DNA of 64,000 bases from Methanospirillum lacunae (GCF_003173355.1 NZ_QGMY01000006.1:248001-312000); one strand, 5' to 3'. Shown: positions 1 through 64,000, numbered from the stretch's first letter. Made by a program: numbers and translations. Notes: generated by a model from the letters alone, not told the origin.

Positions 1-54
1 TGAAAAATTTTGTGCTCATTATGCCTCTTATGAGCAACACTGGAAATAAAAAAA

Positions 55-819
55 TTATTGGGTTCTGCTGATATGAAGAACCTGATCAAAGAAATGGTAC
101 TGAGTCCCGTCCATAAAGGCTACATCAGCACCTATTCGCTCCATGCAATTGTTTGAGGCAATGAAATTGACTGTAGATCCAACTTTGTTTCCAAGATCCT
201 TGGTTTCAGTTGTTCCATCCGGAGCATACCTTGTCACTTTCAGCGACTTGATGAGATTTTGACCAAAACCACCACGGAATTCAACGGTGATGGTGCTGAT
301 GTCAACATTCGCCTGAATGGCTACAGATTTGTTTCCTGGAATCTCTTCAACCGGAGCAGTCTTCAAGGATGGTGAAGCAGCGATCTCTTCGCAGGGATCA
401 ATCACTTTCTTAAAACCAACGCTACAGATACCAGATACTACAGGAAGTACTTCATTCAGGAACGGGTACTCAATTCCATCCATATATACCGCGGTCCCTG
501 TCACCTGGTCACCACACCCAGTTCCTGTAAATTTGACTGTATCTCCAGTTTGCCATCCAAGGTTCTTTGTCTCTGTTTTTCCGTCTGGTGATGTTACAGT
601 TATCTGTAAGGATTTTAGAAGATTCTGACCGAATCCACCACGGAATGTTGCAGTGATCGATGTTCCCATCTGATCAACCTGAACACCTATAGAGAGATTT
701 GCAGGAGGCTGAATTGTTTCTACGGGTACTGGAAATACACCATCTGTTGCTGTTACAATCCCCATTGCCATCAATGAAAGCAACGCAAGTCCCACCAGTA
801 GCGCTCTGGTTCCATCCAT
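55..819 (-). CDS. Secreted protein with two tandem copies of a beta-rich domain
   Basis: I do not recognise a named family. The 254-residue product starts with a signal-peptide-like segment (hydrophobic residues about 6-24) and then carries two homologous domains of about 75 residues. Both contain FRGGFGQNL.KSL, a DG.TETK.LG stretch, a V.F turn and MDG..Y.F..VL (about residues 56-130 and 176-250). Each copy has one or two cysteines in its second half. It lies 78 nt downstream of nusA but probably has its own promoter: a TATA-like AAATAGTATT on the minus strand is centred about 26 nt before the ATG, which would make the mRNA leaderless. There is no Shine-Dalgarno site. Export is inferred from the N-terminus, and the function is unknown. 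Confidence 0.85.
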   Translation of the reverse strand: MDGTRALLVGLALLSLMAMGIVTATDGVFPVPVETIQPPANLSIGVQVDQMGTSITATFRGGFGQNLLKSLQITVTSPDGKTETKNLGWQTGDTVKFTGTGCGDQVTGTAVYMDGIEYPFLNEVLPVVSGICSVGFKKVIDPCEEIAASPSLKTAPVEEIPGNKSVAIQANVDISTITVEFRGGFGQNLIKSLKVTRYAPDGTTETKDLGNKVGSTVNFIASNNCMERIGADVAFMDGTQYHFFDQVLHISRTQ

Positions 820-885
820 AATAGGAGTCTGTTCAACCTGAATACTATTTCAGGATTATGGTATGAATCAAAGAACGAAATTCAA

Positions 886-897
886 TGAAAAAAAGAA
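886..897 (-). terminator. T-tract terminator after nusA
   Basis: On the minus strand the nusA stop codon is followed at once by a run of seven T residues. Archaeal RNA polymerase commonly terminates at such T-tracts without a hairpin. It would end the rpo-rpl30e-nusA transcript before the secreted-protein gene. Confidence 0.45.
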
Positions 898-1326
898 TTA
901 CTCGAGAATAATGTTCTGGATATTATGTTCGCGGAGAGCAAGCATCTTTGTGCGGTTCAAATTTTTACCCGCTTTCCCTATTGCTAGTCCGCGATCCTCA
1001 TCCCTGATCACCACGTGGGCGATCTGGTCACCATGATAATCCGAGTATTGTATCTCGGTCACCTTGGCAGGATGGAAGCAGTTCTTGAGGAACTGGGTCG
1101 GATCATCCGAGTACTCCACAACCTCACAGCGCTTGCCAAGTGTCTCGGCTGCTTTCTTAATATTGGCACCCTGTTTGCCAATGGCAAGCCCCATCTCACC
1201 GTTATTTACGATGAAGATAAACCGGTTATTCTCTTCGTCGGCGATGACGTCACGGCTTCCAGCACCAGTCAGGTGTTCAAACCGGGCAATCAGAGCCAGT
1301 TTCTCTTCGTTAAGAACTACTCCCAT
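898..1326 (-). CDS. nusA: NusA-like KH-domain transcription factor
   Basis: The archaeal NusA homologue (142 residues) is the short form made only of two KH domains, without the S1 and acidic domains of bacterial NusA. Two KH signature loops are visible, GLAIGKQGANIKKA (about residues 47-60) and GLAIGKAGKNLNR (about 113-125). It probably binds nascent RNA during elongation or termination. It is the last gene of the RNA polymerase operon: the L30e stop lies 9 nt upstream and a GAGTGAT Shine-Dalgarno site sits just before its ATG. In many euryarchaea this operon continues with rps12, rps7 and elongation factors. Here it stops at a T-tract instead. Confidence 0.95.
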   Translation of the reverse strand: MGVVLNEEKLALIARFEHLTGAGSRDVIADEENNRFIFIVNNGEMGLAIGKQGANIKKAAETLGKRCEVVEYSDDPTQFLKNCFHPAKVTEIQYSDYHGDQIAHVVIRDEDRGLAIGKAGKNLNRTKMLALREHNIQNIILE

Positions 1327-1335
1327 ATCACTCGC

Positions 1336-1623
1336 TTACCTTGAAAGGCTCAGAATGTCAGACTCGCCTGCTTCTACAACTGCCAGGGCGCTTACCATGA
1401 ATGGCTTACCACAGGCACGGCCGAGCTGGACACTTGAACCCGGGAAGGTATGAGCCTTTACATCTTCCTTACCAGAAAGAAACTCGACAAACTCCTTCGG
1501 GCAGTTTCCTGCAACCACGATGAGCTGTGCTTTTTTGCTCTCAATACACTCTTTTGTCTCATTCTGACCAAGGATCACAGTCCCGGTCTTGATAGCCCGT
1601 CTAAGGGAAGTGTTGAAATCCAT
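1336..1623 (-). CDS. rpl30e: 50S ribosomal protein L30e
   Basis: A 95-residue protein of the L7Ae/L30e fold, the normal length for archaeal L30e. Typical elements are visible: an N-terminal helix with LRRAIKTGTVILG, the IVVAGNCP strand-turn, and the C-terminal GRACGKPFMVSALAVV. L30e is a large-subunit ribosomal protein and is conserved at this place between rpoA2 and nusA in archaea. It starts 10 nt after the rpoA2 stop, so it is very probably cotranscribed with and translationally dependent on the polymerase genes. Confidence 0.95.
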   Translation of the reverse strand: MDFNTSLRRAIKTGTVILGQNETKECIESKKAQLIVVAGNCPKEFVEFLSGKEDVKAHTFPGSSVQLGRACGKPFMVSALAVVEAGESDILSLSR

Positions 1624-1633
1624 ATGAAATACC

Positions 1634-3625
1634 CTATACTTTCTGCCTTACTACTAATTTAACATCCCCGGTCCCGAGCTGAATCGGCTGGCCGACAATG
1701 ACATTCTCAGTAACTCCGCAGAGAACATCTGCTTCGTGAGCTACCGCTGCATCCAGGAGGTGATTGACAGTCACTTCGAATGCTGCACGTGAGAGAACAC
1801 TCTCCTTCTCTCCTGCAATTCCGTGACGTCCGATCTGCTTGACTTCGCCTTCCATGCACATCATATCTGCAACGAGCATGATATGACGGACATCGACCAT
1901 GATACCCTGTTCACCAAGGGTTGCAAGGGCTTCATTGATGATGGCATTACGGGCGGCTTCAATACCAAGAACCTGGGAGATCTCGTTGATGTTGTTGGTC
2001 CTCGTCCGTGAGGTATCAACTCCGCGGACAGCAAAGACATCCTTCAGGTTTGAACCCTCGGTGTAGAGAATGTACTCACCAGACTCTTTCCTGACCACTA
2101 CACGCTCGATATCATCGATTCCCTGGACGATGACGTTCCGAACATGCTCCTTAAGTTGGAAGAGGTTCTGATAACTCCCACGATCCTTGGGAAGGAAGAC
2201 AATGATCCCGTTTGCCTCGTCAATCTCATGATCAAAATCACGGTAGTGGCGACGCTCACGGATCTTCTTCGGTCCTGCCTCAAGGATCTCCTTTACTGAT
2301 ATTTTCCTCTTGTCACAGACCTGCTTGTTCAGGTGAACAACGATCTGCATCTTTGCCATATCAGTGGTGATATCACCAAACTCCTGAAGGGGAGCTGCTT
2401 CAATCTGCCATGAGACCTGTCTGGCCTTATCACGATCTGCAGCATACCCCTCTCGGAGGTAGATAGTCATCGTTGGCGTGGAGGGCTCCTTCCTGGCATC
2501 CATGATCTCTATGAGACGGGGAAGACCCAGGGTAACGTTGATCTCGGCTACTCCTGCGTAGTGGAAGGTACGCATGGTCATCTGGGTACCTGGCTCACCA
2601 ATGGACTGTGCAGCCACAATCCCCACAGCTTCACATGGCTCAATTCGGGTATGTTTATACTCCTTGATTACCTGGGCCATGATAGCAGAGAACTGCTCAT
2701 TAGAAATAATCCGGTTTGGAGCTTCAACACCCTCAGTCTCACGCTTGATGAGGATCTTTGCAAGAGCGGTGTTGGTTCGGTGCGGAAGATTGGGCTCCAG
2801 GATACTGAAAAATCGGTTATTGATTCTGGTGAGAGACTCTGGGTGTTCTAGAAGATCTTCAATCCGTGGAAGGTGATCACGGAGCAGTTCCCTGAACTTA
2901 TCCTGCTGAAACCGGTCAAGCGCCTCAAACTGGGAGAGATCAACCCATTCAGGGATCTTCATCTCTTCAACAGGCTCTTCACGACGAACCGGGATATCAC
3001 CTTTGCCGAGATCTGCAGGTAACGGATATGCCTGGACCAGCCAGTTCTCGAAATTACCCTGCTTCAACTGCTCAGTAAGGAAGACATTATACTGTTTCTG
3101 GGTGAGCCTGAAGTTCGGGTTCTCATCTTTCTTGAACTCTTTTATCTGTTCTTTCAGGAGTTTCTCAATCCGCTCAGGTATTTCAGGAATCTTCTCTACA
3201 GTCAGAATATGATCTGCGAAGAATTCCCTGATCTCTATAGCCTTCTTGTCCTGATTGGTGAGTTTGGTCTTACGGATCGGGGTGATTATGACTTCGCCTT
3301 CAACGACTGGAAGTATTTCATCAAGAACCTCACTCTCCGGTTCATGATCCTGCAGAGTCAGCTGGTAAAAGCGGTCATTGAGCCACTCATAGAACTTTTC
3401 TGCATGGATGAGATCCTCCATTCTGGCGATAAAAGCCTGGTCATCAAGAAGGGAATCCTCAACACCTTCTTCCTCCTTCATCACCCATTCGACCATCTCC
3501 ATGAGGATTTCTCTGATATGGTCAGGGACATCCTCTGGAAACTTCCGTTTTACCCGGTGCTCCTCAAAATATTTCAGCACCGCCTTGGCAGCCTCGGATG
3601 AGATGTCGGGAAGTTCTCCCATCAT
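1634..3625 (-). CDS. rpoA2: DNA-directed RNA polymerase subunit A'' with long N-terminal extension
   Basis: The C-terminal part of the largest RNA polymerase subunit. The canonical core begins near residue 275 and contains [20 protein letters not shown] followed by MRTFHYAG and [13 protein letters not shown] (about 331-379). These form the bridge-helix/trigger-loop side of the active centre. The product has 663 residues, whereas A'' is normally about 380-400. The additional roughly 270 N-terminal residues are charged and helical and contain two clearly related units (about 17-88 and 133-200), which also resemble the native A'' N-terminal element. The ATG overlaps the rpoA1 stop (TAATG) and follows a strong AAGGAGGAG site, so the long form is the one initiated. 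No intein motifs were seen. Confidence 0.95.
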
Positions 3626-6285
3626 TAGATCTCCTCCTTGAGGATGTTACCAACGATACCCTCGACATCTACAGGCTCACCAAATGAACTTTTCATCGGG
3701 TCGGTTGAATCTTCACCATACTCGATCTGGATGATACGACCTCCGGTTGTCCGGACTGACCCGTCGTATGCAACCTTGAGATCCTGCAATGCGTTGATCA
3801 TACGTCGCTGGAGATAACCAGACTGTGAAGTACGGACTGCAGTATCCACAAGACCTTCACGACCTCCGATTGCATGGAAGAAGAATTCAGTCGGGTTAAG
3901 TCCGGACTTGTAACTGTTCATAACAAACCCGTGACCCATTGCTCCGCGTTCATTCTTCTTGAAATGGGGAAGGGTACGATCCTCATACCCTCGCATAATT
4001 CGCTCACCACGAACTGCCTGCTGTCCGACGCAACCTGCCATCTGAGTCAGGTTGAGCATCGAACCACGGGCCCCAGAAACAGCCATGACCACTGCTGAGT
4101 TTGAGAGACCAAGGTGACGACCTGCAATCTCACCAGTGTTATCACGAGCCTTTCCAAGCACCTGCATGATCTGCATTTCAAGGGTTTCTTCAGGAGTCCG
4201 GCCTGGCATTGGCTCAAGCTGACCCTCTTCGAAGATCTTGATCCTTCGATCCACATCTTCAGAAGCCTGGGCCAGTACCTCACGAATCTGACCATAATCA
4301 CTCTTGGACAGGTCTTCATCATCAATGCCGAATGTAAACCCATCATGCATGATTGCACGGATTGAGAGCCTGGTTACATCATCAATGAACTGGGCTGCCC
4401 GGGCATATCCGTACTGCCTGATGATCCGGTGAAGGATTGCACCATCGAATGCACCGACGGCACGCTTATCGATAACACCAGATACAAGGTCACCGTCGCG
4501 GATCTGAACATATGCGTCACGGTCACACTCTACTTTCAGGCATTGTTCGCAGTTCTTACAGGAAGATGCCTGGAAGACCATGTTCATATCGCTCGGGAGA
4601 ATCCTGGAGAAGACCTGCTTATTACTCCAGTAGTTAACTCCATTCTCTACCTTGCCAGGTTTTCCTAGGCGATCAACATTGTTATTTTTGAGAAGATCGA
4701 TCGCCTCACTCTTGGTAAACCACCTGAGCTCATGAGTGAGCAGGAAAATCCCAGAGATGTGGTCATGGATTCCACCGATGATCGGACCACCGAAACGTGG
4801 AGAGAGAATATTTTCCTGCACACTTGCAAGCATTGCTGCTTCTGCCCGGGCCTCTTCGGTCTGCGGGATGTGCAGGTTCATCTCATCACCATCAAAATCT
4901 GCGTTATATGGTGGACAGACTGCAGGGTTGAGTCTGAATGTCTTCCCATCCATCAGTTTTACCCAGTGGGCCATGATGGACATCCGGTGAAGGGACGGCT
5001 GACGGTTGAAGAGCACAATGTCGCCATCACGAAGGTGACGCTCAACAATCCACCCGGGTTCAATCTGTTCAGAAACAAACTCAAGGTTCCCGTCTTCTGT
5101 TCCAGTCCCTTTCACAAGCCGGATACGCCGCTTGTCAGGCCTGATAACATAGTTGGCTCCGCACGGACTCTTCACCCAGGGTCTTTCAGGACCGATTTTG
5201 ACGATCTGGCGAAGCTCATCTATGTTGTATATAGTAGCCTGAACAGGGATGGTCATCTCGTTGGCAATCTTTAGTGGAATACCTACTTCGTTGACCGAAA
5301 GGTTCGGACTTGGGGAAATGACAGTACGTGATGAAAAGTTGACACGCTTTCCAGACAAACTTCCACGAAAACGACCATCTTTTCCTTTGAGACGCTGGGA
5401 GAGGGTTTTGAGTGGCCGTCCTGACCGGTGACGTGCAGGCGGACATCCTGCAACTTCATTGTCCATGTACGTGGTGACATGGTATTGAAGCAGTTCCCAC
5501 AGATCCTCAATGATCAGTTGTGGTGCTCCGGCATCCTGATTCTCTTTGAAACGCTGGTTGATACGGATGATATCCACAAGTTTGTGAGTCAGATCATCCT
5601 CTGACCGCTGACCATTTTCCAGAATAATGGACGGCCGCATTGTAACCGGTGGAACAGGAAGCACGGTGAGGATGGTCCATTCCGGCCGTGCCACCGAAGG
5701 CTCAATTCCGAGGTGAATCAGATCCTCGTCCGGGATTTTTTCAAGTCGGGCCCTGATATCTGCAGGTGTCAGTTTGTTCTCAACTTTTTTGCCACGATCA
5801 TCGGTTGTGACTTCGGCGAACGTAGTTGGTTTTTCAAAGTTAATTTTAAGCTGCTGCTCTCCACAGTGGGGGCAGATACGCTCCTTTTTAACATCTTTCT
5901 CAGAGAGAGAGTCACCACTGCTCTCATCCTCTGGTCCCATGATCTTCTCAATCTCTTCAGGTGAGAGAAGGAGGCGACCACATTCACGGCAGGTAACCCT
6001 GAGCAGTTTCCTGATCAGACGAGTGTACCCTACGTGTATGACCGGTTTAGCGAGTTCGATGTGACCAAAGTGGCCAGGACATTCACCAGCCTTCTGACTG
6101 CAGGTCTTACATCGAAGACCAGGGTCGATGACACCAAGGTGAAGATCCATAAGACCCTGTGGATACGGAAACCCATCATCATCATAGGTGTCTGCCCATA
6201 TGATCTTACGGACACTCATCTGGCGGATCTCTTTCGGGGAGAGGAGACCGAACTCAATCCTTCCAATTCGTTTTGGGCTTGGCAT
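3625..6285 (-). CDS. rpoA1: DNA-directed RNA polymerase subunit A'
   Basis: The N-terminal two thirds of the largest subunit (886 residues, normal length). The catalytic motif [10 protein letters not shown] is at 461-470, and its three aspartates (463, 465, 467) hold the catalytic Mg2+. The clamp zinc site uses C59, C62, C69 and H72. Further zinc pairs are CRECG (about 99-103) and CPHCG (138-142). A four-cysteine cluster (576, 579, 582, 587) lies in the region after the active site, and I believe it is also found in other euryarchaeal A' proteins. The gene sits between rpoB1 and rpoA2. Its ATG follows a strong AAGGAGGAGTGAA site that overlaps the rpoB1 stop region. Confidence 0.98.
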
Positions 6286-6296
6286 TTCACTCCTCC

Positions 6297-8117
6297 TTAT
6301 ACGACATCCTCAAGATTGAGACGGGGCGCAATCATCATACTCTTCATCTCATCGAGGAGGAGTTTGAATGCGTAACTCATCTCAACAGGATAAATGTCTG
6401 TCTCATTGCCACAATTGAGGCAACGGGTGATGTTCATCTTCCGGTCGAGCATTGCCACCATACCACAGTTGGCACAGACAAACTCGGTGACCTTATCAGA
6501 CTCTTCAAGCAGACGCTCTTTCAGAGCCATTGCTGCTCCGTGTCCGATCATCACATCACGTTCCATCTCACCAAAACGAAGACCTCCTTCACGGGCACGA
6601 CCTTCAGTTGGCTGACGTGTCAGCACCTGAACCGGACCACGTGAACGTGCATGCATCTTCGAGGAAACCATGTGGTAGAGTTTCTGATAGTAGATGACAC
6701 CGATGTAGATGTCTGCCTGGAACCTCCGTCCGGTGATTCCATCCCACATGGCCTGGCGGCCGGTGTGCGAAAATCCAAATGCCTTGAGAGAAGAACGGAG
6801 GTCTTCTTCACGGGCACCTGAAAAGGCTGTTCCGTTGACACGGTGACCCTCAAGTGACCCGACCTTTCCACCAAGCATCTCAAGCATATGCCCGATGGTC
6901 ATACGCGATGGAATAGCATGCGGATTGATAACCAGATCAGGTTGCATACCAAGTTCGGTGAATGGCATGTCAACTGCAGGTGTGATGAGTCCGACGACTC
7001 CCTTCTGTCCGTGCCGTGATGCAAACTTGTCACCGACTTCAGGGATACGAAGGTCACGGGTTCTGACCTTGACAAGTTTGGAGTTGTTTTCTCCTTCAGT
7101 CAGGATAACAGTGTCAACGATACCATGCTCATTGCTTCGCATGGTAACAGAAGTATCACGCCGTTTCTCAACCGTTATCAGTTCAGAACTTGGTTCTTCA
7201 AGGAAACGTGGTGGAGAGGTCTTGCCGATAATAACATCCTTCTCATTGACAACAGTTTCAGGGTTGATGATACCATCGTCGTCCAGGTTAGCATAATAGT
7301 CGGCACCGTGGGCACCGACGACGTCCTCATCAGGTACCTGAATACGGTCAATCTGACCTCCCGGATACCGGCGTTCCTCACCTTCATAGGTTCTTAAAAA
7401 GTGGGATCTGCCAAGACCACGGTCAATTGAGGCCTTATTGAAGATGAGTGCATCTTCAATGTTGTACCCTTCGTACGAAAGGATAGCAACCACAAAGTTC
7501 TGACCTGCAGCCCGGTCATCTGATCCGATTCCTTCAGATGTCTGGGTATAAACGAGAGGTTTCTGAACATAGTGAAGCAGGTGACCACGGGTATCAGGTC
7601 GGAGTTTCATATTGGCATTGGCAAACCCGAGCGCCTGCTTGACCATTCCTGCTCCCATCGTTACACGCGGGGATGCATTGTGTTCAGGGAACGGAACATG
7701 AGCTGCCCCTATACCGAGAATGAGAGATGGATCGATCTCAAGATGAGTATGATTCGGCGTGATATCATCAGGAGTCATTGCAATGAAGAGATCCTCTTCC
7801 TCTTCTGCATCGACAAATTCGATAACACCGCTTGTGATCAGGTCCAGAAATGCGATCTCCTTGTTTTTCAGTTTCTGGAGATCATCCTCGGTGATCAGTG
7901 GTTTTCCATCCTGAAGAACAATCAACGGTCTGCGGGCACGCCCACGATCAGTATGAATGATAATGTCGCCGTTGAACTCCTTGTGCGAACAGTTCACCTC
8001 GGTTGAGATGACTCCCTGCCTGCGCATGGTCCTGATCTTCTGTACCAGACCCTTGGGATCATCAACAAGGCCGATCAGTGCTCCGTCTACGAACACACGT
8101 GATTTTGTCTCTATCAC
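6297..8117 (-). CDS. rpoB1: DNA-directed RNA polymerase subunit B'
   Basis: The C-terminal half of the second-largest subunit (606 residues), split from B'' as in methanogens and halophiles. The invariant [12 protein letters not shown] lies at 362-373. A C-terminal zinc site is visible as CANCG...CLNCG (about 545-565), next to the RF GEMERD conserved block. Translation starts at GTG, and the first four bases GTGA overlap the TGA stop of rpoB2. This indicates tight translational coupling and equal expression of B'' and B'. Confidence 0.98.
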
Positions 8118-9673
8118 TGAATTTCACCCCTGATCTGTTCGACACCAAGGCCGTAGAGCATCCTGATGATCTCTTCATCATCATACACTCCTTTGCTGAT
8201 CTCGACCATCTGGGCAAAGTTTTTCACCAGACCACAGTTCGGACCTTCAGGAGTTTCACTCGGACAGATTCGACCCCATTGTGTCGGGTGCAGATCACGA
8301 GCCTCGAAGTGAGGCTGGGAACGTGAGAGCGGAGAAATGACACGCCGGAGGTGAGAGAGGACACTCATGTGATCAATCCGGTCAAGGAGCTGAGATACAC
8401 CAGTCCTTCCTCCAACCCAGTTACCAGTTGCAAGCGGATGAAGCAGGCGTTCAGTCAGCACATCAGCACGAACAGCGGTTGCAATTGAGAGATCACGGTG
8501 CCTCATGCTGGCACGCTCAAGCTGATATTTAATATCACGGGTAAGCCTGTTCAATGAGATACGGAAGAGATCCTCCATCAGGTCACCAGCGAGTTTGAGC
8601 CGCTTGTTTGCGTAGTGATCTTTATCATCAATACGTCTGCGGTCAAGAACAAGATCGAAGCAGGCTTCAGCCATACGTCCAAGGAAATGGGCTTTTGCAA
8701 GTCTGACGGAACGGACGATCTTCATCTGTTCCTCATCTTCCTCATGCACAAACCGCGGCATCATGTAATTGAGATGTGGAAGCAGGTAGTTGTCAAGTAC
8801 GAACTCAGCCCGTTTCTTCTGGTAATCACGAGTCTGGTTTGGTGCAAGTTTCTTACCAACGTACATTACTCCACATTCAACCGAATCACATTCACTCTCT
8901 TCAAGATTCTGCATCATGAAGGTGAGAATCTCTTCATCGGTTGAGACAGCTTTGACAACCTCTGCATCGCTGGTCATCCCGAGTGCCCGCATCAGATCTA
9001 CAAACCGGAGGTGCCCAGCTACTGATGGGAACGTGACCTCAAGCAGGTTCTTGCGGTTACGCTCGACGACTACAAGTGCACGATAACCCCTGAACTGGGA
9101 GAACACCTTAGCTACATAAATTCGTTCGTTGTATCTCTCGGTGTACTCGGTCATGATCTTGTTTGAGGCAAGATCCTCAAGCGTCATCAGCACACGCTCA
9201 GTTCCGTTGACTATGAAATAGCCACCGGGATCAAGTGGATCCTCCCCATGAGAAACACGCTCCTCCTCAGTCAGACCAGACAGGTTGCATGCAACTGAAC
9301 CAACCATGATCGGGAGCTGCCCAATGGTTGCAGTCACCGGTTCCTGCCGGACACCACCCTGGATAAGGGTGAGATCTAGCTGAATCGGTGCCGCATATGT
9401 AATATTGCGAAGCCGTGCCTCTCCAGGGAATAGTTCAGACTGCGATCCGTCTGCTTCCCGTACAAGAGGACGTAATATTTTCAGATCTCCAAGCTCAACC
9501 GATACTGGTTCGTTCCCTTTACCCCGTGACTCAATGTCTGTTTCAATGATCCGCTGTTCTTCAACAACCTTATGCAGATTATGAGTCAGAAAATAATTGA
9601 ACGAATCCAGTTGATGCCGGGCTACATGGTCCCGGGCAAAATATGCCTGTGAAAGGATGCTCCTATCAATCAA
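8114..9673 (-). CDS. rpoB2: DNA-directed RNA polymerase subunit B''
   Basis: The N-terminal half of the second-largest subunit (519 residues), covering the lobe and protrusion. Characteristic stretches include [10 protein letters not shown] near the start, [13 protein letters not shown], and the C-terminal [14 protein letters not shown]-type motif ([19 protein letters not shown]). The best start is a TTG codon 16 nt after the rpoH stop, because it places the conserved N-terminus correctly and there is no in-frame ATG nearby. It is the second gene of the operon, and its 3' end overlaps rpoB1 by four bases. Confidence 0.97.
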
Positions 9674-9689
9674 AAGATCAGCCCCAGGC

Positions 9690-9947
9690 TCACTTCTTGG
9701 GTCTCTTTACTACCTGACGGTAGGACTCTGCACGACCAGCAGTCATGCTCTTTCTGACGATCTTGATGACATCATTGATCCGGGCCCCTATGGCAAGCAC
9801 TGCCGGATCATCATGATAAATCTTGGGCAGGTGTTCCTGCCCGATATTATACTTGGAAAAGAGCGCTTTGACATCTTCATCGCTCATGATACTGTGCTCT
9901 GGTACCATCTCATGCTTAAGTACATTCAGCTCGGCGTTCAACGCCAT
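9690..9947 (-). CDS. rpoH: DNA-directed RNA polymerase subunit H
   Basis: Archaeal subunit H (homologue of the C-terminal domain of eukaryotic Rpb5), 85 residues. Family features are the H.MVPEH.IMS start of the domain, [10 protein letters not shown], and the C-terminal [13 protein letters not shown]...YR.VV. It helps shape the lower jaw of the polymerase. It is the first protein gene of the operon, as in most euryarchaea, and lies about 70 nt downstream of tRNA-Lys on the same strand, so the tRNA may be cotranscribed with it. Confidence 0.97.
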
Positions 9948-10016
9948 ACCCCCTCGATTGCTACAGCAATTCGATTAAAAAATCTGTGCACGAAAAAACC
10001 ACAACTGCAAGTGGAA

Positions 10017-10090
10017 CGGGCTCGAGGGGATTTGAACCCCCGACCACCTGGTTAAAAGCCAGGCGCTCTGCCAAACTGAGCTACGAACCC
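10017..10090 (-). tRNA. tRNA-Lys (anticodon TTT)
   Basis: A complete 74-nt cloverleaf on the minus strand. The acceptor stem is GGGTTCG/CGAGCCC, the D arm AGCTC...GAGC, the anticodon stem CCTGG/CCAGG, and the T arm GGGGG TTCAAAT CCCCT. The anticodon loop CTTTTAA has anticodon TTT at 10054-10056, reading AAA and AAG. No CCA is encoded. It stands directly before rpoH. A TATA-like element about 26 nt upstream fits an archaeal tRNA promoter. Confidence 0.97.
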
Positions 10091-10408
10091 CCTTTCTCAT
10101 CTCTCTTGTAGCATCATAAAGAGGCTGCAATAAGGGATAAAGGTTTGCCTATCTCCTCATGTTTCAGAACTGATCACCTTCATCAGACTGATCTGAAACC
10201 GGGATAAACCCACCAAACAACAAGATGCTGGGTGGCGCGTGAATAACTTATATGCTGGAGCAGATAAACAGTTCTACTGGAATCACTGTTCATACACAAA
10301 TATAGCTGAAGGGATCCCTTGATCCTGAAGTCAATAGGTACTCAGAGATTCCGTTTTTTCAGGAGCGATACTGAGTGGTACCAATATGGCTAATACAGGC
10401 TGGGCATC
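10091..10408. other. Intergenic region between tRNA-Lys and the divergent gene
   Basis: About 320 bases without a convincing gene. On the minus strand a TATA-like TCTTTATGAT (10113-10122) is placed to start transcription at the tRNA-Lys 5' end. On the plus strand AACTTATATG (about 10245-10253) could be a TATA box for the gene at 10409, giving a leader of roughly 130 nt. Nothing else was recognised. Confidence 0.5.
10113..10122 (-). promoter_or_regulatory. TATA box for tRNA-Lys / rpo operon
   Basis: TCTTTATGAT on the minus strand, centred about 26 nt before the tRNA-Lys 5' end, which is the usual archaeal TATA-to-start distance. It may drive the tRNA alone or also rpoH and downstream genes. 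Confidence 0.45.
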
Positions 10409-11587
10409 ATGGATGAACTCAGCCGATGGATAGAAGAGAATAAAAAACTCTGTCAACCGAAAAAGGAGCATGCAATAAGGGCTGTCAGACATCTTTCACG
10501 GATTGAAAGACAGAATCTCTTCTCGGAAGAGATCTCATACATGAGGTCAGCGGAAGGCCGATGGTTTGAGATGATATCGTATGAACTCTTTCTTGATCTA
10601 GCAACTAAGACAAATGCTATCAAGGCCGTAGTTTTGAAAGGAGCAGATGTTAGAGGGAAAAAAGAGATCCCAGCACTTGGACAGGATGGATTTTTCTATT
10701 CACGAAACGGAGATATTACACTTCGGGGAAACGGACAAGATCTTGCAGAATTCGACCTCTTGCTAATCAAATCTGATAATTCACTGGTTTTTGTGGAGGT
10801 AGTGACATCACCATCAGATCTCAAGGATTTTATGCAGGAGATCTATTACAAAAAACAGATGATTCGCTACCTTTTCAATCAGAAGGCAGTCACCTTTATC
10901 CTGATAACTTCTTTCCCTCTTACAAACTACAAAGGTGGCAGAAAAGTTCTCGGTTCAGAGGAGCATCTCTCAATCTGTACTCAGGCATGTGAAACATTCA
11001 GATCCCACATCTCCGGAACCTGGAATAAAAATACAATGAAACCGGTTCTTCCAGCCGGAAAAACAGTCAGGGCCACAAGTCTTGAGCTTGCTAACCCCCT
11101 GTCATACAAAACCTTCCACGACCTGGAGCGCGAGTGGGTCTTTACCCATCTGCCAGAAGGAGATGAGATGCCCGCATTTCCATCACCCTACAAGACAGCA
11201 ACCCTCGTAAAAAAGATCCTCTTTGGCCGGCTCTATCCATCTACGATCAAACGACTCTGTGAACATTACCGGTTCACATACAAAGATAAGATCCTCTCTG
11301 CGGAGGATATTATGGAGCAGTTTTCCAAGATGATCCTGGCTGCTGACCTACCTGATTATACTCCTCTCATTTACTTCAGGTTGAGGCAGAAAAAAGAGTA
11401 CTACAAGATGGTATTTGATGGACAAGGGTGCTTTAAATTTGAACGAAAAACCCCTCCAAAGGTTGGTTTCTTTGTCTGGCTTGAGTCACTGGAGCCAGAA
11501 CTCGGTGCAGGGATTTCAATAAAAGTGATAGATGCACTCGCAAAGTTCTGTTTCACGACGGGACAGACAATTCCGCTCCAACTTTAA
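10409..11587 (+). CDS. Unknown protein, possible PD-(D/E)XK nuclease-like fold
   Basis: A 392-residue cytoplasmic protein that I cannot name. Residues 50-170 look like a restriction-endonuclease-like core: E54 in a helix (GRWFEMISYELF), then AEFDLLLI (D116), then SLVFVEVVTS (E130), then a helix with YYKKQ (K148, K149). The expected E-X-K is E-V-V here, so the lysine is missing or has migrated and catalytic activity is doubtful. The C-terminal half (about 200-392) is helical with a possible winged-helix-like section (SAEDIMEQFSKM). It stands alone, convergent with the next gene. The fold assignment is inference only. Confidence 0.8.
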   Translation: MDELSRWIEENKKLCQPKKEHAIRAVRHLSRIERQNLFSEEISYMRSAEGRWFEMISYELFLDLATKTNAIKAVVLKGADVRGKKEIPALGQDGFFYSRNGDITLRGNGQDLAEFDLLLIKSDNSLVFVEVVTSPSDLKDFMQEIYYKKQMIRYLFNQKAVTFILITSFPLTNYKGGRKVLGSEEHLSICTQACETFRSHISGTWNKNTMKPVLPAGKTVRATSLELANPLSYKTFHDLEREWVFTHLPEGDEMPAFPSPYKTATLVKKILFGRLYPSTIKRLCEHYRFTYKDKILSAEDIMEQFSKMILAADLPDYTPLIYFRLRQKKEYYKMVFDGQGCFKFERKTPPKVGFFVWLESLEPELGAGISIKVIDALAKFCFTTGQTIPLQL

Positions 11588-11719
11588 ACTCAATATCCTT
11601 CCAACATGGAAAAATTAATTCTAGAATGAGTGCAAATTTCCCTTTTTCATAATTAATAAAAGGGGAGTTTACACACACTGCAGGTCCTTCACATGAAATT
11701 TTGAGATAATTTCCATTTT

Positions 11720-12646
11720 TTACGTTACAGACGGAACAGTTCTGGCAGGCGAAGCCGGAGCACTTGCTCCAAAGAATCCAGATTGATATCCAAATGCCTT
11801 CTGGAGATTTCTTATGCCTCCGGTTACTTCTGTTGAATCTTTCCACGTGTTAGTGACTGAGGTCTTATTCCATGTTGCAGTGGCGTATGGATCATCAGCA
11901 CTAGTTGATCCAGCACCATCACGGTAATAATTACCATCTCCTCCATCACGTGCTTCCATAATGCTTCCCGCGAAGGTAGTTTTCACAGTTCCCTCTGCAA
12001 ACCCACTTCCAGAGTTTGCATCTGGAGTTACAGCCAATTGATAATTCAACTCCGCGGGTGTATCAGCACTGCTCGCAACCGCACGAATCTGCCCTTTAGT
12101 TGAAACCTGGGCACTGTTAACATTCACCAATGCGCTTTTTGCAGATACAATGTTACAGAAAGCTGGAAGTACTCGACCTTGATTCGTGGAAAAAACACAC
12201 CTGATCTGATCTTCCGCTGATACATAATTACCAGCAACTGAAAGGGTGTATTCTTCTTCACCAACCATATGAGCCCCCTCTGTACTTGCATATGTCAGAA
12301 CTTTTTGCGATTCCACATTATAAAGGCCAGTTGACTGATCTTTAGAAGAGAAATCAAAATTTTTGTTTTCAGCAAGTTTACCGCCATTGGTCAGAATTGC
12401 ATCTTTATAGGTTACATCTGAAATAACTTGTGACGAGCCAAGGATACCTGTAGGTATTGCACCAGGTGATGCAATGACCCATGACATTGTAGATTTATCG
12501 TCAATCGCACCAGTTACATCAATAACTGTATCAATGCTAAATATCTGATTTTCAGGGGTTTGATTAGGGAGACGATCAGCTGTCACCAACCCTATCATAG
12601 CGAAAATCAGAACTGCAGTAAATCCGAAATAAACAATTTTACCCAT
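11720..12646 (-). CDS. Secreted beta-rich surface protein, paralogue of the gene at 53698
   Basis: The likely start is the ATG GGT at 12646, because AGGAGG lies just upstream; an in-frame ATG at 12670 precedes that site. The product (308 residues) has a signal peptide (about 1-24) ending before DRLPNQTPENQ. The mature part is rich in beta-prone and Ser/Thr/Asn residues. Two conserved cysteines (IRCVFS and AFCNIV) could form a disulphide. It is clearly homologous over its whole length to the product of 53698-54531 (PENQIFSIDT, LTNGGKL.ENKNFDF, SPDANSGSGFA-type and AGSIMEARDG motifs). The N-terminal and C-terminal regions differ, with an Ala/Ser/Pro-rich tail here. A strong TATA box is at 12682-12695. 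The function is unknown, and a structural cell-surface role is plausible. Confidence 0.85.
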   Translation of the reverse strand: MGKIVYFGFTAVLIFAMIGLVTADRLPNQTPENQIFSIDTVIDVTGAIDDKSTMSWVIASPGAIPTGILGSSQVISDVTYKDAILTNGGKLAENKNFDFSSKDQSTGLYNVESQKVLTYASTEGAHMVGEEEYTLSVAGNYVSAEDQIRCVFSTNQGRVLPAFCNIVSAKSALVNVNSAQVSTKGQIRAVASSADTPAELNYQLAVTPDANSGSGFAEGTVKTTFAGSIMEARDGGDGNYYRDGAGSTSADDPYATATWNKTSVTNTWKDSTEVTGGIRNLQKAFGYQSGFFGASAPASPARTVPSVT

Positions 12647-12681
12647 TTTTCCTCCTAGGGTAATCAACAATAAACAGTAAT

Positions 12682-12695
12682 CTTATATATATATG
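12682..12695 (-). promoter_or_regulatory. TATA box of the secreted protein gene
   Basis: CATATATATATAAG on the minus strand. It predicts transcription start near 12662 and a leader of about 16 nt containing AGGAGG. A GTAGGCA sequence lies a few bases upstream and faintly recalls the GCATGGCA element at 48468, 53621 and 54825. Confidence 0.6.
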
Positions 12696-12744
12696 AGACC
12701 GGTGCCTACATCCTGAATTAGGCGACAATGGACGAAGAAAATAA

Positions 12745-12771
12745 CAAAAAAATATTCATAAAAATGAATAT
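12745..12771 (-). terminator. Hairpin terminator after the glutamate-synthase-like gene
   Basis: On the minus strand an 8-bp perfect stem, ATATTCAT/ATGAATAT with a 4-nt loop, is followed by a run of T residues. It lies about 40 nt downstream of the stop codon at 12812 and looks like an intrinsic terminator. Confidence 0.6.
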
Positions 12772-12811
12772 CTTTTTCGTGAATTACGACTTGTAACTTG
12801 ATATTTTGAAT

Positions 12812-14401
12812 CTATTGGAGAAGTATATCCCATGCTTCATCCCGATATGCTTCCATCACATACGGAATACCTGAAACTTCTGCAGCTTCAGGAGTGAGAG
12901 CCATGAGATCCCTTCGGGACACTGACTTAAACGAGAAGTTGCGGCTTCCGGCCATAATCTGTGACATCCCGGTCTTGAACTTCTGTGAATATGTGTAGAT
13001 GCCAAGGGCTCCAAGGGGTATCTGGTCTATTTTGGATCCAAATTTCTCTTTGAGTTCTTCATAGGCAACAAAGATCTCCGGGACCGTTGAACCATATTTA
13101 GAGATGCTTTTTGGAAGTTCACCAGTTTTGAGCCATTTCTCAATGTTCTTGCCAACCATTCCCGGAATCATGAGTCCACGACCCATACAAACGGCTTTGA
13201 AATACGGTGCACCCATGGCAAGAGCCTTGAATGCATTTGCTTCATCAGCAAATCCACCAGCGATCGCAAGGTCAGGTACCCGCATTCCCTTCTTCTGGAG
13301 ATCACTTGCCATCTGGTACGCAAGAGACTGAATGTAGAAGGTTGGAATACCCCACTCATTCATCATCGGCCACGGGCTCATACCCGTGCCACCAGGAGCT
13401 CCGTCAATTGTGAGAAGGTCTATCTTTGCTTCCGAACTCCACCTTATAGCCATCGCGAGTTCTTTCATTGAGTATGCCCCTGTCTTCAGGGTCACTCGCT
13501 TGAATCCGATATTGCGGAGTCGATCCACTTCCTCAAGGAAACCTTCTTTGGAGACAAAGCCAAGCCTTGAGTGACGTTCAAATTCTTTGATTGCTCCGGC
13601 CTTGAATGATGCCTGGATATCCGAACGTGTCGGGTCAGGAAGAACAATATATCCACGCTTTTTAAGTTCCTGGGCACGTGCAAGATCTTTTACCTTAATT
13701 TCGCCTCCAATGCATTTTGCACCCTGACCCCACTTGAGTTCGATCGTCTCAAGATTATGTTTTGATGCAACATATTCTGCGGTCCCAAGCCTGGTATCTT
13801 CGACATTCAGTTGTACGAGAATTTCTCCATACCCCTGATGGAACTTCTTGTATGTATTGATCCGTCGATCCATTTCAGGAGAGGAAGCCACTTTTTTATC
13901 AGAACCAAGTGTTAACTGGGGATCAACTCCACAGACATTCTCTCCACAGACCAGGGTTATCCCTGATATGGCTGCACCAATAGCAAAGTGCTCCCAGTTG
14001 ATTCGTGCAATATCAGTGGAACCCAGTGCACCGGTGAAGATCGGAACTTTCATCTTTATTTTGATGTCCCATCCGTACTCAACCTCGGTGTTGACATCAT
14101 CGAAAACCGCCGTATCTGGATTTGCATTTACACCATCAGGCAGTCCATTAGCCCCGACAGCGTAGCCTTGAATATTCAGATGTGAGTAATCGATCGGGTA
14201 GTCCTTGTCTGCCCCTGCGGTGACCTCACCAAAAGGCCCGGGATACAGAACTTCACGGCCGCGGAACGATGATAACCAGATATCACATGCACCTTTACAT
14301 CCGTCAACACACCGGGAACACATCCCCGACATGGGCACAACATCTTTCGAACGTGTTGCCGTGCCTACGGCTTCATTGGAATTAGGACGTTTCAAATTCA
14401 T
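12812..14401 (-). CDS. Glutamate synthase-like FMN-binding protein (GltS domain)
   Basis: The start at 14401 is chosen because GGGGAGAT precedes it at good spacing; an open frame extends to 14488 without such a site. The product (529 residues) matches the archaeal stand-alone central/FMN domain of glutamate synthase. Visible are an N-terminal cysteine cluster (MCSRCVDGCKGAC), the substrate/FMN barrel with IELKWGQGAKCIGGEIK, the TIDGAPGGTGMSP loop typical of GltS, and AIAGGFADEANAFKALAMGA near the phosphate-binding end. In archaea it is thought to work with separate glutaminase and ferredoxin-like subunits, none of which are nearby, so the exact reaction is inferred. The gene is monocistronic and divergent from ferritin. 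Confidence 0.9.
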   Translation of the reverse strand: MNLKRPNSNEAVGTATRSKDVVPMSGMCSRCVDGCKGACDIWLSSFRGREVLYPGPFGEVTAGADKDYPIDYSHLNIQGYAVGANGLPDGVNANPDTAVFDDVNTEVEYGWDIKIKMKVPIFTGALGSTDIARINWEHFAIGAAISGITLVCGENVCGVDPQLTLGSDKKVASSPEMDRRINTYKKFHQGYGEILVQLNVEDTRLGTAEYVASKHNLETIELKWGQGAKCIGGEIKVKDLARAQELKKRGYIVLPDPTRSDIQASFKAGAIKEFERHSRLGFVSKEGFLEEVDRLRNIGFKRVTLKTGAYSMKELAMAIRWSSEAKIDLLTIDGAPGGTGMSPWPMMNEWGIPTFYIQSLAYQMASDLQKKGMRVPDLAIAGGFADEANAFKALAMGAPYFKAVCMGRGLMIPGMVGKNIEKWLKTGELPKSISKYGSTVPEIFVAYEELKEKFGSKIDQIPLGALGIYTYSQKFKTGMSQIMAGSRNFSFKSVSRRDLMALTPEAAEVSGIPYVMEAYRDEAWDILLQ

Positions 14402-14633
14402 GAGGCATCTCCCCTGCACATAATTGAATGTGCGGGATCTCAAAACCCGGTCTTTTTTAGGGAGCCGGATAAGAGAAATAGATCTCATTGAGGTATAATC
14501 TCTTTCCTTCTTTCGTTCTTAAAAAAAATGGATAATTTTAAGGTGATTAGATAGAAGGAAGTTGTTGATAAACATTCCTTGATTTGTAAATCATCCCCTC
14601 ATCAATAAATATGAACAGAACATAACAGCACTC

Positions 14634-15188
14634 ATGGCACCGTTACGAAAAACTACACCAAAGGGAGCAATGAACCCAAAACTCGAAAAAGCAATTAATG
14701 AACAGATTAATGCAGAGTTCTATTCAGCATACTTATATCTCTCAATGTCATCATGGTTTGACTCTACCGGTCTGAAAGGGTTTGCCAGTTGGGAACGTAT
14801 TCAGGCAATGGAAGAGCGCGATCATGCCCTGAAATTCTTTGATTACTTATGCTCTCGGGGCGGGCGTATAGTAATGCAGGCTGTTGAGGCACCCCCATCA
14901 TCATGGAAAAATCCACAGGATGCATTTGAGGCACAGCTTGATCATGAACTGAAGGTTACCGGAATGATCAACAACCTGGTGGACCTGGCTATGGCTGAAA
15001 AGGATCATGCAACAGTAAATTTCCTGCAGTGGTTTGTCAGTGAACAGGTGGAAGAAGAGGAGAATGCACGGACAACCCTTGAACAGTTAAAGATGATAAG
15101 CCAGGAGAAAGGTGTCGGACTACTGTATATGCTGGATAAAGAGATGGCCACCCGGGTGTATACTCCTCCTGTACCAGCAACAAACTAA
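14634..15188 (+). CDS. Ferritin
   Basis: A classical non-haem ferritin: a four-helix bundle with ferroxidase-type residues in EQINAEFYSAYLYLSM, EERDHALKFFDYLCSRGG, and the C-terminal EQVEEEENARTTLEQL. It oxidises Fe(II) and stores iron in a 24-subunit shell. The start is uncertain. The ATG at 14634 is about 26 nt after a TATA-like AATAAATAT (14604-14612), which fits a leaderless message (184 residues). The ATG at 14670 has GGGAG only 2 nt upstream and matches the usual ferritin N-terminus (172 residues). A T-rich stretch follows the stop. Confidence 0.93.
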   Translation: MAPLRKTTPKGAMNPKLEKAINEQINAEFYSAYLYLSMSSWFDSTGLKGFASWERIQAMEERDHALKFFDYLCSRGGRIVMQAVEAPPSSWKNPQDAFEAQLDHELKVTGMINNLVDLAMAEKDHATVNFLQWFVSEQVEEEENARTTLEQLKMISQEKGVGLLYMLDKEMATRVYTPPVPATN

Positions 15189-15328
15189 TTCTTTTTTTAC
15201 ACAATTCGATTTTACTCATCCACCCGGCATCTGGACTATTATACCTATCACAATTCCCAGATTACACTTTTTTTCAATTAACCTCTCTAACCGAAGTGAG
15301 GATATCAGGAAAGATACAACTACTTTGT

Positions 15329-15664
15329 ATGGCACGTGTTCTCAGTGAAAAAGATATTCAGCTCCTCAAGATCATGGCACCAGAATTCAGCGGGGAGACT
15401 TGCAAGGGATCAGGTGTACCATATAAATCCCTATTACCACCGATTGCAAACCATTACTCCAAGGATCCAGACGATTTTGAAGATCGTATAAAACGTCTTT
15501 CAGGTGATGATTTTCAATACCTGATCGATCTCATGCTCACCGGGGAAGAGGGGCTGCATTGTCTCTCACCAGAATTCTTTTTCCGCCTCGAAAAGTTAGT
15601 AAAAGCAAGCGCCGGACAGGATATAGCCCGCAAGATCGGGGCACAGTATGCAATGGAATGCTGA
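15329..15664 (+). CDS. Conserved-looking hypothetical protein
   Basis: A small, probably cytoplasmic helical protein of unknown function (111 residues from the ATG at 15329). A GTG at 15296 would add 11 residues but has no ribosome site either. It contains three cysteines (GETCKGSG, LHCLSPEF, and the C-terminal MEC). The helical pattern DPDDFEDRIKRLSGDDFQYLIDLML and good coding periodicity make it likely real. It sits between ferritin and a surface protein without obvious coupling. Confidence 0.65.
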   Translation: MARVLSEKDIQLLKIMAPEFSGETCKGSGVPYKSLLPPIANHYSKDPDDFEDRIKRLSGDDFQYLIDLMLTGEEGLHCLSPEFFFRLEKLVKASAGQDIARKIGAQYAMEC

Positions 15665-15721
15665 TATCCAACAAGGGCTATCGGCGATAAGGCCTAATAT
15701 TCTGGGATCAGATCTCTTGGT

Positions 15722-16576
15722 ATGTCATTGAGATCCCGGATTATCATCATTCTCCTTGTTGTAGCAGCCCTGATCTGCAGTGCTGATGCATATATAATCA
15801 CCATTGATGCACCGGATCAGGTCAATCTTGGCAGCCCCCTGACAGTTACCGGGGAAACATCATTCCCTGAGAATACTTATTTTGATATCGTTCTTTTTTA
15901 CTCAAAGTACACTGCAGGGGAGGTTGCAAGACAGAAAGTAATAGTGGATCAGAGCAGATTATTCAGATCGGATTTTGAGACACGAGATCTTCAGAAGGGA
16001 CAATACAAGGTTGAAATTCATAATATTGTATCAGATGGGAAAGAGTTCGTTGAGAGTTCACTTGGCTCGTCATCAGTCACCCGCAGGGTTGTGATGATAG
16101 TAGATCGCTCAGATGAACTTACTTTGGAGTCTTCACAGACACAGGATATCGGATCTGCCCTGGTTGTAACAGGAAAGATAAAAGATTTGAATAACGGTGT
16201 GATCACCCTTCGGGCATTTGGCCCTGATAATTTCACATTTGGTCCCCAGCAGTTGATCACCAGTTCTGGATATGCAGACAAGGACGGCCATTTCTCAACC
16301 AAAATACCAGTCACCCAAGCAGGAGAATATCAGGTAAGTCTTTCAGACAAAGGGGGATTCATCGGTGAACTCTCTTTCAATGTCACCGGTGGAGAGAACA
16401 GCACACCAACAGTCAAAGAAACCCAGACTCCAACAATTACACAGACACCAGTATCTAATGAGACGCAAAAAGACCCAACCCAGACTCCGCTCCCAACACC
16501 TACCAGGTCACCACTCCCCGGTTTCATCGGAGTCTGCAGCGTTATTATTGCATTTGTCTTGCACCAGAGAGAATAA
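15722..16576 (+). CDS. Surface protein with PGF-CTERM-like anchor
   Basis: A 284-residue exported protein. It has a signal peptide (about 1-23, SRIIIILLVVAALICSADA), a beta-sandwich-like ectodomain (about 24-225) with two related Ig-like halves (VNLGSPLTVTGE and IGSALVVTGKI), a Thr/Pro-rich linker (about 228-265), and a C-terminal PLPGF followed by a hydrophobic segment and a basic end. The tripartite tail matches archaeal PGF-CTERM sorting signals, which are processed by an archaeosortase and replaced with a lipid anchor. The Thr-rich stem and several N-X-S/T sites suggest glycosylation. The ligand or function is unknown. Confidence 0.85.
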   Translation: MSLRSRIIIILLVVAALICSADAYIITIDAPDQVNLGSPLTVTGETSFPENTYFDIVLFYSKYTAGEVARQKVIVDQSRLFRSDFETRDLQKGQYKVEIHNIVSDGKEFVESSLGSSSVTRRVVMIVDRSDELTLESSQTQDIGSALVVTGKIKDLNNGVITLRAFGPDNFTFGPQQLITSSGYADKDGHFSTKIPVTQAGEYQVSLSDKGGFIGELSFNVTGGENSTPTVKETQTPTITQTPVSNETQKDPTQTPLPTPTRSPLPGFIGVCSVIIAFVLHQRE

Positions 16577-16654
16577 TCTCCGATTTTTTAGCGAGTCCGT
16601 TACGCCATTTAAAATCAGATAGAGATTAGAAAAAGAGAATTAGTGAGTTTATAT

Positions 16655-19405
16655 TCACCCATTCAGGGTGGTAATAATCATATCGCGACCTGAAGTAAGA
16701 GCCTGATCGATCTTTGTCACGTCCGGTCCGCCACCCTGTGCAAGGTTTGGCTTCCCACCGCCTTTTCCTCCAAGGATAGTGCATACTGCAGCTATCAGAT
16801 CTCCAGCCTTTATTGTGTCTACTCCGCTTGAAACCACTGCCCGTGCGGTTTCACCACCAGCAATCAGGAGTGCAACTCCCCCTAATGCAGAGATACTTGT
16901 AGCAATTTTAACCAGTTCGACAGATGGAAGATCAATACGTTTAATCAGAACATTCTTTCCATTGATCTCTTCAGAAGTCAGGTTTTTCAGTTCGAGTTCA
17001 CTGACTTTAGCAGAAAGCCGTTCAATCTCCTTACGCTGATCCTTCCACTCACCAAAAAACCGCTGTGCAGTTGCGGGAAGTGCTTCATTCTGGACTGAAA
17101 ATGCCTCTGCTGCACCGGTAAGTAGATCTTCCATCTGGTGAAGATACTGCACGGCAGCAAGGCCTGCAGTGAACTCAAGCCTCTCAATTCCATCCTGGAT
17201 ATGCTCGACCCTGATGATCTTGATAAGACCAATATCACCAGTATGGGCGCAATGTGTTCCCGCACATGCCTCAATATCGCCTGCAACCTTAACAACCCTG
17301 ATCCTGGAACCTGGCGGAACTCCTCCCTGATAAAGGCGGAATCCATACTTCTGCTCTGCATCAGTTCGATCTTCCCAGCCAATTGAGGTCGGAGTGTTTG
17401 CCATAACCAGCCGGTTTGCAGCAGCCTCGATCTTCTTGAGTTCTGCAGGCGTGATATGTTTGTAATGTCGAAGATCCATTCGTGAACTGGTCTCACCTTT
17501 CTGGGCACCGGCTTGATGAATATGTGCACCAAGCACTTCCTGAGCAGCATGCAGAAGAATATGGGTTGCAGTATGGTGCCTCATCAGGGAAAGACGCCTC
17601 TCCTCATCGATGATTCCACGGATTGTATCGCCTTTCTGAAGATTCCCCCCGGAGATCTTATGAAGAATTGAATTACCGAGTTTGATCGTGTCCTCAACAC
17701 GGATTGTAAGTCCGTCTGGTGCCAGAATAAGACCGGTATCTCCTGGCTGGCCACCACCTTCTGGATAGTAAAGAGTGGTATCCAGAACTACGTACCTGTT
17801 ATCAAGAACATCAAGGACTTTTGCTTCAAACTCCATCGAGCCCTGCTTCTCGTAGTACAGTTTATTGGTTTCTGGCAAATGGGCAAGCCGGTCAAGGTAA
17901 TCAAAGAGGGGATTTCGTTCTGGCTCGCGTTCTGACTCGGAATGTTTGTCTGCAATCTGCGAGTAAAAATCATCAGGCAAATCAACTACAGCACCCTGCT
18001 CTGCAGCAAGATCGCGGACCATCTCCGGAGGAATACCATGAGAATCATAGAGGGTGACCATCTCACTGAGCGGAATCTTCTCACACTTCTTTTTGTAACT
18101 CTGTGCAAGACGCTCAACAGTACGGGTTCCCCTCTCCATAGTAGTTCGGTACTTCTCAATCTCACGCTCGATGATCTCACTAACCACTTCAGGATCCTGT
18201 TCGAATCTTTCAGTCCCGATGATCTTCATCTGCTTGCTAACCATCTCACCCAGGAAACTATCCTCAATATTGAGGTCTTTCATCATCCTGAGTGTTCGCC
18301 GGATCACAAGACGTGCAAGATACCCATCCTTTACATTTGAGGGTACGATGCAGTCCCCAAGCATGTATGAGAGGCAGCGGGTGTGATCTACGATGGCATA
18401 CACACTCTCCACCGGGGCGATCATCTTCTCAAGTTTCTCAACAGGGATATTGATCTGATCAGCAACCTTCTGTCGAAGTTCAAAGATTCGCTGACCTGAG
18501 ATATCCATGAGACCTGCGAATTTTGCGTTCTCTCCAAGTATATGAATAAAGTCAGGATCGTTGAGTCGGTGACCAAGACCAGCCTCCTGCATCACATGGC
18601 TGACCATTTCCGGAAAGACGGCATCATAGATCGTTGGAGAACCTTTCGAGGCCCAGACCAGACGTTCAAGACCATACCCGGTATCCACAATTCTAAGATT
18701 CATCGGGTAGTACGGATTCCCTTCAAGCATGACCGGAGGTTTATCGGTCTTCTGCTTTCCAAGACTCATGAAGACCAGGGTAGCCACTTCAAGCCCACCG
18801 ATAAGAACCTCAACACTCGGTCCCGCATTTCCTCCACCGATCCATGGGTGTTCCTTGTAGGTGACCCGGTTCATGTCAGCCCCGATGCTTGCTAGGAACT
18901 GGTCACAGAGTTCAACTGTCCGATCCTTCCAGTATACTTCCTTCCCGTTTGAGTTGAAGGCATGATGTGCCATCATCTCAAAGCAGGTCAGATGCCTGCC
19001 GGATCTTCCTACTGAGTCGAGATCATTGAGACGGATACAGGGTTGAGAAATTGTCAGCGGGTTTGCAGGTGGCGGAACAACTCCGCTTGTTACAAATGGT
19101 TGAAAATCGGCGATTGATGCAATGGTAAGGTAAATATCATCACGCCACCGGGCTGCCACAGGATAGCGGGATATCCGGGTATGGCCCTCCTTCTCATAGA
19201 ATGAGAGATATGCTTCCCGCATCTGATCCACAGTGTGAGCTTTGAAAAGAGGGTTTCCAATGAACTGATATGGTTCGCAGGGGGCATCCCCACAGACTGT
19301 TCGCTCGGGGTCTCTCGTCCAGAACGCTTTCCCGCACGAGGTACAGACCTTCCGTACCATATCCTGGGTACGGAAGTATTCGAGCTGATATTCTTCTTCC
19401 ATCAT
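16655..19405 (-). CDS. alaS: Alanyl-tRNA synthetase
   Basis: The archaeal-type class II alanyl-tRNA synthetase, 916 residues. In order it has an N-terminal zinc-like cluster (C21, C24, C38, C43) found in archaeal AlaRS, the catalytic domain with GGGNAGPSVEVLIGGLEVATLVFM, the editing domain with HTATH (near residue 610) and CAGTHC (near 713), and a C-terminal DHHA1/C-Ala domain ending GGKGGGKPNLAQGGG. It charges tRNA-Ala and hydrolyses mischarged Ser/Gly-tRNA-Ala. It starts 37 nt downstream of the SWIM-protein stop and is probably in an operon with it and the NIF3-like gene. Confidence 0.98.
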   Translation of the reverse strand: MMEEEYQLEYFRTQDMVRKVCTSCGKAFWTRDPERTVCGDAPCEPYQFIGNPLFKAHTVDQMREAYLSFYEKEGHTRISRYPVAARWRDDIYLTIASIADFQPFVTSGVVPPPANPLTISQPCIRLNDLDSVGRSGRHLTCFEMMAHHAFNSNGKEVYWKDRTVELCDQFLASIGADMNRVTYKEHPWIGGGNAGPSVEVLIGGLEVATLVFMSLGKQKTDKPPVMLEGNPYYPMNLRIVDTGYGLERLVWASKGSPTIYDAVFPEMVSHVMQEAGLGHRLNDPDFIHILGENAKFAGLMDISGQRIFELRQKVADQINIPVEKLEKMIAPVESVYAIVDHTRCLSYMLGDCIVPSNVKDGYLARLVIRRTLRMMKDLNIEDSFLGEMVSKQMKIIGTERFEQDPEVVSEIIEREIEKYRTTMERGTRTVERLAQSYKKKCEKIPLSEMVTLYDSHGIPPEMVRDLAAEQGAVVDLPDDFYSQIADKHSESEREPERNPLFDYLDRLAHLPETNKLYYEKQGSMEFEAKVLDVLDNRYVVLDTTLYYPEGGGQPGDTGLILAPDGLTIRVEDTIKLGNSILHKISGGNLQKGDTIRGIIDEERRLSLMRHHTATHILLHAAQEVLGAHIHQAGAQKGETSSRMDLRHYKHITPAELKKIEAAANRLVMANTPTSIGWEDRTDAEQKYGFRLYQGGVPPGSRIRVVKVAGDIEACAGTHCAHTGDIGLIKIIRVEHIQDGIERLEFTAGLAAVQYLHQMEDLLTGAAEAFSVQNEALPATAQRFFGEWKDQRKEIERLSAKVSELELKNLTSEEINGKNVLIKRIDLPSVELVKIATSISALGGVALLIAGGETARAVVSSGVDTIKAGDLIAAVCTILGGKGGGKPNLAQGGGPDVTKIDQALTSGRDMIITTLNG

Positions 19406-19442
19406 GAAGATTCCCGCAGTGCCTTAGCTATTCTCCTGCCTT

Positions 19443-19781
19443 CTATAAGGCTGTACCACCCGAACAACCAGTAAGGTCTTCATGGTACCAAAGATCGATT
19501 AGTTCAAACCTGCCGGTTATCCGGGCAACCTTCACAGCAAGAATATGAGCGCAACGTCCTCCACGATGAAGAAAGTCGTCGCAGGAACAGAAATCATCCT
19601 CAACCACATACTCACCGGTATCACCAACCACTACAAAAAAATCCCGATATCTTTTGACCCTGTTCTGGTCAACAATATCAAGGGCTTTCTTTCCCCGGCT
19701 CTTGTAATATGCACCAATTCTCTTTCTCATCCAGTCGTTAAGCGGGGAACCTGATGCGAGATCCGAGAGGGGATCACTCAT
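19443..19781 (-). CDS. SWIM zinc-finger protein
   Basis: A small protein (112 residues) with one SWIM domain, C65-X-C67-X9-C77-X-H79 (FCSCDDF...GRCAHI), preceded by a basic helical segment (SRGKKALDIVDQNRVKRYRDF). SWIM fingers bind DNA or proteins; stand-alone archaeal copies are uncharacterised. Its ATG overlaps the stop of the NIF3-like gene by four bases (ATGA), and alaS follows 37 nt later. A link to alanyl-tRNA synthesis is suggested only by this context. Confidence 0.88.
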   Translation of the reverse strand: MSDPLSDLASGSPLNDWMRKRIGAYYKSRGKKALDIVDQNRVKRYRDFFVVVGDTGEYVVEDDFCSCDDFLHRGGRCAHILAVKVARITGRFELIDLWYHEDLTGCSGGTAL

Positions 19782-20488
19782 GGATATGTACTCAATACTG
19801 GCGGATCATCGATGTAGGTCCAGCCTTTTTTTCCTGCTAGGATCCTCATTGCAGGGGCTTCGAGGGCATAGTGAGTAGCTTCAAGGAGTGGTAAAGGAGA
19901 TGATCTCGCCACTGAATGCTTAAGTTCTGCAGAAAGAAAGGCTTGTGCACCGACATCAGAAGCTTCTTTAATCAGCACCGGATCAAAACCTGATCCCCCG
20001 ACAACCGCAAGCCGCCTTATCTCACTTACCTTCCCCCATATCCGAAGTGAAGTACCTAAATGATCAGCGATCATTGATGGTGTCAGATAACAGTCTCCAA
20101 CAACTCCGAGTGAGAGGGGCCTTACAGAACCGAGTCCAAGCAGACCGGCCAGACAATGGTTCACACCGGCCACCGCAAGGTCATAATTCGTGTGCATGAC
20201 ATACACATTGATTTCATGGCTGAGGAGATCTCGAAGGAGCGATGCATCTGAACCCTTTATACTTGTGAGAGGATACCAGAAAGGGGTATGATGGGCAACA
20301 ATCATATCTGCCCCCAACTCAATCACCTGCCTGACCACCGACGCGGTGACATCAAGGCAGGTACAAACCCGGGTAATTTCCTGCTTTCCTTCTACTATCA
20401 GTCCGATTTTACCCTGATCAAACGGTTCTGCCAGATCAGGTGGAGCACAGCCTTCCAGATCAAGGACAATATCATCCCGGTATATCAT
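19778..20488 (-). CDS. NIF3-like dinuclear metal-centre protein
   Basis: Member of the NIF3/YbgI family, hexameric proteins with a two-metal centre and unknown physiological role; some act as hydrolases. Conserved metal-binding segments are visible: VAHHTPFWY (H66, H67), MHTNYD (D103) and the C-terminal EATHYALE. The 236-residue length is the usual short form without the inserted PII-like domain. It is the first gene of a three-gene minus-strand unit with the SWIM protein and alaS. Confidence 0.93.
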   Translation of the reverse strand: MIYRDDIVLDLEGCAPPDLAEPFDQGKIGLIVEGKQEITRVCTCLDVTASVVRQVIELGADMIVAHHTPFWYPLTSIKGSDASLLRDLLSHEINVYVMHTNYDLAVAGVNHCLAGLLGLGSVRPLSLGVVGDCYLTPSMIADHLGTSLRIWGKVSEIRRLAVVGGSGFDPVLIKEASDVGAQAFLSAELKHSVARSSPLPLLEATHYALEAPAMRILAGKKGWTYIDDPPVLSTYP

Positions 20489-20574
20489 CGCCTTACATCA
20501 CCTTACACTTTTTAATAGAGAGAAAAAATAAGATTGGTGGCAGAAAGAGTATTTCAGACCTGTTCATTAGAGGA

Positions 20575-21219
20575 TCAGCCCCTAATAGAAAGAAGAGGAT
20601 AATCACGATTAATTGAAGACAGTTTATTCATCTTTTCATCAATGAGCTCTTGAATATCTTTCAATTTGCGGGCGAAAACCATTTCTTCTGATTCTGTTCC
20701 ATTCGGGATACATCGTGGGTTTACAATCTCCTTCAATCCAATCAATGCCCGGACTTGTCGTGATAATAGAATCCATTCAGCACAAACATCAGATGGAACA
20801 CCTTTTGATCCGGCACCTGCTGCATCAGCAAGCACGATATCATACCATTCAAAGAATTTGTTGATATATTCGCATAGATCATCATCAACGAATGGTTTTT
20901 TTATGAATCCACTTATCTGTTCACCAAAACGGAGGATCTCATCAGCGAACACGGATTTTGCTGACGACATGAAAACAGGGATTTCCTGCCCCTGGGGAAG
21001 GGTCTTGATCAGATCAAGTGTATCCCAGCCATCAAGAGGATCCATCATGATATCCAGAAGTACGAGATCATAGTGTTCAGATTTGAGGCGTTGTATCCCG
21101 TCACCTGCACTTTCCACTGATATGCAGGTGTGTCCACATGCAGTCAAAGCAGAACACTGTGCTTCTCTGAACACAGATTCATCGTCGATTATCAGTATAT
21201 TCTTCTGTTTCCGGATCAT
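20575..21219 (-). CDS. Response regulator with unknown C-terminal region
   Basis: The start at 21219 has an AGGGG site at good spacing; an in-frame ATG at 21249 does not. The N-terminal receiver domain has the acidic pair IDDE (11-14), the phosphorylation site LLDIMMD (D56), the conserved serine/threonine (MSSAKS) and the lysine IKKPF. The C-terminal 90 residues are helical, contain PRCIPNGTESEEMVFARKL, and match no output domain I know. It is probably a phospho-relay or protein-binding output rather than a transcription factor. No cognate kinase is adjacent. Confidence 0.88.
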   Translation of the reverse strand: MIRKQKNILIIDDESVFREAQCSALTACGHTCISVESAGDGIQRLKSEHYDLVLLDIMMDPLDGWDTLDLIKTLPQGQEIPVFMSSAKSVFADEILRFGEQISGFIKKPFVDDDLCEYINKFFEWYDIVLADAAGAGSKGVPSDVCAEWILLSRQVRALIGLKEIVNPRCIPNGTESEEMVFARKLKDIQELIDEKMNKLSSINRDYPLLSIRG

Positions 21220-21282
21220 GACGTAACCCCTGCCCGTATTGTTTATCATGTGTATGAACGAGGGAAAAATACTTTCATCTTT

Positions 21283-21909
21283 TCAATTAGTGAGGGATTT
21301 AGAGATAATATAAGCAAACTCTGCTTCTCCATGTGATATTTCCCCCTTGCAGATGAAGACCGCTGTACGGATGAGATATGCGAGATATTCATCATCCGAT
21401 TCAGGTTCAGAAGAATCAAGAATTTTTTGTGTCAGATCAAGTGCTTCATCATCAGATCCGGTCTGAAGAAGTACCATAGCATGACTGATGTAGGCAGAAC
21501 ATTTCCCAGGCTTCAACCTGCGACCTTTACATCCTTGTACAAACCATGAGGGATGATATGTCCGTCTCCACTCAATAATATTCAGGAGCTGACCGGCCTG
21601 TTCAAATATCATCTCTTCTGCAGATGCATTCCTGAAAATCTCTCGAAGTAAGGTAACTGCTTTGTCTAAATCCCCGTCATTATATGAGACTTCCCTGACT
21701 GCAGCCTTAAATATCTGTTCAAGGGGAGGAGGATATCTGCAGCATAGTTGGGGAGCTATTCTGTCTGCCAGGAGATACCAGAGTACTGGAAGAAATTCCT
21801 GTTCAATTGATAATGTACTTGGAACTTCGGCCTTCTTTCCGGTTTCCTGATCTACAAAAGGGGATGATAGATCAGACTTGTGACTCTTTTCTTGCTGCAT
21901 GTTCAGCAA
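21283..21909 (-). CDS. Unknown helical protein
   Basis: A 208-residue soluble protein without recognisable family. The sequence is helical with TPR-like pairs (DLDKAVTLLREIFRN; SAYISHAMVLLQTGSDDEALDLTQKILDSSE) and four cysteines (LCCRYPPP, GCKGRRLKPGKC). Its start overlaps the end of the upstream membrane-protein gene by 38 nt (29 nt if the ATG at 21900 is used), so the two are translated as a pair. It could be the cytoplasmic partner of that membrane protein, which is inference from gene order only. Confidence 0.75.
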   Translation of the reverse strand: MLNMQQEKSHKSDLSSPFVDQETGKKAEVPSTLSIEQEFLPVLWYLLADRIAPQLCCRYPPPLEQIFKAAVREVSYNDGDLDKAVTLLREIFRNASAEEMIFEQAGQLLNIIEWRRTYHPSWFVQGCKGRRLKPGKCSAYISHAMVLLQTGSDDEALDLTQKILDSSEPESDDEYLAYLIRTAVFICKGEISHGEAEFAYIISKSLTN

Positions 21910-22267
21910 CTACCCCGGCCATAATTGTCATTACAGGAATAACAAGATACCGAAGTCCTATCTGGAATGTATATGATATAAAATCAAGTCCACTCAAGGG
22001 GATTAGGATTACTATATCGAGGCCCCAGTTAATTAAAAGCCAAGCCACACCAGTGACATATCCCGCGGTCTGATACTCCATAGTCATGACACTGAAGAGA
22101 TGAATTATCAGGGCTGCACCGGTTAGGGCTCCGGCAACAATCATAATACTCTTAAACAACTGTTGATCAATTTGAAGTCCCCCTCCAGAATAGAACGGAA
22201 TTGAAAGTAAAAATGGGATGAGCCATGTCAAAAAACCATACAAGAGAATCCGTACATTATCACGCAT
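21872..22267 (-). CDS. Small four-helix membrane protein
   Basis: A 131-residue integral membrane protein with about four hydrophobic segments (around residues 7-27, 38-60, 66-88 and 100-122) and a short positively charged C-terminus (AEHAARKESQV). I do not recognise the family. It overlaps the next gene downstream and stands divergently from the homocysteine cluster. Confidence 0.78.
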   Translation of the reverse strand: MRDNVRILLYGFLTWLIPFLLSIPFYSGGGLQIDQQLFKSIMIVAGALTGAALIIHLFSVMTMEYQTAGYVTGVAWLLINWGLDIVILIPLSGLDFISYTFQIGLRYLVIPVMTIMAGVVAEHAARKESQV

Positions 22268-22370
22268 AGATATCTCCAGTTGATGCAGCCAACCTGTCTG
22301 AACAGATCTTCATTTTTACACAATTTCTCCTGAAATCAATATTTTCACCCCATGCAGAATTATTCATTAA

Positions 22371-22381
22371 GAATATATAAC
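22371..22381 (+). promoter_or_regulatory. TATA box of the homocysteine cluster
   Basis: GAATATATAAC, centred about 32 nt before the ATG at 22409. The predicted leader is only about 6 nt, and no Shine-Dalgarno site is present, so the message is leaderless or nearly so. Confidence 0.55.
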
Positions 22382-22408
22382 TGATCTTACTGTAAAATAA
22401 TTAGTAAT

Positions 22409-23920
22409 ATGGATAAAACCATCGATGAGATCAACCGGCGGATAAGGGAGGGATCGGCCAGGGTGGTCACTGCCGATGAAATGCCCGCAATTGTCAGTGA
22501 ACTTGGTGAAGAAGGAGCCCTTAAAGAGGTGGATGTCGTAACCACCGGGACATTTGGAGCGATGTGCTCTTCTGGTGCATTCCTCAATTTTGGTCATGCA
22601 GAGCCTCCTATCAAGATGGAACGTATCTGGCTCAATGATGTTGATGCATACGGTGGTCTTGCAGCAGTTGATACCTATATTGGAGCTACAAATAAATCGG
22701 TGACCAGGGCAGAGAGTTACGGCGGAGCTCATGTCATCGAGGATTTCATTGCCGGAAAAGCGATCGAACTCAGGGCACAATCATCGGGATCAGACTGCTA
22801 TCCCCGCCGCAATATTACTACAGAAATACGGCTTGAAGACCTCAACCAGGCGATCATGGTAAACCCACGAAATGCATATCAGCGTTACGATGGGGCCACT
22901 AATACTTCAGATGATACCCTTTACACCTATATGGGGACCCTCCTGCCCCATTCAGGAAACGTCACGTTCTCAGGAGCAGGAACCCTGAATCCCCTCTGTA
23001 ATGATCCTGCTCTCAGGCTCATCGGAAGCGGAGTTCCTATCCTCCTTGGAGGTGCACCTGGGATGGTAGTTGGTGAAGGTACACAGCATTCCTCTGCAGG
23101 TAACTTTGGAACACTGATGACTACTGCAGATATGAATGATATGTCCACCGATTTCCTCAGGGCTGCATATATGTACAGATATGGCCCGACCCTGTACATG
23201 GGAGTTGGGGTTCCTCTTCCTGTCCTTGATATTGAGGTGGTTAGAAGAACCGCGATCAGGGATGAAGATATTCCTGTGAGTATCAAGGATTATGGTGTTC
23301 CCTCAAGAAGTCGTCCATTAATAACCCAGGTAAGTTATGCCGATCTTAAAACCGGGAGGATCGAACTCAATGGCGAAGAGGTCAGGACATCTTCACTCTC
23401 CAGTTACCGAAAAGCACTCCAAGTTGCAAGGACCCTGAAACAGTGGATAGAAGAGGGACAGATGACATTATGCCTGCCAACAAGGCGTCTTGATCCCTCA
23501 AAACAGGTTAAACCAATGCGTGAGACCCGGAAGGTGGCACTTGTTCAGGAGATCATGCAGCGTAAGGTAGTAACTATCAAAGAAGATGAAGAGATACCTG
23601 AAGCAGCTAAAAAACTTCTCAAAGGCGAAACAAATCATCTTCCGGTCCTCAACGAACAGGGAAGACTGGTGGGAGTTGTAACAACCTTCGATGTTGCAAA
23701 GGCTGTAGCCCATCCGGAGCGCAAAGTCAGGGTAAAGGATGTCATGACCAGAAACGTGATCACCACCCGGTGTGATGAACCGGTTGATATTGCAGCACAG
23801 AAACTGGATCATCACCGGATCAGTGCTCTTCCGGTAGTTGATGCGCAAAACCAGTGTATTGCTATTCTTCATGCGAGTGATCTTGGAAAACTCTTCAAAC
23901 CAGGAGGGCAGGGAGCATGA
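22409..23920 (+). CDS. L-aspartate semialdehyde sulfurtransferase (HcyBio domain plus CBS pair)
   Basis: Member of the HcyBio/DUF39 family, which with its ferredoxin partner converts aspartate semialdehyde to homocysteine in methanogens. Residues 1-370 form the catalytic domain. The two cysteines C53 (FGAMCSSG) and C130 (GSDCYPRR) correspond, by memory of the Methanosarcina protein MA1821, to the persulfide-carrying cysteines. Residues about 385-500 are two CBS domains (VQEIMQRKVVTI, VKDVMTRNVITT), which may sense adenine nucleotides or SAM. Its TGA overlaps the ATG of the ferredoxin gene (ATGA), showing coupling. Confidence 0.95.
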   Translation: MDKTIDEINRRIREGSARVVTADEMPAIVSELGEEGALKEVDVVTTGTFGAMCSSGAFLNFGHAEPPIKMERIWLNDVDAYGGLAAVDTYIGATNKSVTRAESYGGAHVIEDFIAGKAIELRAQSSGSDCYPRRNITTEIRLEDLNQAIMVNPRNAYQRYDGATNTSDDTLYTYMGTLLPHSGNVTFSGAGTLNPLCNDPALRLIGSGVPILLGGAPGMVVGEGTQHSSAGNFGTLMTTADMNDMSTDFLRAAYMYRYGPTLYMGVGVPLPVLDIEVVRRTAIRDEDIPVSIKDYGVPSRSRPLITQVSYADLKTGRIELNGEEVRTSSLSSYRKALQVARTLKQWIEEGQMTLCLPTRRLDPSKQVKPMRETRKVALVQEIMQRKVVTIKEDEEIPEAAKKLLKGETNHLPVLNEQGRLVGVVTTFDVAKAVAHPERKVRVKDVMTRNVITTRCDEPVDIAAQKLDHHRISALPVVDAQNQCIAILHASDLGKLFKPGGQGA

Positions 23921-24303
23921 AACTGCTGGTAAAACTTTCACACAGGAGCAGGCCAATAATCGCAGAGGTGGTCAAGGATACCGGAGTCCTGATCAATGTT
24001 GACCGGGCACGATCTGATGCACACGAAGGAGAAGAGGCTCTGGTTGATGTGCCCGATGAATTCTGCCGGCTCATTAGTGAAAAGATGCGAGGCCTGGGAG
24101 CAGAGGTGAGTATCCTTGAAGAAGGAATACGGCATGATCGTGATGAATGCGTTGATTGTGGATCATGCATTAGTGTCTGTCCAAAGGAAGTATTCTCATT
24201 TAATAGTGAATGGGAACTTCAGGTCGAGACAAAACGTTGTATACTCTGTGGTAGGTGTGTGATTGCATGCCCACACCAGGCACTTTCAAATAATGAAATC
24301 TGA
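23917..24303 (+). CDS. NIL-domain ferredoxin for homocysteine synthesis
   Basis: A 128-residue protein with an N-terminal NIL domain (1-70) and a C-terminal double [4Fe-4S] ferredoxin. Cysteines are at 78, 81, 84, 88 and 108, 111, 114, 118, all present. It is the partner of the aspartate-semialdehyde sulfurtransferase and probably delivers electrons for reductive sulfur transfer. It overlaps the sulfurtransferase gene by four bases, and its stop overlaps the start of the UPF0280 gene by one base (TGATG). Confidence 0.95.
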   Translation: MKLLVKLSHRSRPIIAEVVKDTGVLINVDRARSDAHEGEEALVDVPDEFCRLISEKMRGLGAEVSILEEGIRHDRDECVDCGSCISVCPKEVFSFNSEWELQVETKRCILCGRCVIACPHQALSNNEI

Positions 24304-25022
24304 TGTCAACCAGGTATCATTTTGAGTTAAGCGAGACTATTGCCACTATAGTTGCTGATCAGAATGAAGATATCAGAATTGCATGTCTGGGACTTTCTAA
24401 AGCCAGGCATGAAATTGAGAAATACATCCTCATTGATCCCTTTTTTAAAACCAGCTTTGAACCCATCCCGGTAGTCTCATCATCTCATATTATTAACCGG
24501 ATGGCAAATGCTGCAGAAAAGGCTGGAGTTGGTCCCATGGCAGCTGTTGCAGGAGCGATTGCAACCTTTGCCCTTCAGGATGTAATTAATCAGGGAAGTA
24601 AATTCTGTCTGATTGATAATGGTGGAGATATTGCACTCATTGCTGACCGGGAGATAACTATCGGCCTTTTTGCAGGAGAATCACCCCTTTCTGGAAAATA
24701 TGCTTTTCTTTTAGAACCTACATCTGGGATATACGGAATTTGTACGTCATCAGCAACTGTGGGACCCTCGATATCACTCGGAATTGCAGACAGTGTAACT
24801 GTCTTCAGTCCTGATCCAATACTTGCAGATGCGGTGGCAACCGCTGTGTGCAACGAACTCACACCAGATGAACATTCATGTCTGGAGAAATTGCCTGAAG
24901 GAATAGACGGAATTTTTGCAGTCTTCGGCGACAAAAGTGTGATATGGGGAAAAATTCCAAGAATAATTTCTGCAACAGTAAATGAGAACTTGATCACTGC
25001 CGGGAGAATTATCACCCCCTAA
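24303..25022 (+). CDS. UPF0280 (COG2122, ApbE-like) protein
   Basis: A 239-residue protein of the UPF0280 family, distantly related to ApbE flavin transferases. Conserved stretches are AAVAGAIATFA, FCLIDNGGDIAL and GICTSSATVGPSISLGIADSVTVF. It is repeatedly found beside the HcyBio and NIL-ferredoxin genes in methanogens and was proposed to act in the same homocysteine or sulfide pathway; its reaction is not established. It overlaps the ferredoxin gene by one base, so the three form a tightly coupled operon. Confidence 0.92.
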   Translation: MSTRYHFELSETIATIVADQNEDIRIACLGLSKARHEIEKYILIDPFFKTSFEPIPVVSSSHIINRMANAAEKAGVGPMAAVAGAIATFALQDVINQGSKFCLIDNGGDIALIADREITIGLFAGESPLSGKYAFLLEPTSGIYGICTSSATVGPSISLGIADSVTVFSPDPILADAVATAVCNELTPDEHSCLEKLPEGIDGIFAVFGDKSVIWGKIPRIISATVNENLITAGRIITP

Positions 25023-25206
25023 CAAATAATTTGAGACAAAGAATCATCCATAAAAGTTGGAGAATAATTTCAACCAGAACCTGATTGAGAGGGTCCAATT
25101 ATTTATGTGAAACTACCTCAGGGGTAAATCTCATAATCCATCAAGTATATTCGGAAATCTTTCAACAACCCACGCCATGATCTGGTGAAAAATGTTTGAA
25201 TCTGAT

Positions 25207-25458
25207 TTAGGCAGAACCTAATTCTTTGAAGATCTTTTCTTGTGCCATACTTTGAGAGGCTGATTCATTCATTACTTTTCCACTGGGATCAGAAGGGACT
25301 GATCTCGCCGGACACTCCCAGAATGGATAAGCACAGGAACGATTCAGGGTCTCTTCTGAACAAACTGCTTTTCCATGTAAAAACCAGAGATAAAAGCAGT
25401 GGGGTCGGTTGCCTTTAATCGATTGGGGCTTATTAGTGGACGTATCTTCACCCTGCAT
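25207..25458 (-). CDS. Small four-cysteine protein
   Basis: An 83-residue protein, probably real because its first 50 residues have a structured pattern: C21-X11-C33-X8-C42-X6-C49 with aromatic residues between (FYLWFLHGK, AYPFWECP). This could bind zinc or an Fe-S cluster. The C-terminal 30 residues are polar and look disordered. No family was recognised. It lies alone between the UPF0280 gene and putP, and the start is not supported by a ribosome site. Confidence 0.55.
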   Translation of the reverse strand: MQGEDTSTNKPQSIKGNRPHCFYLWFLHGKAVCSEETLNRSCAYPFWECPARSVPSDPSGKVMNESASQSMAQEKIFKELGSA

Positions 25459-25577
25459 TACAATAGTACCGTTATACAGCTAAGGTTAAACAACTTATCC
25501 AAAGTTGGTTTTATGCTGTCTTCTCGAAGCGAAAAATAGTTTTGGGTTGTGATAACCGGGATAAGAATATTTTCGGG

Positions 25578-27068
25578 TCAGTTCGAGTTTTTGTCAGCCA
25601 TTTCAACATCATCAAAGACTGTAACGATGGAAGAGTCTGGTGCAGGTGTTATTATGCTGACAACATAGATTGCTACAAGGGCAATAATGAATCCGGGAAC
25701 GATCTCATATAGCCCAAAGAGATTAAGTTGTTTCCAGATGAGTACAGTAACTCCTCCGCTAATAATACCTGCAAGAGCACCAGCTTTTGTCATGCGGCGC
25801 CAGAAGAGTGCCATCAACAGTGCCGGCCCAAAGGCTGCTCCAAACCCTGCCCACGCATAAGAGACAATACCATACACCAGGCTGTCCGGGTTGAGACCAA
25901 GGATTATTGCAATAATAGCAGCTACGAGCACAGATATCCTGCTAACCCAGATCCCTTCTTTTTCACTGGCATGTGGACGGAGATATGTCCGGTACAGATC
26001 TTCTGAAACAGCTGAAGAGGTGACAAGTAGTTGAGAAGAGGCAGTACTCATAATTGCAGCAAGGATTCCACACAAAATGATCCCGGCAAGGAATGAGAAG
26101 AAGATCTGATCGGTCATCACCATGAATACGGTTTCTGATGCTGAACCAACGAGTGGTTGTGATAGAAAAACTTTGCCCACAAGACCAATTGCAACTGCAG
26201 CAGTGAGTGAGAGAATAACCCATATCATCGCAACAGTCCGTGCATGAGCAATTTCTTTGGGATCACGGATTGCCATGAACCTGACAAGGATATGTGGTTG
26301 CCCAAAATATCCCAGACCCCATGCCATGAGAGAAATGATCGCTATCGCAGTTAGCGGTGTTCCGTCAACACCAGTGAAAGGGTTCAACAAATTAGGGTTT
26401 ACAGCATTGATTGAATCAATGGTTGCAACCGGACCGCCGAGGAGACCCACCGCAGCGATAGGAACAACGAGGATGGCAAAGAGCATCAAGAGACCTTGAA
26501 AAAAGTCAGTCCAACATACTGCCATGAATCCACCAATAAAAGTGTAGACCACAACAATCAGAGAACCAATAAGCAAGGCTGTGGTATAATCAATCCCAAA
26601 GACGGTATTGAAGAGCTTACCGGTAGAGACAAACTGGGCAGAGGTATACAGAAGGAAGAAAATCAGAATGAAAATCGCACATATCCCTCCGATGATATCA
26701 GATTTATCTTCAAATCGGTTTTTAAAGAATTCCGGGAGAGTCAACGAGTCTCCGGCAGACTGAGTGTAAATACGCAGACGTTTTGCGACCAATTTCCAAT
26801 TAAGAAATGTCCCAAGGATGAGACCTAAAGCAACCCATCCTGCCTGCATCCCAGATACATATGCCAGACCAGGTAACCCAATAAGAAGCCATCCACTCAT
26901 ATCAGACGCTTCAGCGCTTAATGAGGCGACATACTTGTTCAGACCCCTACTACCCAGAATATAATCAGAAACATTGTGTGTCTTCCGATAATAGAGAGCA
27001 CCGATGCTGAGCATCACTGCTAAATAAACAACAAATGCAGTTATAATTCCGATATCAGTATTAACCAT
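25578..27068 (-). CDS. putP: Sodium/proline symporter
   Basis: A sodium:solute symporter of the PutP family, 496 residues from the ATG at 27068. That start has GGAG 7 nt upstream, whereas the longer frame to 27104 adds a poor N-terminus. About 13 membrane segments are visible. Family motifs include SDMSGWLLIGLPG, GGFMAVCWTDFFQG, GYFGQPHILVRFMA and AIMSTASSQLLVTSS (sodium site region). It likely imports proline or a related compatible solute with Na+. A TATA box (ATTATAAATACT, 27167-27178) gives a leader of about 80 nt. Confidence 0.95.
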   Translation of the reverse strand: MVNTDIGIITAFVVYLAVMLSIGALYYRKTHNVSDYILGSRGLNKYVASLSAEASDMSGWLLIGLPGLAYVSGMQAGWVALGLILGTFLNWKLVAKRLRIYTQSAGDSLTLPEFFKNRFEDKSDIIGGICAIFILIFFLLYTSAQFVSTGKLFNTVFGIDYTTALLIGSLIVVVYTFIGGFMAVCWTDFFQGLLMLFAILVVPIAAVGLLGGPVATIDSINAVNPNLLNPFTGVDGTPLTAIAIISLMAWGLGYFGQPHILVRFMAIRDPKEIAHARTVAMIWVILSLTAAVAIGLVGKVFLSQPLVGSASETVFMVMTDQIFFSFLAGIILCGILAAIMSTASSQLLVTSSAVSEDLYRTYLRPHASEKEGIWVSRISVLVAAIIAIILGLNPDSLVYGIVSYAWAGFGAAFGPALLMALFWRRMTKAGALAGIISGGVTVLIWKQLNLFGLYEIVPGFIIALVAIYVVSIITPAPDSSIVTVFDDVEMADKNSN

Positions 27069-27229
27069 AGAAGAACTCCACGTATTCCATTTGCAACCAA
27101 CCAAAGTTGTAGAGAAGAACTCGGACTGGTCACATCAAGTGCAGGAAAAGCAGTTACCCCAGAAAGTATTTATAATATGATTACTTGAATCGGGGGATAA
27201 ATATATGAATTAAAGGAGAGTGAGGGCCT

Positions 27230-27721
27230 TCATTTCAGGATTACTTCAAGATCCTCCAGCAGACCCTGAAGATCTTCTTCATGTTCAACCTCCTGTGATA
27301 TGATGGTCAGGATCATATTGTATGTAATTGGATCCTTGTCTTTGACAACAGACAGAAGGTTATTGTAGGTCTCGATCGCACATCGTTCACCTTTAATATT
27401 CTGCTTAAGAATCTCTCTAACAAAGGGATCAGACGGGACTTCATATCCACAGTTAGTCAGATTGTACCATTCTTTTGGTTCAAGGACAGGAATACCCCCA
27501 ATTTGGATAATTCGGAGAGCAATCATGTCTGCATGAGCGAGTTCTTCGGTTGCATGTTGGACAAGTTCAGTCATCACTGCATCTTTGGTCGGCCCTTTAA
27601 CAACCTTGGCTCCAACCCAGTATTGGTAGTACGCAAGCCATTCATCACTCAATGCTTTGTTGAGCAGCCTAATGAGCTCATTAGCATCCATACCAACAAT
27701 CATACGTCCTTTCGTTCCCAT
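27230..27721 (-). CDS. Ferritin-like protein (bacterioferritin/Dps superfamily)
   Basis: A 163-residue four-helix ferritin-like protein, distinct from the ferritin at 14634. Metal-ligand pattern: DEWLAYYQYWVGAK, HATEELAHADMIALRI, KGERCAIETYNNLL and SQEVEHEEDLQGLLEDLE. This is a di-iron carboxylate bundle typical of bacterioferritin- or DPS-like proteins in methanogens. It probably stores or detoxifies iron or peroxide. Alternative in-frame ATGs at 27703 and 27691 exist and no clear ribosome site decides between them. Confidence 0.9.
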   Translation of the reverse strand: MGTKGRMIVGMDANELIRLLNKALSDEWLAYYQYWVGAKVVKGPTKDAVMTELVQHATEELAHADMIALRIIQIGGIPVLEPKEWYNLTNCGYEVPSDPFVREILKQNIKGERCAIETYNNLLSVVKDKDPITYNMILTIISQEVEHEEDLQGLLEDLEVILK

Positions 27722-28112
27722 AATTTACTTCATCGTTCTCTAGTTATTTAGAGGAAACGGATCACAAATGAGGTGAATTCCAACAATTTTTAAAAAAGAG
27801 AATCGGATTATATCCAAAGACAAAAACAATAATCTCTAATATCTGCGAATCAGCCTATCAATGATTTTGTGAGACCCCTTCATTTCCAGTGGAGCGCGAG
27901 AATAATACCGGCTATTTTGAATAATATAAACAGAATAGCAACTAATATCTGATTCAAATCAGAGTGCATAAATATCGGTTACATATTCAGTGCCCAGGTG
28001 TATCAGATAATTACCCTGACCGCAGCATCATATTTATCAATTTCATGCGTTATTTCATCAGACCCACAAACTCTTACCCGATTGGGATGAAATAACCATC
28101 TAGTGATATCAA
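27722..28112. other. Intergenic region with promoters and a possible tiny membrane-peptide ORF
   Basis: About 390 bases. On the minus strand GGATATAATCC (27805-27815) is a likely TATA box for the ferritin-like gene. On the plus strand CATATTTATC (about 28029-28038) may serve the secreted protein at 28113. A 29-codon minus-strand ORF (27880-27969) encodes one hydrophobic helix and is listed separately. Nothing else was seen. Confidence 0.5.
27880..27969 (-). CDS. Possible 29-residue membrane peptide
   Basis: ATG-started ORF of 29 codons, with a polar start (MHSDLNQ), then about 18 hydrophobic residues interrupted by one lysine (ILFKIAG), and a basic end (HWK). No Shine-Dalgarno site or clear promoter supports it. 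Listed because its composition is that of a single-span membrane peptide and the surrounding 390 bases are otherwise empty. It may be chance. Confidence 0.2.
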   Translation of the reverse strand: MHSDLNQILVAILFILFKIAGIILALHWK

Positions 28113-28709
28113 ATGAGAAGGGTTATTTTATTGCTGATTCTGGCAGGGAGTTTGTTCACGTCGGTTCAGGCTGATATTGCAGTTGCCGGCATAAAACAGC
28201 AGACTAATCAATATGTTATTAACAACACTGAATTTTATCCAGAATATCAGTTTTTGACAAGCAGTGAGATCTGGAATTATGAATATCCATCTCTGGTAGT
28301 TAATGGAACATTTGGTGGAGGGTATAAACTAGATGGATTTATTCTCCATGCTATCAAACGAACAGATCTTGATCCAACTATTCTGGCAGATCTCAGTTCT
28401 CCAGAACGTGAGAAGAAAAATCTATCAGCCTACTTCGAATCCACCCCACTCGCAACATCAGATCTCCTTCTTCCTGTAACAACAAGTCTTAATGAGAACT
28501 TATCTGTGAGTAATCTTACAGTTCTGCTCAACATAGAGGGTATTAATAAAAAGACTCTTAATGTTTCCAAAATTAAAACCATCTACCAATATGAAAATGG
28601 TACCATATCTGAAGAAATAGAACAGACTAAGCCTGAAAAGATTGATTCTGCTTCACTAAACGATATCAACCAGATGTTTTCTCCAGACATATTGCTGGAG
28701 AAAATCTGA
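28113..28709 (+). CDS. Secreted hypothetical protein
   Basis: A 198-residue exported protein. The signal peptide is about residues 1-20 (RRVILLLILAGSLFTSVQA), followed by a mature part with eight or so N-X-S/T glycosylation sequons (NNTEF, VNGTF, LSVSNLTV, NVSK, ENGTIS) and no cysteines. I do not recognise the family. GTGAT lies shortly upstream of the ATG. A run of eight T residues follows the stop. It stands just before two coupled small membrane proteins. Confidence 0.8.
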   Translation: MRRVILLLILAGSLFTSVQADIAVAGIKQQTNQYVINNTEFYPEYQFLTSSEIWNYEYPSLVVNGTFGGGYKLDGFILHAIKRTDLDPTILADLSSPEREKKNLSAYFESTPLATSDLLLPVTTSLNENLSVSNLTVLLNIEGINKKTLNVSKIKTIYQYENGTISEEIEQTKPEKIDSASLNDINQMFSPDILLEKI

Positions 28710-28759
28710 AACATTTTTTTTATTGTTATCTGTCTGAAGAATATGAAAAGAGGGTGACA

Positions 28760-28864
28760 ATGCAGAGTCAGGATCTTTTTCTTCTCAACGTCTGGTTTTT
28801 TTTCATACCCTCATTTTCAGCGTTGCTTATTATTCTTATTCTGTTAATCCGGAGAATCAGGTGA
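28760..28864 (+). CDS. 34-residue single-span membrane protein
   Basis: A short ORF with a very good ribosome site (GAGGGTGACA then ATG). The peptide starts MQSQDLFLL, continues with one long hydrophobic stretch (about residues 6-29) and ends with RRIR, an orientation placing the C-terminus in the cytoplasm. Its last codons overlap the GTG start of the next membrane protein (GTGA, 28861-28864), which is typical of translational coupling. No family was recognised. A subunit of a small membrane complex is a reasonable inference. Confidence 0.65.
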   Translation: MQSQDLFLLNVWFFFIPSFSALLIILILLIRRIR

Positions 28865-29187
28865 ACCTTCTATTATCCTCATTGATATTGGCCTTGATGG
28901 GAACCATCCTCTCAGAGTATGTAGCCCTTATTCTTCTGATCAGAAAAGAACCTCTGAACCTGTTTATCTACACCGTGCTAATTAACGGAGTAACAAATCC
29001 CCTCTTAAATTACTGCTACCTTATTCTTGACATCCCCCTCATACTCCTTGAAACCGGAGTGGTGTGTACTGAAATGATCCTGATCTATCTATTAGCCAAA
29101 GTAGATCTGCGATATGCAGGCATTTGTTCAGTCTGCGCTAATGGGTTTTCAACCTTAACCGGCTTATTATGGCATATACGACATTAA
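28861..29187 (+). CDS. Small multi-span membrane protein
   Basis: A 108-residue protein beginning at GTG inside the end of the 34-residue membrane peptide gene. Three or four hydrophobic segments are visible (about 1-25, 33-60, 62-80 and possibly 85-104). The loop NGVTNPLLNY between the first helices is a recognisable feature of a family of small archaeal/bacterial membrane proteins I cannot name. The two proteins are probably made together and may form a complex. Confidence 0.75.
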   Translation: MNLLLSSLILALMGTILSEYVALILLIRKEPLNLFIYTVLINGVTNPLLNYCYLILDIPLILLETGVVCTEMILIYLLAKVDLRYAGICSVCANGFSTLTGLLWHIRH

Positions 29188-29321
29188 CTTAAAGTTAGTC
29201 AAAGCACATTTTTGAAAATCATACAATTTTTTGTTTTTTAAAAATTAGATTGTAATTTGAGGATATTTATGTTTCATTCAGATAATGATTATGTAGTAGT
29301 GATAGTGAATGATGGGAAACT

Positions 29322-29331
29322 ATTATATAGA
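29322..29331 (+). promoter_or_regulatory. TATA box of the grpE-dnaK-dnaJ operon
   Basis: ATTATATAGA, predicting a start about 10 nt before the grpE ATG. The short leader contains GGTGACCACGT, a Shine-Dalgarno-like site. The A+T-rich 150 bases upstream may hold heat-shock regulator sites, but I see no clear inverted repeat. Confidence 0.55.
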
Positions 29332-29361
29332 ACTACATTACAACAGATATGGTGACCACGT

Positions 29362-29916
29362 ATGATTAATTCCGCAGATGAAGGGGCTCCGCAGGAACCC
29401 AGAGAAGATCAGGGTGAAGTCGGAGAACTGATTCCGGAGGAATCTCCCCCTCAGGATGAACGCACTCCCCTTGAGATCCTGCAGGGTGAGTATGATGATC
29501 TCCATAACAGATACCTGAGGCTTGCTGCTGACTTTGAAAATTTCAGAAAGAGAAGTGCCCGGGATATAGAATCACGGACAAGCTCAGCAATAGAACGATT
29601 TGCTAAAGACATGCTTGAAGTTGCAGATAGCCTTGAACGTGCCCTCGTTGCAGAAGGGTCCGAGCATGAGGGAATGAATCAGATCAAAAAATTGCTTGAA
29701 AATGTTCTCGACAGGCAGGGTATTGGCTCATATGAATCATCAGGCGAGAAATTTGATCCAACCCGTCATGAGGCGATTGCCTACGTTCCATCCGAAAAAG
29801 ATGAGGGGATCGTTTGCGATGAAGTCTGTAAGGGCTACTGCCTGAACAGTAAAGTTATCAGACCTGCTAAAGTTACAGTCTCGCGTGGAAACGAATCAGA
29901 ACAATCAAAGGAGTAA
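29362..29916 (+). CDS. grpE: Nucleotide exchange factor GrpE
   Basis: A 184-residue GrpE. It has an acidic disordered N-terminus (1-35), a long coiled coil ([26 protein letters not shown]), and a C-terminal beta domain (about 125-180) with [17 protein letters not shown] and [19 protein letters not shown]. It releases ADP from DnaK. First gene of the chaperone operon; dnaK starts 5 nt after its stop. Archaeal grpE-dnaK-dnaJ sets are generally considered acquired from bacteria. Confidence 0.97.
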
Positions 29917-29921
29917 ATAAA

Positions 29922-31769
29922 ATGGCTAGTGAAAAAATTCTGGGTATCGATCTGGGAACAACCAACTCATGCATGTCAATCATGGAAGGTGGAAAAGCTG
30001 TCGTCATCCCCAACGCAGAAGGTGGCAGAACCACTCCATCGGTTGTTGCATTTACCAAGGATGGAGAAAGACTTGTCGGGAGTCTTGCGAAGCGCCAGGC
30101 AATAACCAACCATCAGAACACCATAATTTCAGTAAAACGGTCCATGGGAACTGACAAGAAGTTCAGTCTCAATGGAAAGAACTTCAGTCCGCAGGAGATC
30201 TCTGCAATGATTCTTCAGAAACTCAAGAGTGATGCTGAAGCATATCTTGGGGAAGAGATCAAGAAGGCAGTCATTACTGTCCCTGCTTACTTCAATGATG
30301 CACAGCGTCAGGCAACAAAGGACGCAGGAACCATTGCAGGACTTGAAGTACTCCGAATCATCAATGAACCGACTGCAAGTGCCCTTGCATATGGCATCGA
30401 CAAAGAAGAGGACAAGACAGTATTAGTGTACGACCTTGGTGGCGGTACATTCGATGTTTCAATCCTGACCCTTGGTGACGGAGTCTTTGAAGTTAAGGCA
30501 ACTGCGGGAAACAATCACCTTGGTGGTGACGACTTTGATAAACTTGTCACCGACTTCCTGGTCGAGGAATTCAAGAAAAAAGAAGGTATAGACCTCACCA
30601 AGGATCCAATGGCAATGCAGCGGCTCCGTGATGCGTCCGAAAATGCAAAGATCGAACTTTCTCAGAAACAGAAGACCAATGTAAATCTGCCATACATCAC
30701 TACCGACTCAAGTGGTCCGAAATTCCTGGACATCGATCTGACAAAGTCCAAATTCGAACAGCTCATCGGGAATCTGGTTGAGAGCACCATTGGCCCGGTC
30801 AAGCAGGCACTTTCAGACGCTGGTATGACCCCATCAGATATCGATCACGTGCTGCTTGTTGGGGGGTCAACCCGTGTACCGCTCGTTCAGCAGAAAGTTA
30901 AGGAAATCCTTGGAAAAGAGCCAGACAAGGGAATCAACCCAGACGAGTGTGTTGCAGTCGGCGCAGCAATCCAGGGTGGAGTCCTTGGTGGTGAAACCAG
31001 TGATATCGTTCTGCTGGATGTTGCCCCACTGACACTTTCAATCGAGACCCTTGGAGGAATCGCAACCCCGATCATCGACAGGAATACAACCATCCCGACC
31101 AAGAAGAGCCAGGTATTCTCAACTGCAGCAGACAATCAGACATCAGTCGAGATCCATGTCGTGCAGGGTGAGCGAAAACTCGCAGCAGACAACTTCACTC
31201 TCGGAAAGTTCATGCTGACCGGTATTCCACCAGCTCCCAGGGGTATCCCACAGATCGAAGTAACCTTCGACATTGATGCAAATGGTATCATTCACGTATC
31301 TGCCAAAGATCTTGGAACTGGAAACGAGCAGAAGATTACGATCAAAGGGAGTAAGAAACTCTCAGATGATGAGATCGAGCGGATGGTAGACGACGCGAAG
31401 AAGTTCGAGGAAGAAGACACCAAGAAGAAAGAAGAGATCGAGGTCCGGAATAGTGCTGACATGGCTGTCTTCTCTGCAGAAAAACTCCTCAAAGAGTCTG
31501 ATGACAAGATTGAAGAGGCAGATAAAACCAAGGTCCGTGAACAGATTGATGCAGTAAAGAAGGCACTTGAAGGCACAGATTCAGAACAGATCAAGAAGGC
31601 TATGGAAGAACTGACCGAGGCTGTCTACACAATCACTACCAAGATCTACCAGAAAGTCCAGCAGGAACAGGCTGCCCAGCAGCAGGCCGGAGGAACAGGA
31701 GAACAGCAGAATTCCGGACCTGCAGACGATAACGTGGTTGATGCAGATTTCACTGAGAAGAAGGAGTGA
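29922..31769 (+). CDS. dnaK: Chaperone DnaK (Hsp70)
   Basis: A full-length Hsp70 of 615 residues. The nucleotide-binding domain has [17 protein letters not shown] (8-24), [14 protein letters not shown] and [10 protein letters not shown]. The substrate-binding domain follows, including [14 protein letters not shown] and [17 protein letters not shown]. The C-terminal lid is helical with a Gln/Gly-rich tail ending in an acidic-basic stretch. It binds exposed hydrophobic segments in an ATP-driven cycle with GrpE and DnaJ, which flank it. Short spacing (5 and 9 nt) shows a single operon. Confidence 0.99.
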
Positions 31770-31778
31770 ACCTGAATC

Positions 31779-32915
31779 ATGGTTGCGGGAGATTATTACG
31801 ACAGACTCGGCGTCTCACGGACAGCCGATGATAAAGAGATAAAGAAAGCCTACCGCAACCTTGCCCGGAAATACCACCCAGACGTAAACAAGGATCCCGG
31901 GGCTGAAGACAAATTCAAGGAGATCAATGAGGCGTACAGTGTCCTCTCTGATTCCCAGAAGCGGGCCCAGTATGATCAGATGGGACACGAAAACTTCACC
32001 AACGCCTCCAAGGGATCCTACGGCGGGGGCGGATACAGCGGCGGGTTTAACGCAGACTTCTCAGGATTCGGCGACATCTTCGACTTTGCCAGTGACATCT
32101 TTGGAGGGTTCGGTGGTGGAAGGCAGCGTGGTCCACGCAGAGGTGATGACCTTCTCATGCGCATGGACATCTCACTCAAAGACGCCACATTCGGACTCGA
32201 CAAAGAGATCGAAGTGATGCATGCCGAGGCTTGTCAGACATGTGAAGGTACCGGCAGCGAGAACCGGAACCTCAAGAATTGCCCAAAGTGCGGTGGGTCA
32301 GGGCAGATAAGGCAACAGACCCAGACACCATTTGGTAATTTTGTCAGGCAGGGAACATGTGATCTCTGTCATGGGCGGGGTAAGGTTCCGGAAAAACCCT
32401 GCTCTACTTGTCATGGGACAGGACATGCAAAAGTCCGCAGGAAAGTTGCGGTCCATATCCCTGCCGGTGTTGATACGGGAATGCGTCTGAGAATGGAGGG
32501 ATACGGCGAGGCCGGAGACCATGGTGCGCCAAACGGTGACCTGTACATAGAGATGCATGTCAAGCCAGAAACCCGATTCCAGCGTGAAGGAGATAATCTT
32601 GGGACCAAGGTTCAGATCTCCCCTGCCCAGGCAGTACTCGGAACCACAGTTGAGCTCGAAACAATCGATAATAGAAAACTCGAGGTCAAGATACCTGCTG
32701 GGACACAGGGAGGAAAACGGCTAAGGGTTTCAGGAGAAGGAATCAGACGCCGTGGCAGACACGGAGATCTGCTGGTGCTTGTTGAGGTTGTTATACCAAA
32801 GAATGTTCATGGTGAAACCAAAGAATTATATGAAAAAATCCTTGCATTTGAAGGACATACCCCAAAAGGAAACGGGGATAAAAAAGGATTCTTTGAGTCA
32901 ATTCTGGGAAGTTAA
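31779..32915 (+). CDS. dnaJ: Chaperone DnaJ (Hsp40)
   Basis: Type I DnaJ, 378 residues. The J domain (about 5-70) has the HPD motif at 33-35. A Gly/Phe-rich linker follows (about 75-120). The zinc domain has four repeats ([32 protein letters not shown]), and C-terminal substrate-binding domains follow. It delivers clients to DnaK and stimulates its ATPase. Last gene of the grpE-dnaK-dnaJ operon. Confidence 0.99.
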
Positions 32916-32998
32916 CAACGTACACAATAGGTGGCTGATCGCCACCATCAAACTCTTTATCAAAACCCTTAATTGTGTTTAAACGTAAATTGTAGATC

Positions 32999-33361
32999 AT
33001 GGGAACTCTCCTTCTTGTTGATGATGCATCATATATGCGAAGACTCATCGGCATCATGGCAAAAAAGGGAGGACATAAGATCGTTGGTGAAGCTGAGACT
33101 GGAGAACAAGCGATCGATCTTTTTGTACGTCTTTCTCCAGACCTTGTTATTCTGGATATCCTGATGCCTGATATGGACGGGCTTGCAGTTCTAAAAAGGA
33201 TAAAGGAACTGGACAGTAATGCCAGGGTTATCATGTGTACAGCTTCTGAGCAGTCTCACCATGTTCAGGAAGCACTCTCTTCAGGTGCTCAAGGGTATAT
33301 TGTCAAGCCTTTTACACAAGAAAGCCTGAATGAAAAGATCAACACAGCTTTATCTTCATAA
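32999..33361 (+). CDS. CheY-like single-domain response regulator
   Basis: A 120-residue stand-alone receiver domain. The acidic pocket is VDD (7-9), the phosphorylation site is ILDILMPDMDG with D53, the conserved threonine is in MCTAS, and the lysine in IVKPF (about 103). It is probably a phospho-signal carrier, as in chemotaxis or kinase relays; no kinase is adjacent. It lies 84 nt after dnaJ and upstream of a tRNA methyltransferase gene, with a CheR-like gene 1.1 kb downstream. Confidence 0.93.
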   Translation: MGTLLLVDDASYMRRLIGIMAKKGGHKIVGEAETGEQAIDLFVRLSPDLVILDILMPDMDGLAVLKRIKELDSNARVIMCTASEQSHHVQEALSSGAQGYIVKPFTQESLNEKINTALSS

Positions 33362-33421
33362 AAAAACACTTCTCTTCTGATAAATCCACATCTTTTATGC
33401 ATTCCCGGTTAACACTAGACA

Positions 33422-34378
33422 GTGAAACTGATCTTTGAGCTTTGGGGCGAACATCCAGATATTCCCAGGGTTGAAATCTCTTGTATCGGTAGAGTGACTG
33501 ATCATCGGGTACAGGTAGCGGTTGCTGAAATATCAGACCCGAAATTAGTCCAAAGGCTCGCCTACACTCACCGGGTAATGCGGTACCAGGGAGAATGTTC
33601 TGCTGATGAAGAGGCTTTAATTAAGATGCTTTCAGAACTTTCCCTTACCTCGGATCTACCATATTGCGGCAGAGTAAAAAAGATGGATGGATCGCAAATG
33701 AGCCTCTCAACCACACAGATGGAACGACTTATCGGAACATACATAGAAGGCCCTGTATCAGTATCAGCACCGAAAAGGATCTATCGTGCTATTGCTTCAG
33801 GTGACCGTATCTATTTTGGTGAAGTTCTCTGGGAAATTGATCGTGGCCCATATCATGAACGAAAACCAGGTAACAGGGAATTTTTCCATCCCGGTGTTAT
33901 GATGCCCCGAATGATCCGATCCCTTGTGAATCTTGCTCATGCCATGCCTGGAGAAACGGTGTTGGATCCCTTTTGTGGAACAGGAGGCACTCAGATTGAA
34001 GCAGAACTCATTGGATGTAAAGCAGTGGGTACTGATGCAGATCCTCTCATGATTGAGGGAACCCGCCTTAATCTTCCTGGGTCAAAAGCCGCCATTGCTG
34101 ATGTCAGATACCTCCCATTCCCTGATAACTCAATAGATCATGTTGTATCAGATCTTCCCTACGGACAATCAGTATTTATTATCGGATCAGAACTTGACGA
34201 TCTATACCAAAGTGCCCTTGGAGAGATCCGCAGGATTACAAAACCAGGTTTACGATCAGTAATCGTGACACATCGAGATATCAGATCACTTGTATCAGAA
34301 TACTTTACCATCTGTGAATTTTTTGAACAACGGGTACACCGGAGTCTCACCAGACGGATTCTTGTAATAACACACTGA
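33422..34378 (+). CDS. Trm11-like tRNA (guanine-N2) methyltransferase
   Basis: A 318-residue protein starting at GTG. The N-terminal half resembles the THUMP/NFLD region of archaeal Trm-G10/Trm11 enzymes (RVMRYQGEC, ERLIGTYIEGPVSV, FGEVLWEIDRGPYHERKPGNREFFHPGVMMPRM). The C-terminal Rossmann methyltransferase has LDPFCGTGGTQIEAEL (SAM site, 181-196) and the catalytic SDLPYG (243-248), a variant of the N/D-PPY motif typical of this family. It likely makes N2-methyl- or dimethylguanosine at tRNA position 10. Confidence 0.88.
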   Translation: MKLIFELWGEHPDIPRVEISCIGRVTDHRVQVAVAEISDPKLVQRLAYTHRVMRYQGECSADEEALIKMLSELSLTSDLPYCGRVKKMDGSQMSLSTTQMERLIGTYIEGPVSVSAPKRIYRAIASGDRIYFGEVLWEIDRGPYHERKPGNREFFHPGVMMPRMIRSLVNLAHAMPGETVLDPFCGTGGTQIEAELIGCKAVGTDADPLMIEGTRLNLPGSKAAIADVRYLPFPDNSIDHVVSDLPYGQSVFIIGSELDDLYQSALGEIRRITKPGLRSVIVTHRDIRSLVSEYFTICEFFEQRVHRSLTRRILVITH

Positions 34379-34465
34379 AAGGATCAGTCACACATCTTAA
34401 AAAAAATAAAAAAGAGAATTGAGGATAGTTTTGGACTATAACCAGACAAATAACGTAGAAAATAC

Positions 34466-35077
34466 ATGGCATTTACATTCTTTTTCAGGGATGCACAGAC
34501 CCTTCGTCTAGCAATAGAACAATTTCATCCCTATATCCAAAGCAGAACGAGAATTACCATCTGGAGCGCAGGATGTGCAATGGGACAGGAGCCCTACACA
34601 TTTGCAATCATCCTCCGTGAAATAATTGGACCATACCTATTTCGAAATGTCAAAATCTACGCCACAGATCTGGATCAGTATGGAAACTATGGGAAGATCA
34701 TTAACGAGGGAAAATACCCATTAAAAGATCTGGAGAGGATACCGGAAGATATCCTGGCAAGATACTTCACTCCAGCCGATGAAGATCCTTCGCAACGTAT
34801 CATTCTAGAGGAGATAAGACATTCAGTGGAGTTTCATAGACATGATCTCCTCTCATTTGAGCCAATTCGATCAGGTATTCACATGATCATCTGTAAAAAT
34901 GTCCTCCTTCACTTCTCAGCTGAAGAGAGAATAAAAGTCTGGATGATGTTCTGGAATACTCTAGAAGAAGGGGGTTTTATGCTCCATGAACATACTCAGA
35001 AGTTACCAGACGAATTGAACGGAAAGTTTGAATTGATGGTCATGAACGCACAGATATTTCGAAAGATCGGAAAATAA
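34466..35077 (+). CDS. CheR-like methyltransferase lacking the N-terminal domain
   Basis: A 203-residue protein resembling the SAM-binding domain of chemoreceptor methyltransferase CheR. It shows FFFRD near the start, WSAGCAMGQEPYTFAI (CheR motif), ATDLD, and CKNVLLHF in place of CRNVLIYF. The roughly 70-residue helical N-terminal domain that contacts the receptor is absent, since the frame opens at FFRD. It probably methylates glutamate side chains, but whether of a chemoreceptor is uncertain, as no mcp, cheA or cheB is in the window. The next gene starts 1 nt after its stop, so they are cotranscribed. Confidence 0.85.
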   Translation: MAFTFFFRDAQTLRLAIEQFHPYIQSRTRITIWSAGCAMGQEPYTFAIILREIIGPYLFRNVKIYATDLDQYGNYGKIINEGKYPLKDLERIPEDILARYFTPADEDPSQRIILEEIRHSVEFHRHDLLSFEPIRSGIHMIICKNVLLHFSAEERIKVWMMFWNTLEEGGFMLHEHTQKLPDELNGKFELMVMNAQIFRKIGK

Positions 35078-35078
35078 C

Positions 35079-35678
35079 ATGCATATCCGAAACCTGACCG
35101 GACATAGCACTGAATACACTTCAAATGTCTACCACATAAGTAGCGAGTATCTCCATTTGAATGATCAAGCCAGCCTTATTGATGTGGGCCGTGATGTGAG
35201 TATACTTGGCGAACTGGGAAATATCAGGACAGGTATCGGAAAGAAACCAATCGAGCAGATCTTCCTTACACATTCACACTTTGATCATGCCGGACTCCTT
35301 CATGAGATCCTTGACAGGTACCCGGTTCCGGTTTTTGCCCACCCCGAAAGCCGAGTCCAGAGGACTATTCCATTGCATGACAAACAGATGATCCATATAG
35401 GGGATCAAGATTGCGAAGTCATCTGGGGAGAAACCCATAGTGAGGATTCAGTCTGTTACTTCAGCCATGACGAAGGAGTTCTCTTTTCCGGAGATATTCC
35501 AATAAGAATCTACACGAATGATGGCATATATAACCCGGCATTTCTTCCTGTTTTTGAGCGAATATGCTCTTATAATGTGAAAGAGATCTATCCGGGCCAC
35601 GGAGATCCCATCCGTGAAGGAGTAGGGCACATGCTTGAAGAGTCGCTTCGTAACCTGAAGAGGAGCAAATTTGTTTGA
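35079..35678 (+). CDS. Metallo-beta-lactamase-fold hydrolase 1
   Basis: A 199-residue glyoxalase II-like hydrolase. Metal ligands are visible: THSHFDHAG (HXHXDH), a downstream His (GETHSEDS), FSGD (bridging Asp), and YPGHGD (last His). The substrate is unknown. It starts 1 nt after the CheR-like gene and is paralogous to the next gene (both begin M.(I/V)RNLT....YTSN.Y and end EQSLRNL(K/R)KS or similar). Confidence 0.9.
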   Translation: MHIRNLTGHSTEYTSNVYHISSEYLHLNDQASLIDVGRDVSILGELGNIRTGIGKKPIEQIFLTHSHFDHAGLLHEILDRYPVPVFAHPESRVQRTIPLHDKQMIHIGDQDCEVIWGETHSEDSVCYFSHDEGVLFSGDIPIRIYTNDGIYNPAFLPVFERICSYNVKEIYPGHGDPIREGVGHMLEESLRNLKRSKFV

Positions 35679-35732
35679 GGATGCCATGACTGATAATTTT
35701 GCCTATCAGCAGGAATTAGGAGAAACAGGGTC

Positions 35733-36353
35733 ATGAAGGTGAGAAACCTAACTGCGGGATCTGAGATTTACACCTCAAATGCGTACCTGTGTTTGCCCTC
35801 TTTTCCCGGAGAGGGTAACTCAGAGATGGATAACCAGAAATGCGGCCTTCTCATTGACACTGGTTGCGACCCTCAAATACTATCAATATTGAAACAGATC
35901 GAATCTGAGAATCGGAGTCAACCCGTATGCCAGGTTATCCTGACACACAGCCATTATGATCATACCAAAATTCTCAAGGATATAAAGTCAATCTGGCCGG
36001 TAAAAACCTACGCATATTCTGCATACCTGCACGGAATTGATAATGTAGTAAAAGGCGGAGAGACAGTGCAGGTTAATGGGAAAAATTTTGATCTTATCCA
36101 TGTTCCCGGCCATAGTACGGATTCTATTTGTATCTACTGCAGGGAAAATCAGTTGCTCTTCTCAGGAGATACGCCGCTGACGATCTGGGGGACTGAAGGA
36201 ACTTATGAACGCCCCTTTGTTGAAGCATTTGAAAAACTTGTCGAACTCCCGGTGCATACAATATACCCGGGACATGGAGAAGTTATAACCAAAGATTGTA
36301 ACAGAATACTGGAACAGTCACTTCGAAACCTTCGAAAAAGCAGAGTTCTGTGA
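35733..36353 (+). CDS. Metallo-beta-lactamase-fold hydrolase 2
   Basis: A 206-residue paralogue of the preceding gene. It has THSHYDHTK, VPGHSTDS, FSGDT and YPGHGE, so the two-metal site is complete. The difference from its neighbour is a charged insertion near residue 30 (GEGNSEMDNQK). Tandem duplication is the likely origin. The reaction is unknown; the family includes thioesterases and glyoxalase II enzymes. Confidence 0.9.
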   Translation: MKVRNLTAGSEIYTSNAYLCLPSFPGEGNSEMDNQKCGLLIDTGCDPQILSILKQIESENRSQPVCQVILTHSHYDHTKILKDIKSIWPVKTYAYSAYLHGIDNVVKGGETVQVNGKNFDLIHVPGHSTDSICIYCRENQLLFSGDTPLTIWGTEGTYERPFVEAFEKLVELPVHTIYPGHGEVITKDCNRILEQSLRNLRKSRVL

Positions 36354-36437
36354 TCTGTTTTTTATCTATGAGAAATCATTCCTGAATTGGTTTTCTGTAA
36401 GGTATCACTTTATTTCTAAACCTCCCATTCATAAGAG

Positions 36438-37745
36438 GTGAAGACGGTAATCATTGGAGGTGGACTTGCAGGGGTAACCCTGGCCCACCTCCTATCAAAA
36501 CAGGGTGAAGAGGTTCTGGTTTTAGAAAAGGACTCCAGTATTGGGGGTCTATGTAAATCAATCACGACTGATGGCTTCACATTTGATATTGGCGGTTCTC
36601 ATATCATCTTCTCCAGGGATCAGGAGGTTCTTTCATTTATGCATCAGGTTCTCGAAGAGAACCGGGGTGAGAGAAAGAGAGACACGAAAATATTTTATAA
36701 AAATCGTTTTATCAAATATCCCTTCGAAAACGGACTGTATGAACTTCCTAAAGAGGACTGTTTTACCTGCCTGAATGAGTACATAAAAACACTTATCGCC
36801 CATGAAAAAGGTGAACTCAAAGATCCTGAAAATTTCAGAGACTGGATATACCATACTTTTGGAAAAGGTATCGCTGAGGCATACCTGGTCCCATATAATG
36901 AGAAGATTTGGAACTACCCACTTGATCAGATCTCTGCACACTGGGTTGAAGGCCGTGTTCCCCGCCCACCGGTTGAAGATATAATCAAGGCAGCAGTGGG
37001 GGTGGAAACCGAAGGTTATGCTCATCAATCAATCTTTTCATACCCGATAACAGGTGGAATAGAGGCACTCATTGAGGCGATTGCACACCCAGTTACAAAC
37101 CGGATAAAGACCGGTTTTGATGTAACCTCTATTCAAAAAACTGAAAATGGATGGGAAGTCAGTAATGGGACAGAAATTATCAGGGCAGATAAATTGATCA
37201 GCACTCTTCCTCTCCAGATTCTACAGTCATGTTTCAGTTCTTTACCAGATCCAGTTAGAACTGCCATCAACGCCCTCAAATATAACTCGATTGTCTGTGT
37301 TGGGATCGGACTTAACGGACAGACACTCCCTTTCTCCTGGATGTATCTTCCAGAAAAAGAAGGAACTGCAGCTAACAGGATCTCATTCCCTTCAAACTTC
37401 TCAACAGAGGTTGCTCCTGATGGTTGTTCATCGATTCTTGCTGAGATAACATACAACGCCGGTGACAGGATAGATCAGATGAGTGATGCAGAGATAGTAA
37501 GGGATACCATCAATGCTTTGGGAACTGCAAAAATTCTTGATCCTGACCAGGTAAGATCTGCACTTGCAGTTCGCCATCGATTTGCGTATGTCGTATATGA
37601 CCTTGCGTGGCAGCAGAATATGAAGATAATAAAAGATCACTTTGCATCAGTTGATATCTCTCTTGTGGGACGGTTTTCTCAATTTGAGTACCTCAACATG
37701 GATGGGGTCATCAGATCGGTCATGGATTTTGTAAGAGGCTCGTAA
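36438..37745 (+). CDS. FAD-dependent oxidoreductase (amine oxidase / UDP-galactopyranose mutase-like)
   Basis: A 435-residue flavoprotein starting at GTG. The N-terminal dinucleotide-binding fold VIIGGGLAGVTLAHLLS plus LEKDSSIGGLCKS (30-43) is the FAD site. FDIGGSHIIFS and NEKIWNYPLDQISAHWVEGRVPRPP are typical of the protoporphyrinogen-oxidase-like proteins often found with glycosyltransferases. Its stop overlaps the start of a GT4 gene by one base (TAATG) and a GT2 follows, so it probably modifies a sugar nucleotide or lipid carrier. The exact reaction is unknown. Confidence 0.88.
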   Translation: MKTVIIGGGLAGVTLAHLLSKQGEEVLVLEKDSSIGGLCKSITTDGFTFDIGGSHIIFSRDQEVLSFMHQVLEENRGERKRDTKIFYKNRFIKYPFENGLYELPKEDCFTCLNEYIKTLIAHEKGELKDPENFRDWIYHTFGKGIAEAYLVPYNEKIWNYPLDQISAHWVEGRVPRPPVEDIIKAAVGVETEGYAHQSIFSYPITGGIEALIEAIAHPVTNRIKTGFDVTSIQKTENGWEVSNGTEIIRADKLISTLPLQILQSCFSSLPDPVRTAINALKYNSIVCVGIGLNGQTLPFSWMYLPEKEGTAANRISFPSNFSTEVAPDGCSSILAEITYNAGDRIDQMSDAEIVRDTINALGTAKILDPDQVRSALAVRHRFAYVVYDLAWQQNMKIIKDHFASVDISLVGRFSQFEYLNMDGVIRSVMDFVRGS

Positions 37746-38722
37746 TGGATGTCAACTTTGTCGTTGAAGACATGCTGCTTTTTAAGTACATCGGGTGTTC
37801 TACTGTTGCTCGTACGTTGTATAAAACTCTGAAACAGGAATCTGATTTGGATCTCACATGGGAGAGGTTCAGGTACAATGCTGACATATCACACTACCAC
37901 ACCTTCGGCCCAATTGCTCTTCTCAACCGGAGATTATCGGGCGGAAAAAGAATCCTTACTGCCCATTCAACTCCGAGAGTCAATATTGGCAATCTTGCCC
38001 TTACCAAAGCGATCAACAAACGATATCCCGAGATCTATCGCAAATTTGATCATATTGTAACAATATCCGAATCCTGTGAACAGGAGGTTAAGGAGATGGT
38101 GCCGGATGTTCCGGTTACAAGGATACCGAATGGGATTAACAGGAGTTATTTTCACCCATCACCAGAAAAGCGGATTTCATTCAGGGAGATGTATGGGATA
38201 AGTGAGGATGAACAAATGATCCTGACCGTGGCACAGGTAAGTCCACGGAAAGGATTCTATGATTTCATTGAACTTGCATCCAGGTACCCAGATATCAGAT
38301 TTGTCTGGGTGGGAGGTTTTCCATACGGGATAGCCTCAAAAGATTATCTGAAAATTAAATGGCTCATTCAGAAACGTACCAATAACGTTATCTTCACCGG
38401 GTTTGTCCGCGATATTGCAGAAGCATACTGTGCAGCTGATATCTTTTTTATGCCCACATTTGCCGAGACCTTCGGATTGGCCGTTCTTGAGGCACAGGCA
38501 TGTGGACTCCCGGTTCTAGCAAGAAATATTCCTGAGTTTCATGAAGTATACGGAGATACCGTACGATATTTTTCAACAATTGAAGATGCAGGACGCGAGA
38601 TAACGGATGAGACAACGCTGAGGGCATGTGCAATTCAGGCACGGGATGCTTCAGCACATTATGACATTAAAGATGTTTGTACTGCACATATCAAACTCTA
38701 CCAGGAGATTTTCAATACATGA
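37745..38722 (+). CDS. Glycosyltransferase family 4
   Basis: A 325-residue GT-B fold glycosyltransferase. The N-terminal domain is short. The C-terminal donor-binding domain has TVAQVSPRKGFYDFIELA, FTGFVRD, and FFMPTFAETFGLAVLEAQACGLPV with the E-X7-E motif. It transfers a sugar from a nucleotide-activated donor; acceptor unknown. Second gene of a three-gene operon, overlapping the flavoprotein by one base and the GT2 gene by four (ATGA). Confidence 0.93.
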   Translation: MDVNFVVEDMLLFKYIGCSTVARTLYKTLKQESDLDLTWERFRYNADISHYHTFGPIALLNRRLSGGKRILTAHSTPRVNIGNLALTKAINKRYPEIYRKFDHIVTISESCEQEVKEMVPDVPVTRIPNGINRSYFHPSPEKRISFREMYGISEDEQMILTVAQVSPRKGFYDFIELASRYPDIRFVWVGGFPYGIASKDYLKIKWLIQKRTNNVIFTGFVRDIAEAYCAADIFFMPTFAETFGLAVLEAQACGLPVLARNIPEFHEVYGDTVRYFSTIEDAGREITDETTLRACAIQARDASAHYDIKDVCTAHIKLYQEIFNT

Positions 38723-39417
38723 TATCAGTAATTGTTCCTTCATTTAACGAAGAAGAACGTATAGAAGGATGCCTTTCTTCGCTAACTAAACAGACTCTAT
38801 CCAGGGATCACTACGAGATAATTGTAGTTGATGGTGGATCAAAAGATAAAACCCGTGAGATTGCAGAAAAGTATGCTGACACTGTATTCATCCAGACCAG
38901 TCCAAAAGTCGGGGGGGCACGCAATGACGGAGCACTCCAGGCAAAAGGAGAGATACTGGTAACTACTGACGCTGACACATATCTGCCTCCTGATTGGCTC
39001 GAACGGATTGAAAAGGGCTTTGAAGATTCAAGGGTTGTAATGATCTATGGTCCTGTCAGGCCTATAGAGAATACCATAAAGAACCGTCTTTATCTCTTTC
39101 TTGCAAACACCTTTGCAGGAATCGGCTATCTGACTGGAACAGTTCTCTTTACCCTGGGCTGCAATAGTGCATTTAGACGGGAAGCTTTTATGAAGGCAGG
39201 AATGTACCGTGTTTCTGATGCAGGAGATGATCTGGAGATCGCTCACCGGATGAAGCGAGAAGGAAAAATCTGGTTTGATCGTAAACTCTGGGTCGGCTTC
39301 TCCATGCGGCGATATGATCAGTTCGGTGCTCTGAAATCAGTGTATGAGTGGTTCTACATAGTCTTTCACGGAGGAGACGCAGATAAGTACTCGTATACCA
39401 GGCGTGAATACCGGTAA
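38719..39417 (+). CDS. Glycosyltransferase family 2
   Basis: The start at 38719 is fixed by the ATGA overlap with the preceding stop and by the correct family N-terminus ISVIVPSFNEEERIEGCLSSL (the frame extends upstream to 38677). The 232-residue GT-A enzyme has VVDGGSKDKT and the metal-binding TTDADTY (DXD). A single hydrophobic stretch (about 128-150, LYLFLANTFAGIGYLTGTVLF) may contact the membrane. It probably adds a sugar to a lipid-linked or surface glycan together with the two upstream enzymes. Confidence 0.92.
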   Translation: MISVIVPSFNEEERIEGCLSSLTKQTLSRDHYEIIVVDGGSKDKTREIAEKYADTVFIQTSPKVGGARNDGALQAKGEILVTTDADTYLPPDWLERIEKGFEDSRVVMIYGPVRPIENTIKNRLYLFLANTFAGIGYLTGTVLFTLGCNSAFRREAFMKAGMYRVSDAGDDLEIAHRMKREGKIWFDRKLWVGFSMRRYDQFGALKSVYEWFYIVFHGGDADKYSYTRREYR

Positions 39418-39571
39418 AAAATCATTTTTCAAAGGCAACTATTATGAAAAGATGCTTTTTTCTCTCATAATTAGCATGAGTCTTCATCAGGCTGGAATGG
39501 TTCTTAAACATGAATAGACAATCCTATAATAGTTTGAAACTATCCCGCACGTTAACAGGCAGGTACAGGTA

Positions 39572-40369
39572 ATGTTTGACCACCAAAAAGAAGCACTCAC
39601 CGAGGTACTCATCGTCGAAGATGATGAGATCATCTCATCGTTGATCGAGAAATTTCTCCTTCAACGTGAGTACATGGTTACCGCACGGGTTACCACCGGA
39701 GAAGAAGCACTTTATAAGGTTGCCGAGCATCTGCCAGATATCGTTTTGATGGATATCAATCTCGCTGGAAAAATTGACGGGATCACTGCAACAAAATACA
39801 TTACATCGATATTTAGAATTCCAGTAATCTTTCTATCAGCACAGGATGATGAGAAGACATTAAACCGGGCAGCCAATGCCGAGCCGGCAAGTTTTATCAT
39901 CAAACCATTCAGCGGAAAGGACCTCTACTCCAACATCGAGATAGCTCTCCATAATGATCGACTGCTCAAGAAATCCAAGGACTTCCAGTTCAGTAAGATC
40001 CGCAGGGTGGCACGAGCTGCGCTCTCTGAACTGGATGCGTATTTCATCCTTGATAACAGAGGAAGAATCCTCTTTATCAACCCTTATGGAGAGCACATCC
40101 TCAATGTTTCACGAAATAATGTAATCAATGATCCAATTGGCAAATACCTGACATTCTACGATACCAGACAGAATACTGTTTTTACCGATACATATCAGGA
40201 TGTTATCAGAGAGAGTCTGGTTCTTGGAATAAAACAACATATCGCGGTCAAGATGAAGGATGGGACCTTTAGACATGTTGTAATTCAATCATCTTCAATC
40301 AGGGATGCAGCAAACGAAACGATTGGAGTGATGGTCAGAATGCATATGAAGATGAAGAATGAAGTTTGA
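39572..40369 (+). CDS. Response regulator with PAS domain
   Basis: A 265-residue protein. The receiver domain has VEDDE (15-19), phosphorylation site IVLMDINLAG (D61) and IIKPF. A PAS domain follows (about 150-260, LDAYFILDNRGRILFINPYGE), and then the protein ends. There is no kinase or DNA-binding output. Such REC-PAS proteins are common in Methanomicrobiales and probably act as relay or scaffold proteins. Monocistronic and followed by tRNA-Arg. Confidence 0.9.
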   Translation: MFDHQKEALTEVLIVEDDEIISSLIEKFLLQREYMVTARVTTGEEALYKVAEHLPDIVLMDINLAGKIDGITATKYITSIFRIPVIFLSAQDDEKTLNRAANAEPASFIIKPFSGKDLYSNIEIALHNDRLLKKSKDFQFSKIRRVARAALSELDAYFILDNRGRILFINPYGEHILNVSRNNVINDPIGKYLTFYDTRQNTVFTDTYQDVIRESLVLGIKQHIAVKMKDGTFRHVVIQSSSIRDAANETIGVMVRMHMKMKNEV

Positions 40370-40383
40370 TCCAGACCGGATGG

Positions 40384-40390
40384 TTTATAC
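40384..40390 (+). promoter_or_regulatory. TATA box of tRNA-Arg
   Basis: TTTATAC, about 35 nt before the tRNA 5' end, predicting transcription start about 9 nt upstream of the mature tRNA. Confidence 0.55.
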
Positions 40391-40421
40391 CTCCTTACGA
40401 CTCACTTGTATAAGCACCTCA

Positions 40422-40493
40422 GTCCCGGTAGGGTAGTGGATATCCTAGAAGCCTGCGGAGCTTTTGACCCGGGTTCAAGTCCCGGCCGGGGCG
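40422..40493 (+). tRNA. tRNA-Arg (anticodon GCG)
   Basis: A 72-nt cloverleaf. The acceptor stem is GTCCCGG/CCGGGGC (one T-G pair), the D arm GGGT...ATCC or the equivalent three-pair form, the anticodon stem GAAGC/GCTTT with loop CTGCGGA giving anticodon GCG (40455-40457), a four-base variable loop, and the T arm CCGGG TTCAAGT CCCGG. It reads the arginine codon CGC. CCA is not encoded. The A+T-rich accessory region begins directly after it. Confidence 0.93.
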
Positions 40494-40830
40494 CTAAAAT
40501 TTTTCAAGATTTTTTTTCCGGTTTTAATCCTTCACTTTTGTCTTCACTAGCAGGTATTTTGATAATATAACATCGTTTTGCAATTAATATTATCAAATTC
40601 AAGATTGCGTTTTATAATAAAAAACACGAAACGGGAATTTATATTAAGAGGCTTAAAGTGCTTATTTTAACCATTTTTTTCAGACACAGATAATAATTTT
40701 TTTTGTTGAAACAATGAAGGCATAATCCTATCAACTATTTTCTGCTTATTACTGAATTACAGATAAATTGAAGCGGTAATTATTGACAGAGAGAACTATA
40801 TATATAAGTTATTATTATTTTAAATAGGAA
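40494..40830. other. A+T-rich intergenic region after tRNA-Arg
   Basis: About 340 bases with no gene. T-tracts at about 40499-40518 probably terminate the tRNA transcript. A long TATA element (CTATATATATAAG, about 40795-40807) lies just before the surface-protein gene at 40831 and predicts a leaderless or very short-leader message. No integrase or attachment-site repeat of the tRNA 3' end was found here. Confidence 0.55.
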
Positions 40831-41823
40831 ATGAATATGGCCCATTTTTGCCTGGTTTTTCATCGCCTGGAGATAATTTTCATTATCATTTTTCTTTTCA
40901 TTTTTCAGGGCGTAATTGCTGAGTCAATACAGAATACTTCAAATCCACATGAAATTTTCCAATATAACAACCCGCTAACCCAATCTTCTCCAATCGGCAC
41001 CCCAATCTTAAAAACAACAGGTATTCAGACAACTATCATTTCGACGACGCCCACAATTAGTGCCCCAATAATAAACACAGCACCTGCTCCTAATTTTTCT
41101 TCGTCAGATGTTAGTATTCTTTTAAATCCCGGATGGAATTTTATCTCAACACCGGTTCCCTTAAAATCTGGAAAAAATACATTAAATATTCTTAAGGATA
41201 TCAACACCAGAGGTCACTCACTATATGGATTTGACCCTGTTGGGGGATGGACTAAACTAAATAGTTCGGATATATTTCAACCATTAATTGGAATCTGGAT
41301 TTATTCTGTAAGTCAAATATCAGTACCTCTGGAATATGATACAAAAAATTCACCTTATCCTGATGGAATTTATTTGAAAAAAGGGTGGAATGCAATCGGT
41401 TCCAGTACAACTACAGCAGTGCCAATAAGTGAATTCCTCTCATCAGTAAAAGACAATTGGGTTTTTTTTGTTGCATTCAATTCCCTGACTCAAACTACTG
41501 ACTCACCATTAATCAGAGGATGGAAATCTGATCCAAACACGGAACAATTTTTAATCCAACCAGGTAAGGGATATTGGCTGTTTATGAGTTCTGATGGGGT
41601 TTTTTCCAGGCCAAAAAAAATGTCTGACATACAGGTATCCGGAACAGTGGCATACAATACTGTAAGTGATGATGGATGGAAATTTTCTATTCCTGGAACA
41701 GTAAAAGGATCAATTTCACCAAACACCGGAGAAATTACAATCGAATCCACAGATGCCTTCCTGACATATGCAGGTAAAAAATACCCAATAAAGATGAATA
41801 TTAATGCACTTATGAATCAGTAA
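40831..41823 (+). CDS. Secreted protein with two related beta domains
   Basis: A 330-residue exported protein. The signal peptide is long and very hydrophobic (about 10-30), followed by a Thr/Pro/Ile-rich stem (about 40-88). Two related modules follow: LNPGWNFISTPVPL...GFDPVGGWTKL...GIWIYS (about 97-165) and LKKGWNAIGSS...WVFFVAFN...GWKSD...PGKGYWLFM (about 182-250). A C-terminal beta region contains WKFSIPGTVKGSISPNTGEIT. The GWN.I motif pair is seen in archaeal surface proteins. An ATG at 40837 is an alternative start with AGGA 7 nt upstream. Function unknown; probably cell-envelope. Confidence 0.82.
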   Translation: MNMAHFCLVFHRLEIIFIIIFLFIFQGVIAESIQNTSNPHEIFQYNNPLTQSSPIGTPILKTTGIQTTIISTTPTISAPIINTAPAPNFSSSDVSILLNPGWNFISTPVPLKSGKNTLNILKDINTRGHSLYGFDPVGGWTKLNSSDIFQPLIGIWIYSVSQISVPLEYDTKNSPYPDGIYLKKGWNAIGSSTTTAVPISEFLSSVKDNWVFFVAFNSLTQTTDSPLIRGWKSDPNTEQFLIQPGKGYWLFMSSDGVFSRPKKMSDIQVSGTVAYNTVSDDGWKFSIPGTVKGSISPNTGEITIESTDAFLTYAGKKYPIKMNINALMNQ

Positions 41824-41901
41824 GATAAAAGTCAATCCATTCATCCATTGAGATAGATTATGATGTACAGTATTCCATCTGATATCCGGATTATTTAAAT
41901 A

Positions 41902-43830
41902 ATGGAACGATCAGGAGAGATAACCTCGCTCATTCTGAATGTGCTTACTATTCAGAAGAAAAGCATGAGTATTGTTGAAATCGCAGAACTAACGGGTGTT
42001 CACCGAAATGTTCTTGCTAAGTATATAAAAGTCTTAGAAGGACAAGGAAAAATCGAAGTTTCACGAATAGGAACAAAAAAGTATATTCAGTTAAGTCAGA
42101 GAATTCCAGCCTCATTTTTGAAAATTCTCACAACACATCCCTATTTGATCATTGATAAATATTTTTCCATACTAGAAGCAGGTAATAATATCCCGGAATT
42201 ATATCACAGTGAAAATTTCATCATTGACAATGTCACTAGCCAAAAAGAACTTGACAGGCTGTTTATTACAGATGAAACTAAAAAATACCTTAATATTGCT
42301 ATTAAAGGAAAAAAATCCACATACAAATTGGAAATTATTAACAAGCCATTTCCATATTGTTATCAATTAACTATCATCCCCATCGTCCTTGATAATGGAC
42401 GACCTGGATCAGGAGTGATAATTGAAGACATATCAGAGAGTGAACAGAATTTAAATATATTAAAACAGATCAGATCGGCATATCAGGAGTTATTAGATAG
42501 TCAAATACAATATGTGGTCCGTTTTGACATAGATAATACTATCACTACCTCAAACAGCACCTTCACTCAACACACAGGAATACAGGAGCAGGCCCTTATT
42601 GGATCTCAATTTATTCCCTCATTTCCAAAAGACTCTTTTGACTACGCTATAACTCAGTTATCATCCATTACAAAGGAAAAACCAACAATCTCTCTTGATG
42701 TGAAAAGACTGATTGCAAATGGTGATTATTCATGGGAAAGATGGAAAGTTCAGGGAGTATTTGATGACAAATCGAATTCCCCGTATGAATATTCAGCTGT
42801 TGGATTAGATATTACAGAATTAAAAAGATCAGAATTAGAATACCAACACTTACAGGAACATTTTGAATCATTAATCAAAGAAAGGACAACTGAACTTCGA
42901 GAACTCAACAGTGAATTACTACACGAAATTTATCGGAGGGAGACTGTTGAGCGTGAACTTACAGTTACTAAATTTGTTATGGACAGTGCTAAGGATTATA
43001 TCTTTCTTTTAAATTCAGATGGAGATATTGAATATATGAACACTAAAGCACAAGAAATTCTTCCACTGTCCGAAAATGAAGTCATAAATATTCGCAGTAT
43101 TATAAGCAATGACTCGTCATCCGGAATTCAAAATCCATTTTCGTTTTCTCTGCATGAAATTGTAAATTTAGGAATCCCTACTATAAAAGGGTCGATTAAA
43201 CGATCAGACAAAGAAAAAATTCCTATTGAGATTACTATAAATAAAATCGTTGACCGTGGAAAAGATGTTTTTTGTTGTATAGCCAGGGATATAACTGATC
43301 GCAAAAAAATTGAGACTGATTTATATCTTTATCGAAAACATCTGGAGCAAATAATCGACGAACGAACTAAACGGCTTCAAAAAGAAATCGAAGACAAAAA
43401 GAGAGTTGAAAAAACATTAAAAAATTGCAATGATCATTTCAAATTATTTATTGATGACTCGATTGAAATGGTTCTTTTATATCAAATAGACAGTGCAAAG
43501 TATTTGGATTCAAATTTAAGAGCAAATGCTTTTTTTACTCTTAATAAAAATAGTTTGGAAAAAACAATTTCTGAAAAACTTTCGAGAATAAATCTTGATA
43601 ATAGTGAGAAGATTCTGGATTTTTTTTCCTCCATCATTTCAGATATCAAACCATATGAAGAACGAATATTCAACCGGATGATTTTTTTGGAGCCTGACAA
43701 CGCAATAGATGCTGTGATCCGAATTAAAAGAATAATTTCAAATAATAATCACTATGTCAGGATTGGTATTACCGATATCAGTTCAATCACAGCATATAAG
43801 ACAGATTTCCATGATCAGAAAAAAGAATAA
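41902..43830 (+). CDS. Winged-helix protein with multiple PAS domains
   Basis: A 642-residue protein. The N-terminal winged helix-turn-helix (about 1-66: MSIVEIAELTGVHRNVLAKYIKVLEGQGKIEV) is followed by a PAS-like segment (about 70-185), two clear PAS domains with C-terminal caps (about 205-320, GLDITELKRSE; about 350-465, CIARDITDRKKIE), coiled coils, and a last, weaker PAS (about 500-635). There is no kinase domain. It is probably a one-component sensor/transcription factor, though DNA binding is inferred. It is convergent with a REC-PAS/kinase pair 5 nt away. Confidence 0.88.
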   Translation: MERSGEITSLILNVLTIQKKSMSIVEIAELTGVHRNVLAKYIKVLEGQGKIEVSRIGTKKYIQLSQRIPASFLKILTTHPYLIIDKYFSILEAGNNIPELYHSENFIIDNVTSQKELDRLFITDETKKYLNIAIKGKKSTYKLEIINKPFPYCYQLTIIPIVLDNGRPGSGVIIEDISESEQNLNILKQIRSAYQELLDSQIQYVVRFDIDNTITTSNSTFTQHTGIQEQALIGSQFIPSFPKDSFDYAITQLSSITKEKPTISLDVKRLIANGDYSWERWKVQGVFDDKSNSPYEYSAVGLDITELKRSELEYQHLQEHFESLIKERTTELRELNSELLHEIYRRETVERELTVTKFVMDSAKDYIFLLNSDGDIEYMNTKAQEILPLSENEVINIRSIISNDSSSGIQNPFSFSLHEIVNLGIPTIKGSIKRSDKEKIPIEITINKIVDRGKDVFCCIARDITDRKKIETDLYLYRKHLEQIIDERTKRLQKEIEDKKRVEKTLKNCNDHFKLFIDDSIEMVLLYQIDSAKYLDSNLRANAFFTLNKNSLEKTISEKLSRINLDNSEKILDFFSSIISDIKPYEERIFNRMIFLEPDNAIDAVIRIKRIISNNNHYVRIGITDISSITAYKTDFHDQKKE

Positions 43831-43835
43831 ATTAT

Positions 43836-44741
43836 TCATTCATTTGCCTTATCTCTCATGATTCGTTCTTTTTGCTTCCATTCTGTTATATCCTGTAAGA
43901 AAAGAATATACCCGGAGGATTGATCCGTTTTCGAATTATAACATGGAATAATCTTCATTTGATAATATACAGATCCTCCCTTTTTTGTTCGATACAAATT
44001 TTTTCTTTTTATTCGGTCAATATCATATAATCCTTCAATCTCAAGAGTTTCACTATTTTTTATCCGTGATATGATCTGATTGCTGAAATTTGAGTCTAAA
44101 AAAAAACTGTACGATGCATAATCAGAGGGACCAGAAAAACCAAAAAATTGCCCTAATGCAAGATTTAAATCGTTTATTCGCCCATCAAGATCAATTAACC
44201 CAATTCCAATGGGAGATAAATTATAAACAATTCGTAATAATTCTTCTTTCTCTGACAGCATAGCATTTGCATGGATGAGTGCAGAACTTTTCTGATTTAC
44301 CCGGTCATCAAGTTCTCTGTTTGCCAATATCAATTCCTGTTCCAGTTGATTCAGCCTGATATGATTTCTCACTCGAATAAGAAGTTCTTCAGGTTCTACT
44401 GGTTTGGTCAGGTAATCAACAGCACCGATACTGAATGCTTTTACTTTATCAAAGGTATCAGATAATGCTGAGAGAAAAATAATAGGGATGTCTCTCGTTT
44501 TTTCGTTTGATTTAAGTTGAAGGCAGGTTTCATATCCGTCAATTCCGGGCATCATTATATCGAGAAGAATCAGATCCGGTTCGATGAAATTAATCCTTTC
44601 CAGCGCTTTTTCTCCACTTGTCGCAATTAAAACCTGATAATTCTCCTGCTCCAGGGCAGCCTGAATCATACCAACAGATGCCGGAGTGTCATCTACCACC
44701 AAAATTGTTGGTTTATTATCAATATCTCTCTCATCATTCAT
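43836..44741 (-). CDS. Response regulator with PAS domain, partner of the hybrid kinase
   Basis: The start at 44741 has GGAG 8 nt upstream; an in-frame ATG at 44780 lies within the kinase gene. The receiver domain has VVDD (15-18), LLDIMMPGIDG (D61) and LTKPVEPEEL. After a coiled coil comes a PAS domain (about 175-300, YNLSPIGIGLIDLDGRINDLN and FLQDITEWKQKE). Its first 8 nt overlap the end of the hybrid kinase gene, so it is probably that kinase's phosphorylation target. There is no output domain. Confidence 0.9.
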   Translation of the reverse strand: MNDERDIDNKPTILVVDDTPASVGMIQAALEQENYQVLIATSGEKALERINFIEPDLILLDIMMPGIDGYETCLQLKSNEKTRDIPIIFLSALSDTFDKVKAFSIGAVDYLTKPVEPEELLIRVRNHIRLNQLEQELILANRELDDRVNQKSSALIHANAMLSEKEELLRIVYNLSPIGIGLIDLDGRINDLNLALGQFFGFSGPSDYASYSFFLDSNFSNQIISRIKNSETLEIEGLYDIDRIKRKNLYRTKKGGSVYYQMKIIPCYNSKTDQSSGYILFLQDITEWKQKERIMRDKANE

Positions 44742-46959
44742 CCTGTACACTCCTAATGAATGAAACAATCGCATCATCATTAAATTTCAGGCAATATTTA
44801 CGAATTTTTTGAACAAAAGATAAATCAATTTCATTAGTTGTTTCTAAATTATTCAGGATTTGGTTAATACGTGAAAAATTACCTTGTTTGGCTAATAGTT
44901 CAATAGAACTCATTATTTGTTTTGAAGGAAGATGGCCCTTTTTAGGAACATCAATATTATTTAAAGGACTGATTTCATCACCTGTTGAAGACTCAGTCCA
45001 TACAATATCAAGCTGCTTTCCAATCCGATCCAACAGCAATTCTATTTCAATGGGTTTGGCCAGAAAATCATCACACATTACCCTGAAATCATGTTCATGT
45101 TCGCTTCCTAAAACTGAAGCGGATATTCCAATAATTTTAATCGGGTCAAACGAATTATTATCCCGGATATAATGGATTACATCAAGGCCATTCATCCCGG
45201 TCATCACATAATCTAAAAGGATCATATCTGGTTTTTCTTTTGTTGCGATCTCAATGGCCTCTTCCCCTGACTTTGCCTTCAATATCTGAAATCCGAGTGG
45301 CTGTAAAAGATCAGTAAGAAATAATGCATTGGAAATATTGTTATCAACAATAAGGATTTTTTTCTGTTCTCCCCTATATCCGATAATATTTTTACACACC
45401 TTCTCATTTGGAATGAAATCATATGACGTCGGTAAGGGTATGGTTATAGTAAAAACGGATCCTTTCCCAAGTTCACTTTTCAGCGTGATTGAGCCGTGCA
45501 TAAACTCAATCAGATTTTTTGTAATTGCAAGTCCCAGACCGGTTCCTTCAATAGTCTCACCCTGACTTTCTACTTGAGTAAAAGGTTTGAAAATGTCATC
45601 AATTTTATCATCAGGCACCCCTCGTCCGGTATCAATTATCTCACATTGAAAAACCTGAAGAGAAGGTGAATTATATCTGACCCTGAAGCATACTGTCCCA
45701 TGATCGGTATATTTTATGGCATTATTCAAAACATTTATTAAAATCTGGCGTAATTTTCCCTCATCACCAGAAACACAGAGTGGGATTAAGGATAAAGGTT
45801 TAAAGATGTATTTGAGGTTCTTTTCTTCTGCCTGCATTTTGGTTATATTATAAACCTCTTCCAACAGGGGCATGAGGTAAAATGATTTTTCTTCAAGATG
45901 TATAACATGGGCTTCGATTTTACTCAGATCAAGAAGATCATTTATTAATGACAGGAGATGCTTTCCACTCATATTTATGGTTTTTAGTTGTTCCTTTTGC
46001 TCTTTCGTAATATTTGTGTACCCCTGCATGATCTGAGTATACCCAAGAATTGCGTTTAATGGGGTTCTGAGTTCATGGCTCATATGAGAAAGAAAAGTAC
46101 TTTTTGCTTTATTTGCAGATTCTGCCTGTTCTTTAGCGAGGGCCAGTTCATGTGTTCTTTCAGCAATGAGCTCTTCAAGGTTTTCCCGATATTTTTGTAA
46201 TTCCTGTTCCACTTTTTTCTTTTGAGTGATATCAGTAGCCCTGTGAATAATTTTTTCAATTCTTCCCTTTTCATCTAAAACGGGTGTACAGGATATTGAA
46301 AACGTCTTGTTTAAAAGTGCACTGGTTATTTCTTCTGATTCAAATTTTTTGGATTCAAGTGAACGTGCAAAAGGCCCTTTCAATGGAGGAGAGTTTATAC
46401 CATAAAACAAAGAAAAACACTTTTCTCCCACTAATTCATCTTCCGGTTTCCCAAAAAGTTTGGCAGCTGCCCTGTTGGCAGATATTACCTGATTTAAACT
46501 ATCAAGGACAAGGGTAGCAATTTCAGAATTATTAAAGATACCATCCCACTCCCTGCTTTTTCGTCTCAGTTTCTCTTCGGCCACTTTTAACCGTATCACT
46601 TTATCAATTTTTTGTCTCAGTTCATGGATTAAAACGCGAGGGTTGTCTGTTTTTGATATGTAAGAGTCAGCCCCTTCATCAAGGGCCTGGATGATGATCT
46701 CTTCACGTCCTTTCCCGGTAAAAATAATGAAGGGAATTACACTACCAGAACTGCGTATAATCTTTAGAAAGTCTATACCATTAATTTCCGGCATATCATA
46801 ATCTGATATGATAACATCGACATCAGTATTCTCTAAAAATGACAACGCATTTTGAGCTGAATCGGCTTGATAAACAGTAATATCACCTGCCCGTTCTAAC
46901 ATTTTTTTAATAATATCCAGTAAGGCTGGTTCGTCATCTACATACAAAGCCGAAAGCAT
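44734..46959 (-). CDS. Hybrid sensor histidine kinase (REC-PAS-HisKA-HATPase-REC)
   Basis: A 741-residue cytoplasmic hybrid kinase. In order: receiver 1 (1-120, D53 in IISDYDMPEING), PAS (about 138-248), coiled coil, HisKA with SHMSHELRTPLNAILGY (phospho-acceptor H295), HATPase with NVLNNAIKYTDHG, DTGRGVPDD and GTGLGLAITK, receiver 2 (about 535-655, MILLDYVMTGMNGL), and a helical tail of about 70 residues that might be a degenerate phosphotransfer domain. There are no membrane segments, so it senses an internal signal or a partner. Operon with the REC-PAS gene downstream. Confidence 0.95.
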   Translation of the reverse strand: MLSALYVDDEPALLDIIKKMLERAGDITVYQADSAQNALSFLENTDVDVIISDYDMPEINGIDFLKIIRSSGSVIPFIIFTGKGREEIIIQALDEGADSYISKTDNPRVLIHELRQKIDKVIRLKVAEEKLRRKSREWDGIFNNSEIATLVLDSLNQVISANRAAAKLFGKPEDELVGEKCFSLFYGINSPPLKGPFARSLESKKFESEEITSALLNKTFSISCTPVLDEKGRIEKIIHRATDITQKKKVEQELQKYRENLEELIAERTHELALAKEQAESANKAKSTFLSHMSHELRTPLNAILGYTQIMQGYTNITKEQKEQLKTINMSGKHLLSLINDLLDLSKIEAHVIHLEEKSFYLMPLLEEVYNITKMQAEEKNLKYIFKPLSLIPLCVSGDEGKLRQILINVLNNAIKYTDHGTVCFRVRYNSPSLQVFQCEIIDTGRGVPDDKIDDIFKPFTQVESQGETIEGTGLGLAITKNLIEFMHGSITLKSELGKGSVFTITIPLPTSYDFIPNEKVCKNIIGYRGEQKKILIVDNNISNALFLTDLLQPLGFQILKAKSGEEAIEIATKEKPDMILLDYVMTGMNGLDVIHYIRDNNSFDPIKIIGISASVLGSEHEHDFRVMCDDFLAKPIEIELLLDRIGKQLDIVWTESSTGDEISPLNNIDVPKKGHLPSKQIMSSIELLAKQGNFSRINQILNNLETTNEIDLSFVQKIRKYCLKFNDDAIVSFIRSVQDE

Positions 46960-47115
46960 AGATGTATCATAGTGATTGATTCAACCATATTAATGATTTT
47001 ATTACCATCCGGGCAAAAGAAAAAAACAGACCTTCCCTGCTTTTAAGGTATGGTTAATATTAAAAAAACTAGTTAATGAAGATTTTATTTGAATGGTTGA
47101 ATTTTATTACCTTTT

Positions 47116-48108
47116 TCAGGGAACCTGGGTTTTCACCCAGAGATGCAGATCACGATAACTTGCATTGATACGATCAAATCCGGTGACAGAGTCAGAAGGG
47201 ATTGTCTCATTAAAGAGCAGAAATTCAACCCTGTTATACCCTGTTTGTGAAGTAGTCAGATTATAGGGCAATATTGTTGTCTCATTATGAGCCAGAAATA
47301 CAGGAATCTGGTTTTGACGATCCATGCGATTAATTGTTGAAGTATTGGTTTGATCATTAAACTGCATATTTACCAGATATGTTTCAATCATGTAGGTTAC
47401 ATTTCGGTATTCATGATTTCCGACCCCGATAAACATAGGATATTCGGTGCCAGTAAAAAGAACATTGGGATAATCAGCAGCCATTTTTTTCTCGCCCAGA
47501 ATAAAAAATTCTGAAAATTTTTCTCCTTCTTTGGGTACTAGAATGACATATATCGTTGTACCTATTGCCCCTATTATTGCAATAAGCAGAATAATTGAGA
47601 GAATGCGATCCAGCCTTGATGATTCTGCAGAAAAGAACTCATTCTTAAATTCCCTTATCACAATATGGAAGGGTATCGTAAGTCGTTGTTCTACTGGCAG
47701 TAACACACGGCGATATTGTGCAATACACAGCATCGCTATCGTAAAAATAATAAGGGAAATAACAATTGGATCCAGTCTGATTCCCCAGGGAGTGTAGTTG
47801 AGTCCCAATCCAATCAGAGGAACTACTGCAATAGAAAGCCCAAATGATAGAGCAACACGCTCTATCATGTCAATATCATTTCTATCAGGAAACAGGGCTG
47901 CAATCAGTGTATACCCGGGAATGAAAAGAATCATGGGAAGAGCAACAAATGGCCGGACTGGTGAGGTGTTTATTAGTGGGAGATAAATCACTACACAGGT
48001 GAAAAATAACCAGAGCAGAATCAGTTTGATATCAGGAAACATTTTTTCTTCAAAAAAAGCTACAAATATTTTCTCATACCAGGGATCCCGGGGTTGCAAT
48101 ATACCCAT
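47116..48108 (-). CDS. DUF1616 membrane protein
   Basis: A 330-residue protein. Several membrane helices occupy the N-terminal half (about 30-140, with VRPFVALPMILFIPGYTLIAALFP, the hallmark of DUF1616) and another lies at about 168-190. An extracellular C-terminal domain follows (about 200-330) with N-X-T/S sequons and a beta-rich composition. DUF1616 proteins occur near archaeal surface-glycan and archaellum-like genes; their function is unknown. Its upstream region is shared divergently with the PEGA gene. Confidence 0.9.
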   Translation of the reverse strand: MGILQPRDPWYEKIFVAFFEEKMFPDIKLILLWLFFTCVVIYLPLINTSPVRPFVALPMILFIPGYTLIAALFPDRNDIDMIERVALSFGLSIAVVPLIGLGLNYTPWGIRLDPIVISLIIFTIAMLCIAQYRRVLLPVEQRLTIPFHIVIREFKNEFFSAESSRLDRILSIILLIAIIGAIGTTIYVILVPKEGEKFSEFFILGEKKMAADYPNVLFTGTEYPMFIGVGNHEYRNVTYMIETYLVNMQFNDQTNTSTINRMDRQNQIPVFLAHNETTILPYNLTTSQTGYNRVEFLLFNETIPSDSVTGFDRINASYRDLHLWVKTQVP

Positions 48109-48318
48109 GGTCAGATATTAGTGTCTAACCCTAAAAAACCGTCCTAATCCTGATATCTTAATTTGGATTTATTATCTCTATTCCTTACCAAAATTATTCC
48201 AGAAAACTTTTTCTTCTCATTATATAACTCTCTCAAACTGTTCTTGATCCCGGCCATTCAGTATTATTACGAATTACTCAATTATTGAAAATAAAATCAT
48301 ATCCATCGTTTTGTACCA

Positions 48319-48343
48319 TTGCCTAAAGATATTAATTAGGCAA
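48319..48343. repeat. Inverted repeat, operator-like
   Basis: TTGCCTAA and its exact complement TTAGGCAA are separated by 9 bases. The 17-base centre-to-centre spacing and perfect dyad are typical of binding sites for dimeric regulators. It lies about 150 bases upstream of the PEGA gene promoter. Confidence 0.55.
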
Positions 48344-48365
48344 AAGTAATAAAATAATTACTTTT
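48342..48365. repeat. Hairpin-forming inverted repeat
   Basis: AAAAGTAAT and ATTACTTTT, a perfect 9-base dyad with a 6-base A-rich loop, overlapping the previous repeat by two bases. It may be a second operator or a structure of no function in this very A+T-rich DNA. Confidence 0.4.
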
Positions 48366-48467
48366 AAAAATTAATTTCCATATACAACCCAGAAATTATT
48401 TTAAAACATGTATATTATCAGGTTTATATTGCCTATTAGTAAAAAAAATAATTGCCCAAAGATTCTA

Positions 48468-48491
48468 TTGCATGGCAAATATTCATATACA
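48468..48491 (+). promoter_or_regulatory. TTGCATGGCAA element plus TATA box, promoter of the PEGA gene
   Basis: TTGCATGGCAA (48468-48478, dyad TTGC-ATG-GCAA) lies six bases before CATATAC. The TATA centre is about 25 nt before the ATG at 48512, so the message should be leaderless. The same element occurs at 53621 and 54825. Confidence 0.65.
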
Positions 48492-48511
48492 GAATTTGTT
48501 GACAATAACAC

Positions 48512-48892
48512 ATGTCACTTCAGTCAGGATTTTTTACTATTGAATATAAAAGACTCCGGGTTGGAGTCTTTGCATTATTACTAATTTTTATAATATGCAG
48601 CATTGGAGGCATGGTTTCTGCTGCCAATCCGGGGTATGGATATTTCAAAGTTGACTCAGCACCCCAAACTGGAGAAGTCATATTTGATGGTAAATCTTAT
48701 GGATACACTCCAGCCTTGATTCAGGTGAATGAGGATTCCTCTCCATCTCATGAAGTAGTTGTAAAAATGGAGGGATATGAGGAATATTCCCAACAGATCT
48801 CGTACAATCCAGGAAGAGGACAAACGGTTCCAATTTCCCTGGATGCCAGCCATACACTTGATCATATCGGGGAATTTTTAAGTCGCCAGTGA
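48512..48892 (+). CDS. PEGA-domain surface protein
   Basis: A 126-residue exported protein: signal peptide with a basic start (KRLRVGVFALLLIFIICSIGGMVSA, about 13-37) followed by one PEGA domain (about 43-110: GYFKVDSAPQTGEVIFDGKSYGYTPALIQV). The PEGA core is the SAPQTGEV variant here. PEGA domains are small beta-sandwiches on archaeal and bacterial cell surfaces, thought to bind other envelope components. The gene has the shared promoter element and a leaderless-type start. Confidence 0.9.
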   Translation: MSLQSGFFTIEYKRLRVGVFALLLIFIICSIGGMVSAANPGYGYFKVDSAPQTGEVIFDGKSYGYTPALIQVNEDSSPSHEVVVKMEGYEEYSQQISYNPGRGQTVPISLDASHTLDHIGEFLSRQ

Positions 48893-49002
48893 CTATCAGC
48901 ACTCCTGACTGATTAACCATCATCAATTTATATGATATATTTTTGAAAAAAGGCAGTATGTATATTTTTATCCGGAATTAGGAATTTGTTGAAGATAATA
49001 AA

Positions 49003-51825
49003 ATGATAATAGATATTATTCAATGTAATGTACATTCACACCACATAGCAGTTCAAAAAATCCTTCATTTTATTTTTATTATTTTCTCATGTTCACTGGT
49101 ATGTGGCACATGTTTTGCTGAAAACCAGACGGCAGTGGACCTTTATACCCAGGGAAACAATCTCGCAAAAAATAGCAAATATCCAGAAGCAATTGAATTA
49201 TACGAAAAAGCAATTTTAATTAATCAGAGTTATCTGGATCCCTGGATGGGAAAAGGGAATGCTTATCTAAATTTAAAGTTATTTAACGATTCTATAGCAG
49301 CATATGATAAAGTCATTGCAATAGATCCCAATAATATCCAGGCATGGAATGGGAGAGGAAACTCCCTGAAAAATATAAACAATTTTGAGGATGCACTTAC
49401 CGCATATAACAAAGTTATTACAATTAATCCGAACCTGACTTCAGGCTATATCAATAAGGCAGGAATTCTTCAAAGTTTGAAACGATACAATGAGTCCATT
49501 CCTCTATATAATCGGGCTATCGAACTAGATCCAAAATCATTGTCAACATACCTTAATAAAGCCAGTGCAATTCAGAAATTAAATAAATATGATGATGCTC
49601 TGGCGGTATATGATCAAGTGCTGGCTCTAAATTCAAGTTATAGCCCTGCTTATACCGGGAAAGCGGGGGTTCTTTCAACACTAAAAAAGTATAACGAAGC
49701 ATTAGATGTTTATGATCATGTTATAAAAAACGATTCAAAATCAATATGGGCGTGGAATAGTCGGGGAGATCTTCTCCAGACGCTTAAGCGATATGATGAA
49801 GCAGTCAGTTCCTATGATCATGCTATTGCGTTGAACGAAACAAATGCTCCTGTATGGAGGAGTAAAGCAAAATGTTTACAAATCCTGAAGAGACCCACAG
49901 AAGCAATGACTGCTCTTGATCAAGCACTAGCAAATAATCCAAATTATTTCGAAGCATGGATGGACAGAGGTAACCTCCAGTTGAATCTTAATAATTACCA
50001 GGGATCTCAGCAATCATTTGATCAGGCAATCAAAATCAATAAAAACGATACTTCTGCCTGGAATGGAAAAGGTCAGGCATTGATGGGATTAGAAAAGTAT
50101 AACGATGCAACAGATGCATTTAGTCAGTGTCTCTCAATAAATCCAAATCTGACAAATGTCCGGAAAAACCTTGAACAGGCTCAGTTTAAGATGTTCCAGA
50201 TCACAAAAAATAGTACATATAATACATCAAACACCCCGGCATCAGGTAATTTTTCAAAGGAAACTGCTTCAATCCCTTCACAAGTCACTGATTCACCTCA
50301 ACCTCATCAGAAAAATGCAATATTTGATCTGATAGATCTTTTTTTTGGGAATAAGCCTGTTATACCAAAAGTAAGGAGTGAGGATTCACCAGATATTCCA
50401 AATCAGGTACGGCTTGTATTACCAGTTGATGTTTCACTCCAGAATAATACTTTTCTGATAACAGATCAGGGGAATCATAGTATTATCATATCTGATTATT
50501 CCGGAAACATCAGACTCATTATTGGTGGACCCAAACAATCAGATCTTTTCACCGAGGTGACAAGTGCAACATTAGATAAACAGGGGAATATTTATGTTCT
50601 TGACGCCGGAGCAAATAAAATATTCAAATTTGATGCCTTGGGTAACATGTTAATTTCCTGGGGATCTCAGGGATCAGATCCAGGTCAATTTAAAAATCCC
50701 AGACATATTGACTATGCACCACGTTCTGATTCGCAGGAAGGGATACTTTCTGTCGCTGATTCAGGAAACAACAGAATTCAACTTTTTGATCTTAATGGAG
50801 AATATCTCTCTTCACTCATCACATTGCAAAAGTCTGATAGTTTCACTTCCAGTGAACCGCATCTAAATCAAAGTAATAATGTAATTGAAAATCATTCATA
50901 CAAAAAAATTATTCCAGAAGAAAAAGCAGTTCCCGCTCTTGCTGAACGAAATTTCAATGTACGCATCAAAGATACTACATATCCTCTATCAGTAATCGTT
51001 GATAGAAGGATATACCTGGGTGCACAAAATTGCAAAAATCTGGATGTAAATATCACGAGTAAAAATCCTGAACAATGGATCCATCTTTTAGAAGGAGCCC
51101 TATCAGATCCCACAACCATTGATACAATTGAAAATATTTCATCCCTCCTTGAAAAATGTTCAGTAGAAAATCAACTTACCGATAGTGAAAACCTCGATCT
51201 TATCACAACTTTTATTCAACAGATACCTTTGGTCAATGAACCTAATACAAGGTATCCTGTTGAAGTTCTTCATGACAAAAAGGCGAGTTCACCAGATAAG
51301 GCCATATTTTTATACGGGCTTCTCTATAAAGCAGGATATGATGTTGTTTTTCTCTCATACCCGGGAACAAACCATTGTGCTGTAGGGATACGATCTGATA
51401 AATCAGTCAATAAACCCGTAATGAAAGAATATACGATTGATAATATGTCATATATCTATGTGAACCCGGATAATCCGGATATTATTGGTAGGATTAACCC
51501 ATCATTGAACAATATTGATCCCTTTATACTACATATTCTCCCACAGGATTCAAAACATTCTCTCATTCTCCCAGAGAGAGAGAAAAGGCTTGCCATTCTT
51601 GAGACATTGAATTCTTCGGTTGAAAAGAAAAAATTCTTGGAGGAAAACAGGGGAAAATACAGCAGTGCAGCAAAAAAACAAGCTCAGACAGACTTGGATA
51701 AACTCAAATCTGTTACAACATATGTTGAAAGTAATACATGGAATACCGAAGGAATATCCATGCGATTAAAAAATTCCAAAGTTGGAGATATTCAATTAAT
51801 GTTTGGAAGTGAATTCAGATCTTAA
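49003..51825 (+). CDS. Secreted TPR-NHL protein with degenerate transglutaminase-like domain
   Basis: A 940-residue exported protein. It has a signal peptide (about 18-40), ten tetratricopeptide repeats (about 42-385, each with the ...AW..KG..L..L..Y..A...YD.AI..(D/N)P.. pattern), a polar linker, about three NHL beta-propeller blades (about 465-605: LITDQGNHSII, IYVLDAGANKIFKFD, LSVADSGNNRIQLFD), and a C-terminal domain aligned to archaeal transglutaminase-like enzymes (RYPVEVL, then GLLYKAGYDVVF, NHCAVGI with H791). The catalytic cysteine position reads A-S-S-P-D-K, so the nucleophile is replaced (S763). It probably acts as a surface scaffold. No Shine-Dalgarno site; a TATA-like element lies about 36 nt upstream. 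Confidence 0.88.
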   Translation: MIIDIIQCNVHSHHIAVQKILHFIFIIFSCSLVCGTCFAENQTAVDLYTQGNNLAKNSKYPEAIELYEKAILINQSYLDPWMGKGNAYLNLKLFNDSIAAYDKVIAIDPNNIQAWNGRGNSLKNINNFEDALTAYNKVITINPNLTSGYINKAGILQSLKRYNESIPLYNRAIELDPKSLSTYLNKASAIQKLNKYDDALAVYDQVLALNSSYSPAYTGKAGVLSTLKKYNEALDVYDHVIKNDSKSIWAWNSRGDLLQTLKRYDEAVSSYDHAIALNETNAPVWRSKAKCLQILKRPTEAMTALDQALANNPNYFEAWMDRGNLQLNLNNYQGSQQSFDQAIKINKNDTSAWNGKGQALMGLEKYNDATDAFSQCLSINPNLTNVRKNLEQAQFKMFQITKNSTYNTSNTPASGNFSKETASIPSQVTDSPQPHQKNAIFDLIDLFFGNKPVIPKVRSEDSPDIPNQVRLVLPVDVSLQNNTFLITDQGNHSIIISDYSGNIRLIIGGPKQSDLFTEVTSATLDKQGNIYVLDAGANKIFKFDALGNMLISWGSQGSDPGQFKNPRHIDYAPRSDSQEGILSVADSGNNRIQLFDLNGEYLSSLITLQKSDSFTSSEPHLNQSNNVIENHSYKKIIPEEKAVPALAERNFNVRIKDTTYPLSVIVDRRIYLGAQNCKNLDVNITSKNPEQWIHLLEGALSDPTTIDTIENISSLLEKCSVENQLTDSENLDLITTFIQQIPLVNEPNTRYPVEVLHDKKASSPDKAIFLYGLLYKAGYDVVFLSYPGTNHCAVGIRSDKSVNKPVMKEYTIDNMSYIYVNPDNPDIIGRINPSLNNIDPFILHILPQDSKHSLILPEREKRLAILETLNSSVEKKKFLEENRGKYSSAAKKQAQTDLDKLKSVTTYVESNTWNTEGISMRLKNSKVGDIQLMFGSEFRS

Positions 51826-51915
51826 ATTTTCTCACTCTGGAGAATTTAGTTGAGTCATTATGAACATCTTTCAAAACACCATTGGTGCTGGTTTGGGAAT
51901 TAAGGGTAAGATATA

Positions 51916-52539
51916 ATGAAAACAAAATTAGTGTGTATAGCAATTATTGTATTAGGTTTACTATCATCTTGTGTTTATGGTGCAGAACTCAATATTTCTC
52001 AGGGAAATATTATCTCAAAATTACCATCACCAGTTGAATCACCCTCATCATCAACAATTACAGGATCAGATTATGTAAATCTGAAAACCATTGAGATTCC
52101 AAGTACTCCTGATAGTAAAACCCCGGTTATCAGATACACAAGTGATAATCTTCCTCCAACAATCAACGGGCTTATAGATCATATCGATTTCCAGACAACA
52201 AAAGATAAGAAAGGGCAGGTGTTTATTTATTTTAAACTCCCGGCCCCGGACGCTTCAGTTAATCAGTCCAGAGAAATTGGTGATTTCATTATCAATAGGA
52301 AAGAGTGGAATGGAGATCGATCTTTAGACTCAATACAAGCAGAAATCTATATTCACTGGGTTGCTGATTCTGCCCGGCCTCTGTTGTCAACAAATCCAGT
52401 TAATGAGCAGTTGTATAACCAGTACGTTATCGGAAGTAGTGACAAACGTCCAAGTCCAATTTACCCCACCCATTTAGGATATAATTATGAAGGGATGGAT
52501 AAGACAAATCTGATGGATCAATTCCTCCTGACTCTGTAA
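51916..52539 (+). CDS. Secreted protein with one copy of an unknown repeated domain
   Basis: A 207-residue exported protein (signal peptide about 1-22). AAGGG lies upstream of its ATG. The mature part carries one copy of a domain also found twice in the next gene: (L/I)IDHIDFQ.TK...GQV..YF, then (D)FI..(R/K).EW.G(D/N).S..SI...I..HW.AD..RP, and finally YVIG..D.RPSP..P.HLGY.Y.GM/L. The family is not known to me. It is probably cotranscribed with the TPR-NHL gene 91 nt upstream. Confidence 0.82.
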   Translation: MKTKLVCIAIIVLGLLSSCVYGAELNISQGNIISKLPSPVESPSSSTITGSDYVNLKTIEIPSTPDSKTPVIRYTSDNLPPTINGLIDHIDFQTTKDKKGQVFIYFKLPAPDASVNQSREIGDFIINRKEWNGDRSLDSIQAEIYIHWVADSARPLLSTNPVNEQLYNQYVIGSSDKRPSPIYPTHLGYNYEGMDKTNLMDQFLLTL

Positions 52540-52610
52540 CATCAATCGTGGGCTTCAGGCATATTGCCAATAAGTCCTATCTCTTTTATAATAATTGTTC
52601 AGGTTTTAAT

Positions 52611-53555
52611 ATGAATAGAAAGACAGGCTTGATATTTATTTCATTCATATTACTCTTATTTTTTATAACTTTCCAAATAGTAACAGATATTCCCCTGTCT
52701 CCATTAGAAAAGGATACAAGTATGTATCACCCAATTTTTCTAAACAAGACAAATGATAACTCTGTTCCGGTAATGGAATATAGGAATCAGGAAATTCCAA
52801 TTTCATTAAAAGGAACAATTGATCATATTGATTTTCAAATTACCAAAAAAAATTCAGGGCAGGTCCTGGTTTACTTTGTTCAAAATCCGGGATTCGTAAG
52901 TCTATCCAAATCACAACTCACATCAGACTTTATTGTCACAAGACCGGAATGGAGTGGAAATTATTCAGAAGAGTCAATTACATCAGTAATTTTTTTTCAA
53001 TGGGCAGAGAACTCAATAAAAGCAGATCCAATTCTCAAACACTTTCTTCCGGTATATGAATACATTTTTCATGAAAAAAATTATTTAAAAATATTGCATC
53101 CGGTTTACATCAGCCAATGGTACAGAGGAGAGGAAAAACCCATAGCCAGATATTTTGGTATGGATTTTTCTAAAGAGATGAGTACATATGTGGATGCGAT
53201 TGAATATCAAAATAATAATCGCGTAGATGCACAGATGTTAATTTATCTGAAAAATATCTGTGGATCAGCATGTTGGGAGTCTTCCAGTAAAATTGCTGAC
53301 TATATTATGAGTAAACCTGAGTGGTCAGGTGACAGGACGAAACTATCTATTACTACTGAAATATTTCTTCATTGGGTAGCCAAAGATATCAGACCGGTGT
53401 TTCAGATTAATTTATTTACTAAGGTTCTGTACAGGCACCTCGTAATTGGAGATGGTGATAGTAGACAAAGTCCGGTATCTCCAATTCACCTTGGATATTA
53501 TTATGCAGGACTTAATGAAACTCCGGTTATGGATCCATTCCTAAAGAGAATATAG
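52611..53555 (+). CDS. Membrane-anchored protein with two copies of the same unknown domain
   Basis: The start is set at the ATG at 52611, whose product begins MNRKTGLIFISFILLLFF; the frame extends upstream to a GTG at 52548. The 314-residue product has an N-terminal hydrophobic anchor or signal and two tandem copies of the domain of the previous gene: copy 1 about residues 52-170 (GTIDHIDFQITKKNSGQVLVYF, PEWSGNYSEESI) and copy 2 about 180-314 (YVDAIEYQNNNRVDAQMLIYL, PEWSGDRTKLSITTEIFLHWVA). Only copy 2 keeps the full YRHLVIGDGDSRQSPVSP end. Function unknown; apparent domain duplication. Confidence 0.82.
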   Translation: MNRKTGLIFISFILLLFFITFQIVTDIPLSPLEKDTSMYHPIFLNKTNDNSVPVMEYRNQEIPISLKGTIDHIDFQITKKNSGQVLVYFVQNPGFVSLSKSQLTSDFIVTRPEWSGNYSEESITSVIFFQWAENSIKADPILKHFLPVYEYIFHEKNYLKILHPVYISQWYRGEEKPIARYFGMDFSKEMSTYVDAIEYQNNNRVDAQMLIYLKNICGSACWESSSKIADYIMSKPEWSGDRTKLSITTEIFLHWVAKDIRPVFQINLFTKVLYRHLVIGDGDSRQSPVSPIHLGYYYAGLNETPVMDPFLKRI

Positions 53556-53620
53556 ATCATATTGCATGAACACAATATTACTTATTTTCGATAATAAAAG
53601 CAAAATTTTCAACATTTCTA

Positions 53621-53643
53621 TTGCATGGCAAATTCTTTTATAT
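53621..53643 (+). promoter_or_regulatory. TTGCATGGCAA element plus TATA box, promoter of the secreted protein
   Basis: TTGCATGGCAA at 53621-53631, then TTTTATAT (53636-53643). Predicted transcription start about 53666, leader about 32 nt. Same element and geometry as at 48468 and 54825. Confidence 0.65.
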
Positions 53644-53697
53644 TGATATTTCCAATTTCACGCAATAGTTATTATTAAAAAACTCAGAGAAATCACA

Positions 53698-54531
53698 ATG
53701 AAAAAGAAATTCTTTTTAATTATCATTTTAGTCCTGTTCATTTGGATATTTGGTCCTGTCATTGCTGACAGACTTCCGGGTCAAGAACCAGAAAACCAAA
53801 TTTTTAGCATTGATACTCTTATCGATGGAACCGGTGTTATTAAAGATAAATCTTCACTAAAATGGGAGATTTCCTCTAGTTATGCTATACCAACAGGCCA
53901 GTTATATCAAAATCAGTCCGTAGCAGAATCCATGTTTCTTGATAGCATTCTTACAAATGGTGGAAAGTTAAGTGAAAATAAAAATTTTGATTTTGATTCC
54001 AAGAGTAAAAGTAATGGGATGTATAATGTAGAGAATGCTAAGGTTCTCACTTATGCTAGTTCTCTTGGTGCCCATATGGTAGGAGAAGATGAATATACAC
54101 TCTCTGTTGCAGGGAGATCGCTTAATTTGGATTCTGATATTAGATGCGTTTTTACAGATCGCAATCTTGTTCTCCCTTCATTTTGCAATATTGTGTCAAC
54201 AAAAAGTAATTTAATTAATGTTAATACTGCTCAGGTTTCTTCCAAAGGTCAGATACGATCAGTTGGAAGTACAAATGTTACTAACGCAGGGTTAAATTTC
54301 CAACTTGCAGTATCCCCGGATGCAAATTCAGGTAGCGGTTTTGCAGATGGTATTGTAAAAACAATATTTGCTGGTAGCATTATGGAAGCCCGTGATGGTG
54401 AATACAGTTCCAATGAAGTTACCTGGAATAAAACAGCGGCTACGAATACCTGGAAAGATACAACTGAAGTTACCAGCGGAATCAAGAACATGCAGAAAGC
54501 ATTCACATATCAATCAGGATTTAGAATCTAA
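53698..54531 (+). CDS. Secreted beta-rich surface protein, paralogue of the gene at 11720
   Basis: A 277-residue exported protein. Signal peptide about 1-23 (KKKFFLIIILVLFIWIFGPVIA), then DRLPGQEPENQIFSIDTLI. Homologous over its length to the product of 11720-12646, keeping both cysteines (IRCVFT, SFCNIV), SPDANSGSGFADG, AGSIMEARDG and TWKDTTEVTSGIKNMQKAF. It ends after YQSGF and lacks the Ala/Ser/Pro-rich tail of the paralogue. A structural surface role is inferred from abundance of beta-prone repeats and the strong dedicated promoter. Confidence 0.87.
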   Translation: MKKKFFLIIILVLFIWIFGPVIADRLPGQEPENQIFSIDTLIDGTGVIKDKSSLKWEISSSYAIPTGQLYQNQSVAESMFLDSILTNGGKLSENKNFDFDSKSKSNGMYNVENAKVLTYASSLGAHMVGEDEYTLSVAGRSLNLDSDIRCVFTDRNLVLPSFCNIVSTKSNLINVNTAQVSSKGQIRSVGSTNVTNAGLNFQLAVSPDANSGSGFADGIVKTIFAGSIMEARDGEYSSNEVTWNKTAATNTWKDTTEVTSGIKNMQKAFTYQSGFRI

Positions 54532-54663
54532 TAAAAATTTTTTATGTATTACAGTAGTGCATCTAATCAATAAGTTACAGATTTCATCTTAATACCATAC
54601 TCAATTATTATTTTTAAAAATAATATTTTTTATATATGAAACTTAATAATTTTGAAAACTGAC

Positions 54664-54750
54664 ATGCCAAATATTGAAAATACAATTACTTCTGGAGAAG
54701 ATGGTTTACTAATAACTTCACTTAAAATCCAATTAATCAAAGTTTCTTAA
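54664..54750 (+). CDS. Possible 28-residue leaderless ORF
   Basis: MPNIENTITSGEDGLLI and about 11 more residues. An extended TATA box is centred about 30 nt before the ATG, the right place for a leaderless message, but coding character cannot be judged at this length. It might also be a remnant. Confidence 0.2.
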   Translation: MPNIENTITSGEDGLLITSLKIQLIKVS

Positions 54751-54824
54751 TTAATTTTTATTTCACTTTAAATTACAACGAAAATATAATAAAAATTTTT
54801 TATTAAATGTTTTTATTTATGAAT

Positions 54825-54846
54825 TTGCATGGCATATCCTTATATA
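54825..54846 (+). promoter_or_regulatory. TTGCATGGCAT element plus TATA box, promoter of the surface-glycan operon
   Basis: TTGCATGGCAT at 54825-54835 and TTATATA at 54840-54846. The predicted start is about 6 nt before the ATG at 54875. Third copy of the element. Confidence 0.65.
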
Positions 54847-54874
54847 TCGATTATGGAAAATATGGCTTAAGTAT

Positions 54875-56098
54875 ATGATATCAGAGACAATTCTTGTTGA
54901 GTCTTCAATATCTAAAAATAAGAATGATTTTCACAATAATAGTAATTCTAATGTATCTAACGAGCATTTATCGATTCAGGATTTAGTTTTTCATCCACTA
55001 CTTTCTCAGGAAAATACTGATATTTTTAAAGATAATCCTGATGATGAGATGAATATTGATAAGAAAAAAAATATCAATTCTGAAAATTTTTCATATCCTG
55101 ATGTTTCCAGAGTATTAGGTTGTATAAATCAGGTTCTTAAGTTAACCCGATATACCCCCCCAAATATTTCTCCTTCTGGGAAAGCTCAAATATGTGATAC
55201 AATTGCAATTATTCCAGCATATAATGAAGAATTAACTATAGGAATGGTTGTAATGCTAAGCCTTCAACATGTAGGGAGAGTTGTTGTAGTAGATGATGGT
55301 TCAATAGATCGCACTGCTGAAATTGCATGGTTATCTGGTGCTGATGTTGTTCGGGTTGAACCAAACAAAGGTAAAGCAAATGCTGTAAAGGTTGGGGTAG
55401 CAAGAGCCCGAGAAATCGGGTGTAATGCACTAGTTATGATCGATGCTGACGGACAACACAATCCAAGTGAGATCCCAGATTTACTTGATCCAATTCTATC
55501 TGGTAATGCTGATCTTGTTATTGGATCCCGATGCCTTAATGGTAATAGTCAAGAAATTCCATCATATCGAAGGTTAGGTCAGATAACACTTGACATTGCA
55601 ACAAACCTTGAATGCTCATACAAATGTACAGATTCCCAATCCGGGTTCCGAGCACTTAGTAAAAAAGCCATTGACAAATTTGACTTTCCATCTGACGGAT
55701 ATAATCTCGAATCAGATATGCTCGAACATTATTCAAGGATTGGGCTAACAATAACTGAAGTACCTATTACAGTACGATACGAAGTACCATTCAAACATAA
55801 GAAGAATCCTCTCAGTCATGGTGCAGATATAATCACTCATATTATCGGGATAATAGGATATCGCAGACCATTACTATCTTTTGGAGTATCTGGATTTACA
55901 TGTGCTTTATTTGGAATTATATTAGGGTTTTTTGCATTTGATCAATATTATTCAACAGGAAAGTTTGTATTTATTTTTACAATGTTTAGTGGTGTATCTA
56001 TGGTTTTAGGATTATTACTTATCACAACGGGTTTGATTCTAAATTCTTTAGTAAAAATTGTCAAAATGGGAGATTTCTCCAATGCTCATAGAATTTAG
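54875..56098 (+). CDS. Membrane-bound family 2 glycosyltransferase (dolichyl-phosphate sugar synthase type)
   Basis: A 407-residue protein. The N-terminal 105 residues are Asn/Ser/Asp-rich and look disordered, which is unusual for the family. The GT-A domain (about 108-325) has IAIIPAYNEELTIG, VVDDGSIDRT, MIDADGQH (metal-binding) and CTDSQSGFRALS. Two or three C-terminal membrane helices follow (about 333-395). It resembles DPM1/AglJ-type enzymes that load a sugar on dolichyl phosphate. First gene of the glycan operon and carries the shared promoter element. Confidence 0.92.
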   Translation: MISETILVESSISKNKNDFHNNSNSNVSNEHLSIQDLVFHPLLSQENTDIFKDNPDDEMNIDKKKNINSENFSYPDVSRVLGCINQVLKLTRYTPPNISPSGKAQICDTIAIIPAYNEELTIGMVVMLSLQHVGRVVVVDDGSIDRTAEIAWLSGADVVRVEPNKGKANAVKVGVARAREIGCNALVMIDADGQHNPSEIPDLLDPILSGNADLVIGSRCLNGNSQEIPSYRRLGQITLDIATNLECSYKCTDSQSGFRALSKKAIDKFDFPSDGYNLESDMLEHYSRIGLTITEVPITVRYEVPFKHKKNPLSHGADIITHIIGIIGYRRPLLSFGVSGFTCALFGIILGFFAFDQYYSTGKFVFIFTMFSGVSMVLGLLLITTGLILNSLVKIVKMGDFSNAHRI

Positions 56099-56197
56099 AA
56101 TCGTTACATAGCCTCTAAGAGAATTTAAGATTATAATTAATGAGATTATTGTCGGGTAATTGTTTACCACAGGTTATTATTAATTTATTGATATAAA

Positions 56198-57271
56198 ATG
56201 ATCACTATTATTCTAGGAACAAGACCAGAGATTATTAAAATGGCCCCGGTAATCAGGGCATGTAAAAAATATAATATTGCTTTTTCAATATTGCATACCG
56301 GTCAACATTATTCATATGAAATGGATCGAGTTTTTTTTGAGGACCTTTTGTTACCTCTTCCCCACTATAATCTGGATGTAGGTTCTGGTAGTCATGCAGA
56401 ACAGACAGCATCATTAATGACTGGTATTGAACAGGTATTAGTTAATAATACCCCGGATGTTGTTCTTGTCCAGGGTGATACCAATACAGTCCTTGCCGGG
56501 GGACTAGTTGGAGCGAAACTCCACATTCCAGTTGGTCATGTAGAAGCAGGACTCAGGAGTTATGATAGAACTATGCCTGAAGAGATCAATCGGATTGTAG
56601 TTGATCATGTGTCAGATTACCTTTTTGCTCCAACAAAATTGTCAACCCATAATCTGATCAAAGAAGGAATTGAGGAATCAAAAATATATACCACCGGGAA
56701 TACCGTGGTTGATTCACTATTTCAGAACCTGAAGATTGCTGAAGAAAAATCAGAAGTTGTTGAAAAAAATAGCCTTACTTCAGGAGATTATCTGCTTGTC
56801 ACTGTTCATAGAGCTGAGAATGTTGATTATTACCCACAATTAAGTCGAATAATTACAGGTATTCAAAAAGTAAGTGATATCTATTCTCTTCCTGTAATTT
56901 TTCCAATGCATCCAAGAACTCAAAAAATGATTCAAAAATTTCGCATATCCACAGATGGCATTAAAGTCATTTCTCCGGTAAGTTATCTTGATTTTCTTAA
57001 ACTTGAAAAAAATGCCCGAATGATCCTTACAGACTCAGGAGGTGTCCAGGAAGAAGCATGTATTCTTCAGGTCCCTTGTGTTACACTGAGGGAGAACACT
57101 GAAAGACCGGAGACTGTTGATGTTAAAGCAAATATCCTCGCGGGAAGTGATCCGGACAAAATAACCGCTGCTACCAAAGTTATGATTTCATCACATTCAG
57201 ATTGGATTAATCCATATGGAGATGGAAATGCAGGAGAGAGAATTGTTGAGATTTGTGAATCTCATATATAA
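56198..57271 (+). CDS. wecB: UDP-N-acetylglucosamine 2-epimerase (non-hydrolysing)
   Basis: A 357-residue GT-B fold epimerase. It has LGTRPEIIKMAPVI (6-19), VQGDTNTVLAG, HVEAGLRSYDRTMPEEINR and LTDSGGVQEEA, all expected active-site segments. It makes UDP-ManNAc from UDP-GlcNAc, or in WbpI-type homologues epimerises a 3-acetamido uronic acid derivative. The amidotransferase two genes downstream makes the latter possible. Confidence 0.94.
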   Translation: MITIILGTRPEIIKMAPVIRACKKYNIAFSILHTGQHYSYEMDRVFFEDLLLPLPHYNLDVGSGSHAEQTASLMTGIEQVLVNNTPDVVLVQGDTNTVLAGGLVGAKLHIPVGHVEAGLRSYDRTMPEEINRIVVDHVSDYLFAPTKLSTHNLIKEGIEESKIYTTGNTVVDSLFQNLKIAEEKSEVVEKNSLTSGDYLLVTVHRAENVDYYPQLSRIITGIQKVSDIYSLPVIFPMHPRTQKMIQKFRISTDGIKVISPVSYLDFLKLEKNARMILTDSGGVQEEACILQVPCVTLRENTERPETVDVKANILAGSDPDKITAATKVMISSHSDWINPYGDGNAGERIVEICESHI

Positions 57272-57313
57272 AAAAATTAGTTATATGACCTTCAAGATCA
57301 GGAAATTCCAATT

Positions 57314-58249
57314 ATGAGTTCAAAAAAGATACTTGTAACAGGCGGCGCAGGATTTATCGGAACCAACTTAGTGAATGAACTTCGCTCCAGGGGCCATGAT
57401 GTTATTGCTGCTGATATTGCAAATCATGATATTGACAGTTATATCAGAGCTGATGTAAAAAATTTTCGCCAAATTGAACGCATTTTTGATAAAAATAAAT
57501 TTGATTATGTTTACCACCTTGCTGCAGAGTATGGGCGTTGGAATGGTGAAGATTATTATGAAAACCTCTGGCAAACCAATGTGATCGGAACGAAACATAT
57601 GCTCAGACTACAGGAAAAATTAAAATTCAGGATGATTTTTTATTCCAGTGCTGAAGTGTATGGTGATTACACCGGTATTATGACAGAAGATGTCATGGAA
57701 ATTAATCCGGTAAAAGATACCTATCAGATGAATGACTATGCCATAACCAAATGGGCAGGTGAACTCATGTGTATGAACTCAGCAAAGATGTTTGGTACAG
57801 AAACAGTCAGAGTGAGACCTGTTAATTGTTATGGCCCTCATGAACATTATACCCCATATAGAGGTTTTATTCCAAAATTCATATATCAGGCTCTTCATAA
57901 TCAACCGTATTCAGTTTTTAAGGATCATAAACGGATAATTGATTTTGTTGAGGATTCGTGTAGAACCTGGGCAAATATTGTTGACAATTTCATTCCAGGT
58001 GAAGTATACAATGTCGCCGGAAGACCAGAGTGGGAGAGAGATATCAAGCAATATTCTGACTTAATCCTGAAAGAAATCGGCATCAATGATTCTTTGGTTA
58101 CATATCATGAATCTGAACCATTTACGACCAAGATTAAAACAATAGATTGTACAAAAGCAATTAAGGATCTTCATCATAACCCACTGGTAACTCCAGAAGA
58201 AGGTATTAAGCGAACTGTTGAATGGATGAAATGGTTTTACCGTATCTAG
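57314..58249 (+). CDS. NAD-dependent sugar epimerase/dehydratase 1
   Basis: Extended short-chain dehydrogenase, 311 residues. The cofactor site is GGAGFIG (10-16), SSAEVYGDY the substrate-side serine region, and YAITK (Y142, K146) the catalytic pair. The specificity is not readable; it belongs to the GalE/RmlB-like group and acts on a nucleotide sugar. It lies 42 nt after wecB and 10 nt before the second SDR gene. Confidence 0.93.
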   Translation: MSSKKILVTGGAGFIGTNLVNELRSRGHDVIAADIANHDIDSYIRADVKNFRQIERIFDKNKFDYVYHLAAEYGRWNGEDYYENLWQTNVIGTKHMLRLQEKLKFRMIFYSSAEVYGDYTGIMTEDVMEINPVKDTYQMNDYAITKWAGELMCMNSAKMFGTETVRVRPVNCYGPHEHYTPYRGFIPKFIYQALHNQPYSVFKDHKRIIDFVEDSCRTWANIVDNFIPGEVYNVAGRPEWERDIKQYSDLILKEIGINDSLVTYHESEPFTTKIKTIDCTKAIKDLHHNPLVTPEEGIKRTVEWMKWFYRI

Positions 58250-58259
58250 GGGAAAAACG

Positions 58260-59261
58260 ATGAATGATATAAATGAAGGATTTGAAGACAAGACGATATT
58301 GGTCACCGGAGGTGCAGGAGCAGTAGGTGGAAACTTAGTCAGAGCATTAGATGCACTTGATACCAAGAAGATTATAATTTTGGATAATCTTTCTTCTTCT
58401 TATGTCTGGAACATCCCTAAAAGTCCAAAAATTCAGTTTATACAGGGTGATATACTAAATGATGAAAACCTAAAATGGGCATTCCGTGAGAAACCCCAAA
58501 TTGTATATCATCTTGCTGCTCATTTTGCTAACCAGAACTCTGTAGATAGCCCTGAAAAAGACCTTTTGGTAAATGGATTAGGAATTCTAAAAGTTCTCCA
58601 ATATGCACAACTTGGATCAGTAGATCGGTTCGTATATTCCTCTTCAGGTTGCGGAGTATATGGCCTAGATTCAAAGATGCCTTTTGAAGAACATGATATC
58701 TCTATTCATCTCCATACTCCTTACCAGGTTACAAAACTTCTCGGAGAGTTATACACGAATTATTTTTATAATATGTATGACCTCCCAATTGTAAATGCAC
58801 GTTTTTTTAATTCATTTGGGCCTGGGGAAGTCCCAGGTAAGTATCGTAATGTAATACCAAATTTCTTTTACTGGTCAATGAAGGGGTTACCACTTCCAAT
58901 CACCGGAGATGGTACAGAAACACGTGACTGGACCTATGTTGGGGATATTGTAAATGGTTTACTTGCAATGGGAGTACAAGAAAAAGCTATTGGTGAAGCA
59001 TTTAACCTTGGAGCAGGAAAAGAGCAACGTGTTATCGATATGGCAAATGCTGTGAACAACCTAACAGGAAATGTTGCCGGGATTAAATATACACAACGAC
59101 GAGATTGGGACGTAAAAACAAGATTATTATCATGTATTGATAAATCACGCAAGAATCTGAAGTATAATCCGGTAATAGATTTTTCAAAAGGGTTAGAAAA
59201 AACACATGAATGGTTTGTTGAAAATTGGAATGATATAAAAAATTGTGCAGAATTTTCCTAA
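58260..59261 (+). CDS. NAD-dependent sugar epimerase/dehydratase 2
   Basis: Extended short-chain dehydrogenase, 333 residues. The cofactor site is GGAGAVG (17-23), serines SSSGCGVYG, and catalytic YQVTK (Y155, K159). It is only distantly similar to the preceding SDR, so a different step or substrate is likely. Its 3' end is close to the true start of the amidotransferase at 59282. Confidence 0.93.
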   Translation: MNDINEGFEDKTILVTGGAGAVGGNLVRALDALDTKKIIILDNLSSSYVWNIPKSPKIQFIQGDILNDENLKWAFREKPQIVYHLAAHFANQNSVDSPEKDLLVNGLGILKVLQYAQLGSVDRFVYSSSGCGVYGLDSKMPFEEHDISIHLHTPYQVTKLLGELYTNYFYNMYDLPIVNARFFNSFGPGEVPGKYRNVIPNFFYWSMKGLPLPITGDGTETRDWTYVGDIVNGLLAMGVQEKAIGEAFNLGAGKEQRVIDMANAVNNLTGNVAGIKYTQRRDWDVKTRLLSCIDKSRKNLKYNPVIDFSKGLEKTHEWFVENWNDIKNCAEFS

Positions 59262-59281
59262 TTAAAAAAATTGGTTTTTTT

Positions 59282-61336
59282 ATGTGTGGAATATTTGGAA
59301 TAGTGACAGAACAAAATTCTGTAATTTCTATATCTCTCGAAAAAATTATTAAAAAACTCTTTAAATTATCTGAGTCTCGTGGAAAAGAAGCATCAGGTAT
59401 TGTAGTAAGATCAGGTTCTCAAATCGCTGTAGTTAAGGAACCAAAACCTGCGAAAAAATTAATTAAATCCAGAGAATTCGAAACATTATTAAATAAATAT
59501 ATTTTTGATGACATAAATAATAAAACTATTAAAAAACCTTTAGCAATTCTTGGTCATTCACGTCTCGTTACAAGTGGAAAAAGTGAACTCAATTCTAATA
59601 ACCAACCGGTTATTAAAGATGGGGCTGTAGGTATTCATAACGGGGTTATTGTTAATGATAAAAAAATATGGGATACATACCCTATTATAAAAAAAGAATT
59701 TGATATTGATAGTGAAATAATTTTTAGTTTACTCCAGATGTATCGACACCAAGGCCTTAACATCATTGAAGCAACCAGATCCACTTACAGAGATATTGAT
59801 GGTTCAGCATCAATTGCTACTCTCTTTGATGATATTGACGATTTATTACTTGCCACAAATACTGGATCTCTTTATATTTGTTTAAATATAAAATTTAATT
59901 TTTTAATATTCGCTTCAGAAAGAAATATTATAAACCAATTATTTAGATCCTTTTCATATCGCAATTTTTTTACTTCATCAGAAATTTTTCAATTAAAACC
60001 AGGTGAAGGTGGTATTATTCCACTATCACAGATAGGTTTTAAAAAGTTTGATTTTATTCAACCAGAATCTGATATTCAAACTTCCCCTTACCATGAGAAA
60101 ATTGAGATTCTTAATTTATCTCCATCTTCTCCAGAAATAAAAAATCAAACCAGATTAAATTTCTTTATTTCAGACGGTATAAAAGATGTAATGCTTAATA
60201 ATTGGGAGAACATCTTTTCAAATCACAATAACCTAAAACGATGTACAAAATGCATTCTTCCCGAGACAATGCCATATATTTCATTTGATAAAGATGGGGT
60301 CTGTAATTATTGTAGAAATTTTGAAAACCGAAATAACAAACTTAAAGGGGAGAAAGCATTGAAGGACCACGTAAAAAAATTTCAAAGTACTAATGGTGAT
60401 CCTGACTGTATAGTTGGGTTTAGTGGTGGAAGAGACAGTTCTTTTGGTTTAGATTATATCAAAAATACCCTTAAATTGCATCCGATTGCATTTACCTATG
60501 ACTGGGCTATGGTTAACGACCTCGCTCGAAGGAATCAAGCCCGGGTTGTAAGTAGATTAGGTGTTGAACAAATCATTGTCTCTGCTGATATAAAGAAAAA
60601 ACGGGAAAATATAAGGAAAAATCTTCTTGCATGGCTTAATAAACCAGATCTTGGAATGGTTCCCCTTCTTATGGCAGGTGATAAACAATTTTATTATTAT
60701 TTTCATAAGATAAGAAAACAGACAGGTGTAAAACAGTTTATATTCTGTGGAGGTCATGAAATCGAAGAAACACCATTTAAATACGGTTTTTGTGGAGTGG
60801 ATCATGGTGTCAATTCGGTGATGAACTGCCTAACGGGGATATCACGTTTAAACAAGATTCGGATGATACTTTATTTTGCGAAGCAATATGTCACAAATCC
60901 GGGATACATTAATTCTTCCATTTTTGACACCCTTTTTGCTTATTACTGTACATATCTGCTAAAAGATGACTATCTCTATCTATACCATTATATCGAATGG
61001 GACGAGGACAAAATTGTCACAAGTATCAGAGAGAAGTTCGACTGGGAGGGCGTACCAGATACTTATGCTACCTGGAGAATTGATGATGGGACTGCAGCAT
61101 TTTATAATTACATTTATCTTACCATGGCAGGGTTCACAGAGTTTGATAACTTCAGAAGTTATCAGATTCGTGAAGGAAAGATTACCCGGGATAAAGCAAT
61201 GGAATTAATTAAAGATGAAAATAAACCTCGATTTGAAGCGATTGAGTGGTATGCAGAAGCGGTTGGGATTGATATAAATAAAACAATTACCGTTATTAAT
61301 CAAGCACAGAAATTGCAAAAAAATATTTCAAAATGA
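59282..61336 (+). CDS. Class-II glutaminase fused to a WbpG-type PP-loop amidotransferase
   Basis: The start at 59282 is fixed by chemistry: Cys2 (MCGIFGI) is the N-terminal nucleophile of class-II glutamine amidotransferases, and the open frame upstream to 59243 would bury it. Residues 2-260 form the glutaminase domain (GHSRLVTSG 91-99, HNGVI 119-123). Residues about 318-684 form an N-acetyl-sugar amidotransferase with a zinc-like cluster (C321, C324, C341, C344) and the PP-loop SGGRDS (381-386). In bacteria WbpG takes ammonia from separate HisH/HisF-like proteins to convert a uronic acid to its amide or amidine. Here both functions are on one chain, as in asparagine synthetase B. Confidence 0.93.
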   Translation: MCGIFGIVTEQNSVISISLEKIIKKLFKLSESRGKEASGIVVRSGSQIAVVKEPKPAKKLIKSREFETLLNKYIFDDINNKTIKKPLAILGHSRLVTSGKSELNSNNQPVIKDGAVGIHNGVIVNDKKIWDTYPIIKKEFDIDSEIIFSLLQMYRHQGLNIIEATRSTYRDIDGSASIATLFDDIDDLLLATNTGSLYICLNIKFNFLIFASERNIINQLFRSFSYRNFFTSSEIFQLKPGEGGIIPLSQIGFKKFDFIQPESDIQTSPYHEKIEILNLSPSSPEIKNQTRLNFFISDGIKDVMLNNWENIFSNHNNLKRCTKCILPETMPYISFDKDGVCNYCRNFENRNNKLKGEKALKDHVKKFQSTNGDPDCIVGFSGGRDSSFGLDYIKNTLKLHPIAFTYDWAMVNDLARRNQARVVSRLGVEQIIVSADIKKKRENIRKNLLAWLNKPDLGMVPLLMAGDKQFYYYFHKIRKQTGVKQFIFCGGHEIEETPFKYGFCGVDHGVNSVMNCLTGISRLNKIRMILYFAKQYVTNPGYINSSIFDTLFAYYCTYLLKDDYLYLYHYIEWDEDKIVTSIREKFDWEGVPDTYATWRIDDGTAAFYNYIYLTMAGFTEFDNFRSYQIREGKITRDKAMELIKDENKPRFEAIEWYAEAVGIDINKTITVINQAQKLQKNISK

Positions 61337-61342
61337 GATTTT

Positions 61343-62530
61343 ATGAAAATATTAATCATTCAGGATACTGACTGGATTCGTAGAAATCCATATCAACATA
61401 CCCATCTAGCTGAACGATTAGTTCAGAAAGGCCATGAAATCCGGGTAATTGATTATGAAATTCTATGGAAAGATGAAGGAAAAAAGGAGTTATTATCAAA
61501 AAGAGAAGTTCATCACGTTTCCAGGATTTTTCCGGATGTAAATATTATGGTGATACGACCTCCAATTTTAAAAATATCCGTTTTAGATTATCTTTCGATG
61601 GTTTTTACTTATCGGTCAGAAATTAACCGACAGATCAAAGAATTTAAACCTGATTTAATCTGGGGCAATGATATTCTTACTACTTTTTTAGCATATCGTG
61701 CTGCAAAAAAAAATCGAATTCCAACGTTATTTTATTCAATAGATATAGATTATCGGTTGATTCCACAAAAGTATTTACAGCCGATCGGAAAAATGATTGA
61801 AAGTTGGAATATTCGTAATGCTGATTTAGTCCTTTCAATTAACGAAGGGTTAAGGGAATATACAATTCGGATGGGAGCCTCACAAGAAAAAACCGATGTG
61901 ATACGAGCTGGGATAGACCTCAGCAAATATGATCCTTCGAAAAATGTCAGAAATGAAATCCGTATGCAATACGGAATTAAGAAAGATGATATTGTCCTAT
62001 TCTTTATGGGTTGGTTGTATAACTTTTCAGGGCTTAAAGAAGTTGCACATGAATTAGCGAAAATAATAGAGAAATATCCCAACCTGAAATTATTTATTGT
62101 AGGGGATGGTGATGCGTATAATGATTTAATGATTATTAGAAAGAAGATGAATCTTCAAAAAAATTTAATATTAACAGGGAAACAACCTTTTGAAAAGATT
62201 TCATCATTAATTGCATGTGCTGATATTTGCCTTCTTCCTGCACATGATAATGAAATTATGCACGATATTGTCCCAATTAAAATGTATGAATATCTAGCGA
62301 TGGGTAAGCCAATAATTTCAACAAAATTGTATGGAATTATGAAAGAGTTTGGAGACGGTCATGGTGTTATCTATGCTGATACTCCAAAAGACGTTTTAAA
62401 AGTTGTGCTCAACACCATTAATAATAGTAATTTAATAAAAGAAGGAAAAAATTCCAGAAAATTTGTAGAAAAGAGTAGTTGGACTGCAATCACTGACATT
62501 TTTGATGCTAAAATTAAGGAAGTAATATGA
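61343..62530 (+). CDS. Glycosyltransferase family 4 (first)
   Basis: A 395-residue GT-B glycosyltransferase. The N-terminal acceptor domain has GHEIRVIDYE. The C-terminal donor domain has VLFFMGWLYNFSGLKEVAHELAKI, LTGKQPFEKI, and CADICLLPAHDNEIMHDIVPIKMYEYLAMGKPII (the E in MYEY replaces the classical EX7E helper). Acceptor unknown. It starts 6 nt after the amidotransferase and overlaps the next GT4 gene by four bases (ATGA). Confidence 0.93.
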   Translation: MKILIIQDTDWIRRNPYQHTHLAERLVQKGHEIRVIDYEILWKDEGKKELLSKREVHHVSRIFPDVNIMVIRPPILKISVLDYLSMVFTYRSEINRQIKEFKPDLIWGNDILTTFLAYRAAKKNRIPTLFYSIDIDYRLIPQKYLQPIGKMIESWNIRNADLVLSINEGLREYTIRMGASQEKTDVIRAGIDLSKYDPSKNVRNEIRMQYGIKKDDIVLFFMGWLYNFSGLKEVAHELAKIIEKYPNLKLFIVGDGDAYNDLMIIRKKMNLQKNLILTGKQPFEKISSLIACADICLLPAHDNEIMHDIVPIKMYEYLAMGKPIISTKLYGIMKEFGDGHGVIYADTPKDVLKVVLNTINNSNLIKEGKNSRKFVEKSSWTAITDIFDAKIKEVI

Positions 62531-63684
62531 ATATCCTTCAGGTAATTCCATATTTTAATCCAAAAAGGGGCGGAGATGTAAAGGTATGCTATGAAATATC
62601 TAAATACTTAAAATATTATGGACATAATGTGACAATTATTACAACAGACCTTGAATATAATGTAGAATTTGTCAATTTAGTTCAAAGAATTGGTATAAAG
62701 GTGATTAGTTTCCCAATTTTTTTAAATATAACCTTATTTTTATACACGCCATCTATAAAAAAATGGCTTTATGATAATATAAATACATTCGACTTAATTC
62801 ATCTACATAATTATCGAACATATCAAAATGTAATTGTTTCTTCATACGCCAAAAAATATAAAGTTCCTTATTTAATACAAGCACATGGAGATTTACCATA
62901 TTATACAAAGAAAATGCTAAAATTGATTTTCGATGTTAAATGGGGTCGAAATATATTAAAAAATGCCAATATGTCTATTGCACTTACAAATGATGAATTT
63001 AATTATTATATCAAAGAAGGAGTAGCCTCCTCTAAAATAATAATCGTCCCTAATGGATTAGAATTAAAAGATTATGAAAAATTACCAGTTAAAGGCACTT
63101 TTAGAAAAAAATTTAAACTAGTGAATGAGGATAAGGTTATTCTATATGTTGGAAGAATTCATCATAGTAAAGGATTAGATTTTCTAATTCGCTCATTTTC
63201 CATATTAGGAAAAAAAGACTCCACTTTTAAACTTGTATTAATAGGACCAGATTATGGATATCAGAAAAAACTAGTAAATTTAATAAATGAGTTGAATATT
63301 TCTAACTCAGTAAAAATAATAGGATATTTAAGTAATCTAGAAAAAATTCAAGCATTCATTGATTCGGATGTCTTTGTTACACCACGTTTTTATGGATTTC
63401 CGGTTACTTTTTTAGAAGCATGTATATGTAATATTCCCATTGTTACAACAAACTTTTTCGATCAACTTGAATGGATCAACAATTTTGTTGGTTATTCTGT
63501 AGATTATGATGAAAAAAAATTTGCTCTAGCAATTTCTAGTTTAATTGCTGACGAAAATAAGAGAATTGAATTCGGCCATAATGGCAAGAATCTGATTCTC
63601 AATAAGTTTAATTGGAAAACTATTGTTCAAGATCTATCAATAAAATACGAACAAATGATTACTAGATCGCCTAACCAATTGTGA
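62527..63684 (+). CDS. Glycosyltransferase family 4 (second)
   Basis: A 385-residue GT-B enzyme. The acceptor side has FNPKRGGDVKVCYEISKYLKYYG and LIHLHNYRTYQ. The donor side has ILYVGRIHHSKGLDFLIRSF, KIIGYLSN and VFVTPRFYGFPVTFLEACICNIPIV. It is typical of O-antigen or N-glycan assembly. Strongly A+T-rich codon use. It starts inside the end of the previous GT4 gene, and a methyltransferase gene begins 5 nt after its stop. Confidence 0.93.
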   Translation: MNILQVIPYFNPKRGGDVKVCYEISKYLKYYGHNVTIITTDLEYNVEFVNLVQRIGIKVISFPIFLNITLFLYTPSIKKWLYDNINTFDLIHLHNYRTYQNVIVSSYAKKYKVPYLIQAHGDLPYYTKKMLKLIFDVKWGRNILKNANMSIALTNDEFNYYIKEGVASSKIIIVPNGLELKDYEKLPVKGTFRKKFKLVNEDKVILYVGRIHHSKGLDFLIRSFSILGKKDSTFKLVLIGPDYGYQKKLVNLINELNISNSVKIIGYLSNLEKIQAFIDSDVFVTPRFYGFPVTFLEACICNIPIVTTNFFDQLEWINNFVGYSVDYDEKKFALAISSLIADENKRIEFGHNGKNLILNKFNWKTIVQDLSIKYEQMITRSPNQL

Positions 63685-63689
63685 TTATA

Positions 63690-64000
63690 ATGAATTTTTT
63701 TAAATTTAATATTGATCAGGCCATAAGAAATGTTCAGAATGATTTCCCATTTGGTCAAGAATATATGGATCCATTTAATCTAAAATATAAGTATATAATT
63801 TCAGAAATATTACAATTTGCACCTCCCCCATCTAATATATTATCTATTGGAGCGGGTCCTTGTGATCTTGAAGCAATATTAGCGGACATGTACTTCCAAG
63901 TCACTGCTATTGATGATTTAAACGATCATTGGCATTTATTAGGTAATAATCGGATAAGAATTAAAGAATTTGCTCAAAGACATAATGTAGATTTATTAGA
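63690..64000 (+). CDS. SAM-dependent methyltransferase, 3' end cut by the window
   Basis: An open frame from ATG 63690 runs to the window edge (about 103 residues visible). The segment ILSIGAGPCDLEAIL followed by VTAIDDLND is the SAM-binding motif I and acidic motif II of class I methyltransferases. In this position it probably methylates a sugar of the glycan or is a FkbM-type enzyme; the family cannot be fixed from the N-terminal part. Confidence 0.75.
   Translation, partial: MNFFKFNIDQAIRNVQNDFPFGQEYMDPFNLKYKYIISEILQFAPPPSNILSIGAGPCDLEAILADMYFQVTAIDDLNDHWHLLGNNRIRIKEFAQRHNVDLL

Follow-up and report, generated by a model that had tools for sequence, protein, structure and literature searches.

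Hydrogenotrophic methanogens such as Methanospirillum inhabit sheaths and syntrophic aggregates, and we know of almost no regulator that sets the surface of these organisms. A 64,000-nucleotide stretch of the Methanospirillum lacunae genome (hereafter the window) raises the question in concrete form: the 10-nt word TTGCATGGCA stands just ahead of a TATA box at three promoters of genes for surface proteins and glycan synthesis, and it may be asked whether these are copies of one regulatory element and what reads it. The answer developed here, which rests on sequence comparison and to which we give about an even chance, is that the element is a Methanospirillum-wide operator most likely read by an autoregulated HTH-PAS4 activator that would aid TFB/TBP assembly.

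The window contains exactly three exact copies of TTGCATGGCA, all on the plus strand and at the positions where a sequence-only reading of this DNA had placed them (48468, 53621 and 54825); shuffled versions of the window hold a mean of 0.18 copies, and three were reached in 0 of 100. A TATA box follows every copy in identical phase, as that reading had noticed. Its spacing of five or six bases is right if counted to the start of the 6-mer, while the TATA tetramer itself begins 8 nt after the GGCA in all three cases (48486, 53639 and 54843), such that the three units are superimposable.

The genes downstream are also as first described. The first copy (core 48468..48477, plus strand, within an extended unit at 48465-48489) has its TATA at 48486..48489 on the same strand, in a phase that is kept across the site set, and its B-recognition element (BRE) is probably at 48476-48481; it precedes the gene of an exported PEGA-domain protein (PF08308; 48512..48892, plus strand), which has an element-bearing ortholog in the related genome G007. 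An exported TPR/NHL repeat protein is encoded next (49003..51825, plus strand), possibly in one transcription unit with the PEGA gene, and the gene order is the same in G007. The second copy (53621..53630, with TATA at 53639..53642, both on the plus strand) lies before a secreted protein of no Pfam family (DRLPGQEPENQIF; 53698..54531, plus strand), and the third (54825..54834, with TATA at 54843..54846, both on the plus strand) before a GT2 glycosyltransferase (PF00535; 54875..56098, plus strand) that leads a glycan operon. The remaining glycan genes (56198..63684, plus strand) were named by reading the sequences without a database search, and comprise a UDP-GlcNAc 2-epimerase-like protein, two NAD-dependent epimerases, an asparagine-synthase-like protein and two GT4-like glycosyltransferases.

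All three promoters have the element in G007 as well, and gene order is kept, with distances from element to ATG of 44/44, 77/76 and 50/50 nt (window/G007). At the second site, inspected by eye, the flanks have diverged around an element that is unchanged and in the same place, and the third site reads TTGCTTGGCATATACTTATATA at the same 50-nt distance. The first four of the glycan genes that follow the GT2 gene are 91–98% identical between the two genomes, the two GT4 genes being beyond the G007 stretch compared.

Genome-wide statistics for the motif combine pattern-search counts with sampled stretches. The whole genome (3.74 Mb, G000) has 21 exact copies of TTGCATGGCA versus 0 of the reversed word, and a hand calculation from base composition (43.5% GC) predicts about 6.6. 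Although the coding share of sampled sequence is approximately 83%, 12 of the 21 copies are intergenic, and 11 of these face a TATA box; the other nine are inside ORFs or at an ORF edge, which is near the chance level. No site scoring 9 bits or more with the weight matrix was found in 225 kb sampled elsewhere in this genome. A search for the composite word TTGCATGGCAWATNNTNWTATA with up to 2 mismatches returned 38 matches, spread over 10 of the 12 Methanospirillum genomes (reversed control, 0), and the two genomes with no match are 64–75% complete; a 24-mer searched with 3 mismatches returned 35 matches in six genomes (control, 0). Other genera of the family have single scattered matches at most, so that the element is essentially absent there. 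The element is thus enriched over its controls, its spacing is conserved, its copies outside promoters are at about the chance level, and, as described below, it is kept before orthologous genes. With this genome and genus enrichment, fixed TATA phase and orthologous conservation, the proposal of the sequence-only reading that one shared element defines a regulon stands. A strong element with an in-phase TATA was also seen at L011 (G000:C8:134047-134068), and likewise at L059 in G007; at L011 no clear protein gene follows directly, and what begins there may be a small ORF or an RNA.

A weight matrix built from 35 sites gives cTATTGCATGGCAWATnYTnWTATA as the consensus of the full unit. The dyad TTGC-ATG-GCAA to which attention was first drawn is perfect in the first two copies of the window, but it is not general over the 35 sites: position 0 is invariably T whereas its mirror position is A or T about equally often, and the dyad centre is itself asymmetric, with a near-invariant A at position 4 and G at position 6. 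The symmetric core is therefore only TGC-ATG-GCA. The TATA 8-mer occupies unit positions 14–21 and the BRE position is 8–13 (CAWATn), which means that the right half-site overlaps the BRE. This CAWATn departs from VRAAA/RNWAAW; three attempts on ordinary promoters of this genome produced no usable TATA/BRE consensus with which it could be compared, and inspection of four tRNA promoters gave no clear result. Phase within the 35-site set is partly built in, since those sites were picked by pattern. The exact genome copies, in contrast, were not chosen for TATA, and when offsets of 0–21 were permitted over all of them, the best TATA match fell at offset 4 or 6 after the GGCA in most of the 12 intergenic copies, with no preference in the nine intragenic ones; phase and orientation are thus real. 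The targets accordingly have a short near-palindromic operator at a fixed distance upstream of the BRE/TATA.

What do the genes behind this operator have in common? About a dozen genes in this genome have the element just upstream of TATA, and conservation across species extends well past the three promoters of the window. A CheY-like receiver gene keeps the element in seven genomes, PEGA protein genes keep it across species (a desulfoferrodoxin gene comes first in some), and a sugar epimerase keeps it next to a divergent secreted-protein gene that has its own copy. Further cross-species targets are a GT4/GT5 glycosyltransferase, secreted TPR proteins and several secreted proteins without a family. 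Over 18 first-gene families, nine have an exported-type N terminus, as called by a simple hydrophobicity rule, versus 25% of background ORFs (Fisher p = 0.03, indicative only because the family list is hand-curated), and four further families are glycan enzymes. The surface and glycan theme that had been suggested from the window is therefore moderately supported, with the correction that the regulon also includes the CheY-like receiver and an HTH-PAS regulator.

Two features of the target loci may be recorded in their own right. PEGA promoters of several species (L022, L033, L026, L044 and L054) share GGGGGGATYGATGA about 50 nt after the element, near the expected start site; it reads as a strong ribosome-binding site, and a short leader ORF may go with it. 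Downstream of the CheY-like receiver gene is a conserved non-coding block of about 220–260 nt with frame-breaking indels (L017:2039-2368, minus strand; G000:C17:80081-80410; also in L030, L035, L055, L056, L066 and L023), whose alignment has 350 columns with a mean column identity of 78%. It had no Rfam match at E values up to 5 and is a candidate for a new structured RNA, but its covariation is weak (2 of 70 predicted pairs). An Rfam search of the target loci found no known RNA.

The HTH-PAS regulator in the regulon is the candidate for the protein that reads the element. It has 708 amino acids (G000:C8:437148-439271): a winged HTH at the N terminus leads into four PAS domains, and a kinase domain is absent, which is a one-component make-up. 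Both AlphaFold2 (mean pLDDT 82) and Pfam support the winged HTH and PAS assignment, and the closest PDB structures are PAS/LOV domains. The weight matrix detects a degenerate element 43 nt upstream of its gene, and in all ten Methanospirillum orthologs the element is present at the gene's own promoter, 36–43 nt before the ATG, in the form TGC[A/G/T]TGGCAWANNTTTA with a degenerate left half; this conservation spans about 50% protein identity. Ten further HTH-PAS paralogs from this genome were sampled, and none scored above 2.1 bits, versus 19.8 for the candidate. In other genera of the family, several orthologs retain the right half plus TATA (GGCAAATATTTAT, GGCATATCTTTAT and GGGCATATATTTAT), and others (L162 and L164, for example) have no visible autoregulatory GGCA site. 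Two genomes of genus g9 each gave a single hit for the variant TTGATTGGCAAATATTTATGG, located ahead of the regulator ortholog, and no other was seen at up to 3 mismatches, a pattern stringent enough that variant sites could be missed. An HTH-PAS paralog of a different subfamily is encoded in the window itself (41902-43830), 4.6 kb upstream of the PEGA site, and PEGA loci in other Methanospirillum genomes likewise have HTH-PAS paralogs nearby. The paralog of the window was considered as the regulator and rejected: its promoter is without the element and its recognition helix differs.

If the 708-residue protein does read the element, it would bind the 9-bp dyad TGC-ATG-GCA, probably as a dimer, with a predicted binding centre on the element promoters of TGCATGGCA. 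It would then sit in register against the BRE, slightly overlapping it, about 14 bp upstream of the TATA centre, where, on a signal sensed by its PAS domains, it would help TFB and TBP assemble. The surface proteins, glycan synthesis, the CheY-like receiver and the regulator itself would be switched on, and the surface and glycan genes would be expected to respond jointly. This geometry, abutting or overlapping the BRE at one constant phase, points to autoregulated activation of the TFB-RF1/EarA kind.

Precedents for such an arrangement exist, and in both of these systems a fixed site just upstream of the BRE/TATA serves a protein that recruits, or is thought to recruit, TFB (TFB-RF1, PMC5937170; EarA, PMC10665913). 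TFB-RF1 is autoregulated, and its palindromic site precedes a weak BRE by a conserved distance (PMC5937170). The present element resembles the TFB-RF1/TRBM system of Thermococcales (TCTGAANTTCAGA), where the activator works by TFB recruitment (PMC5937170), but it differs in DNA word, in protein (a winged HTH with four PAS domains), in the overlap of the right half-site with the BRE, in having more targets and in its surface/glycan theme, and activation here is inferred. Membership of the TFB-RF1 site family was rejected: the TCTGAANTTCAGA motif is not matched, and the consensus here is TATTGCATGGCAWAT. EarA of Methanococcus and Thermococcales likewise controls a cell-surface structure from a fixed distance upstream of the BRE, through TACATA or A(C/G)(C/G)TACA(T/C) sites (PMC10665913); unlike the present element, EarA sites stand 9–11 bp away on the upstream side of the BRE, often as two or three repeats. 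An EarA/archaellum regulon was also rejected, the element having no TACATA and the compared archaellin loci in the genus having no element apart from one out-of-phase copy. That copy is an exact TTGCATGGCA at G000:C1:80258 (L001:3001), 212 nt upstream of an archaellin gene. TrmBL1 of Pyrococcus, which reads TGM (TATCAC-N5-GTGATA), activates when bound upstream of the BRE/TATA and represses from downstream (PMC4706686). It too has a palindromic operator, whose position relative to the BRE/TATA sets activation or repression, but the word is unrelated and TrmBL1 sites are found upstream or downstream of promoters, whereas the element here is in one place. A literature search for the word itself found only an unrelated insect paper.

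Several other accounts of the element can be envisioned, and the least credible is that a 10-mer coincides with AT-rich intergenic sequence merely by chance. About 6.6 copies are indeed expected and nine of the 21 are inside genes, but the zero controls, cross-species conservation and fixed phase refute this account, and we assign it next to no probability. The sequence-only reading had left open whether the element is a special TFB target or an activator site. The former would make it an extended BRE for a special TFB; a related account would make it the mark of a promoter class for the second TBP, and there is something to be said for both: element bases overlap the BRE position, and the genome has two TBP genes (C2:219322-219840 and C2:891080-891595). 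However, a search for TFIIB-family proteins in this 99.9% complete genome found one, which makes a special TFB unlikely; TBP contacts the TATA box, not DNA 10–20 bp upstream of it; and a regulator would fit both the near-palindromic core and its association with an HTH gene. We therefore consider an alternative core promoter very improbable. The activator-site branch is favoured by phase and orientation, with binding and the sign of regulation inferred.

It is more difficult to dispose of the accounts in which a regulator reads the element. The same HTH-PAS protein could be a repressor, its dimer lying over the BRE and blocking TFB until a PAS signal releases it. Overlap of the right half-site with the BRE (positions 8–13, C A W A T n) suits this account, and TrmB represses the TM operon by overlapping BRE and TATA (PMC4706686); autoregulation is frequently negative, and a word belonging to a paralog (TATGTACGACAT, discussed below) lies close to where its own gene is expected to start, which is a repressor position. 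Against it, a repressor needs neither an exact base-pair phase nor a single orientation, and the intergenic copies here keep both, although common BRE bases could themselves impose the phase, so that phase is not decisive. Exact phase and constant orientation favour activation even while BRE overlap also suits a repressor, and repression is to our minds unlikely, if a serious contender. Alternatively, some other transcription factor could read the element, the HTH-PAS gene being merely a conserved target. Its site is weaker (about 9–20 bits versus 30–40 bits at many targets), and regulon membership does not prove a master role. This account must nevertheless contend with the retention of the site in 10 of 10 orthologs across about 50% protein identity, with the finding of the site in genus g9 only alongside the HTH-PAS regulator gene, and with the private sites that sister paralogs have at their own promoters; we regard it as distinctly unlikely.

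Those private sites bear on the HTH-PAS family as a whole, which accounts for 58–80 matches per near-complete Methanospirillum genome when PAS-only proteins are included. In one paralog subfamily, HRTT replaces NRNS in the recognition helix, and the subfamily has its own word, the 12-mer TATGTACGACAT, near its own start codon. Of the 12 genomes, 11 have a single copy of this word and the remaining one has two (control, 0); in most genomes the word is directly upstream of the HRTT-subfamily gene (G000:C8:311355-311366, and the same locus in other Methanospirillum genomes, L187-L198). G000, G002 and G004 also have another copy, exact or nearly so, some 150 bp away and oppositely oriented; in G002 and G004 the copy that faces the gene has a final G (TATGTACGACAG), and it is the exact copy that is on the other strand, where in G004 a reading frame beside it is not visible. 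The second copy in G009 (L199) is situated elsewhere. A third group (INRNSMAKYL) has TGC-AAG-GCA at its own promoter, and at the stringency used the search found it at no other place in the genus. The parallel between TGC-ATG-GCA, TGC-AAG-GCA and TGT-ACG-ACA is an argument that each of these proteins recognizes a 3+3+3 dyad in the promoter of its own gene. It is tempting to generalize that the HTH-PAS paralogs of Methanospirillum and its relatives are each autoregulated via their own dyad, that the helix (NRNS, HRTT) sets specificity, and that one such site expanded into a surface/glycan regulon peculiar to Methanospirillum, a tentative proposal that we would rate at somewhat under an even chance.

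The candidate regulator and its paralogs have the make-up of the methanogen HTH-PAS one-component proteins, for which no DNA target was found in the searchable literature. For the control of the Methanospirillum surface, there is now an exactly defined operator, together with a list of its targets and a named candidate for the regulator. For the many HTH-PAS sensors of Methanomicrobiales, the element would be a first DNA word, and it seems to be a case in which a site of autoregulation grew into a regulon. If the family-wide proposal is true, it would provide a readable protein–DNA code in a sensor family without described targets.
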